Below are positions 1-36,156 of a stretch of DNA of 36,156 nucleotides, piece after piece. Source of the DNA: Elusimicrobiota bacterium. GTDB lineage: Bacteria; Elusimicrobiota; Elusimicrobia; Elusimicrobiales; UBA9959. The notes below the pieces were generated by a model. The model searched no databases and was not told where the DNA came from. It saw only the letters and a list, made by a program, of their open reading frames with translations. The stretch lies in the NCBI GenBank assembly GCA_016209085.1, contig JACQWV010000016.1, forward strand, positions 1 through 36,156, given 5' to 3'. Each line of letters begins with the position of its first letter. Position 1 is the first letter of the stretch. Made by a program: the position numbers and the translations under genes.

Positions 1-93
1 GGCGACATCTGCCATCCGTTTGCCGGCTTTCAAGAGCTGGAGAGCGCGCCGGCGGCGTTGCTCCAGTTGTTTTTGACTTCCATAAGGTCTCAT
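1..93 (-). CDS. IS630-type transposase / HTH protein, N-terminal 31 codons (runs off window)
   Basis: Reading the minus strand from the ATG at 91-93 gives MRPYGSQKQLEQRRRRALQL followed by LKAGKRMADVA, open to the window edge. This matches the characteristic start of IS630-family transposases and their stand-alone helix-turn-helix relatives (MRPYGS, a run of arginines, then the first helix of the winged-helix domain). Only the DNA-binding start is visible, so whether the transposase is intact cannot be judged. It lies divergently from the CPBP protease gene at 177, with 83 bp between. It may explain the gene decay and duplications nearby (inference). Confidence 0.7.
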   Translation of the reverse strand, partial: MRPYGSQKQLEQRRRRALQLLKAGKRMADVA

Positions 94-176
94 GTATCAT
101 ATAATATCTTACTTACATTACTTATGCAACATTCAATAGAAGTCAACTATTTTCATGAAATAAATGAGATGAACAC

Positions 177-860
177 ATGGCGGCAACTATTATTTTCTTT
201 ATCTCTTTTTATTTAGTTTCTATACCATCAATACTAATATGGGAGACGGAAAGCATCCCGATTAAAATCAGAGCGGTTTTGGTTACAGCCATATCTTTTG
301 TTCTTGGTCTTGTCGTAATCAGCAGGTTTTTAAAAGAATTGGGGATGAGTTATAAAGAGATTGGCGTGAAATGGTCTGGAAAAAGAGATTTCGCGCGAAA
401 TTTAAGCCTTTTGCTTTCTGGAGTTGCAGCTTGTCTTATGTGGGTATTTGTGTATTTTAGCAGCTTCAAACTGCTTTTTCCAGCGCAATATAGTAAATTG
501 GAGGCTATGAAGTATAATGGCTATATAAATTTTTTATCGGAATGGGGAGGGAGCGGGGAATTTTTTGGAGTGACATCGCTTTGGTGCAGTGTATTGCTTC
601 TTGCCACGATTGAAGAGTTGGCATTTAGGGGACTGATATTCACTTATATACGACGGAAATATTCTTTCAAAAAGGCCTTGCTATGGAGCTCTACTTTGTT
701 TACATTGGGTCATCTTAACCCATATAATTTCCCCGTAAGTTTTATGTTAGGTTTAATATTTGCTCTGCTTTATGTAAAATCCAGCGGGATCGTGGTGCCG
801 ATATTGGCGCACTTCTGCTATAATTTGTCCTTGCATTATTTCAGCACTTTATTCCATTGA
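177..860 (+). CDS. CPBP family intramembrane metalloprotease
   Basis: A 227-residue polytopic membrane protein with the three motifs of the CPBP (CAAX protease / bacteriocin-processing, Abi) family: EELAFRG with glutamates 146-147 and Arg151, a second-motif His179 in FTLGHL, and HFCYN with His212 and Asn216. The family is made of glutamate/histidine membrane proteases that cleave prenylated proteins, peptide pheromones or bacteriocins, or act as scaffolds. The substrate here is unknown. About seven hydrophobic stretches are visible. It is convergent with a second family member at 1036-1785, with a decayed third fragment between them. No bacteriocin-like small gene is visible next to it. The ATG at 177 has only a weak upstream GAG as ribosome binding site. 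Confidence 0.85.
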   Translation: MAATIIFFISFYLVSIPSILIWETESIPIKIRAVLVTAISFVLGLVVISRFLKELGMSYKEIGVKWSGKRDFARNLSLLLSGVAACLMWVFVYFSSFKLLFPAQYSKLEAMKYNGYINFLSEWGGSGEFFGVTSLWCSVLLLATIEELAFRGLIFTYIRRKYSFKKALLWSSTLFTLGHLNPYNFPVSFMLGLIFALLYVKSSGIVVPILAHFCYNLSLHYFSTLFH

Positions 861-894
861 TACTAAACAATCGAGCAGAGCCGAAAAGTGATTT

Positions 895-1008
895 TCACAA
901 ATTTTGATATTTCTCATAAATCCAACACAAAAACACCCCACATATAAATGCGAATACTACTACAGGGCCTATATGCACAATCGCAAGAATAAGTGATGCG
1001 ATGATTAG
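895..1008 (-). pseudogene. Remnant of a third CPBP protease
   Basis: Between two stop codons the minus strand encodes 37 residues, including ILAIVHIGPVVVFAFICGVF and then LCWIYEKYQNL. This is the motif-2 helix (His) and the following G-x-x-x-G-W-I-Y-E-K segment typical of CPBP proteases, comparable to GAMHA and GYVYEKEKNL in the neighbour at 1036-1785. There is no start codon, no EExxxR motif and no final HxxxN motif, so it is a decayed fragment. It lies just downstream of the intact minus-strand copy and is not simply its continuation. Confidence 0.6.
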
Positions 1009-1035
1009 TTAGAAAGTTAGCAACGTCCGCTATCT

Positions 1036-1785
1036 CTATGATTGCCAGAGCAGTATCATTATAATGATAGATAGCAGATTGGTTAGGGAATGGAGTAGTA
1101 TATTAGCAGGAAGGTTTTTTTCTTTTTCATAAACATATCCCAAATAAGCGCCCTCTACAAATACCTGCACTATGCCAGCATGCATCGCTCCGAAAAGCAA
1201 AGAAGAAATGAGCAAGGATGGGACGAAATTAAATTTCTTTCTTAGGCCAACGAATAATAATCGCCGATAGAAAATCTCCTCTATAATAGGCGCCAAAACA
1301 CAAACACGAAACAAATAGAGCGCAAATCTCGGAACAGAAGTCAGTAATACTGTGTTCAAATATATTATTTGTTTATTCTGATTAGCGATGCCAAACAGTT
1401 TGGAGTTTGCGTCCGGGGCAGGTATTCCAATTTTTCCCAATAAAAGCGCAATAGTTGTTACTACAACTACTAATAGAACAAGTGATACAAAATAAATAAA
1501 GAAATATTTAAAGCCCGCAATCAAATGTTTCCGCTTCTCCCGAAGCCATGTCTTTAAGTAAAATAAAGGATATATCCCGGTAATTTTCAGAAAATAAAAC
1601 AAGGCGCATCCCAATAAAAACTCAATAAACAAAAAATAAATATCTTCCCAATCTTTAAAATGCAAGAACGACTTAAACACAATGGCGACAAAGCCCGCAG
1701 TTAAAACTATAACTACTAACGCCACAAATAAGAGGTGAACAATAGGTATGGTCTTTTTATTTTCAAATTCAGTAGGACAACTCAT
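1036..1785 (-). CDS. CPBP family intramembrane metalloprotease
   Basis: A 249-residue membrane protein with about seven hydrophobic segments. The signature motifs are EEIFYRR (Glu169, Glu170, Arg174), a His202 in LLFGAMHA, and HSLTN (His232, Asn236) near the C-terminus. All predicted metal-binding residues of the CPBP family are present, so it should be active. It is distinct in sequence from the copy at 177-860 and convergent with it. It could mature a peptide or prenylated protein, but no target is evident. The 170 bp beyond its start (to 1957) hold no recognisable gene. Confidence 0.85.
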   Translation of the reverse strand: MSCPTEFENKKTIPIVHLLFVALVVIVLTAGFVAIVFKSFLHFKDWEDIYFLFIEFLLGCALFYFLKITGIYPLFYLKTWLREKRKHLIAGFKYFFIYFVSLVLLVVVVTTIALLLGKIGIPAPDANSKLFGIANQNKQIIYLNTVLLTSVPRFALYLFRVCVLAPIIEEIFYRRLLFVGLRKKFNFVPSLLISSLLFGAMHAGIVQVFVEGAYLGYVYEKEKNLPANILLHSLTNLLSIIIMILLWQS

Positions 1786-1957
1786 AATATTTTAATTCTG
1801 TGAGACATCACTTATGGTCACATCTCACCATTTCCTACTAACTTTACTGTAACATTCGGCAACAAATTACTCCTAACTTCCCAGCCGTTTCCTGCCTTAC
1901 CGGTTATTTTCTGCCACCTTTAACATGCTCTGTTTCACGGACGTGTCCCGCACTATC

Positions 1958-2641
1958 TCACCAACATCCAGATTCAAGTATATGTTCATGATGCAGACGG
2001 GAACTGACTTGCTTTACATAAGGCGGATGGGTTTGTACAGGACCCGGATGATTTGGTTCATTGTCAACCCATTCCTGATTGCACACCCATGTCGTAATCT
2101 CTTTTAGCACCTCAATGCCATTCCTAATAACCACCACAATCTTTATTACTTCATAACATACTTTAATCCATCCCTTATTTTGTGGTTTTGCATGGCATAT
2201 TTGTTCCCGCAATCCCATGAGAAAATGGATAAGCTGGACATCATCACTTTCTAACAAAACATTGTATTTATTCCCGTCTATATCATTAACAAAAAGCACT
2301 CTCTCATTATTGTATAAAATGCCAACTTTTTCGTCATTGATTAACACCATAATGTTCTTGTCAAACAACTTGTCTGATATTTTTAATATTACTTGGCGAA
2401 GCAGTTGTCTGTCAGCATTTCCTATTTCATATAACACCGCGCCACTGGCTGTTGCATCGGCAGTTGGGACAGGACCTGCGAATTCCGTTTCAAAAACAGG
2501 CACCATTTCTTTAAGCCATCTTAAAGATTCTGTCTGATTGTTTTCCCAATCAAAGTCCACGCCTACTCCCTCAGCTTTGGCGAGCGAGGCCGCCGCCATT
2601 ATCACTGCCAACACTACAACTACTATTGAGCTCTTTTTCAT
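1958..2641 (-). CDS. Secreted protein of unknown function
   Basis: A 227-residue protein starting with a clear Sec signal peptide (MKKSSIVVVVLAVIMAAASL, cleavage likely after AKA at about residue 24). The mature part is hydrophilic, with a mixed alpha/beta pattern between about residues 70 and 150, a possible CHAKPQNKGWIKVCYE cysteine pair, and a histidine-rich tail (HPPYV, RLHHEHILESGCW). I do not recognise the family. The start is supported by GGGAGG 10 nt upstream. Its roughly 120-nt leader contains a GC-rich double hairpin (2728-2773), so post-transcriptional control is possible. Confidence 0.6.
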   Translation of the reverse strand: MKKSSIVVVVLAVIMAAASLAKAEGVGVDFDWENNQTESLRWLKEMVPVFETEFAGPVPTADATASGAVLYEIGNADRQLLRQVILKISDKLFDKNIMVLINDEKVGILYNNERVLFVNDIDGNKYNVLLESDDVQLIHFLMGLREQICHAKPQNKGWIKVCYEVIKIVVVIRNGIEVLKEITTWVCNQEWVDNEPNHPGPVQTHPPYVKQVSSRLHHEHILESGCW

Positions 2642-2727
2642 ATTTCTTTTCCTCCCTTCTTCCCTTTTTCTATCACCTTAGAAACAAAAAAGAGAAAACG
2701 ATTTTTAATATCGCTTTCCCTGGCTGC

Positions 2728-2773
2728 ACCCGGTTTGCGGCCGGGTCGTGGATACTCCGGGGCCGATTCCCCG
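2728..2773 (-). other. GC-rich double-hairpin element in the leader of the secreted-protein gene
   Basis: Two adjacent perfect stems in an otherwise AT-rich gap: ACCCGG/CCGGGT (2728-2733 with 2741-2746) and CGGGG/CCCCG (2758-2762 with 2769-2773). On the minus strand they are followed by GCAGCCAGGGAAAGCGAT and a weak hairpin running into a T-rich tract about 85 nt before the start at 2641. The layout resembles a structured 5' leader (aptamer plus expression platform), but it does not match the GEMM (c-di-GMP) consensus or any other riboswitch I can recall. The remainder of the 2642-3021 gap holds no gene apart from the repeat at 2936-2977. Confidence 0.35.
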
Positions 2774-2935
2774 AATTACAAGGAATACTACTGTTTTTAT
2801 AGTTTACCAAACATCCCTTGCTAATGTAAGAACATTTAGACCTGTTTAGCTCTGGGTCAAAAGGCCTATTTTTAAGAACTATTCCTCAGGCATGGAAATA
2901 AAAGTCATTCCTGAATAACCGGGTTGGAATTACTC

Positions 2936-2977
2936 TGCGAACGGATTTTGAGTTCTTTTATCAGGCCGGAGAAAACA
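2936..2977. repeat. 42-bp direct repeat, copy 1 (duplicate of the SDR gene 3' end)
   Basis: Identical at 41 of 42 positions to 4123-4164, the last coding bases of the SDR gene. The only mismatch is A2945 versus G4132. On the minus strand it still encodes VFSGLIKELKIRSQS, then continues in frame as NSNPVIQE and a stop. With copy 2 it brackets the MNT/HEPN cassette (2978-4122, 1,145 bp). Confidence 0.85.
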
Positions 2978-3021
2978 TAGGGGATAAACCCTTAAAAACC
3001 AAAAAAGAAATTGATTGGAAT

Positions 3022-3435
3022 TTATCTTTCAAGCATCATGATTGCCCATAATCGGTAACGTTCTAAATGCTTCCAAATTTTTTCAATATCCGTTCTCGTG
3101 TAAATTTCTCCGCTGTAGGAAACCAGATTTTTTTGCTCAATCATGCGTGTTAAATGCCTGACCGCTTCCAGCCCCCTTTCATCCATGTTGACGACCTCGC
3201 GAATGAGATCAACCGCTGCCATATGGTCCTCGCCGCTGCTTTTCACTCCGCCCACCTTTATAGTAATCGCATCGGTCAAAGCGATAGCCGCATGTATCAT
3301 AAGAACGCCTGCGGCATTCCAGTATTCAAACTCCCTCGCAAGTTCGGCGCCCTTGCAGAAAATATCCGCCACATGCGCGAAATCGCCGCTTTTTGACTTT
3401 GCGACGGATTTTCTAACACTTCTCTTCGGCGTCAT
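3022..3435 (-). CDS. HEPN-domain protein (toxin partner of an MNT/HEPN pair)
   Basis: A 137-residue all-helical protein following the nucleotidyltransferase gene, overlapping it by ATGA (3432-3435), so translationally coupled. Size, helical pattern (AAGVLMIHAAIALTDA in the first long helix) and partnership fit HEPN proteins of the type VII (HepT/MntA-like) arrangement, in which HEPN is an RNase and MNT inactivates it by adenylylation. The usual RX4HXY catalytic motif is not seen. The corresponding stretch reads KNLVSYSGE (Lys102-Glu110), with Lys and Ser where Arg and His are expected, so RNase activity is doubtful. A serine/lysine-rich, basic N-terminus of about 18 residues precedes the domain. 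Confidence 0.65.
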   Translation of the reverse strand: MTPKRSVRKSVAKSKSGDFAHVADIFCKGAELAREFEYWNAAGVLMIHAAIALTDAITIKVGGVKSSGEDHMAAVDLIREVVNMDERGLEAVRHLTRMIEQKNLVSYSGEIYTRTDIEKIWKHLERYRLWAIMMLER

Positions 3436-4058
3436 TTCAGAACCTCTCGGATTTTTGCGGGCAGCAAGTCAATTCCTTCCCGGAGAACATTCTCCATCAG
3501 CGAATCGGATTTGCTGACTCTGTTTTTCGCTTCGCGGACAGTCATCACAATAGGAGAAAGTCTGATTCCATAACGCCGTATAAATTCATAACCAACATCT
3601 TCCATTTTACTTTTTGCGCCGGCTTTTGCATTAACCGGCGCTATGACTATCAAGTCTATGTCGCTGCCTGGTTTTGACCTGCCGCGCACCGCGCTTCCGA
3701 AAATAGTCGCTGAAAGAATCGGTCTCTCTATCATTTTCACTATGTCTTGGCGAATACGCGCTATTAATTCCCGCTCTTTGCGGAGGAGCGGAAGCAATGC
3801 CTCCCGTATCAGAAAATGATCGAAATTTAGGCTAATGAGTTGAGTCTTGCCGGAACCCTGCCGCTTAACAAGACGCAAACCTTCCAATCTGTTGATGGTT
3901 AAAGCGCATGTCTGGTGATTAAACCCGCTGGCTCTGGCCACAGCTCTGCCGCTCATTCCCTCCTTAGTGTCTCTAAGAACGCGCAGAACTGCTATTGAAC
4001 TTGGGGTTGAAAAAACCCAATTCAATGGATGTTCCAGAAAGCCGGTTCGTTTCTTCAT
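3432..4058 (-). CDS. wHTH-nucleotidyltransferase fusion (MNT antitoxin/regulator)
   Basis: A 208-residue two-domain protein. Residues about 15-75 form a winged helix-turn-helix of MarR/ArsR type (GRAVARASGFNHQTCALTIN). Residues about 95-205 form a minimal nucleotidyltransferase with the GSX10DXD signature (Gly121-Ser122 to Asp133-Ile-Asp135). In MNT/HEPN systems the nucleotidyltransferase adenylylates the HEPN toxin; the fused wHTH suggests it also autoregulates the operon (inference). The promoter supports this: a perfect 12-bp palindrome lies in the spacer between -35 and -10. The ATG at 4058 lies 6 nt after the -10, with no ribosome binding site, so the mRNA is probably leaderless. Confidence 0.75.
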   Translation of the reverse strand: MKKRTGFLEHPLNWVFSTPSSIAVLRVLRDTKEGMSGRAVARASGFNHQTCALTINRLEGLRLVKRQGSGKTQLISLNFDHFLIREALLPLLRKERELIARIRQDIVKMIERPILSATIFGSAVRGRSKPGSDIDLIVIAPVNAKAGAKSKMEDVGYEFIRRYGIRLSPIVMTVREAKNRVSKSDSLMENVLREGIDLLPAKIREVLK

Positions 4059-4093
4059 ATGTCTAATATAGCAGACAATTGTCTAATTGTCAA
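4059..4093 (-). promoter_or_regulatory. Promoter with operator-like palindrome for the MNT/HEPN operon
   Basis: On the minus strand, TTGACA (4088-4093), a 17-nt spacer, then TATATT (4065-4070). This is a consensus -35 and a one-mismatch -10. The spacer contains the perfect palindrome AGACAATTGTCT (4073-4084), and GTCTAAT occurs twice exactly 20 bp apart (4061 and 4081). Such placement would let a dimeric wHTH protein block RNA polymerase. The -10 ends 6 nt before the ATG, predicting a start of transcription at or next to the A of ATG. Confidence 0.7.
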
Positions 4094-4115
4094 GACACTA
4101 ATTGTTCACTTGGGT

Positions 4116-5564
4116 TTATGATTGCGAACGGGTTTTGAGTTCTTTTATCAGGCCGGAGAAAACAATTCTGTGAATCGGATAAAGTAAATACCAGTACAGA
4201 TAACCGAATAATCCCCTGGGCTCAAAATACGCAGTCTGCCTCAGAATTGAAGTTTTCCCGTCTTTCGGAATGCTTTCAAACTGAAGCCAGCCCTTGCCCG
4301 GAAGATTCATCTCGGCTCTTAACAAAATAAGCCTGTTAGGAACGACCCTTTCAACCCTCCAGAAATCAAGCGGCTCCCCCTGGTGAATAATGTCAGGATG
4401 CCTTCTGCCCCTGCGCATGCCTATCCCGCCTGTCAGTCTGTCAATCAAAGCGCGCAGACTCCAGAGAAAGCCGGCATAAAACCATCCTTTGTCCCCGCCG
4501 ATTCCTGAAAATGTTTTAAAAACCTTTTCAGCCGGCGCCCTGACCTCAACGAACCTGTCGTCAATGCTCAGGCCTTCTTTGTCCACAAAAACATACGGCT
4601 CTTTGTGCATGGGCATGACAGCCATTGTCCAGGCGGTTTCTACGGCGTTTTCCACGATTCTCTTCAATCCGTACTGAACTGCAGTCCTGTAATCCAGAGG
4701 TTTTATTCCAGGAAACATTTTTAAAGCCGAATCATTGCCGCACACCACGTCGTTTGCCAGGCTTTCCAGAAGGGGCGCTATGAAGATTGAAGGAATGGGC
4801 GTTATCATAGAAATGAACTTTGCATGCATTTTGGGCGACCAGAAATGAAAATCAAAAAATTTGGGTTTAAGATTCCTTATCTCTCCGTAAATTCTCAGAA
4901 GCTCTTTATACGGGTGAATGCTTGAGCCGCCTATTTCAATTATTTTGTTTTCAGATTCTTTTTTTTCAAGACAGTTTACGAGATAACTAAGCACGTCCCT
5001 TATGGCAATGGGCTGGCATTTTGTCTCAGTCAGGTGCTTACAGCATGGTATAAAAGGCAGTCTCTCAACTAAATACCTTATGATTTCAAACGAAACGCTC
5101 CCTGAACCGACCACTATTCCGGCGCGGAACTCTGTTGCGGGAATTCCCGAATCTTTTAGAATTTGCCCGACCCTCTGTCTTGAGCGCAGATGCTGGGAAA
5201 GCTCCTCGCCCTCCCTTCCAAGCCCGCCCAGATAAATTATGCGTCTGACGCCCGCTTGTACAGCCGCTCCGGCGAAATTTTCAGCTGATATTTTCTCATG
5301 CTCCTCAAAATCCGGCTTCTCAGCCATTGAATGAATCAGATAATATGCGGCTTCAACGCCTGAAAGAGCCTCTGCAAGGCCTTGGTTTTCAAAAACGTCG
5401 CCCCTGACTATCTCTGTTTTCTCGGACCAGGTTCTTCCGTAAAGATGTTCAGGCTGTCTTGCAAGACATCTGACAAAATAGCCTTTTTCAATGAGCCGCG
5501 GAATAAGCCTGCCGCCGACATAACCGGTTGCTCCGGTAACAAGGATTTTTTTAACATCCGCCAT
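4116..5564 (-). CDS. NAD(P)-binding SDR-family oxidoreductase with C-terminal DUF2867 domain
   Basis: A 482-residue protein. The N-terminal extended/atypical SDR Rossmann domain carries TGATGYVGG (residues 10-18), and the later YLGGLGREGEELSQHLRSR stretch and AYYLIHSM are typical of the NmrA/YwnB-like group. From about residue 330 there is a DUF2867 (START/polyketide-cyclase-like) domain: FVEVRAPAEKVF, GGDKGW, GEPLDFWRVE, FEPRGLFGYLYWY. Proteins of this architecture are common, but their substrates are not established. The last 14 codons lie in a 42-bp sequence duplicated at 2936-2977, so the present C-terminus (TRSQS) may not be the ancestral one. Confidence 0.85.
   Translation of the reverse strand: MADVKKILVTGATGYVGGRLIPRLIEKGYFVRCLARQPEHLYGRTWSEKTEIVRGDVFENQGLAEALSGVEAAYYLIHSMAEKPDFEEHEKISAENFAGAAVQAGVRRIIYLGGLGREGEELSQHLRSRQRVGQILKDSGIPATEFRAGIVVGSGSVSFEIIRYLVERLPFIPCCKHLTETKCQPIAIRDVLSYLVNCLEKKESENKIIEIGGSSIHPYKELLRIYGEIRNLKPKFFDFHFWSPKMHAKFISMITPIPSIFIAPLLESLANDVVCGNDSALKMFPGIKPLDYRTAVQYGLKRIVENAVETAWTMAVMPMHKEPYVFVDKEGLSIDDRFVEVRAPAEKVFKTFSGIGGDKGWFYAGFLWSLRALIDRLTGGIGMRRGRRHPDIIHQGEPLDFWRVERVVPNRLILLRAEMNLPGKGWLQFESIPKDGKTSILRQTAYFEPRGLFGYLYWYLLYPIHRIVFSGLIKELKTRSQS
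4123..4164. repeat. 42-bp direct repeat, copy 2 (3' end of the SDR gene)
   Basis: The 3' coding end of the SDR gene, repeated at 2936-2977 in the same orientation with one mismatch. The repeat stops sharply after GAAAACA on one side. The other side diverges at the TGCG/TTGCG boundary. The arrangement is what an insertion that rebuilds the end of its target gene would leave. Confidence 0.85.
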
Positions 5565-5692
5565 AAAATCAAGTATACCAAAAAAAATTACGACAAATAG
5601 CCCTCCCGGTTCGCCACATCTCTACAAACTGTCCACTAAAATGGGGAAGATCATCACGCCGTTCCCTTGAATTGCGTGTCATTTTTTGTGAT

Positions 5693-5727
5693 AATAATAT
5701 ATACGGTTAGTAACCGCATATATTATT
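5693..5727. promoter_or_regulatory. 35-bp near-perfect palindrome upstream of the DUF4143 ATPase gene
   Basis: Arms AATAATATATACGGTTA (5693-5709) and its reverse complement (5711-5727) around a single G at 5710, with one mismatch (5703/5717). It ends 22 bp before the ATG at 5750 and overlaps any promoter. It could be an operator, a transcript-folding element, or the target/end of a mobile unit. The 160-bp gap before the gene holds nothing else that is clear. Confidence 0.75.
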
Positions 5728-5749
5728 GAAAAGTTTAACGGTGAATATT

Positions 5750-7015
5750 ATGGATTTTAAAACAATAATTAAAGAACAAATAGAAGACATTAAAAACATA
5801 GAAAAAACGGAAAACATTATTAAAAGAGAGGCGATAAACAAAGCGGAAAGTTTTTTAAGATACCCCAACGCCCTTGCCGTTACTGGAGTAAGAAGGTGCG
5901 GTAAATCTATTTTCTCTTATTTAATTGCAAAAAATAAAAACTTCGGCTATATAAATTTTGATGATGAAAGACTTTTAGGCATGAAAGCCGATAGTTTGAA
6001 TAAAATTTTGCAAAGTTTTTATGAACTTTATGGGGATATTGAATATGTGATTTTAGACGAGGTGCAGAATATTGTGGGATGGGAATTGTTTGTAAACAGG
6101 TTAAGAAGAACAAAAAAGGTGATAATAACCGGCAGCAATTCTAAATTATTAGCGGGAGAATTATCTACTCATCTTACAGGCAGGCATATAGATATAATCC
6201 TTTTTCCTTTTTCTTTTAGTGAATTTTTAACGATAAATCAGTTTAGACAGCAAGACACATATACAACGCGGGAAAAAGCGCAAATTTTGAATCTTCTGGA
6301 AAAATATTTAAGAACAGGCGGTTTTCCCGAAGCGAATAAGTTTGGCAGGACAATTCTCGCGAGAATTTATAACGACATATTGACCAAAGATATTTTGCTG
6401 AGATATAAAATCAAAAAAATAACGAATATAAAGGAACTATCAAAATACATTATCAGTAATTTTTGCCGGGAAATAAGTTATTCTGGATTGGCGAAACTTT
6501 TAAATGTAAAGCGTATTTCCACCATATCAAACTGGCTTTCATATTTAGAAGATTCGTTTTTGACTTTTAAATTGGAAAGATTTTCCTTCAAAATGAAACA
6601 GCAAATCATAGCGCCCAAAAAAATTTATTGCATAGATAATGGGATAGTAAACGCCGTTGCATTTAAGTTTTCGGAGGACATGGGATATTTTATGGAAAAT
6701 GCAGTTGCCGTAGAACTGCAGATGAGAAAAATATTAAGTTCGTTGTTGGAAATCTACTATTGGAAAAATCATCAGCAGTATGAAGTGGATTTTCTCATTA
6801 AATACGGCAATAAAGTTAAAGAACTTATTCAGGTTACATATGCCTTCGACGAAAATGATATTAAAGAGAGAGAAACGACATCCTTACTTAAGGCATCCGC
6901 GGAATTAAAATGCAGTAACCTAAAGATTATAACATGGGACTATGAAGCAGAGAAAAGGTATCATTCCAAAATGGTAAAATTTATCCCTCTCTGGAAATGG
7001 TTTCTAAAAAAATAA
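5750..7015 (+). CDS. AAA ATPase with DUF4143 domain
   Basis: About 421 residues. The AAA_14-type ATPase domain has a Walker A GVRRCGKS at about residues 46-53 and a Walker B YVILDEVQ near residue 104, followed by the sensor TGSNSKLL. A DUF4143 region from about residue 195 includes the winged-helix-like SYSGLAKLLNVKRISTISNW, and ends with a PD-(D/E)xK-like fold (YEVDFLIKYGNKVKELIQV) in which the usual E-x-K is replaced by Q-V. Members are widespread, often patchily distributed, of unknown role. I prefer ATG 5750, preceded by GGTGA; an upstream TTG at 5726 would lie inside the palindrome. The gene is markedly more AT-rich than its neighbours, consistent with transfer. Confidence 0.85.
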   Translation: MDFKTIIKEQIEDIKNIEKTENIIKREAINKAESFLRYPNALAVTGVRRCGKSIFSYLIAKNKNFGYINFDDERLLGMKADSLNKILQSFYELYGDIEYVILDEVQNIVGWELFVNRLRRTKKVIITGSNSKLLAGELSTHLTGRHIDIILFPFSFSEFLTINQFRQQDTYTTREKAQILNLLEKYLRTGGFPEANKFGRTILARIYNDILTKDILLRYKIKKITNIKELSKYIISNFCREISYSGLAKLLNVKRISTISNWLSYLEDSFLTFKLERFSFKMKQQIIAPKKIYCIDNGIVNAVAFKFSEDMGYFMENAVAVELQMRKILSSLLEIYYWKNHQQYEVDFLIKYGNKVKELIQVTYAFDENDIKERETTSLLKASAELKCSNLKIITWDYEAEKRYHSKMVKFIPLWKWFLKK

Positions 7016-7039
7016 ACACACTTACATCTAATTGAATAA

Positions 7040-8569
7040 TCATACGGGCAGAATCGCTCTTTCTTTTGCCCAGTTTCTGAGGAAATTAATGTCTTCGGAT
7101 TTGATTATTGAAAGTGGTCTAGTCAGGTTTATCTGTTCCAGAACATGCCGGGTGGAAATCCTTTCGTTCGCGCTGCTGGAACTGTAAAGCGCCGAAATAA
7201 TTGCCTGTTCTATTTCCGCTCCGCTGAAACCGCCTGAATTCCCGGTCAGAAGTTTCAGGTCGAATTCGGCGGGATTGAGATTTCTTTTTGCAAGATGTAT
7301 TCTTAAAATTTCCTCCCGCTCCGGGACTTCCGGGAGGTCTGCGAAAAATATTTCGTCAAACCTGCCTTTTCTCAGGAACTCGGCCGGAAGGCCGTTTATG
7401 TTGTTTGAAGTGGCAGCGAGGAAATTCCTGTCCTTTCTCTCCTGCATCCAAGTCAGAAAAGTTCCGAGAACTCTCTGCGAAACCCCGCCGTCTATCTCGC
7501 CAGAAGACGATGCAAAAATCTTTTCTATTTCGTCAATCCACAGACACACCGGAGAAAGCATTTCCACTGTTTTAAGGGCTTTTCTCAGGTTCTCTTCGGT
7601 TTCGCCTATGTATTTTGAGTAAAGCCTGTTCAGGTCAAGCCGGTAAAGAGCGATTCCGAGCTCGCCGGCAATTACTTTTGCGGCAAGGCTTTTCCCGCAT
7701 CCCTGAACACCGAGCAGCAATACGCCCTTCGGCGGGGGAAGGGTTGAATCTTCGGCCGTCGGCATAGCCTCCGGCACCCGCGGCGGCAGTGCCGCTGTTC
7801 CGGAAAAAACCGAATTTTTTCTCTGGGCTATCCATTTTTTCAGATTTTCAAAGCCCGCTATGTTGGACGGAATTTCAGAGCCGTAATATTCAAGACAGCC
7901 TTCCTTGTCAAAAATTTCTTTTTTGAATTTTTCTATTTCAGGCATGTCGTGCCCTGAAAGTCTTGCGTCTGAAATTACGCACCTGTTTATGACGCTTCTT
8001 ATCTGAAGGATGGAAAGCCCCTTGAGAGTTTTTACCAGCCTTGTAAGTTCCACGGGCGAAAGGTCCATCTGAAACTTTACTTTTGAATTTTTGAACTCCT
8101 GGGCTATTTTGTTTATTTCATAGATTATTTCCCTGTCGTCCGGATACCCGCCCGTTATGCGGCTTACATAAGGCTTGATTTCTTCTGGAACGCCGTATTC
8201 GCCGCCGATTATGACAATCGTGACAGCCGTGTCTTTTATCTTTGCGATAATGTCCTTAAAAAACCTCAGCAGGACCGCGTCATTGAGAAATTTGTGAAAA
8301 TCCTTAAGAATGAAAACCGCTCTGGCGCCGCTGTCAACTATGTCCAGAGCCGTTTTAAGCATCATGGCGGGACTGCTCGTGTGATAAAAAGAATTCTCGT
8401 TCATTTCAAACTGCAGGCCCTGGGTGACGGACCACCTGTAGAAAACAATGCCCAGGCTGTTTGCGGCGCTTGAAATCTGTCTTACCGTATGTTCTTCGTC
8501 AATGGTTTCAACGAAAACCACCGGATATTTTGACTTAATCAGCAGTTTTATCTCTTCTTCAAAGTTCAT
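7040..8569 (-). CDS. Ycf46-like AAA+ ATPase
   Basis: A 509-residue protein. The N-terminal domain (1-245) begins with KSKYPVVFVETIDEEH, the form of the cyanobacterial/plastid Ycf46 family. The C-terminal AAA+ module has Walker A GVQGCGKS (287-294), Walker B VCLWIDEIEK (341-350), and the FtsH/CDC48-like second region of homology ending FLRKGRFDE (398-406) with its arginine. The family has been linked to photosynthesis regulation in cyanobacteria, but its role elsewhere is unknown. The linker between the domains (about residues 257-271) is encoded by a palindromic repeat element (7757-7801) also present in alr and in a diguanylate cyclase. It appears to stand alone, downstream of the tRNA and transcribed in the same direction. 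Confidence 0.85.
   Translation of the reverse strand: MNFEEEIKLLIKSKYPVVFVETIDEEHTVRQISSAANSLGIVFYRWSVTQGLQFEMNENSFYHTSSPAMMLKTALDIVDSGARAVFILKDFHKFLNDAVLLRFFKDIIAKIKDTAVTIVIIGGEYGVPEEIKPYVSRITGGYPDDREIIYEINKIAQEFKNSKVKFQMDLSPVELTRLVKTLKGLSILQIRSVINRCVISDARLSGHDMPEIEKFKKEIFDKEGCLEYYGSEIPSNIAGFENLKKWIAQRKNSVFSGTAALPPRVPEAMPTAEDSTLPPPKGVLLLGVQGCGKSLAAKVIAGELGIALYRLDLNRLYSKYIGETEENLRKALKTVEMLSPVCLWIDEIEKIFASSSGEIDGGVSQRVLGTFLTWMQERKDRNFLAATSNNINGLPAEFLRKGRFDEIFFADLPEVPEREEILRIHLAKRNLNPAEFDLKLLTGNSGGFSGAEIEQAIISALYSSSSANERISTRHVLEQINLTRPLSIIKSEDINFLRNWAKERAILPV
7757..7801 (-). repeat. Palindromic element family A, copy 1 (in frame in the Ycf46-like gene)
   Basis: On the minus strand it runs GGAACAGCGGCACTGCCGCC, continuing to GGAGGCTATGCCGACG. 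It matches the alr copy (29235-29279) at 40 of 45 positions. Two of the five differences are the C-to-G and G-to-C pair that swaps a base pair in the stem GCGGCA/TGCCGC (GCCGCA/TGCGGC in alr). The element is read in frame, GGA being a codon, and supplies about 15 residues of the interdomain linker. Confidence 0.8.
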
Positions 8570-8622
8570 ATAACGACAGAATATGGAATTTAGAATTCTT
8601 TTGCTTCTCTTCTTTTGTTGCT

Positions 8623-8727
8623 GGTTACTGCTGTTTTTTGCAGTTGCTGTTACTGGTCACTGGTTACTGGTTACTGCTGTTTTTTGCAGTTGCTGTTACT
8701 GGTCACTGGTTACTGGTTACTGCTGTT
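8623..8727. repeat. 46-bp tandem repeat, about 2.3 copies, built of 7-bp units
   Basis: Units begin at 8623, 8669 and 8715 with GGTTACTGCTGTT and have exactly 46-bp spacing. Inside, the motif is a degenerate 7-mer (GGTTACT, GGTCACT). It lies between the Ycf46-like gene and tRNA-Arg and belongs to the class of 7-bp repeats seen at several other gaps in the window. Confidence 0.9.
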
Positions 8728-8728
8728 A

Positions 8729-8800
8729 TGCGCCTGGCAGGAATTGAACCTGCAATTAAAGCTCCGGAGGCTTCCGTGATATCCATTTCACCACAGGCGC
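8729..8800 (-). tRNA. tRNA-Arg (anticodon CCG)
   Basis: The 72-nt minus-strand sequence folds as a complete cloverleaf. The acceptor is GCGCCTG/CAGGCGC, the D arm is GTGA...TCAC, the anticodon stem is GAAGC/GCTTT with loop CTCCGGA (anticodon CCG at positions 34-36), the variable loop is AATT, and the T arm is GCAGG-TTCAATT-CCTGC. The discriminator base is A, as expected for arginine. The CCA end is not encoded, since TAA follows. It reads CGG codons. Confidence 0.95.
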
Positions 8801-9022
8801 ATCTGTCGCACCCTCGTCCGTCCCTTCGGTCCGAGACTTCGGGCGGATTAACCGCCTCGCTTCGGAAGGGTGTCCTTCTCCGCTCGGCGCTCCACAAGGG
8901 AAACCTAAGGTTTCCCGTTTCTTCGTCGCTCCGCTTCTTTCACTCCGTTCAATCGCTTCGCTGAACCCTTCCTAAAAGGTAATCTTTTTTGTCGCACCGC
9001 TCCATTACTGATGTCTGTTGTA
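8801..9022. repeat. Gene-free gap with several hairpins
   Basis: The gap between tRNA-Arg and the end of alaS holds no gene. It contains GGCGG-attaa-CCGCC within a CACCCT...AGGGTG bracket (about 8809-8871), the perfect palindrome GGGAAACCTAAGGTTTCCC (8898-8916), and a monotonous TCGCTCCGCT-like stretch up to about 8970. A related GAAGCGAGCAAAGCGAGTCG stretch lies at 24479-24498. Confidence 0.6.
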
Positions 9023-11602
9023 TTACAGATGTCTTTTCACTATTTCAACAAGCTGTTTTTTAAATGATTCAAAATCTTCAGGCATCCGGCCGCCGCCCTG
9101 GGCAAAATCCTTTCTCCCCCCGCCTGAGCCGTTCATAAGAACAGCCGCCTCTTTTGCAAAACTTGAAGCGTTAAATTTGCCGCTGCTTATGTCTGAAGCG
9201 GCTTTTACCACAAAAGACAATTTATCCTCTGCATTCGTCCATACAAAAATGACTGTTTTTCCCTGAACTTCTTTTTCATATTTGTCAGCATATGAGCGCA
9301 ATCCCGGGATGTTCGCGCCGGACATCTCTATAATTAAAACATTAAATCCGTGTTCCAGAGCGATAGTTTCTGCTTTAATGGTTTTAACCAGCGGGTCTTT
9401 CCGTCCCGCAAGGCGTTTCGGCTGCTCAGTAGAGTTATCAGATGCTTTCTCGGCATAGGCGGCGCCCGCGACTCCTTCTATTCTTCTGATTCCTCTTGCA
9501 ATAGAGGACTCTTTTAAAATTTTAATTACACCAAGCTCTTTCAGCTCGTTCACGTGTGTTCCTCCGCACAATTCAAGGCTGAACCTGTTTTTTGCGTCAT
9601 CCCAGCCGTTCCTGTTTATCAGGACAAATCTTGCAGGGTCAGAGTATTTTTCGCCGAGAAGAGTCACTGCCCCCAATTCCTGAGCGTCCTTAAGAGGCCG
9701 CTCCATCTTGAAAACCTTGTAATTATCGGCAACGGCCTCGTTTGCGATTTTTTCTACCGCCGCAATCTCTTCCTTTGTGGGCGTTCTTGTTATGGTATAG
9801 TCAAATCTGAATTTATCGGGAGACACATTTGAGCCGGCCTGGCGGGTGGTATCGCCGAAAACCCTTTTGAGAGCCGCGTTTATCACATGGGTTGCAGTAT
9901 GGTGGCACGCAGTGCGATGGCGCCAATCCGAGACTTTAGCGACGACCTTCATTCCTGTTTTTATCTCCGTCTGGGGAATGGTGTTTTTGTATTTTACGTA
10001 ATGAAAATAAACCTTTTCCAGCGGTTTCAGAGTGTTGACCACTCCGCATATTTCCCGGCCGTCAGCCAGCAGAAAGCCTATATCTCCGATCTGACCGCCA
10101 GAAGCGGCATAGAACGGCGTGACATCAAGAATCAGATAGCCATCTGTATTGGCAGGAAGTTTTTCAATAATATTGCCCCTCAAATCAAGAATTCCAATAA
10201 CCGATGATTCTATTTCCAAGACTTCGTAGCCCCTGAAAATTGTGGCAGGGAATTTTTCTTCGGCTTTCTGGAATATAAAAGCATTTTTCTCGCCCGAATC
10301 CTTCCACCCCGCCCTTGCCGTTTCCTGCGCCTGTTTTTTTGCTTTTTCAAATCCCTGTTCGTCTATTCTGACGCCTTTTTTAAAAGCTATCTCCCTGGTC
10401 AGTTCTAACGGAAAACCGTAAGTTTCATACAGATTGAACGCCTCTTTGCCGGGTATTTCTTCCGGATGTTTTTTAAACAGACTCTCCAGAAGTTTTTCGC
10501 CTGTTTCAAGAGTTTCAAGGAATCCATCTTCTTCAAACTTCAAAGTTTCAACAGCTGTTTTCCCGGAAGAAACCGTCTCAGGATAAACCCCGCCGAATAT
10601 TTCATTAACCGCAGGCGCAAGTTTGTAAAGAAACGGCTTTTTTGCGCCAAGCATCATGCCAAAGCGTTCGGCCCTTCTTATAAGACGCCTGAGCAGGTAT
10701 CCCCTTCCTTCGTTTGAGGGAATTATGCCTTCTGAAATGAGAAAAACAGCAGCGCGCATATGGTCCGATATTATGCGGAAATTTTCCGCGAAATCCCCGT
10801 CAGAATCGTATTTGACGCCGAGAACAGATGAAATTCCTTCTATCACCGGATAAAAAAGAGAAGTTTCAAAGGGAGAGACCTTGTTTTCAACTAAAAAAGC
10901 CAGGCGCTCAAGCCCCATTCCCGTGTCTATGTTCTTTTTCGGGAGGGGTTTGAAAGAGCCGTCAGACTGTTTGTCAAACTGGGTGAAAACATGGTTCCAT
11001 ACCTCAATGTACCTGTCGCAGTCGCAGCCTAGGCCGGCGCATCCTTTGTGGCTGAATTTCTCTCCCCTGTCCCAGTAAATCTCGGAGCAGGGGCCTGAAG
11101 GGCCTGTTTCTCCCATCGCCCAGAAATTATTTTTATCATCCAGTTCAATAATGCGGTCATGCATATTTTTCGGGAGAACTGATTCCCAGATTTTCCGCGC
11201 CTCCTCGTCTTTCGGAGCCGCGCCGCCCCTGTAAACAGAAACATAAAATCCGTTCTCCTCAAGCCCCATTTCTTTCGTGAGATACTCCCAGCCCCATCTG
11301 ATGGATTCTTCCTTGAAATAATCGCCGAACGAGAAATTGCCAAGCATCTCAAAAAAAGTCAGGTGCCTTATGGTTTTTCCCACATTGTCTATGTCGGTCG
11401 TCCTGAAGCATTTCTGGCATGAAGTTGCTCTTTTCAAATCCGTATTAAGCCCCAGATAGTAAGATTTGAACCGCACCATTCCGGCTGAAGTGAAAAGAAG
11501 CGTGGGGTCTCCTTCGGGAATGAGGGGGCTTGAAGGGAAAACCCGGTGCTCATGTTTTATGAAAAATTCCAGAAAAGATTTTCTTATCTCATGCGCCTGC
11601 AT
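9023..11602 (-). CDS. alaS: Alanyl-tRNA synthetase
   Basis: An 859-residue class II synthetase that charges tRNA-Ala. The catalytic domain starts AHEIRKSFLEFFIKHEH and contains FTSAGMVRFK. The editing domain has the zinc-binding HHTATH near residue 566 and CGGTHV near residue 680. The C-terminal region carries the GSGGGRKDFAQGGG motif of the C-Ala/DHHA1 domain. The coiled-coil linker after the editing domain looks shorter than in most homologues and contains an unusual polar stretch (SDNSTEQPKRLAGRKD). It is divergent from tilS across only 29 bp, with overlapping -10 elements. Confidence 0.97.
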   Translation of the reverse strand: MQAHEIRKSFLEFFIKHEHRVFPSSPLIPEGDPTLLFTSAGMVRFKSYYLGLNTDLKRATSCQKCFRTTDIDNVGKTIRHLTFFEMLGNFSFGDYFKEESIRWGWEYLTKEMGLEENGFYVSVYRGGAAPKDEEARKIWESVLPKNMHDRIIELDDKNNFWAMGETGPSGPCSEIYWDRGEKFSHKGCAGLGCDCDRYIEVWNHVFTQFDKQSDGSFKPLPKKNIDTGMGLERLAFLVENKVSPFETSLFYPVIEGISSVLGVKYDSDGDFAENFRIISDHMRAAVFLISEGIIPSNEGRGYLLRRLIRRAERFGMMLGAKKPFLYKLAPAVNEIFGGVYPETVSSGKTAVETLKFEEDGFLETLETGEKLLESLFKKHPEEIPGKEAFNLYETYGFPLELTREIAFKKGVRIDEQGFEKAKKQAQETARAGWKDSGEKNAFIFQKAEEKFPATIFRGYEVLEIESSVIGILDLRGNIIEKLPANTDGYLILDVTPFYAASGGQIGDIGFLLADGREICGVVNTLKPLEKVYFHYVKYKNTIPQTEIKTGMKVVAKVSDWRHRTACHHTATHVINAALKRVFGDTTRQAGSNVSPDKFRFDYTITRTPTKEEIAAVEKIANEAVADNYKVFKMERPLKDAQELGAVTLLGEKYSDPARFVLINRNGWDDAKNRFSLELCGGTHVNELKELGVIKILKESSIARGIRRIEGVAGAAYAEKASDNSTEQPKRLAGRKDPLVKTIKAETIALEHGFNVLIIEMSGANIPGLRSYADKYEKEVQGKTVIFVWTNAEDKLSFVVKAASDISSGKFNASSFAKEAAVLMNGSGGGRKDFAQGGGRMPEDFESFKKQLVEIVKRHL

Positions 11603-11612
11603 ATCTGTCTAT

Positions 11613-11626
11613 AAATTATATAATTT
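11613..11626. promoter_or_regulatory. Symmetric bidirectional -10 region between alaS and tilS
   Basis: The perfect palindrome AAATTATATAATTT sits in a 29-bp gap. It provides TATAAT for tilS on the plus strand (11619-11624, 7 nt before the ATG) and TATAAT for alaS on the minus strand (11615-11620, 12 nt before the ATG). The -35 regions would lie inside the opposite gene and are weak. tilS would have a leaderless transcript and alaS a 5' leader of about 5 nt. Confidence 0.6.
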
Positions 11627-11631
11627 TAAAT

Positions 11632-12378
11632 ATGTCGCATAGGAAATCTTTCACCCTGAAAATCTGGGACAGACTGTTGAAACATTTAAAAAAATTTTCC
11701 CTTTTCAAGAACAATGATTCAATCATTCTTGCTGTTTCAGGCGGGCCTGATTCCGTTTTTATGCTTGATTTTTTCGCAAAACAGGCAAGGAAAAAGGGAC
11801 TGAAACTTTTGATATGCCATTTAAACCACGGAATACGGGGAAAAAAGGCCGACAGGGACGAGGAATTTGTCAAAAAACTCGCCAGGATTTACGGAATAGA
11901 ATTTGCAGCCAAAAAAATAAACGCGCCGGAACTCGCCAAAAAAAACAAGACAAGCCTTGAACATGCGTCCAGGCAGGCAAGATACGGGTTTCTGCTTAAA
12001 ACCGCAAAAACAAAAGGTTTCGGCCTGATAGCCACTGCCCATCACTCTGACGACAACATAGAAACCATTCTCCTGAATCTGATGAGAGGCACGGAACCTA
12101 GAGGATTGCGCGGAATTCCTGTTAAAAGAATCCTGTGGAGAAAAGGCGCAAAACGCATAGCTGTCATAAGACCTGCAATCTGCGCAACAAAAAAAGAAAT
12201 TCTGGAATATCTGAGGTTGAACGGCCTTGCCTACAGGAAAGACTCAACAAACGAGGATGAGAAACATCTGAGAAACTGGATAAGAAAAACTCTAATCCCT
12301 CTTATTGAAAAAAAACAGCCCAAATTCAGGGAACACCTGCTTGATTTGTCCTCAAAAATGCAAAACCTTGTTTACTGA
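11632..12378 (+). CDS. tilS: tRNA(Ile)-lysidine synthase, short form
   Basis: A 248-residue N-type ATP pyrophosphatase with the PP-loop SGGPDS (residues 36-41), CHLNHGIRGKKADRDEEFVK, and the TAHHSDDNIETILLNLMRGT signature of TilS. TilS turns cytidine 34 of tRNA-Ile(CAU) into lysidine and is essential in most bacteria. The protein ends soon after the catalytic domain (RNWIRKTLIPLIEK), shorter than usual members of 310 residues and more. The last codons and the TGA lie within an inverted repeat (12361-12388), so the gene may have been truncated by a palindromic insertion (inference). No ribosome binding site is present, and the -10 is 7 nt upstream. Confidence 0.9.
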   Translation: MSHRKSFTLKIWDRLLKHLKKFSLFKNNDSIILAVSGGPDSVFMLDFFAKQARKKGLKLLICHLNHGIRGKKADRDEEFVKKLARIYGIEFAAKKINAPELAKKNKTSLEHASRQARYGFLLKTAKTKGFGLIATAHHSDDNIETILLNLMRGTEPRGLRGIPVKRILWRKGAKRIAVIRPAICATKKEILEYLRLNGLAYRKDSTNEDEKHLRNWIRKTLIPLIEKKQPKFREHLLDLSSKMQNLVY

Positions 12379-12545
12379 ACGTTTTGCGCGATAGCGTAAA
12401 TACTCACTGAAGCACGTCAGTGAGTATTTACCTAAGCAAAATTTGGTCTGTTTTAGGTTCTTTTATAAAAAATTCTTTTAAAAAACTAAAAAACCAAATT
12501 TTGCCCTGGTAACAATTCAGTAAACAGTGTTCACTGAATTGTTAC
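12361..12545. repeat. Cluster of inverted repeats after tilS
   Basis: Three perfect inverted repeats follow one another. GTAAATACTCACTGA has 15-bp arms and a 6-nt loop (12396-12431). GCAAAATTTGGT has 12-bp arms enclosing AT-rich DNA (12436-12504). GTAACAATTCAGT has 13-bp arms (12509-12545). A shorter GCAAAAC/GTTTTGC pair overlaps the tilS stop codon. GCGATAGCGTAAA and GCGATAGCATAAA recur at 12388 and 12546. None has a terminator-like T tract directly after it. The rest of the gap to 12704 holds no convincing gene. Confidence 0.9.
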
Positions 12546-12704
12546 GCGATAGCATAAAAACGCGGACAGGATTATTGGAATAAATGCTTGGAAGATTTTA
12601 CCATGAAAAAGAAACAATAACCTGCAAACTTTGGGTTTATATAAGAGATAGCAAAAATTTATCTGTGGAAATAATCCGAATACCGTTTGTGATTTTATCT
12701 GAAA

Positions 12705-12926
12705 TTATAAACTCTGAAATTTTTCCCAGGAAATTTCTATGCTATTTAAAATGCTTTTGATAAGACCACGGCTGATGTCTTCACCACGGTGAATCGGTAC
12801 TACTACGCATCTGCCGTCTTCGTGTCGCCAAAAAGAATGGCTGCCTTTTTGTCTTATTTTGGCAAAACTTAATTTGGAGAGTCTCCTGCACACTTCTCTG
12901 GCAGAAAGAGGCGTAATCCTCGTCAT
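12705..12926 (-). CDS. hicA: HicA-family mRNA interferase toxin
   Basis: A 73-residue protein with the HicA/YcfA double-stranded-RNA-binding-like fold: SAREVCRRLSKLSFAKIRQK, then GSHSFWRHEDGRCVVVPIHR with the catalytic His in GSHSFWRH, and GEDISRGLIKSILN. HicA toxins cleave mRNA and are neutralised by HicB. The gene follows hicB with an ATGA overlap (12923-12926), so the order is antitoxin then toxin. Confidence 0.92.
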   Translation of the reverse strand: MTRITPLSAREVCRRLSKLSFAKIRQKGSHSFWRHEDGRCVVVPIHRGEDISRGLIKSILNSIEISWEKFQSL

Positions 12927-13150
12927 ATTCTCATTTCAATTTGCTGAAGTCCTATAAATTCGTAGGATGATATTGTCTCATGTTCTGCTTTTTTAACTTC
13001 CAGATAAAGCTTAATTGCTTCTTGTATTCTTTTGATAAGTTCAGGCATGGTTTTTGCCTGAGTATGGCAGCCGGGAAGATCTGGAACCTTGGCTATTAAA
13101 ACACCATCTTCATCTTTTTCTATTAAAACCGGAAATTTATATGTTTTCAT
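12923..13150 (-). CDS. hicB: HicB-family antitoxin
   Basis: A 75-residue protein with the degenerate RNase H-like HicB fold (KFPVLIEKDEDGVLIAKVPD, LPGCHTQAKTMPELIKRIQE). It lacks the C-terminal ribbon-helix-helix or HTH domain found in longer HicB proteins, so it probably regulates the operon only weakly or through complex formation with HicA. The start is supported by AGAGGT 7-8 nt upstream. It is co-transcribed with hicA. Confidence 0.9.
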   Translation of the reverse strand: MKTYKFPVLIEKDEDGVLIAKVPDLPGCHTQAKTMPELIKRIQEAIKLYLEVKKAEHETISSYEFIGLQQIEMRI

Positions 13151-13188
13151 ATTCTACCTCTTTAACAATTTAATAATTTCATTATACA

Positions 13189-13303
13189 GTAAATATTCAC
13201 TGAACGCCGTTTCTCTCCCTTTAGTAAAGGGAGATTAAGAGGGATTTGTTAAATCTCCCCTTAGCCCCTCTTTACAAAAGAGGGGATTTCAGTGAGGACT
13301 TAC
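13189..13303. repeat. MITE-like composite palindrome between hicB and ssrA
   Basis: The outer arms GTAAATATTCACTGAA (13189-13204) and TTCAGTGAGGACTTAC (13288-13303) are complementary at 13 of 16 positions. They resemble the 15-bp arm at 12396. Inside are CTCCCTTTAGTAAAGGGAG and CCCCTCTTTACAAAAGAGGGG. The interior resembles AAATCxCCCCTTxGCCCCxCTTT repeats found scattered in many bacterial genomes. Confidence 0.8.
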
Positions 13304-13411
13304 ATTATACAAAATATGCCCACAAGAACCGGAAGAACCGGCACGCACCGGACCAAATGTCCTGCGTTTTGCGCGATTGGCCAAAGACGGAGACAGATTT
13401 TCAGCCAAAAT

Positions 13412-13443
13412 AAAAAGCGTAGCTCTAAGAGCCACGCTTTTTA
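13412..13443 (-). terminator. Rho-independent terminator of ssrA
   Basis: Read on the minus strand, AAAAAGCGTGGCTCT is followed by loop TAG, then the complementary arm AGCTACGCTTTTT and ATTTT. The stem ends in a T run directly after the tmRNA 3' end, as expected. Confidence 0.85.
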
Positions 13444-13445
13444 AA

Positions 13446-13800
13446 TGGTGGAGGTGCCGAGAATTGCACTCGGGTCCGACAACAGTACGGCAAAGCCGCT
13501 ACAGGCTTAGCCCTGATATTGTTCTCGCGCAAACCTTTGTTCAGGACGACACGGTTTGCGCCAGCCCCGTGAGTCTTTTGCGCTTAACAGACGAAGCGCG
13601 CCGTTAGCGCAGCATCCCGCGTTGGTGACGCTGTACCCGCTTCAGCGGGAGAGAAGCGGACAGCGTGAACTCACTTAAGCGTGAGCCCAGGCCAGCTCGT
13701 TGGAGTTGGCTGTTGTTGTTTTGACCCTGTTTTACATGGCCTGGTCAACCATGGCCTGCTGCTTTGACGACACTTGTTGCCGTCGAACCTGTTCACCCCC
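13446..13800 (-). ncRNA. ssrA: tmRNA (transfer-messenger RNA)
   Basis: A 355-nt RNA that frees stalled ribosomes. The 5' end GGGGGTGAACAGGTTCGACG pairs with the 3' end CACCTCC and is followed by an encoded CCA (TGG on the plus strand at 13446-13448). The message segment reads GCC AAC TCC AAC GAG CTG GCC TGG GCT CAC GCT TAA (tag ANSNELAWAHA) if GCC is the resume codon. The stop lies in a CTCAC-GCTTAA-GTGAG hairpin, as in other tmRNAs. Two oddities: the tag ends in AHA rather than LAA or VAA, and the T loop reads TGCAATT instead of TTCAAxT. Pseudoknot-rich sequence follows. Confidence 0.93.
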
Positions 13801-13802
13801 GT

Positions 13803-13827
13803 ACGAATTTTCGCTACGAAAATTCGT
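13803..13827. repeat. Perfect 25-bp palindrome at the ssrA 5' end
   Basis: ACGAATTTTCG-CTA-CGAAAATTCGT has 11-bp arms and a 3-nt loop. It begins 3 bp upstream of the tmRNA 5' end, so it occupies the place where the -10 and part of the spacer should be. It may be an inserted repeat, or the terminator stem of the upstream surface-protein operon, although no T tract follows. Confidence 0.8.
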
Positions 13828-13877
13828 CCTTACTACCTACTCCTTATTACTGTGATTCAGACAGTGCGGAATTTGGG

Positions 13878-14660
13878 TTAGTTCAGAGGCGCGTAACCAC
13901 CAACTGCAGTACTCGTGGAAATATTCAGTATATAGGTTCCGGTGCTATAACAGAATTGACCTATCGCAGCCGGTGTCAGTAATTCGCAATTCGTGTCGGT
14001 GAAAATAGTAACAGTCTGCGGTATAGCGCCGGTAAGTTTCGTAGCGTCCACCAACCCCGCCGCCGTCGTTATCGTATTGGGACCGCTGCCCGCTATTATA
14101 ACCCCTTCTACTTTAGCGTTACCTGTAAATGTCCCACTTGAAGCGGTTATTCCGCCGTTGGTAATCACCACTGAAGTGCCGACCAAAACCTCATTCAAGC
14201 CCACAGCCGCTGTTAATGACGCGCCTGTGTTATAGGTCTGCGCGCCGGTAAACGTATTAGCCCCAAGTATTGCAGCTGTTCCGTTTATTTTGGTCGCTGC
14301 TATCGCTGCTGAAGCGTTTATGTCCGTATCCGCTATGGCGCCGTTCACTATGTGCGTTGATACTATGGTCCCAGTTATCTTGTCGCCTGATATGGACGAA
14401 ACATCAGCGTCCGTTATGTTCAGCGCAGCCAGCTTGCTCTTGGCTATTGCTGCTGCTGTATTAATGTCCGCATTCGCTATGGTGTCGTCCAATATCTCGG
14501 CTGACGCTATGTCGCTGCCTAATAATGATACTTGAGCGGATAATGCAGCGTTTGCTATTGAAGCAGCCGGCAATGTTATTGATGTCCCTACCTTAAATAT
14601 ATTCACTGTTCCTGACGATACATAAAACGTGGCTCCGCTTTGTAATGTGTCCTGCAGCAA
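13878..14660 (-). CDS. Modular surface protein, C-terminal fragment (frameshifted)
   Basis: A 260-codon frame carrying LQSGATFYVSSGTVNIF, the helix-rich AxIANADINTAAAIAKSKL, and ITDADVSSISGDKITGTIVS repeats typical of phage-tail-fibre/adhesin-like proteins of candidate phyla. It ends in a short beta-rich domain (FCYSTGTYILNISTSTAVGG). It lacks its own signal peptide and ribosome binding site, and continues the frame of 14603-15082 after a frame change at CTGCAG (14652-14657). It is probably the 3' part of one broken gene spanning 13878-15524. It could be translated only if the frames are restored. Confidence 0.6.
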   Translation of the reverse strand: MLQDTLQSGATFYVSSGTVNIFKVGTSITLPAASIANAALSAQVSLLGSDIASAEILDDTIANADINTAAAIAKSKLAALNITDADVSSISGDKITGTIVSTHIVNGAIADTDINASAAIAATKINGTAAILGANTFTGAQTYNTGASLTAAVGLNEVLVGTSVVITNGGITASSGTFTGNAKVEGVIIAGSGPNTITTAAGLVDATKLTGAIPQTVTIFTDTNCELLTPAAIGQFCYSTGTYILNISTSTAVGGYAPLN

Positions 14661-15070
14661 TAATAATTGAACTCTGTGTTGTCTACAACACCTGTGTTTA
14701 TTTTGGTCGCTGCTATCCCTGCTGAAGCGTTTATGTCAGCGTCAGCTATTGTAGCGTTCACTATGTGCGTTGATACTATGGTCCCAGTTATCTTGTCGCC
14801 TGATATGGACGAAACATCAGCGTCCGTTATGTTCAGCGCAGCCAGCTTGCTCTTGGTTATTGCTGCTGCTGTATTAATGTCCGCATTCGCTATGGTGTCG
14901 TCCAATATCTCGGCTGACGCTATGTCGCTGCCCAATAATGATACTTGAGCGGATAATGCAGCGTTTGCTATTGAAGCAGCCGGCAATGTTATTGATGTCC
15001 CTACCTTAAATATATTCACTGTTCCTGACGATACATAAAACGTGGCTCCGCTTTGTAATGTGTCCTGCAG
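14283..15070. repeat. 375-bp direct repeat in the modular surface protein gene
   Basis: Copies 14283-14657 and 14696-15070 lie 413 bp apart and differ at about 11 positions, nearly all in the first 60 bp; about 300 bp are almost identical. Each copy ends, on the gene's coding strand begins, at CTGCAG, and each junction at that point changes the reading frame. This fits recent duplication or conversion, or a collapse/misjoin in assembly. Confidence 0.85.
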
Positions 15071-15082
15071 CCCCATCCGCAA
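14603..15082 (-). CDS. Modular surface protein, middle fragment (frameshifted)
   Basis: This frame holds the first copy of the repeated module (DTLQSGATFYVSSGTVNIF, then ASIANAALSAQVSLLGSDIA and SKLAALNITDADVSS). It overlaps the signal-peptide fragment (15006-15524) in another frame. The homologous protein order reads VPAGFADG in the upstream frame followed by DTLQSGATF in this one, so a 1-nt difference near CTGCAG (15065-15070) separates them. After KINTGVVDNTEFNY the frame loses homology and the module resumes in the frame of 13878-14660. Confidence 0.55.
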   Translation of the reverse strand: MRMGLQDTLQSGATFYVSSGTVNIFKVGTSITLPAASIANAALSAQVSLLGSDIASAEILDDTIANADINTAAAITKSKLAALNITDADVSSISGDKITGTIVSTHIVNATIADADINASAGIAATKINTGVVDNTEFNYYCCRTHYKAEPRFMYRQEQ

Positions 15083-15524
15083 AACCAGCAGGCACGCTTG
15101 TCAAAGCATTCCAGTTAACAATCGCATCTGATGACAAAGACTGTGCCACTAATGAATATGGAGCAGAAACTATTTCTTCTCTGGGGGAGAGGGTAGTGCC
15201 ATCAATCGTAATTTCCACATATCTGGGCCCGGAGAATGTTGATGTTGAAATATCCACCGGAGTGCCTGTTTGCAGAACTACGCTGAAAATGCCATTCGTT
15301 ATGGAAACGCTGTGAGTCTGACTTGTCCATACGAGATTTCCACCAGAGGATGCGTCATATATTTTAAATATAAAATTTTTTGTTCCAGTGACCGGCTGGC
15401 CGCTCTCGTCAAGTTTTCCCTGGAAATTAACGCGCAGAGGCGCTGCGGCGCTTAGATAAGAAGACAGAGAGATAAAAAAATATGAAGACAGAATTAGAGA
15501 CGCGATTTGTATGTTTCTTTTCAT
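15006..15524 (-). CDS. Modular surface protein, N-terminal fragment with signal peptide
   Basis: The start is supported by GGAGG (6 nt before the ATG) and a signal peptide (KRNIQIASLILSSYFFISL, cleavage near SAAAP). A beta-sandwich-like domain follows (LRVNFQGKLDESGQPVTGTK, then FKIYDASSGGNLVW and ITNGIFSVVLQTG, PRYVEITIDG, APYSLVAQSL). This N-terminal form precedes repetitive tail-fibre-like modules in related surface proteins. After ALTSVPAGFADG the frame runs into unrelated residues (HITKRSHVLCIVRNSEYI), while the expected DTLQSGATF continues in another frame. It sits 43 bp after the FlgD-tail gene and is probably secreted with the help of the PorV-type machinery. Confidence 0.7.
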   Translation of the reverse strand: MKRNIQIASLILSSYFFISLSSYLSAAAPLRVNFQGKLDESGQPVTGTKNFIFKIYDASSGGNLVWTSQTHSVSITNGIFSVVLQTGTPVDISTSTFSGPRYVEITIDGTTLSPREEIVSAPYSLVAQSLSSDAIVNWNALTSVPAGFADGAAGHITKRSHVLCIVRNSEYI

Positions 15525-15567
15525 GGTAAACCTCCAGAAGTATTTAAAATTAGCATTTAAAATTCCG

Positions 15568-16119
15568 CTATTTTATTATCATCAACTTGCCTTTTTTGGC
15601 GCCGATGATGTTTTTTATCAAAAATAAATATACCCCGCTTGCGAGGTTTTCACCTCTTGAGTTTTTGACATCCCACTCTATATAGTCATTCCCATCACTT
15701 TTTTTAATGGTTCTTATAATCTCGCCGGAAATGGTGTATATTTTTATTTCAGCGTCTCTCGTCAGGTCTTTAAAAGTTATTTTCGTGTGTCCCAGCGAGG
15801 GTTTAAATGGCACTGGGTAGCAATGGGCAAGGGACAAATCTTTTTTCGCAGTTTCGGTTACTACTATGGTTGGAACGATTCCACCTGCAACAGTGAAATT
15901 ACCTCCGGATAAATTGGTTCCTGCTATATTCTGACCCACGTTCACAGCGCTCATGCTTAGATTTCCGCCAGTGGCGGGCACACCACCGCCAGAAGATATT
16001 GAAATAGCCGGAATTATGAAATTCCCGCCGGTAAGAACAGCAGAATACAAATAAAAAGCAAAGAGCAGGCAAAGAAAAATGCAGAGTGTCAGTAAAACCG
16101 ATTTTTTTGCGATTTTCAT
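15568..16119 (-). CDS. Secreted protein with FlgD-like / type IX-style C-terminal domain
   Basis: About 183 residues if started at ATG 16119, which gives a proper N-terminal signal/anchor (MKIAKKSVLLTLCIFLCLLF). The longer frame from 16242 would overlap the porV-like gene and bury the signal. The middle is Gly/Ser/Asn-rich (GGNLSMSAVNVGQNIAGTN). The C-terminal 85 residues have the FlgD-Ig/sorting-tail pattern: CYPVPFKPSLGHTKITF, IKIYTISGEIIRTI, EWDVKNSRGENLASGVYLF, KGKLMIIK. Such tails direct proteins to a PorV-dependent outer-membrane route in Bacteroidota; the same use here is inferred from the adjoining porV-like gene. Confidence 0.75.
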   Translation of the reverse strand: MKIAKKSVLLTLCIFLCLLFAFYLYSAVLTGGNFIIPAISISSGGGVPATGGNLSMSAVNVGQNIAGTNLSGGNFTVAGGIVPTIVVTETAKKDLSLAHCYPVPFKPSLGHTKITFKDLTRDAEIKIYTISGEIIRTIKKSDGNDYIEWDVKNSRGENLASGVYLFLIKNIIGAKKGKLMIIK

Positions 16120-16123
16120 AAAA

Positions 16124-17149
16124 TTAACCAGCTTTTTCAGGAGGTATGGGTTCAGATTTCTCTTTCTGCATATCTGGCGACGGCCCCACTGTACTGCCAA
16201 ATCTATAGAGTATACCCATTTTGTGTATGTTGCCAAAATCATAGGTGTTGCTGAAAGAATAATCTACCTCCACACTCTGATTCAAAAATTTTGCACATCT
16301 GATTCCAAACCCAAGATTAAATCCCTCAGAAATATCGCCGAAGGAATTGTAACCGACTCTCAGGGCAAATAGTTCGTAAAATATATTTTCCATGCCAGCT
16401 GCTATATAGTTTTGCCCGTCCCTGGGAAAATTCCAATCCAGGGATAGTGTTGTCCAGTAGTCTCTGGCCGGATGACTTTTGTAGGCAATACCGGTTTTGA
16501 ATTCTAATGGAAGTTTATAGCTTTCATTTATAAATTTGACTTTGCTTGAAACCACATTGTTCACTGCAAAAGCCACGCTTAAATTGTTCATTTTAGAGCT
16601 TATATTCGGTTTAAGAAGGACTCCTATGTCTAGCCCGAAGCCGGAACTTTTTATAGTGTCAAGTTTTTCACTCAAGTATTTTAGATTGGCTCCGTAAGAA
16701 AACGACTCAAACGAATCATTATCAAGAAGGCGACAGTGTTTTGCGTATGAAAGGTTCACAGCCATGTCGTATGCTGAAACAGAGTCTATCTTGGTATTGT
16801 TGTTGTCATAAGCGTCAAATTTTGAAACTGAAAGGTAATTAACTCCTACACCGAAAACCCCTATCTTCGCAGGAAATGCTCCAGCAAACCATTGCTGTGA
16901 TATGTCTTCAAAATATTTGTTGTGAACAAAAGTAATTTCAGTTTTGTCCAGCTGCGCCAGCCCGCCAGGGTTGTAATAAATGGCATTCACATCGTCTGCC
17001 ACGGCTGTAAAAGCAGAACCAAGGGCAGTTTGCCTTGCACCGACCGGAATTTTAAGGAAATTCGCGGACGTGGTTCCGGGCCCGGAAGCGAATGAAGGCG
17101 CATTCAATAGAGAAAATATAATTACTAAAAGAAGACTATTCTTAATCAT
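16124..17149 (-). CDS. PorV/PorQ-family outer-membrane beta-barrel protein
   Basis: A 341-residue protein with a signal peptide (cleavage near SFA-SG, residue 22) and the family's N-terminal signature: ANFLKIPVGARQTALGSAFT, followed by AVADDVNAIYYNPGGLAQL. The rest is amphipathic beta-strand pattern (WFAGAFPAKIGVFGVGVNYL; YGANLKYLSEKL; AAGMENIFYELFALRVGYNS), expected to form a FadL-like barrel. PorV shuttles type IX cargo in Bacteroidota; homologues in other phyla accompany proteins with similar tails. It is the first gene of a minus-strand operon with the FlgD-tail and modular surface genes. A short AGGTAA repeat array just upstream supplies its likely ribosome binding sequence. Confidence 0.85.
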   Translation of the reverse strand: MIKNSLLLVIIFSLLNAPSFASGPGTTSANFLKIPVGARQTALGSAFTAVADDVNAIYYNPGGLAQLDKTEITFVHNKYFEDISQQWFAGAFPAKIGVFGVGVNYLSVSKFDAYDNNNTKIDSVSAYDMAVNLSYAKHCRLLDNDSFESFSYGANLKYLSEKLDTIKSSGFGLDIGVLLKPNISSKMNNLSVAFAVNNVVSSKVKFINESYKLPLEFKTGIAYKSHPARDYWTTLSLDWNFPRDGQNYIAAGMENIFYELFALRVGYNSFGDISEGFNLGFGIRCAKFLNQSVEVDYSFSNTYDFGNIHKMGILYRFGSTVGPSPDMQKEKSEPIPPEKAG

Positions 17150-17203
17150 TTGTGTTTACCTATATCTATATTACCTATTACCTCTTACCTCATATCTCAT
17201 CTA
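17150..17203. repeat. AGGTAA-type short repeat array before the porV-like gene
   Basis: On the minus strand the motif AGGTAA occurs four times at 7-17 bp spacing (GAGGTAAGAGGTAATAGGTAA, with one more just before the ATG). It belongs with the degenerate 7-bp repeats elsewhere in the window. The last AGGTAA lies about 8 nt before the start codon and could act as ribosome binding site. Confidence 0.6.
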
Positions 17204-17282
17204 AAAGTGATAAAGTTTAAGCGTTATTAAAATTATGTACATGTGTTAGGTAAAATTATATATTAGCATCTGGCTAACTGTT

Positions 17283-17311
17283 TTGTCAAGTGTGTGCTGA
17301 TGTGCTAAAAT
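17283..17311 (+). promoter_or_regulatory. Promoter of the diguanylate cyclase operon (leaderless)
   Basis: TTGTCA (17283-17288), a 17-nt spacer, then TAAAAT (17306-17311). The ATG at 17319 follows after 7 nt, and no Shine-Dalgarno sequence is present, so transcription is predicted to begin at the start codon. Confidence 0.6.
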
Positions 17312-17318
17312 TTAATTA

Positions 17319-18698
17319 ATGTTTTCTAATAAGTCGGCTAAAATTTTATCGTCTTTTCTGGTTTTTTTCGCGATTTCATATCTGCTCTGGAGGTTCAGAG
17401 AGCATTTTCTCTGGATTTTCCCGTGTTACGGCATGGTTTTTGCCCTGCTTTCAGGAGAAAAAGAACTCAGATTCATCTTTATTTTTCTGACCACGGCAAT
17501 AGGCTTTCTGATGGGAAGAATCTCCGGCCAGCAAGCTGGTCCGGCTGGAACCGTCATGCAGTTTGCAGAGGTAGCGTCTTTGTGGCTGACCGCTTATTTT
17601 TTGAATTATCTGGAATCATCGGCAAATAAAATAAAAACCGGGCTGAACGCTGAATTTGAGAGAAATTCCCAGAAACTCGTAGAGCTTGAAAAACAAATCC
17701 GGACATACAGGGAGCATAAAGAAAACCGTGTCGGCAAAGTGCAGTTTCAATCGGAATTGTCTTATTCAGTTCAGTACATATCCAGCGCCTCTTCAATAGA
17801 CGACATAAAGGCTAAAATAAAGGAACTCGGCCGCAAATACGTTTCCGAAGCCGAAATCTTCGTTGAATCCGGCGCGCCCAAAGATGTATTTGAAAACTGG
17901 GCGGCTGAAAGAAAGATACCGCTTCTGGTCGGCAATGCAGGGGAAGATAAAAGATTCAACCTGCGCGATTCAACGGTCAAGGATAAATCTGTCATGGTTG
18001 TGCCTCTGGCCATTTTCGGCTCAATCGTCGGATTTATAAAAGCGGTTTCTACTTCTCCCAATAAATTCAGAACCGAAGAGCTCAGGTTTCTTGAACTCAT
18101 TTCAACCATCTCAGGCGCCAGCATGGAAAACATTTTTCTGTTTGATAAAGTACGGGAGTTAGCCATAAAAGACGGGCTGACAAAACTTTATACCCACAGG
18201 ATGTTCCAGACAAGGATTGAAGAAGAAATACTGCGCTCTGCAAGAACAAAAGTCCCTTTCTCCCTGATAATGGCAGACATAGACCATTTCAAGAAATACA
18301 ACGACACCTACGGACACCAGGCAGGAGACGAAGCGCTTAAAAGCGCAGCGGCAGCGCTTCTTGAAAACATCAGGGACATAGATTTCGCGGCCAGATACGG
18401 AGGCGAGGAGTTTGCCGTAATACTTACAGGCGTAGGGAAAGAACAGGCGGCAGCTGTTGCCGAAGGAATGAGAAAAAGACTTGAATCAGAAACCCTGAGC
18501 TTCGGGACCGGTTCAGGCAGTTCGCAGAGCTCGCTGCACCTGGGGCCGCAGAGCGGCTGTTCCGGCAGGGTTACAGCGAGCTTCGGCATTTCAGAGTTCC
18601 CGTCCGACGCGGCAATTTCAAGCCAGCTCATAAGAATTGCCGACGAGCGGCTTTACAGGGCAAAGGAACAAGGAAGGAACATGGTGGCGTATGAATGA
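17319..18698 (+). CDS. Membrane-anchored diguanylate cyclase (GAF-like + GGDEF)
   Basis: A 459-residue protein. Two or three membrane segments lie in residues 7-95, then a coiled coil (about 100-130), a GAF-like sensor (about 140-275), and a GGDEF domain with RYGGEEF (GGEEF at 361-365). An inhibitory-site RxxD (RDID, 352-355) lies five residues before it. It should make c-di-GMP with product feedback. The loop before the final VTASFGISEF strand (about residues 400-416) is some 14 residues longer than in the neighbouring cyclase and is encoded by palindromic element family A (18516-18563). The stop overlaps the next start by ATGA. Confidence 0.9.
   Translation: MFSNKSAKILSSFLVFFAISYLLWRFREHFLWIFPCYGMVFALLSGEKELRFIFIFLTTAIGFLMGRISGQQAGPAGTVMQFAEVASLWLTAYFLNYLESSANKIKTGLNAEFERNSQKLVELEKQIRTYREHKENRVGKVQFQSELSYSVQYISSASSIDDIKAKIKELGRKYVSEAEIFVESGAPKDVFENWAAERKIPLLVGNAGEDKRFNLRDSTVKDKSVMVVPLAIFGSIVGFIKAVSTSPNKFRTEELRFLELISTISGASMENIFLFDKVRELAIKDGLTKLYTHRMFQTRIEEEILRSARTKVPFSLIMADIDHFKKYNDTYGHQAGDEALKSAAAALLENIRDIDFAARYGGEEFAVILTGVGKEQAAAVAEGMRKRLESETLSFGTGSGSSQSSLHLGPQSGCSGRVTASFGISEFPSDAAISSQLIRIADERLYRAKEQGRNMVAYE
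18516..18563 (-). repeat. Palindromic element family A, copy 2 (in frame, antisense, in the diguanylate cyclase gene)
   Basis: The minus strand of 18537-18563 reads GGAACAGCCGCTCTGCGGCC then CCAGGTG, matching alr 29235-29261 at 25 of 27 positions. Here the element lies opposite to the gene's direction. The flank continues as CAGCGAGCTCTGCGAACTGC, replacing the second stem seen in the other copies. Confidence 0.8.
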
Positions 18699-19972
18699 AT
18701 AATTTAAGCCCGGTTTTAATGGCTTTTGCGCCTGTAGCCGCATACGGGTTCGGCAGGCTAAACAGATTTCTGGGAATCATTGCCGGCCTTGCTTTTTTCA
18801 TTGCCGGCTTTTTCATTACCCCTCAGGCCGACTTCCAGGCTGTTCCTTTTATCGTCTTCTCTTTATGGTGCGCGGCCGCTTTTGTCCATTCATTCATTCT
18901 GAATTCCTTTAAACACGATCCCGTCCTGTCCTTAAAAAGCAAAAAGCTGGCTGAGGACATGAAAACCGCCGCAGAAGACATTGAAAAATTGAAAAAAGAG
19001 CTTCTCAACATAAGCATCAGCGAGCGCAAGGCGGTGGTTCTGTATTCAGCCATAAAACTGCTTTCAGAAACGGTTGATTTTGAAACCGCAGGCAAAATGC
19101 TGTCAAAATACATAAAAGATTATTTTGAGATAGACGATTTTGCGCTTTACATAAAAAATTCCATTGCGGATTCCATGCTAATCAGGTTTGCCTCGGGCAA
19201 AAACGAAAAATTCAATGAAAAAGGCTGGGCTGTTCTGGAACAGATTCTGACCTCCGGAGTAGATAGTTTCGCAAAGCCGCATCTGGAAGGAGCTTCTCCT
19301 GTAAAATTTGTCGTCCCGGCAATCCATTCAGGCGAAACAATAGCGATATTTGCCGGAATTTCAGAAACTCCTGAGATGCACGGAGAAAATCTGATTGAGA
19401 AAGCTGTTGATTTCTGCTCAAAAATAGCCTTTGCAGTCAAAAGGATAGACCTCTTCCGCCAGGTTGAGCGCCTTTCCAGAATTGACGGGCTGACAGGCGT
19501 GTTCAGGAGAAACGTGCTTGACGAGAAAATAGCGGAAGAAATACGGAGAGCCAGAACTTTTAAAACCACTTTCGGACTTATGATAGCGGACATAGACCGG
19601 TTTAAAAACCTTAACGACGCGTACGGACACCAGTTCGGCGACGCGGTCCTGCGCCGCGTGGGGGAAATTCTCAAAGACAGCGTGTATGAAACCGACTTTG
19701 TAGGGAGGTACGGAGGCGAGGAATTCGGGATAGTGCTTCCGAGAGCGGATTATGCCGGCGTGCTGAGAAAAGCGGAATTCGTGCGCCGCAGGATAGCATC
19801 GGAGAATTTTACTCAGGGACTTGAAAGTGTTAAAATAACCCTATCCATAGGAATAGCTCACTTTCCGAGAGACGGCTCAGCTGCCGAAGAAATAATCATG
19901 GCTGCCGACAAAGCTCTTTACAGGGCAAAAGAAACCGGCAGAAACAGAGTGGTTGAAGCATCATCTATATAA
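18695..19972 (+). CDS. Membrane-anchored diguanylate cyclase (GGDEF)
   Basis: A 425-residue paralogue-like protein: two hydrophobic segments in the first 70 residues, a coiled coil (about 78-110), a GAF-like region (about 120-255), then GGDEF with RYGGEEF (GGEEF at 340-344). The position equivalent to the inhibitory RxxD reads YETD (331-334), so product inhibition is probably lost. It is translationally coupled to the upstream cyclase (ATGA overlap). The loop before KITLSIGIAHFP is short, giving a useful reference for the insertion in its neighbour. sppA follows after 13 bp, so the three genes may form one transcript. Confidence 0.9.
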   Translation: MNNLSPVLMAFAPVAAYGFGRLNRFLGIIAGLAFFIAGFFITPQADFQAVPFIVFSLWCAAAFVHSFILNSFKHDPVLSLKSKKLAEDMKTAAEDIEKLKKELLNISISERKAVVLYSAIKLLSETVDFETAGKMLSKYIKDYFEIDDFALYIKNSIADSMLIRFASGKNEKFNEKGWAVLEQILTSGVDSFAKPHLEGASPVKFVVPAIHSGETIAIFAGISETPEMHGENLIEKAVDFCSKIAFAVKRIDLFRQVERLSRIDGLTGVFRRNVLDEKIAEEIRRARTFKTTFGLMIADIDRFKNLNDAYGHQFGDAVLRRVGEILKDSVYETDFVGRYGGEEFGIVLPRADYAGVLRKAEFVRRRIASENFTQGLESVKITLSIGIAHFPRDGSAAEEIIMAADKALYRAKETGRNRVVEASSI

Positions 19973-19985
19973 AAAAGGAGTATTT

Positions 19986-21008
19986 ATGGAATCCAACGAA
20001 AACAACGCGCAAAATCAGCAGCAAAACAATCCGGCTCCAGAGAAACCATCCGGCACAAAGACCTGGGTTAAACTTCTCGCGGTATTTTATCTCATTGCCG
20101 TGGCCTCGTCTTTTCTGATTATCGGGAAAACGGCTCCCGGTAAAGGCCCCTCCTTAAAACCCGGGGAGATATCCGGCTTCGGAAAAATCGCTTCGGCCAA
20201 ATCGGACGCGGTAGCGGTCATACCGATTTACGGGACCATATACCAGTCAAACTCCGCAAGCATCTTTGAAAAAGGCAGCCAGTACATAGCCAAAAAGATA
20301 AAATTAATGGCTGAAAAAAAAGAGGTCAAAGCGATTGTTCTGGACATAAACTCTCCGGGCGGAACAGTCGGCGCGGTGCAGGAAATTCATTCGGTAATAT
20401 CCAGAATGAAAGCGGAGACAAAAAAACCGTTTGTGGCGATGTTCGGAGACATGTCGGCCAGCGGCGGATATTACATTGCAAGCGCCTGCGACAAAATAGT
20501 CTCGCACCCCGGCGCTTTAACCGGCTCAATTGGGGTAATGTTCAGCCTTGCCAATTTTGAAGGGCTTTTTAAAAAAATCGGCGTTAAAAGCGAAGCCGTT
20601 AAGTCCGGCAAATTCAAGGACATGGGCTCGCCGATGAGAGAAATGAGCGAGGAAGAGAGAAAAATTTTAAAAGGCATTATTGACGACACGTACTCTCAGT
20701 TCGTGGACGCAGTCAGCGCAGGCAGAAATCTGCCCCGCGACGAAGTGGTTAAACTGGCCGACGGCAGAATTTTCACAGGCAGACAGGCGTTTGACCTGAA
20801 ACTGATTGATATCACCGGAAGCCTTCAGGACGCGGTTGACCTGGCCGGCGTTCTTGCGGGAATCGGGAAAAATCCCAGGATTATAAAACACACGGACGCC
20901 TTTGAGGATTTTTTTTCGGTTCTGGAATATAAAACAGGCCTTGTAAAGATCAAGGACTTTTTCAATCAAAGCCCCCGTCTTGAATACAGGTGGGACATGG
21001 GCGACTAA
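19986..21008 (+). CDS. sppA: Signal peptide peptidase SppA (S49 family)
   Basis: 340 residues from the ATG at 19986, which is preceded by AAAGGAG; an upstream TTG frame would overlap the cyclase stop. A polar N-terminus (NENNAQNQQQNNPAPEK) precedes one membrane helix (about 24-46). The serine/lysine dyad is visible as DMSASGGYYIASACD (Ser near 159) and SGKFKDMGSP (Lys near 210), with INSPGGTVGAVQEI and TGSIGVMF typical of short SppA. It degrades cleaved signal peptides in the membrane. The C-terminal tail (residues 300-340) is not conserved. Confidence 0.93.
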   Translation: MESNENNAQNQQQNNPAPEKPSGTKTWVKLLAVFYLIAVASSFLIIGKTAPGKGPSLKPGEISGFGKIASAKSDAVAVIPIYGTIYQSNSASIFEKGSQYIAKKIKLMAEKKEVKAIVLDINSPGGTVGAVQEIHSVISRMKAETKKPFVAMFGDMSASGGYYIASACDKIVSHPGALTGSIGVMFSLANFEGLFKKIGVKSEAVKSGKFKDMGSPMREMSEEERKILKGIIDDTYSQFVDAVSAGRNLPRDEVVKLADGRIFTGRQAFDLKLIDITGSLQDAVDLAGVLAGIGKNPRIIKHTDAFEDFFSVLEYKTGLVKIKDFFNQSPRLEYRWDMGD

Positions 21009-21011
21009 AAG

Positions 21012-21140
21012 TAGCTGCAGAGCAAAGCTCTGCCAAGTGATTGAGTTATTAAGTAATTAAGTGATTAAGCGATACGTTTGAAATTTAATTGCTTTTCAAA
21101 CTTAATCTCTCAATATCTCAATAACTTAATTACTGAAAGA
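21012..21140. repeat. Hairpin plus degenerate 7-bp repeats after sppA
   Basis: GCAGAGCAAAGCTCTGC (about 21015-21031) is a perfect hairpin that also occurs, minus one A, near 35967. It is followed by TTAAG-type repeats at about 7-bp spacing (TTATTAAGTAATTAAGTGAT) and, after CTTTTCAAAC, their inverted counterpart (CTCAATAACTTAATTACT). Confidence 0.7.
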
Positions 21141-21147
21141 GGTTTTT

Positions 21148-21690
21148 ATGAATCTTATAAATGCTTTGACCAGAGCGATTGACGAACCGGATGTCTTTAT
21201 CAGCCAATCTACGACCAGGGATCTCGCATGGCCGGGTATTACGGGGTATTTAGCGAGTTCCTTGAGTTTCTTCGTTTTCTTCGGACTGTCCGGTTTCATA
21301 CCCTTCAGATTTTTTTCATTTTTTGCCATAGCTTTTTTTATCATTGCGGGGAATTTCTTCTCTTTGTCAATGATTCACCTTTTTCTTGAATCAACCGGCG
21401 CAAACGGAAATGCGGTGAAACTCTTCCTGTTTTCCGGCATCATTGGTTTTTTTCACACGATTCTGGTCCCCCTGGGCATTATGACAAAAATAAGTTATTT
21501 CGGAATATTCTTAAGCATAATCGCCGTAACAACCGCTGCGCTGTTTTTTAAAATATGGACGATAAGGCGGTTATACAACGCTTCCAGAAGCAAGGCATTC
21601 TGGGCGATATCAGCGCCCTATCTGGTTTTTTCAGCGGCTTTCTTCATTTTTACGGCGTTTGCAACCGCCTGGTTTTTGTGGGTTATATAA
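21148..21690 (+). CDS. Yip1-domain-like integral membrane protein
   Basis: A 180-residue protein starting NLINALTRAIDEPDVFI with five hydrophobic segments (about 28-45, 50-70, 88-112, 118-138, 152-176). The N-terminal soluble helix and the five-span layout fit the Yip1 family, common in bacteria next to polymerase and housekeeping genes but of unknown function. AGAGG lies 7 nt before the ATG. It lies between two repeat arrays, so it is probably transcribed on its own or from upstream. Confidence 0.6.
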   Translation: MNLINALTRAIDEPDVFISQSTTRDLAWPGITGYLASSLSFFVFFGLSGFIPFRFFSFFAIAFFIIAGNFFSLSMIHLFLESTGANGNAVKLFLFSGIIGFFHTILVPLGIMTKISYFGIFLSIIAVTTAALFFKIWTIRRLYNASRSKAFWAISAPYLVFSAAFFIFTAFATAWFLWVI

Positions 21691-21692
21691 CA

Positions 21693-21826
21693 GATAGTGA
21701 AGAGTGGTTAGTGGCGAGTGGCTAACTGCAGTGGCGAGTGATGAGTTATTAGTGGTGAGTAAAAAAACTAATCACTACTCACTAACCACTATCCACTGCT
21801 GTTAATTGAACACTATTCACTGAAGT
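21693..21826. repeat. Inverted array of degenerate 7-bp repeats before polX
   Basis: AGTGGTTAGTGGCGAGTGGC with further GAGTGAT/GAGTTAT units reads in one direction. After AAAAAA it is followed by the complement (CACTACTCACTAACCACT). The whole array could fold into a long imperfect hairpin. The end (CACTATTCACTGAAG) resembles the TTCACTGAA arms of the palindromes at 12533 and 13198. Confidence 0.8.
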
Positions 21827-21827
21827 T

Positions 21828-23585
21828 ATGTCCCTGGGTAAAAGCATCACTAATTCATACATTTCAGACATATTCGCTGAAATGGCGGTTTTGCTTGAAC
21901 TTGCCCATGAAAATCCTTTCCGCGTAAGAGCATACCAGAAGGCGGCCCTCGCCATTGAAGGCCTTTCAGAAAACATTGCGTCAATGCCTGTTGAAAAAAT
22001 ATTGAAAATACCCGGCATAGGAAAAGGAATAGCGTCGCATCTTGAAGAAATAGCCGGGAAAGGCGCTTTTTCAGAATTTGAAAAATTAAAAAAAAGATTC
22101 CCGAAAGGCCTGCTTGACATCGTCAATGTTCAGGGGATCGGAGCAAAAAGAGCCCGGGCGCTGTACGACAAATTAGGCATTGATTCAATGGAAAAACTGA
22201 TGAAAAAAGCCATGGCCGGCGAAATAAGGAATCTGGACGGCTTCGGCGAAAAAATAGAGCAAAACATCATCCTGGGCGTTAAAGAAGCCTCTGAGCGCAA
22301 AACAGACAGAATCTTATACTGGAATGCAAGACTCATAGCCGAAGAAATTCTCCGGGAAATACGCTCATCGGGTTTCGGAAATCCTGTTTATGCAGGCAGT
22401 TTGAGAAGGGGAAAAGAAACCATAGGGGACATAGACATCCTGTGCAACGGGAGGCCCGACGGAGTTCTGGCTGAAAAATTATCAAAATTATCCTGCGTGG
22501 AACGAACGCTTTCCACAGGCCCCACCAAAGTGTCCGTGATTTTAAAAAAAGGAGTCCAGGTAGACATCAGAATCATACCCGAAGAATCGTTCGGCGCGGC
22601 TTTGTGTTATTTTACGGGCTCAAAGGAGCATAACGTTCTTTTAAGGGAAATAGCGTTGAAAAAAGGTTTTACTCTTAACGAGTACGGACTGTTCAGGATA
22701 TCAGACAAGAAACAGAAAAAACCGATAGCATCAGGGACCGAAGAAGAGATTTACAGGGCTCTCGGCCTTCAGTTTATACCGCCCGAACTCAGAGAGGCCC
22801 GGGGAGAGCTGGAACTGGCGGCGAAAAAAACGATTCCGGAACTTGTAAGCGCCTCAGACGTGAAGGGCGACATACACAACCACACCAACCTGACAGACGG
22901 AAAGAGTTCATTTGAAGAAATGCTTGAAAAAGCCGTTTCAATGGGCTGGGAATGGATTTTCATAGGAGACCATACGCTCTCTTTAGGCGTGGCGCACGGT
23001 CTTGATTACGCCCGCTATGCGGAAACGAAAAAAACTCTTGAAAAGGCGTCCGCAAAATTTCCCCGCATTAAAACCGGAAGGTCCATTGAAATGGACATAC
23101 TGAAAACAGGCGATCTGGACTTTTCCCATGAGGAGCTTGAGAAAACCGATCTCGTAATAGGCGCCGTTCACTCGTCCCTGAGAATGAAGGAAGAAGAGAT
23201 GACGCGGCGCATATTAAAAGCAATGACAAGTCCCTGTCTTGACGTGATGGCTCACTTATCCGGAAGAATGATAGGAAAAAGAGAACCTTCAAACATAAAT
23301 TACGACATGATATTTGAAGAAGCGCTCAGACATGACATCGCGTTTGAAATAAACGGCCAGCCTGACAGGCAGGACCTGACCGACGTTTACGCGAGAAAGG
23401 CAAAGGAAACGGGTCTTAAGATAATCCTTTCAACCGACTCCCATTCCGCCCAGCAGCTTGAATACATGAATATGGCCGTAGTGGTGGCAAGGAGAGCAGG
23501 GCTGACCGGAAAAGACGTTTTAAACTCGCTTTCTTACGAAGAATTCAGAGAATGGATTTCTGAACGCCGTAAAACAGCAGGTTGA
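21828..23585 (+). CDS. polX: DNA polymerase X with PHP exonuclease domain
   Basis: A 585-residue bacterial PolX. It opens with helix-hairpin-helix repeats (LKIPGIGKGIASHLEEIAGK; VQGIGAKRARALYDKLG). The nucleotidyltransferase palm has AGSLRRGKETIGDIDILCNG (about 188-207), with the metal-binding Asp-Ile-Asp, and QVDIRIIP as the third Asp. The C-terminal PHP domain from about residue 348 has DIHNHTNLTDG, GDHT, EMDIL, GAVHSS and STDSH metal ligands, giving 3'-5' exonuclease and AP-site processing. It acts in base-excision and gap-filling repair. There is no strong ribosome binding site. Confidence 0.95.
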   Translation: MSLGKSITNSYISDIFAEMAVLLELAHENPFRVRAYQKAALAIEGLSENIASMPVEKILKIPGIGKGIASHLEEIAGKGAFSEFEKLKKRFPKGLLDIVNVQGIGAKRARALYDKLGIDSMEKLMKKAMAGEIRNLDGFGEKIEQNIILGVKEASERKTDRILYWNARLIAEEILREIRSSGFGNPVYAGSLRRGKETIGDIDILCNGRPDGVLAEKLSKLSCVERTLSTGPTKVSVILKKGVQVDIRIIPEESFGAALCYFTGSKEHNVLLREIALKKGFTLNEYGLFRISDKKQKKPIASGTEEEIYRALGLQFIPPELREARGELELAAKKTIPELVSASDVKGDIHNHTNLTDGKSSFEEMLEKAVSMGWEWIFIGDHTLSLGVAHGLDYARYAETKKTLEKASAKFPRIKTGRSIEMDILKTGDLDFSHEELEKTDLVIGAVHSSLRMKEEEMTRRILKAMTSPCLDVMAHLSGRMIGKREPSNINYDMIFEEALRHDIAFEINGQPDRQDLTDVYARKAKETGLKIILSTDSHSAQQLEYMNMAVVVARRAGLTGKDVLNSLSYEEFREWISERRKTAG

Positions 23586-23587
23586 TA

Positions 23588-23690
23588 GTATAGCAAGAAG
23601 TATCGCAAGGTTAAGATATAGAAAATAGAAATTGAGGGGAAAATCTTAATCTCAACCTTAATCTTAACCTTAATCTGCAGTTATCAGAGG
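23588..23690. repeat. Inverted array of degenerate 7-bp repeats between polX and nnrE
   Basis: AGGTTAAGAT-type units on one side and AATCTCAACCTTAATCTTAA plus CCTTAATCT on the other are roughly complementary. This is the same style of array as at 21012, 21693 and 25545. No gene is present. Confidence 0.75.
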
Positions 23691-23697
23691 AGACTTT

Positions 23698-24429
23698 ATG
23701 TCTAAGATTCCGCAGATAAAAGAATATGAAGGATATCCTGTGGTAACGGCTGAAAAAATGAAATATCTTGACTTAAAAGCCTCAACCGAATACGGAGTTC
23801 CGCAAATTGCGCTCATGGAGAACGCGGGAAAAGGCATATCCCTGGAAATTCTCAGAATTATCAAAGAAGAGCTTTCTCTTGAAACAGGCAATTCCGGTAT
23901 TATAGTCTGCGCCGGCAGGGGAAACAACGGAGGAGACGGCCTCGTGACTGCAAGATATCTCAAGCAGGCGGGAGCGCGCGTTGAAATCTTTATAATACCT
24001 CCCAGAGAAGGCGCTTACGGCGAGCTTGTAAACGAGAACCTGCAGAAAGCGAAAGAGAACGGCATAAGAATTGAAACTGTCTCCCGCGAAAATGTTGAAG
24101 GCCTTCTTGAAATTTTTTCAAAAGCAGACGTCCTGATAGACGCCCTGCTGGGAGCGGGTTCCATCGGAAAGCCTTCAGGCCCGGTAAAAAGAGTGATTCA
24201 GTTAATGAATAAAAGCGCAAAACCCATAGCGGCCGTTGACATACCTTCGGGCTTGAGCCCGGACACCGGCCATCACAGCGGAGTCTTCATAATGGCAAAA
24301 TGGACTTTTACGCTCGGATTCCCCAAATCCGGGCTTATGGCTTCGCACGCATTGAAAAATGTCGGAAAATTAAAGATAATAGATATAGGCTATCCGGCTC
24401 AGCTGGTTGAAGAAGCCAAACAGCAGTGA
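23698..24429 (+). CDS. nnrE: NAD(P)H-hydrate epimerase (YjeF N-terminal domain)
   Basis: A 243-residue stand-alone YjeF_N protein that epimerises damaged (R)-NAD(P)HX so a dehydratase can repair it. The signatures are ALMENAGKGIS, CAGRGNNGGDGLVTARYLKQ (nucleotide loop), DVLIDALLGAGSIGKPSGPV and VDIPSGLSPDTGH. The fused ADP-dependent dehydratase (NnrD) found in many bacteria is absent and not seen elsewhere in the window. AGAGGAG lies 6-7 nt before the ATG. Confidence 0.93.
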   Translation: MSKIPQIKEYEGYPVVTAEKMKYLDLKASTEYGVPQIALMENAGKGISLEILRIIKEELSLETGNSGIIVCAGRGNNGGDGLVTARYLKQAGARVEIFIIPPREGAYGELVNENLQKAKENGIRIETVSRENVEGLLEIFSKADVLIDALLGAGSIGKPSGPVKRVIQLMNKSAKPIAAVDIPSGLSPDTGHHSGVFIMAKWTFTLGFPKSGLMASHALKNVGKLKIIDIGYPAQLVEEAKQQ

Positions 24430-24507
24430 TTAGTGGTTAGTGACGAGTGGCGAGTAAAAACAAGAAGTGAAGCCCCACCGAAGCGAGCAAAGCGAGTCGA
24501 AGGACAG
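24425..24507. repeat. Short 7-bp repeat array before the response regulator
   Basis: AGTGATTAGTGGTTAGTGAC then GAGTGGCGAGT (the same words as at 21693), followed by GAAGCGAGCAAAGCGAGTCG, which resembles the stretch after tRNA-Arg. The open frame running through it is not likely to be translated, as the regulator's ATG at 24508 has its own AAGGA. Confidence 0.75.
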
Positions 24508-24912
24508 ATGAATATTGTAATAGTTGACGACGACAGGAATCTGATAGAAATGGTCAAAGAGCATTTGCAGTTCAAGGGCCATAACGTCATAACCGCTTAT
24601 GACGGGAATGAATTCCTGCAGAAAATAAAAGAAACCAAAGCGGAGCTTGTGATAATAGACATAAACCTGCCCGGATTGAACGGCAAAGAGGCTTTCTGGC
24701 AGCTGAGAAACATCCCCAACTACAGGAATATCCCGTCAATAATATGGAGTGGAATAGCCGTGGAAGAAGGCGAAGCGATGGCAGTGCAGAATCAGAAGGT
24801 TAAATTTCTGAAAAAACCGTTCAGTCTTTTAAAACTTGAAACAGCGATAGAAGAAGTGAGTTCTCCCCCTCTCATTGAAGACTACGACCAGCCGGGAGAA
24901 ATAAAAGAATAA
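24508..24912 (+). CDS. Single-domain response regulator (CheY-like receiver)
   Basis: 134 residues from the ATG at 24508, chosen because the receiver fold begins there (NIVIVDDDRNLIEMVKEHL) and AAGGA precedes it. Acidic pocket Asp7-Asp9, phospho-acceptor Asp51 in LVIIDINLPGLNG, switch Ser81 in IIWSG, and Lys103-Pro104 (LKKPFS) are all present. It has no output domain, so it acts by protein contact. No histidine kinase is nearby, so the partner is unknown. The short acidic C-terminal tail is unconserved. Confidence 0.9.
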   Translation: MNIVIVDDDRNLIEMVKEHLQFKGHNVITAYDGNEFLQKIKETKAELVIIDINLPGLNGKEAFWQLRNIPNYRNIPSIIWSGIAVEEGEAMAVQNQKVKFLKKPFSLLKLETAIEEVSSPPLIEDYDQPGEIKE

Positions 24913-24952
24913 CCCTGAAGGAATTTATTTTTTATCCGCAAATATGTTTTCT

Positions 24953-27900
24953 TCAACTTTGCCTGGGACTTTTTGGAATAAATTTTACGACCTCTGCGAG
25001 CGTTTTGAGCGGATTTTGCGCGTTAAACAACCGCATACCGTCGCCGAATTTAGAAGGCAGAAAAAATCCCCTTTCTGCGTCACGGAGCGCACGAAAACTT
25101 CAGGCAGTTTTTTCTTGAGTTTTATTATTTCAGCCAGATTCATTAACGGAGCCGGCGCAGGACCGCATAAATCCTCAAGTTCAGCCATCACAATGTCTAT
25201 TTTTTCAAAATCAGAGTTTAACAGCCTTTTATAATAATTGAGACGCTCCATTTCATCAGGCATGTAATCCGGCGGTATAAATGCAGGGATGTCAAGGTCT
25301 ATTTTTGTTTCCGGCTTTTCAATTTCCGTCTTGCCCTTTATCCTGTCTATCTCGTGATTCAGCAGTTTTATGTACATTTCAAGCCCTATCGCGCTGATGA
25401 ATCCGTGCTGTTTTACGCCCAATAATTCGCCTGCTCCCCTTATTTCAAGGTCCCTCATGGCAAGGCGGAAGCCCGAACCCAATTCCGTAAACTCCTCAAG
25501 CGCGGCAAGACGTTTGACCGCCTCTTCGCTCATTGCAGTCTCCGGTTGCCGGTCACAGGTCACAGGTTCCAGGTCGCAGGTTTTGTTTTTTTTCGTCTTG
25601 TAACTTGCGACTTGAGACTTGAGACTTGAGACATGAGACTTAAAAAACAGGTAACAATAAGCCTTCTGCTTCTCCCTGCCTATCCTCCCCCTCAACTGAT
25701 ACAATTGGGCAAGGCCCAATTCATGAGCGTTTTCAACTATCAGGGTATTTACCCGCGGAATGTCAAGCCCGGATTCTATTATTGTGGATGCCAGAAGCAT
25801 GTCGTATTTTCCGTTTAAAAAATCCCACATGTGTTTTTCCAGCAGGTCTGATTTTACCCGGCCGTGAACAACGGCGATTCTCAGGTTAGGCATGAGTTTT
25901 TTCAAAAAGGCCTTCGCGGAATCTATCGTGCGCACCCTGTTGTGGACATAATAAATCTGACCTCCCCGTGAAAGTTCAAAGCCGACCGCGTCTATCACGG
26001 TTTTTTCGTCAAAAGGCCTCACGAATGTTGAAATGGGAAGCCTTCCCAAAGGCGGGGTTTCTATGACCGACATGCTTTTCAAATTTGAAAGGGACTGGTA
26101 AAGGGTCCGCGGAATCGGCGTTGCCGAGAGCGTCAGCACGTGAGCGCCGGATGAAATGTTTTTAAGTTTTTCCTTGTCTTTTACCCCGAACCTGTGCTCC
26201 TCGTCTATTACCAGCAGGCCGAGATCCCTGAATCTCACGTCGTCCTGCAGGAGCCTGTGCGTGCCTATTATTATATCTACGACTCCGGACTTGAGTTTTT
26301 CAAGCGTTTTTTTCTGCGTTCCGGGAGTCTCAAATCTTGAAATGACCGCTATATTCACCGGGAACTCCCTGAATCTTGCGGAAAAAGTCCTGTAATGCTG
26401 GTCGGCCAGAATCGTGGTCGGAGCAAGCGCTGCCGCCTGCCTGCCGTTTACAACGCATCTCATGGCGGCTCTCATGGCCACTTCTGTCTTGCCGAATCCC
26501 ACGTCTCCGACAACAAGCCTGTTCATGGGTTTGTCCGAGGAAATATCGGATAAAACTTCCCTGATAGCCCGCTTCTGGTCGGCTGTTTCCTCAAAAGGAA
26601 ACGAATCCGCGAATTCTTTCTCAAAATGCTCCTCTTCAGGCATGGGTTTTACGGAAACGGCCAGACGCCTGGCTTCTGCCGAGAGAATTTCCCTGGCAAG
26701 AGTTTCAAGCTCTTTCTTTACTCTGTTTTTCACTTCCTGCCATGTTTTCGTATCCATGTGGGAAAGTTTGGGTTCCTTGCCTTCGGAACTTATGTATTTC
26801 TGCACGCGGTTGAATTCATGCAGGGGGACCATCAGTTTGTCGCCTCTTGAATATTCAATGCCTATGCATTCGGCGAAAGCCGCCTCGCCGGACACGCTCG
26901 CATAAGGGACCTGTTTGATTCCCTGATACCTGCCTATGCCGTAATCTTCATGAACCAGGTAGTCCCCGGCTTTTAAATCAGTCCATTTGAAAAATCTGGA
27001 TTTCGGCTTTGACGCCCGGCCGGATTGCCCCCATCGGCGCTGGAAAATTTCGCAAGTCGTTATAACCGCCGTTTTGGAAGGAGGATGTATAAAACCTTCC
27101 AATATGTCTCCGGTCAGAATTGAGCAGTATTTGTCCATGTCATAATCCAGAAAAAGTTCCGTTATCCTTTCAATCTCCCCTCTGTTTATGCAGAATACGC
27201 CGGTTCTGAAACCCTCTGCTGCCAGACGCTTTATTTCGCCTCTCACGGATTCCATCTCTAAATTGAAACTCAGATTTTTGAGACACCCGAAATTCACCCC
27301 GTTAGAAATAAGCCGCCCCGAGGCGGCTGCCGCCGTGCCCTTCGGGCAGGGCGGATTTCTAACGGGGTAAACTGCAACAGGCATTCGGGAAATAATAAAT
27401 ATTTTTGCAAATTTATCGCCAAAAATTTTCTCTGTTTTTTTATAGTCCGCTCCTGCCTCAATTACGACTTCCCCGTTCTCCATACAAAGAATATCCGACA
27501 AAGGCGTATTCCCCGATACCGCGTTCGGAATGACTTTAATTTCCTGCTGAAAATCAAAAGTGTGCTGGGTTTCTATTTCAAAATGCCTTATGCTTTCAAG
27601 AATGTCGCTGAAAAACAATCTGACCGGTTTCTCTAAATCATAACTGAAAAAATCAATTACGGAGCCTCTCACAGCGAATTCGCCTTTGTCTTCCACAAAA
27701 CCCGTCCGGGAATATCCTGCCTTGTGAAATCTGCTTATAAGCTCGTCTCTTGAATAATTCAGCCCTGTTTTCAGCGTAAACGATAATTCCAGGTATTCAG
27801 CTTTGGATATCGCCCCGGATTCAAGAGCTGCCGGGCTGGTCAGAAGAATAATTTTTCTATCCTTAACGGCTTTTGAATAAATTCTGTCTAAAGCAACCGA

Positions 27901-28125
27901 CCGGTCTTCCCTGAAAGAGCGCCATTTAATTATTTCAAAATCAGTTTTTAATCCCGAATAAAAGACATGCAAGGACAAAAGAGCGGCTGATATTTCCGGA
28001 AAATTATCTTCTTCAGTCAGGCACATCAGAGCATCAGCATGCCTGGCAAGGCGGCTAAGAGCGAAATAAGCGAAAGCGCTTAAATTGGGAACGCCGCTTA
28101 CAAAAACCGCAGATTTAGTCTTCAT
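24953..28125 (-). CDS. mfd: Transcription-repair coupling factor Mfd (apparent frameshift near the 3' end)
   Basis: The uninterrupted frame runs 28125 to 24985. Conserved parts: RNA-polymerase-interacting domain (DLKAGDYLVHEDYGIGRYQG, near residue 388), Walker A VVGDVGFGKTE (near 540), DEEH box VIDEEHRFG (near 640), and the TRCF C-terminal domain (FIPPDYMPDEMERLNYYKRL). Mfd displaces stalled RNA polymerase and recruits UvrA. After QKGDFF the frame loses homology; adding one T to the T6 run (25061-25066) continues as LPSKFGDGMRLFNAQNPLKT and LAEVVKFIPKSPRQS to a stop at 24953, clearly the real C-terminus. The start at 28125 avoids 22 unconserved codons. Two repeat elements lie in frame (residues about 253-277 and 829-861). 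Confidence 0.9.
25545..25640 (-). repeat. Degenerate 7-bp repeat array inside mfd
   Basis: On the coding strand it runs CATGTCTCAAGTCTCAAGTC with more 7-bp CAAGTCT/CAAGTCG units, then a T/A-rich turn, then CCTGCGACCTGGAACCTGTG with 7-bp CCTGTGA units. The halves can pair if G-T wobble is allowed. It is translated in frame as SHVSSLKSQVASYKTKKNKT and CDLEPVTCDRQPET, a stretch without counterpart in Mfd between the helicase core and the TRCF domain. Confidence 0.85.
27296..27368 (-). repeat. Palindromic element family B inside mfd
   Basis: Perfect 14-bp outer arms ACCCCGTTAGAAAT (27296-27309) and ATTTCTAACGGGGT (27355-27368), with nested stems GCCGCC/GGCGGC and TGCCC/GGGCA. It is translated in frame as YPVRNPPCPKGTAAAASGRL then ISNGVNFG. 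The flanks AAATTC and AAAC are shared with the copy at 33881-33937. Confidence 0.9.
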
Positions 28126-28188
28126 AATTATAATGATATAATTTTTTATTGGGCTCATCGTGGAAAAGTATGGGTAAAATTTATGAAT

Positions 28189-28247
28189 CAATAAATCCCG
28201 AAGGTTGGGAACAATTTGGTTATGGCGGAAACCTTCGGGGTTTATTG
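28189..28247. repeat. Palindromic element upstream of mfd
   Basis: 18-bp arms CAATAAATCCCGAAGGTT (28189-28206) and its complement (28230-28247) with one mismatch. It lies about 65 bp before the mfd start, in the promoter region. Confidence 0.85.
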
Positions 28248-28307
28248 ATAAGCGTCAGAAGGGACGTTGTTGAAAGATTGATTATTTCGGAACAGGCGGC
28301 ATATTAC

Positions 28308-28355
28308 TACCCCCGAGGTTTTTCCGAAAACCACATTAACCCAACCTCGGGGGTA
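28308..28355. repeat. Palindromic element between mfd and alr
   Basis: Perfect 13-bp arms TACCCCCGAGGTT (28308-28320) and AACCTCGGGGGTA (28343-28355). Similar in style to the CCCGAAGGTT element 60 bp away, but with different arm sequence. Confidence 0.85.
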
Positions 28356-28369
28356 GGGAACGGTCTTAA

Positions 28370-28514
28370 TATATAGCCTTGCATAATTATCGTTGTATCA
28401 CATCGGGATCTGTAGGGGCTTGATTTATCAAGCCCGTTTTCAATGGGTGCGATGAATCGCACCCCTACATAATAACGTTCAGAATATGTCGCTTTATTTA
28501 TGCAAGGCTATATA
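28370..28514. repeat. 145-bp nested palindrome (MITE-like) before alr
   Basis: Outer perfect 17-bp inverted repeat TATATAGCCTTGCATAA (28370-28386 / 28498-28514). Inside lies a second element, TGTAGGGG...CCCCTACA (28411-28469), itself made of GGGCTTGAT/ATCAAGCCC and GGGTGCGAT/ATCGCACCC stems. A relative of the inner element begins at 36042. It ends 29 bp before the alr start. The 28192-28543 gap contains no gene. Confidence 0.9.
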
Positions 28515-28543
28515 GTTGATTAATTTTATCCCCCCTTAAACCC

Positions 28544-29674
28544 ATGGTAAAGTGGATTGAAATAGATTTAAAAATACTCGCCGATAACGTAAAAGCCGTT
28601 AGAAAAGCCCTGTCAAAAAACGCGCTTTTCATGGCCGTAGTGAAGGCAGACGGGTACGGGCACGGCGCAGTTTGGGTGTCTAAAATAGCCATGAAAAACG
28701 GGGCGGACGTTCTCGGCGTTTTGACGGTTGAAGAGGGAATCCGTCTCAGGCAGGAAAACATTAAAGCTCCCATAGCGATACTTTCTCCCTCTCTCCCTGA
28801 AGACGCGGGCAGGATATTTAAAAACCGCCTCATACCGACTGTTGACTCCATGAAATTCCTTAAAACTTTAAATGACAGGGCGCATAAAAACGCCTCTTGT
28901 CCCTATTGTATAGATTTGGACATGGGGCTTGGCCGCTGGGGAGTTTCTCCGGAGCTGTTTTTAAATTTTGCGGAAAAAGCGTCTAAATTCAAAAATTTGA
29001 AAGCCGTTTCAATCTCAACGCACATCGCCTACACTGCTCAGAAAAACATGACGGAGGCGGAGGAAAAACTCATGGCTTTCAGAAATCTCGCCTTAAAGGC
29101 GAAAAACTTTTTCCCCGGCATCAAAATGCACGCGGCCAACAGCTCAATCCTGGTAGATTTCCCCCGCTGGCAGATGGATATGGCGAGAATAGGAAATCTT
29201 ATTTACGGAATTTACCCCTCCAAATTGTACCTTCGGAACAGCCGCACTGCGGCCACAGGTGTCGGAGGCTATGCCGACGACGAAAAAGTCAAAGGACCGC
29301 CCATAAAAGGATTAGGCAGGCCCTGGAAATTCTATTCAAAACTCATATCCATAAAGACCGTGAACAGGGGGCAGTCTTTAGGTTATTCAAGCGAATACGT
29401 GGCGCCTGCAAAAATGAGGATAGGGACGATTCCGGTAGGTTATTCGGACGGACTTACAATGGAACCTGCCGAGAAAACGATAAAACTGACTGCCGGCTCT
29501 TCATACTGGGGCATGATACGCGGGAAGCCCGCTCCGTTTATCGCCAAATCCGGAATAGCCCACACTTTGCTTGATTTAACAGCCGTGCCGGAGGCAAAAA
29601 TAGGCGACCATGTGCTTCTCCCCATAAGACGCACTGCCGCTAACGCAAAAATCCCCAGAATTTACAAATACTAA
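28544..29674 (+). CDS. alr: Alanine racemase
   Basis: A 376-residue PLP enzyme making D-alanine for peptidoglycan. The PLP lysine is Lys34 in MAVVKADGYGHGA; the barrel continues with DLDMGLGRWG and HAANSS; the second catalytic Tyr lies in GQSLGYSSEYVAP (near residue 281), and GTIPVGYSDGL follows. The segment usually written GRxSMDQ is replaced by FIAKSGIAHTLLDLT, a variant form. Between GIYPSK and the RPWKFYSKLISIKT strand there is an insertion (about residues 231-246 plus flanks) encoded by palindromic element family A. The stop codon abuts another palindrome (29674-29747). No Shine-Dalgarno sequence is seen. Confidence 0.93.
   Translation: MVKWIEIDLKILADNVKAVRKALSKNALFMAVVKADGYGHGAVWVSKIAMKNGADVLGVLTVEEGIRLRQENIKAPIAILSPSLPEDAGRIFKNRLIPTVDSMKFLKTLNDRAHKNASCPYCIDLDMGLGRWGVSPELFLNFAEKASKFKNLKAVSISTHIAYTAQKNMTEAEEKLMAFRNLALKAKNFFPGIKMHAANSSILVDFPRWQMDMARIGNLIYGIYPSKLYLRNSRTAATGVGGYADDEKVKGPPIKGLGRPWKFYSKLISIKTVNRGQSLGYSSEYVAPAKMRIGTIPVGYSDGLTMEPAEKTIKLTAGSSYWGMIRGKPAPFIAKSGIAHTLLDLTAVPEAKIGDHVLLPIRRTAANAKIPRIYKY
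29235..29279 (+). repeat. Palindromic element family A, copy 3 (in frame in alr)
   Basis: Starts GGAACAGCCGCACTGCGGCC and ends GGAGGCTATGCCGACG. Stem 1 is GCCGCA/TGCGGC and stem 2 is GTCGG/CCGAC. It is read in the frame NSRTAATGVGGYADD, one base shifted from the frame used in the Ycf46-like gene (SGTAALPPRVPEAMPTAED). Confidence 0.8.
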
Positions 29675-29800
29675 CCCGAAAATTGCAGTTAAAGTCATTT
29701 TTAATTGACAATTATTCGGATAAAAATATCCACGGCAATTTTCGGGTGTCGCAAGACACTACCGCATTCTGCGGAGCCCCGCCAGAGGCGGTGGCAAGTC
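29674..29800. repeat. Palindromes between alr and the PBP1A gene
   Basis: Perfect 13-bp arms ACCCGAAAATTGC (29674-29686) and GCAATTTTCGGGT (29735-29747); the first base is the last base of the alr stop codon. Directly after come GTGTCGCAAGACAC (a hairpin), CCGCATTCTGCGG and CCGCCAGAGGCGG, making a compact series of small stems up to about 29800. Confidence 0.85.
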
Positions 29801-29832
29801 ACATGTCGCAAGCAACAACTGAAATTTTTGGG

Positions 29833-31941
29833 CTAATGCGCTACGTCGCAGAATTCTTTGGGTTCAGTGTCTTTTATAAACGCTTCAAGTATTTTTTTCC
29901 TGCAGCTCGGCAGAGCCACCTTGCCCGTATCCGCGTCTATGTTTACAAAGACAACGCCCTCAGGGACGGGAAAATCCCTGACAGGCTGGTCCTTGAGTAT
30001 CTGCTCCATGGTTTCGGTCCACCACGGAACCACTGTTGAGCCTCCTGTCCAGTCTTTGATGGTAAGAGAAGCGAAATCATCATATCCCATCCAGCTGCCT
30101 GCAATGACGTCAGGCGTCATTCCTATGAACCACAGGTCCTTGCTCTCCTGGCTTGTGCCTGTCTTGCCCGCAATGAATCTTTTGAGTCTTGAAGCCGCCC
30201 GTCCTGTCCCGCGCTCAACGACTCCTTTCATCATGTTTACGAGAATATAAGAATTCTGGGGAGAGAAACTTTCCGCTTCGTACGGGACATGCTCTTCAAG
30301 CGCTTTTCCCTGCGAATCCAGCACCCTCATGACGCTGAAAGGCTCCGCCTGAATGCCGCTGTTTGCAAAAGTGGCGAAAGCGTTCGTCATTTCAAGCGGA
30401 GACACGAGGGAAGTTCCGAGCCCTATTGAAGGCACCGCTTCCAAAGAATGTTTTATCCCGGCTTTTCTTGCGACCTCGGCAGCCAGAGTAGGCCCTATTT
30501 TCTGTATCAGGTAGACCGACGAAAGATTTCTTGAAAGTTCAATCCCTTTTCTAAGGGGTATCCTGCCCAGGAATTTCCCGTCAAAATTATTCGGCACCCA
30601 TATTTTGAAGTCCGCGCTTCCTGCAAAAGGCTGTATGGCTATGTCTATTGAATACTGGTCGGTGGCGCCTTCAAACAGCCTCCAGTCTTTGCCGTCGTAA
30701 TAATACGCCATTGGAGCGTCCTCTACGATTGTCGCGGCCGTATACCCGCTCATCAACGCAGCCATCCATACGAAAGGTTTGAAAGTAGAACCGGCCTGCC
30801 TCAAAGCCTGCGTAGCCCGGTTGAACTGGGAATCCCTGTAACTTCTGCCTCCTATCATGGTTTTTATGGCGCCTGTTTTAACGTCCATGAGAATGAACGC
30901 TCCCTGTAAGACGTCGCTTGAAGAGGCTATAGAGGCGCCGTCGGTTTGCGCCGTTCTGGTTTTTAAAGCCTCTTCCTCGTATTTTTTAAGATACTTCTCC
31001 ATGGTTTCTTCGGCTATTTTCTGCATTTCCAGTTCAAGAGTCGTATAAACTTTCAAACCGCCCTTCCACAACTGGGCTGTGCCGTATTTCGGCTCCAGCT
31101 GCTGGCGCACATATTCCACAAAATAAGGAGCGCGTCCGGATATAATGGTCGATCTTGCAGCCGGCAAAGGCTCTTTAAGAGCCTGTTCCATCTCCTCTTT
31201 GCTGATATACCCCTGAGAAATCATTCTCTTGAGAACCAGATATTTTCTCAATTGCGCCTTGTCCGCGCGGGTGAAGGGCGAATATGTTTCGGGAGAAGGT
31301 ATCAAACCCGCCAGAAGAGCGCATTCGCCTAAAGTCATATCGGAAACGTCTTTCCCGAAATAAAGCCTTGACGCGGACTGAACGCCGTAAACGCCGGCCC
31401 CGAAATAAATCTGGTTCAGATACATCTGGAGTATTTCCTGTTTGCTGAAATTTCTCTCAATCTGGAGAGAGAGGAACATTTCCTTGATTTTTCTTGAAAC
31501 GGTTTTTTCAGGCTTGAGAAATATCAGTTTTGAAAGCTGCTGGGTTATGGTAGAGCCGCCCTGAGCCACCCTCCTGTGCAGAACGTCCCGCATGAAAGCC
31601 CTTAAAATGCCTTTGGGAGATACGCCCCAGTGTTTGAAAAATTTATGGTCTTCCATGGCTATTACCGCGTTCTGCATGTCAACCGGTATCTTGCTCAAAG
31701 GCAGCATTGCCCGCCGCTCTATTGAAAATTCCGCGATGATTTCGTTGTTTATATCATAGACATAGGTCGTAAGAGAAGGCGTGTATTCGTCCAGCTTGTC
31801 TATTGAGGGAATGTCGGCAAGAACTTTTCTCATCATCAGCGCGGCTGAAACGATTGTGAGAGCCGCCAGAAAAGAAAAAACATAAACCGCCTTTAAAACG
31901 AATTTCTGGGTCAAAAAATCAAGATTAAAATTCGACTTCAT
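29833..31941 (-). CDS. Penicillin-binding protein 1A (bifunctional peptidoglycan synthase)
   Basis: About 702 residues from ATG 31941 (a TTG three codons upstream is less likely). N-terminal anchor (KAVYVFSFLAALTIVSAALM), then a GT51 glycosyltransferase domain with VIAMEDHKFFKHWG and QGGSTITQQLSK, and a transpeptidase domain with the STFK active-site serine motif in RQAGSTFKPFV, SRN, and KTGTS in IAGKTGTSQ. It polymerises and cross-links murein in the periplasm. TATAAT lies 11 nt before the ATG, giving a very short leader and no ribosome binding site. It is divergent from the lipoprotein gene, and the two promoters share 72 bp. Confidence 0.95.
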   Translation of the reverse strand: MKSNFNLDFLTQKFVLKAVYVFSFLAALTIVSAALMMRKVLADIPSIDKLDEYTPSLTTYVYDINNEIIAEFSIERRAMLPLSKIPVDMQNAVIAMEDHKFFKHWGVSPKGILRAFMRDVLHRRVAQGGSTITQQLSKLIFLKPEKTVSRKIKEMFLSLQIERNFSKQEILQMYLNQIYFGAGVYGVQSASRLYFGKDVSDMTLGECALLAGLIPSPETYSPFTRADKAQLRKYLVLKRMISQGYISKEEMEQALKEPLPAARSTIISGRAPYFVEYVRQQLEPKYGTAQLWKGGLKVYTTLELEMQKIAEETMEKYLKKYEEEALKTRTAQTDGASIASSSDVLQGAFILMDVKTGAIKTMIGGRSYRDSQFNRATQALRQAGSTFKPFVWMAALMSGYTAATIVEDAPMAYYYDGKDWRLFEGATDQYSIDIAIQPFAGSADFKIWVPNNFDGKFLGRIPLRKGIELSRNLSSVYLIQKIGPTLAAEVARKAGIKHSLEAVPSIGLGTSLVSPLEMTNAFATFANSGIQAEPFSVMRVLDSQGKALEEHVPYEAESFSPQNSYILVNMMKGVVERGTGRAASRLKRFIAGKTGTSQESKDLWFIGMTPDVIAGSWMGYDDFASLTIKDWTGGSTVVPWWTETMEQILKDQPVRDFPVPEGVVFVNIDADTGKVALPSCRKKILEAFIKDTEPKEFCDVAH

Positions 31942-31977
31942 AATATACAAGAATTATACCAAAAGCGGCGGGAAATT

Positions 31978-32005
31978 TTGAAAATCCGGCAAAAAATGCT
32001 AAATT
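31978..32005 (+). promoter_or_regulatory. Promoter of the foldase lipoprotein gene (leaderless)
   Basis: TTGAAA (31978-31983), a 16-nt spacer, then TAAATT (32000-32005). The ATG at 32014 follows after 8 nt, without a Shine-Dalgarno sequence. On the opposite strand TATAAT (31953-31958) serves the PBP1A gene. Confidence 0.5.
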
Positions 32006-32013
32006 CATATATT

Positions 32014-32808
32014 ATGAAAATAAAATTATCCCTGCTTGCCTCAGTAATTGCATGTTTTCTGTTTGCCGCCTGCGCGCGCAATTCAAACGAAAAGACAATA
32101 GCTAAAGTGGGCGGAATGAAAATCACCGAAACTTATCTTAACGAAAAACTGGGCGAAATATCGCCGGAAACCGCCGGATATCTGCATACGGCTCTCGGAA
32201 GAAAGCAGCTGCTGGACATACTCATTCATGAGAAGCTGATACTCTTAGCGGCCCGGAAAAGTCCCGTAGCCGCATCGGAGCTTTACAGAGGGCAGGTGCG
32301 GAAAATGGAAGAAGAAATGAAAAAGCGTCTTGACGAGTATAAAGACTATATTCTTGCTAAAATGTGGATAGAAGACATGAGGCAGGTCTCTCTCAAGGTA
32401 GCCGACGCAGAAATAGACGAATACTTTTACAAACATCCCTACGAAATACTTATAGAACATTACCATTTTCCTTCTTACAAGGAAGCGGAGGACGCCGTGA
32501 AAAAAATGAGATCCGGCTCTGCCATGAAAGACGTCTCCGGCGGAAAACTCCCTCCCATGATGTACGGGGAATTTATCCCGGAGCTTGAAGACGTGGCTTT
32601 CAACATGCGGACAGGGGAAATCCAGGGCGTGATAGCGACAAAAATGGGCTTTCATGCGATAAAAAAAATCTCTCAGGCTAAAAAAGAGCTTACGGGCGAG
32701 ATTAAAGAAAGAACAAGAAAGATAGTTGAGCGGAAAAAATTCGACGCTCATCTGGAAAATCTGCAATCCAAATACAAAGTGGAGGTTTTAGATGGCGAAT
32801 ATAAATAA
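32014..32808 (+). CDS. SurA/PrsA-like foldase lipoprotein
   Basis: 264 residues from ATG 32014, giving a lipoprotein signal KIKLSLLASVIACFLFAAC with lipobox LFAAC (Cys near residue 21). The SurA-N-like helical domain (KVGGMKITETYLNEKLGEIS; LLDILIHEKLILLAARK) is followed by a degenerate parvulin-like domain (EILIEHYHFPSYKEAEDAVK, ending TKMGFHAIKKIS). The isomerase part is short and probably a chaperone module rather than an active enzyme. It overlaps the next foldase gene by 17 bp, so the two form an operon for periplasmic protein folding. Confidence 0.8.
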   Translation: MKIKLSLLASVIACFLFAACARNSNEKTIAKVGGMKITETYLNEKLGEISPETAGYLHTALGRKQLLDILIHEKLILLAARKSPVAASELYRGQVRKMEEEMKKRLDEYKDYILAKMWIEDMRQVSLKVADAEIDEYFYKHPYEILIEHYHFPSYKEAEDAVKKMRSGSAMKDVSGGKLPPMMYGEFIPELEDVAFNMRTGEIQGVIATKMGFHAIKKISQAKKELTGEIKERTRKIVERKKFDAHLENLQSKYKVEVLDGEYK

Positions 32809-33889
32809 AAAATTTTTTATCGTCCCCGCGGCGGTTCTTGCGATGTCGGCCGCATATTCGTATTCCAAGGAAATAAACAAAATGGTCGCCAAAATAAACG
32901 GCGAACCGATAATGTCCGACGAATACGAGAAAAACAAAAACATGATAACCGAACAGTATAAGAATGCCATGCCCGATTTTTTCAAACAGCCGGGCGCAAA
33001 AGAACAAATTGAAGAGAAAGTCCTTGACCAGATGGTAGACGACATTCTTCTGAAACAGAAAGCGGAAAGTCTCAAAATAAAGGTTTACGACAGGGAAATA
33101 GACCAGGGCGTGGCTGAAATCAAAAAAAGGTTTGCGTTTGACGAAACTGGAAAAGCCCTCGGCGCTGAAGAAGCGGAAAAAGTTTTTAACAGGGAAATCG
33201 TCAAAGAAAATTTTACCATGCTCCAGTTCAGAGACAGGATAAAAAACCAGCTTGTGATTAAAAAATTGATGGACGAAGTCATCAGACCCAGGGTAAAAAT
33301 GCCGGTAGAGGAACAGGTAAGAAACTACTTTGACAAGATAATCCTCTACGCGAAAGGAGATGCCGGCCAAACAAACAAATTGTCCGAAGAAGAGCAGGAA
33401 ATAGCCGCTATAGCCAATAAATTTAAGGAAGCCGCCGAAGAGCGCGTCCGGGTGCGGCACGTTCTTATAAAATTAAACGGGAACGCCTCAATGGCTGAAA
33501 AAACCGCCGCATTAAAAAAGGCAAAAGACATAAAAAAGGAGCTTGACGCCGGGGCGGATTTTGAAGAGCTTGCCCAGAAATATTCTCAAGACGGCGAGAG
33601 CGCAAAACGCGGCGGGGACCTCGGATACGCCATCAGGGGAATGCTGCCGAAAAAATTTGAAGAAAAAGCGTTTTCAATGCAAGTCGGCGAAATAACGGAG
33701 CTTGTTGAAACGGAATTCGGCTATCACATAATAAAACTGGAAGAAAAAAGAGCCAGGCAGAAAATTAAATTTGAGCTTGTAAAAGACGACATTGAAGAGT
33801 TCCTGACCAACAGAGAATTCCGGAATCAACTGGTCGCTCTTGTAAAAGAATTAAGAGAAAAAGCCAACATACAGAAATTCACCCCGTGA
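32792..33889 (+). CDS. Periplasmic peptidyl-prolyl isomerase (SurA/PpiC type)
   Basis: A 365-residue protein preceded by GGAGG. It has an N-terminal signal segment (KKFFIVPAAVLAMSAAYSYS) and a SurA_N chaperone domain (VAKINGEPIMSDEYEKNK; KVLDQMVDDILLKQ). A complete parvulin domain follows: VRVRHVLIKLNGNASMAEKT, then KYSQDGESAKRGGDLGYAIR and FGYHIIKLEEKRAR. It assists folding of outer-membrane proteins, a plausible partner for the PorV-type barrel in this window. The last codons (ACC CCG) and the TGA are part of palindromic element family B. Confidence 0.9.
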   Translation: MANINKKFFIVPAAVLAMSAAYSYSKEINKMVAKINGEPIMSDEYEKNKNMITEQYKNAMPDFFKQPGAKEQIEEKVLDQMVDDILLKQKAESLKIKVYDREIDQGVAEIKKRFAFDETGKALGAEEAEKVFNREIVKENFTMLQFRDRIKNQLVIKKLMDEVIRPRVKMPVEEQVRNYFDKIILYAKGDAGQTNKLSEEEQEIAAIANKFKEAAEERVRVRHVLIKLNGNASMAEKTAALKKAKDIKKELDAGADFEELAQKYSQDGESAKRGGDLGYAIRGMLPKKFEEKAFSMQVGEITELVETEFGYHIIKLEEKRARQKIKFELVKDDIEEFLTNREFRNQLVALVKELREKANIQKFTP

Positions 33890-33937
33890 AATAATCCCGC
33901 TAAAAGCGGGATTGCCGCAAGCGGCATTTCACGGGGT
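33881..33937. repeat. Palindromic element family B at the ppiC-type stop codon / pdxA leader
   Basis: Perfect 12-bp arms ACCCCGTGAAAT and ATTTCACGGGGT with nested AATCCCGC/GCGGGATT and GCCGC/GCGGC stems. The TGA of the isomerase gene lies in the left arm. The right arm, extended by GGGGTAAACCCC, ends directly before the pdxA ATG at 33945. Confidence 0.9.
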
Positions 33938-33944
33938 AAACCCC

Positions 33945-34928
33945 ATGAAACCGGCTGTTATAATAACCTGCGGAGATCCTCTCGGCATAGGTCCTGAAAT
34001 TGTCGTAAAGGCGCTGAAGTCCAACCGCATCAGAAAGTTATGCGCGCCTGTTCTGATCGGTGAGGAAAAAACTCTGTTAAAAACAGGCTGGACAAACAGT
34101 CTCGCCCCGCTTCTGCCGATTCGCCTGCCCGGGCTCAACCTTAGAATACGCAAACCGGATAAGATTGCCGGTCTTATTTCATATAAAGCAGCGCATCTTG
34201 CCGTCAGACTCGCCCTGTCAGGAAAAATCCCCGTCGTCACCGCTCCCATTTCAAAACAATCATGGAGACTGGCAGGCATACCCTTCACGGGTCACACGGA
34301 ATTGTTAAAAACTTTCGCTGAAAAAGAACCGCTCATGATGTTTGTTGCAAGGAGTCTTAAAGCAGCTCTGGTAACGGAACATTTGGCCGTAAAAGCCCTG
34401 TCCGGAAAAATCACCAAGCGATTAATCGTCGCAAAATGCAGAATTTTCGCATCCGCTCTTAAAAAAGTAGATTGTATCAATAATCCGAATATAGGCATAT
34501 GCGGACTTAACCCCCATTCCGGCGACCGCGGATTGATGGGAAACGAAGAAATAAAAACACTCATACCCGCAATTAATTTCTTGAGGAAACGTTATGGAAT
34601 CAATGCAAAAGGTCCTCTGCCGCCGGATCAGGCCTGGCTTGAGCACATGACCGGAAAACATGACGGAATCTTATGCATGTATCACGACCAGGCCGTAAAT
34701 CCGATAAAAATAGCAGCCGGCGCTCATAGAGTCGTGCATTACACTGCGGGACTGCCTTTCACTCGGACTTCGCCGGCCCATGGAACGGCTTTTGATATAG
34801 CGGGGAAAAACGCCGCAAATCCTTCAAGCATGATTGAAGCGATAATATTTGCATGTGCGTTGAGCAAGTCCGATATGGCATTCACGCCAGACCCGTCAGA
34901 CCTTGAAAAATTCATAAAAAAAATCTAA
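33945..34928 (+). CDS. pdxA: 4-hydroxythreonine-4-phosphate dehydrogenase PdxA
   Basis: 327 residues from ATG 33945, the first Met before the conserved start (AVIITCGDPLGIGPEIVVKA). Other family motifs: PISKQSWRLAGIPFTGHTEL with the metal-binding His, GLNPHSGDRGLMGNEE, GPLPPDQAW, MYHDQAVNPIK, GLPFTRTSPAHGTAFDIAGK. The enzyme oxidises 4-phosphohydroxy-L-threonine in vitamin B6 synthesis; pyridoxal phosphate is the cofactor of the alr product encoded 5 kb away. Its leader consists of the family B palindrome. It overlaps the converging downstream gene by 4 bp. Confidence 0.95.
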   Translation: MKPAVIITCGDPLGIGPEIVVKALKSNRIRKLCAPVLIGEEKTLLKTGWTNSLAPLLPIRLPGLNLRIRKPDKIAGLISYKAAHLAVRLALSGKIPVVTAPISKQSWRLAGIPFTGHTELLKTFAEKEPLMMFVARSLKAALVTEHLAVKALSGKITKRLIVAKCRIFASALKKVDCINNPNIGICGLNPHSGDRGLMGNEEIKTLIPAINFLRKRYGINAKGPLPPDQAWLEHMTGKHDGILCMYHDQAVNPIKIAAGAHRVVHYTAGLPFTRTSPAHGTAFDIAGKNAANPSSMIEAIIFACALSKSDMAFTPDPSDLEKFIKKI

Positions 34929-35743
34929 GGCACCTGCTCCAGAATTATCCCGGAAGGATTTTTAGGAATGGCGATTGAGGCATAGAAATCCTGTTCTTTA
35001 TCCGGATTTTCAACGGATATGGCAAGCGGGTCCACCCTGTATTTAACCGTTAACTGGGAGCGTTTTTTTTCAACTTTTACGATTTTAAAAATTCCGCTCG
35101 GGAAATCACTCATAGACACAAGTATCAGTGCGTCCTCCCTGTCAAAATCGATTTTACGGACCCTGACCTTGTGCAAATCCGCAAAAGCGCTCCATGTGGC
35201 GGAATCTTTGAAAATTTTGTAGTTTACGGGAGAGCGTATCATGGCAAGACCGGAAACCGGATCCGTTGAATCGCCCGGCGCGGGCATGGACGAAGCTTTC
35301 AGAGACGGCTCCTTTATGTTTCCGCGGGATATTGAGATTTTTTTGGACACATCGCTGTCTGACAGATAAATCGGAGGTATTTTCTTCTTTGCGTCAGCCA
35401 TTTCCTGCAATACTTCCATCATTGATTTAGGCGGCTCCTCAACCCCTTCAAAATCCTTTTCGCCTACGATCATGATCCTTCCCCGGACTTTTCCGGCTTC
35501 GGCGGATTCATCCGGCTTATACTGCGGCTGAAAGTTCTCCCTCTGTTCCAGCTTCTTTTTGGATTCAATGAAAAACTTTTCAGCGCGGGCCCGCGCGTCT
35601 ATGTTTAAAACAGAGGAACCTTTGTCTTCAGAGTAATTCAGTATCAAAAGAGAAATTGACAAAAGTCCGATTAAACTACTGAGGCAAACATAAATTATCT
35701 TATTCTTATTAAAAATTTTGAGGTTAAGGTCTCTAAACTGCAT
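34925..35743 (-). CDS. Membrane-anchored protein with PrcB-like C-terminal domain
   Basis: A 272-residue protein with one N-terminal membrane helix (KIIYVCLSSLIGLLSISLLI, about 15-35), a long charged, probably disordered region (about 45-160), and a compact C-terminal domain of about 100 residues: FKDSATWSAFADLHKVRVRK, IDFDREDALILVSMSDFPSG, then KVEKKRSQLTVKYRVDPL and YASIAIPKNPSGIILEQV. The order (Asp-Phe-Asp, Ser-Gly, then basic/hydrophobic strands) recalls the PrcB_C fold. Function unknown. It ends tail-to-tail over the last 4 bp of pdxA. Confidence 0.6.
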   Translation of the reverse strand: MQFRDLNLKIFNKNKIIYVCLSSLIGLLSISLLILNYSEDKGSSVLNIDARARAEKFFIESKKKLEQRENFQPQYKPDESAEAGKVRGRIMIVGEKDFEGVEEPPKSMMEVLQEMADAKKKIPPIYLSDSDVSKKISISRGNIKEPSLKASSMPAPGDSTDPVSGLAMIRSPVNYKIFKDSATWSAFADLHKVRVRKIDFDREDALILVSMSDFPSGIFKIVKVEKKRSQLTVKYRVDPLAISVENPDKEQDFYASIAIPKNPSGIILEQVP

Positions 35744-36156
35744 ATTACCATTCTACATAATTTTGTCAAACAGCATGCGGAAACAAGGTGTTAATGAGGA
35801 ATACTTAATTTTGTAACATTTAAATATTAAAAATCTAAAAGAACTGGTTAAGGATTAATTGTAAATCCTCACTAAACACTGTTATGTCAGGCAATAAATT
35901 AGGCTTGCCAGGGGCAAGCAACTACAAGGCGAATAGTAGTGGCAAAGTTTATTTTGCCTATTCGCAGAGCAAGCTCTGCAACTACAAGCATTGGGTAGTT
36001 TCACGCCCATGGCGTGATATCATTGAAATTCCTGGGCGTAAATGTAGGGGCTCAATTCATTGAGCCCGTCCCTGCGTACGCAGGGACTGTCCCGTCCTTA
36101 TAATTCAAGGATAGGGACGAAAAATATGCGGGTCGGATGAATCCGCCCCTGTTCCA
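35744..36156. repeat. Gene-free end region made of hairpin repeats
   Basis: No gene is seen. It contains GTAAATCCTCACTAAACACTG (family of the 12396 arm), GCTTGCCAGGGGCAAGC followed by AACTACAAG, GGCGAATAG/CTATTCGC (about 35928-35965), GCAGAGCAAGCTCTGC followed by AACTACAAG, CACGCC/GGCGTG, and at 36042 TGTAGGGGCTC with its complement GAGCCC, then TCCCTGCGTACGCAGGGA. The unit 'stem + CAACTACAAG' repeats twice, and the TGTAGGGGC start matches the element at 28411. Confidence 0.75.

Follow-up and report, generated by a model that had tools for sequence, protein, structure and literature searches.

The Mfd (transcription-repair coupling factor) of an Elusimicrobiota bacterium contains a translated array of 7-bp repeats, and this array probably belongs to a class of degenerate 7-8-bp satellites, genome-wide and lineage-specific, that is generated and turned over locally, is partly dispersed, and is tolerated in a loop of the protein. 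The window that we analysed is a stretch of 36,156 nucleotides, contig C40 of a draft genome of 2.35 Mb in 140 contigs (G000 below). Its mfd gene lies on the minus strand at 24985-28191 and is intact, with an open frame of 1068 codons counted from a TTG start, or 1045 codons from an alternative ATG at codon 24. The encoded protein scores 880.6 bits against TIGR00580 (cut-off 800), has the complete set of expected Pfam domains (UvrB_inter, CarD_TRCF_RID, DEAD, Helicase_C and TRCF), and finds its closest named relatives among uncultured Elusimicrobia.

An earlier note on this DNA had described a 7-bp repeat array at 25545-25640, translated as part of mfd, and the array is real. With Tandem Repeats Finder the period is 7 both at 25551-25581, where the unit is GGTCACA, and at 25603-25641, where it is ACTTGAG (90% matches). 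The best 21-base window matches at lag 7 in 20 of 21 positions; the expectation under codon shuffling is 9.2, and none of 500 shuffles came up to the observed value. The periodic arms together span 25538-25646, and the array is translated as KSHVSSLKSQVASYKTKKNKTCDLEPVTCDRQPETA. Arm 1 (25595-25646, minus strand) has the coding-strand unit CAAGTCT and is read as KSHVSSLKSQVASYK; arm 2 (25538-25582, minus strand) has the unit CCTGTGA or CCTGCGA, is inverted relative to arm 1, and is read as TCDLEPVTCDRQPE; an A/T-rich spacer, or loop, to which no strand is assigned (25583-25594) separates the two. Both of the 7-mers named earlier, CAAGTCT and CCTGTGA, are thus present, but they are not independent words: CCTGTGA reads CAGGTCA on the opposite strand, and the arms are therefore inverted versions of a single CARGTCN word. 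This layout of inverted arms around an A/T-rich spacer matches that of the two-armed intergenic elements.

When the protein is compared by phmmer with Thermus-type Mfd structures, residues 406-851 and 887-1038 are aligned and residues 852-886 are left without a counterpart; since the alignment stops at 851 and restarts at 887, the stretch is an insertion. Relative to solved Mfds it is in frame and occupies codons 852-886, or 25534-25638 on the minus strand, limits that supersede those given before, and amounts to some 35 extra residues. While the insertion itself, put earlier at about 33 residues, is borne out, its supposed placement between the helicase core and the C-terminal domain is not: it sits in a surface-type loop, immediately behind the strand after GRIGR (motif VI) and ahead of the helices of the TRG (translocation) region. 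In an AlphaFold model the corresponding residues 831-862 (854-885 in the present numbering) have a pLDDT of about 30 and lie between a strand and a helix, and the helicase core is well modelled. Most likely the insert is a passive linker, disordered and exposed to solvent, with which Mfd still works; we infer that Mfd is active and that the insert is functionally neutral.

Alignment of Mfd orthologues, which had been proposed as a check on the insertion, finds it absent from Mfds outside the family and finds different arrays in the same loop of relatives within the family. Our comparison covers 29 Mfds of the same family with a readable loop. Seven of them (G000, G001, G002, G004, G010, G013 and G015) have strong period-7 arrays there, at values reached by 0 of 500 codon shuffles, and G019 has a weaker one (P = 0.002); the remaining Mfds have charged linkers without periodicity, a few of them with nominal P values of 0.02-0.05 that we left uncounted because many tests were run. 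The presence of a charged, non-periodic linker at this position in many relatives is what one would see if the insert were an ordinary low-complexity linker, its periodicity being a coincidence or an assembly artefact. We consider this highly improbable, given the shuffling result for the seven Mfds, the recurrence of the array word (GACTTGAGACTTGAGAC, up to three mismatches) at 159 places in the genome versus 32 for a reversed control, and the occurrence of arrays in independent assemblies of several genera.

On a tree built from Mfd alone without the loop, some deep branches of which have low support, the array-bearing lineages are scattered (genera g1, g2, g3, g5 and g11), and some are sister to array-free genera. 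Closely related species differ in their words at one Mfd site: in genus g3 (Mfd distance ~0.08 substitutions/site) G013 has CCAGTCG and G002 has AAGGCTG/CGAATCC, and in g11 (~0.10) G010 has AATAGCG and G019 has AAGTCAC. Heptamer replacement is seen in the form of differences between species; with other repeats at one spot in each sister species, the arrays give the impression of unsettled filler DNA that a protein is able to take in. Since a DRQP remnant (DRQPxxA) is common to the Mfds of G000, G001 and G019, part of the array may go back to one old insertion that has since been turned over, rather than to several insertions. The words of the Mfd loop come for the most part from the vocabulary of the genome concerned, and in G002, G010, G001 and G015 the word recurs elsewhere in the same genome. 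Array density outside the loop is 17-225 per Mb in genomes with a periodic Mfd loop versus 0-30 per Mb in the others (Mann-Whitney P = 0.004; P = 0.012 after subtraction of the Mfd-bearing arrays).

Could selection have kept the insert as a linker that adjusts Mfd, for instance its contacts with RNA polymerase or UvrA, the 7-bp arrays being the raw material? The loop is extended in all 29 family Mfds, from 19 up to 60 residues and in most of them about 29-60, compared with about 8-9 residues in the Mfds of most other phyla, and its recurrent retention could reflect a function. However, neither the sequence nor the length of the loop is conserved even in sister species, and it is modelled as disordered, so that we regard adaptive maintenance as very unlikely. 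The best reading is one of mobile or fast-turnover heptamer satellites that are tolerated in a loop, rather than of a function in Mfd.

In good agreement with the genome-wide period-7 enrichment that had been predicted from the window, 882 kb of G000 contain 96 period-7 and 46 period-8 arrays, against 0-7 for each of the periods 5, 6, 9, 10, 11 and 13, and a Markov-1 null produces none. Note that genome-wide densities are sample estimates and that some contigs were picked because the word was present; a 187-kb sample that was not picked for it has 75 period-7 and 27 period-8 arrays per Mb. Such an excess of tandem 7-bp units is a trait of genomes with heptanucleotide satellites or long simple-sequence repeats. 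The idea that each array has its own 7-mer is not supported as it was put: the arrays draw on a limited vocabulary (AGTGRNT, AAGTCNC, GTTACTG and others) that is shared between loci and genera, and in their units the core is constant while other positions vary (AGTG plus NNT, for instance). Among 61 genomes, AGTNNNT arrays are found in 10 and AAGTCNC arrays in 15, with control hits mostly zero or few. Some arrays are recent expansions, for instance a 46-bp duplication with 98% matches at 8617-8727 of the window, a near-pure CAAGTCT array of ~95 bp (locus L112) and an AAGGCTR array of 275 bp in G002.

The arrays in the gaps of the window had been described as being of period 7 and usually made of two complementary halves. 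This holds for two intergenic elements with inverted arms, one at 21034-21138 (period 7/8), which belongs to the largest dispersed family of the sample (27 elements), and one of AGTGGTT type at 21696-21797 (period 7), which is followed by CTGCTGTTA. It does not hold for the others: the intergenic array at 23587-23676 has two arms, one an imperfect inversion, but a period of 6/12 (AATCTT/CTTAATCTCAAC); the GTTACTG-type array at 8617-8727 is a 46-bp tandem (direct) duplication (2.4 copies, 98% matches); and those at 17169-17190 (TATTACC type) and 24425-24443 (AGTGATT type, across the end of a YjeF-type gene) are short single arms. None of the six has an assigned strand. A tandem duplication of 413 bp (1.9 copies, 97% matches) spans short ORFs on the minus strand at 14283-15071 of the window. 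Where arms are paired they are indeed mostly inverted: among 34 adjacent pairs the inverted match is the better one in 25 and the direct match in 5. Inverted matches in the arrays' own flanks (at least 15 of 18 positions) were found in 62 of 208 cases, versus 8 and 13 in two controls. We considered, and rejected, simple fold-back copying, in which one arm would serve as template for the other: within a locus the arms resemble each other no more closely than do arms taken from separate loci with the same word, a point against this mode of origin.

Inverted arms are also a hallmark to be weighed in favour of a different origin, in which a transposase, perhaps the product of one of nine Y1/RAYT-type genes of this genome, mobilises the arrays as non-autonomous elements of MITE or REP type, and the Mfd array is an in-frame insertion as in the Rickettsia palindromic elements. 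When elements are grouped by a common stretch of at least 80 bp with no less than 75% identity, 60 of 174 fall together with another one, and the element at 21696-21797 has a 102-bp copy, 96% identical, on contig C94 (10473-10574). Against this, the other 114 elements are singletons, no target-site duplication is seen around the 96% pair, whose identity ends within repeat units, and the Mfd array matches only heptamer words elsewhere in the genome and falls outside the larger clusters of elements that share at least 80 bp. Array ends, which make up ~1.4% of the sequence, carry the end motif TAACNNCAG/CTGNNGTTA 22 times in the outward orientation versus 4 in the inverse one, as a transposable element might, but the motif was picked post hoc and is incomplete at the Mfd array, where full TAACNNCAG is absent. 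Copies of TAACNNCAG stand at the outer ends of arrays with differing heptamers (e.g. window 8720 and 21796; L063:6183, L085:7030) and often adjoin the ribosome-binding site of the next gene. Recognisable copies of a dispersed MITE-like element, whose arms are of AATTCAAAATTCAAC type and which has a CCAAATTC hairpin at its end, lie at L081:43-120, L088:2942, L111:4541, L118:13910 and L119:12048.

A possible enzyme for such transposition is at hand, as G000 has nine Y1_Tnp matches, one of which was tested and scored 88.4 bits as a REP-associated tyrosine transposase (cut-off 80), together with GTAG-tagged palindromes at 26 places versus 0 in the control. Nevertheless, genomes with more Y1 matches do not have a significantly higher array density (rho 0.40, P = 0.14), and the four Y1 genes in the sample lie 166, 1511, 2458 and 14967 bp from arrays, compared with a median of 1895 bp for random positions; with neither a significant correlation nor systematic linkage, we rejected Y1/RAYT as the driver of the arrays. 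Having both the palindromes and a RAYT, the genome does qualify as containing a REP/RAYT system, a result that bears on the REPs and not on the heptamer arrays. GTAG-tagged REP-like palindromes are found in the window at 21011-21033 (plus strand), adjoining the array at 21034, and at 35964-35985; these are its only two matches, with none near the Mfd array at 25.5 kb. Such palindromes number 39 in G004 and 30 in G008 (controls 0), and on contigs C24, C39 and C56 of G000 they lie beside or overlap a Y1 match. REP-like palindromes occur within 60 bp of arrays in 9 of 33 cases, versus 3.6% of random positions; since both live in gaps, this proximity is no evidence of a link. Taken with the evidence on both sides, transposition as the origin of the arrays strikes us as unlikely. 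The earlier suggestion of an active generating mechanism rather than one copied sequence is accordingly right in part: the differences between sister species at the Mfd site speak for active turnover, while the families and the 96% copy over 102 bp do not fit generation without copying. Copying and local generation both seem to be at work.

A further candidate, the palindrome AAGGARYTCCTT as a common core, was rejected for the Mfd array. Genomes of g3 and g11 are strongly enriched in it, with 39-78 copies against 1-4 for the control, and it lies near arrays there; sampled copies in G002, G010, G013, G019 and G025 are often in the loop between heptamer arms; with only 3 copies in G000 it leaves the Mfd array unexplained.

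The arrays are concentrated between genes: 97 of 149 are outside ORFs although ORFs make up 91% of the sequence. Intergenic arrays lie mostly between co-directional genes and often directly 5' of a ribosome-binding site. This distribution, as well as the fixed core and variable positions of the units, would suit regulatory or nucleoid-binding sites acting as DNA or RNA, as proposed for similar heptamers in Beggiatoaceae (PMC4679880) and Geobacter (PMC2700814), the copy in Mfd then being a by-product. Such a role is improbable in our judgement, since each genome has many words, about a third of the arrays (52 of 149) are inside mechanically called ORFs, sister species differ in the word at the same site, and in the mfd mRNA pairing of the arms would, from the sequence, give A-C mismatches and not G-U pairs.

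How a unit of seven bases can persist inside a gene follows from arithmetic. As 7 and 3 have no common factor, all three frames of a heptamer array encode one and the same cyclic heptapeptide, a property that we verified. CAAGTCT gives QVSSLKS, while its reverse strand always meets a stop. The units of the Mfd arrays that fall in the stop phase are deviant, namely CCTGGAA and CCGGCAA in arm 2 of G000, AAGGCTT in G002 and AAAAGCG in G010. At stop-prone heptamer positions in Mfd, the stop triplet is retained in 0 of 4 in-frame units versus 8 of 10 out-of-frame units (Fisher P = 0.015), a small sample in which, moreover, an in-frame stop is impossible to see in an open gene. The pattern nonetheless suggests that purifying selection keeps the frame open.

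Arrays in other proteins differ by position. Those no more than ~45 residues from the N-terminus are hydrophobic (mean Kyte-Doolittle 0.68), whereas internal arrays are polar (mean -0.86; P = 3.7e-5), which suggests that selection sorts arrays by the sequence they encode. Approximately ten or more N-terminal arrays read, judged by eye, as putative signal-peptide cores, followed in L102 and L118 by a lipobox-like FSGC. Putative signal-peptide or lipoprotein core arrays of G000 include L098:8436-8481, L118:5246-5292, L102:10574-10614, L088:5744-5784, L080:10687-10726, L099:1752-1792 and L064:8995-9042. At least three separate arrays per protein, several of them KSQVTSH-type linkers, are present in L110 (1726-aa ORF) and L080:4770-8388 (1206-aa ORF). 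We put forward, tentatively though as a serious possibility, that 7-base satellites give rise to new protein segments irrespective of reading frame: arrays that are free of stops may enter genes in any phase and, in this lineage, serve as a repeated source of disordered polar linkers (KSQVTSH type, including that of Mfd) and of hydrophobic signal-peptide or lipoprotein cores (LFTLYSL and LLVTGYW types), sorted by selection at each location.

For the satellites as a class, our preferred explanation, local generation and turnover with partial dispersal, would run as follows. Elements often consisting of two inverted arms around an A/T-rich loop would be born and replaced locally, through slippage or through recombination or conversion between arrays that have a small vocabulary in common, and part of them would also be dispersed as short inverted-arm elements. 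Slippage or conversion as the generator, together with its enzyme and the turnover rate, is what we infer here. Arrays would survive where the harm is small, that is in intergenic gaps, disordered loops and signal-peptide cores. Because the Mfd loop between the post-motif-VI strand and the TRG helices tolerates insertions, it may have been repeatedly colonised or overwritten in the family. Entry of an array would be insensitive to phase, as every frame gives the same cyclic heptapeptide, provided that the total length restores the frame, and after entry purifying selection would remove only stops and frameshifts.

Heptamer arrays are already known from several bacteria, and the present case works alike. 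The TAACTGA repeats of Beggiatoaceae, Cyanobacteria and Bacteroidetes are genome-wide intergenic 7-bp direct repeats, mostly just 5' of start codons, with a minority in ORFs in the stop-free orientation, read as LSVISYQ (MacGregor 2015, PMC4679880). Similarly to these, the Elusimicrobiota heptamers are intergenic across the genome with an ORF minority read as a heptapeptide; they differ in that no one word dominates, each genome having dozens, that arms are commonly inverted, and that the words at one site of a housekeeping enzyme vary between sister species. Geobacter metallireducens has paired octa- and heptanucleotide sites and GGACCGG elements, with opposite-strand pairs at variable distance and one class within genes, sometimes several per gene (PMC2700814). 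Tandem 7-/8-bp units, several classes and opposite-strand pairs are shared with our case, but each Geobacter class forms a single alignable family (16-49 sites) that is described as regulatory, whereas most loci here are unalignable beyond the unit. In Xanthomonas and Nostoc, GGGNATC-type heptamer simple-sequence repeats are likewise in intergenic excess, vary in copy number, and form long arrays at different genes in two close species (PMC4692102); they are G-rich candidate quadruplexes, unlike the mostly not G-rich Elusimicrobiota words.

Two further systems place repeats inside genes, and the Mfd array belongs to neither. Rickettsia palindromic elements are short inverted repeats of alignable families of ~150 bp, found in frame in many unrelated housekeeping genes (reviewed in PMC10969869). 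The Mfd insertion is also in frame in a conserved protein and absent from orthologues outside the family; however, it is a singleton made of heptamer arms, without an alignable dispersed family of ~100-150 bp. The tandem repeats of Borgs and their aaTR proteins evolve fast, lie within and between genes, and produce disordered protein segments, as here, but all of their ORF units are divisible by three (PMC9879509). The Mfd unit of 7 is not, and a non-triplet unit works in genes here because 7 is coprime to 3. Among open-licence papers, a search for tandem repeats of Elusimicrobia and for non-triplet repeats in signal peptides gave nothing relevant, and we found no description either of arrays as signal-peptide cores or of recurrent array turnover in a housekeeping protein.

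An excess of heptamers in bacteria has been reported repeatedly, and its origin is not agreed. Mfd, a universal and alignable housekeeping protein in which one loop bears different heptamer arrays from one sister species to the next, offers a dated, orthology-anchored site for measuring the rates of array birth and replacement. That the 7-bp unit is insensitive to frame explains how a non-triplet satellite can live inside genes. Finally, the signal-peptide cases suggest a simple route by which a junk repeat becomes a functional part of a protein.
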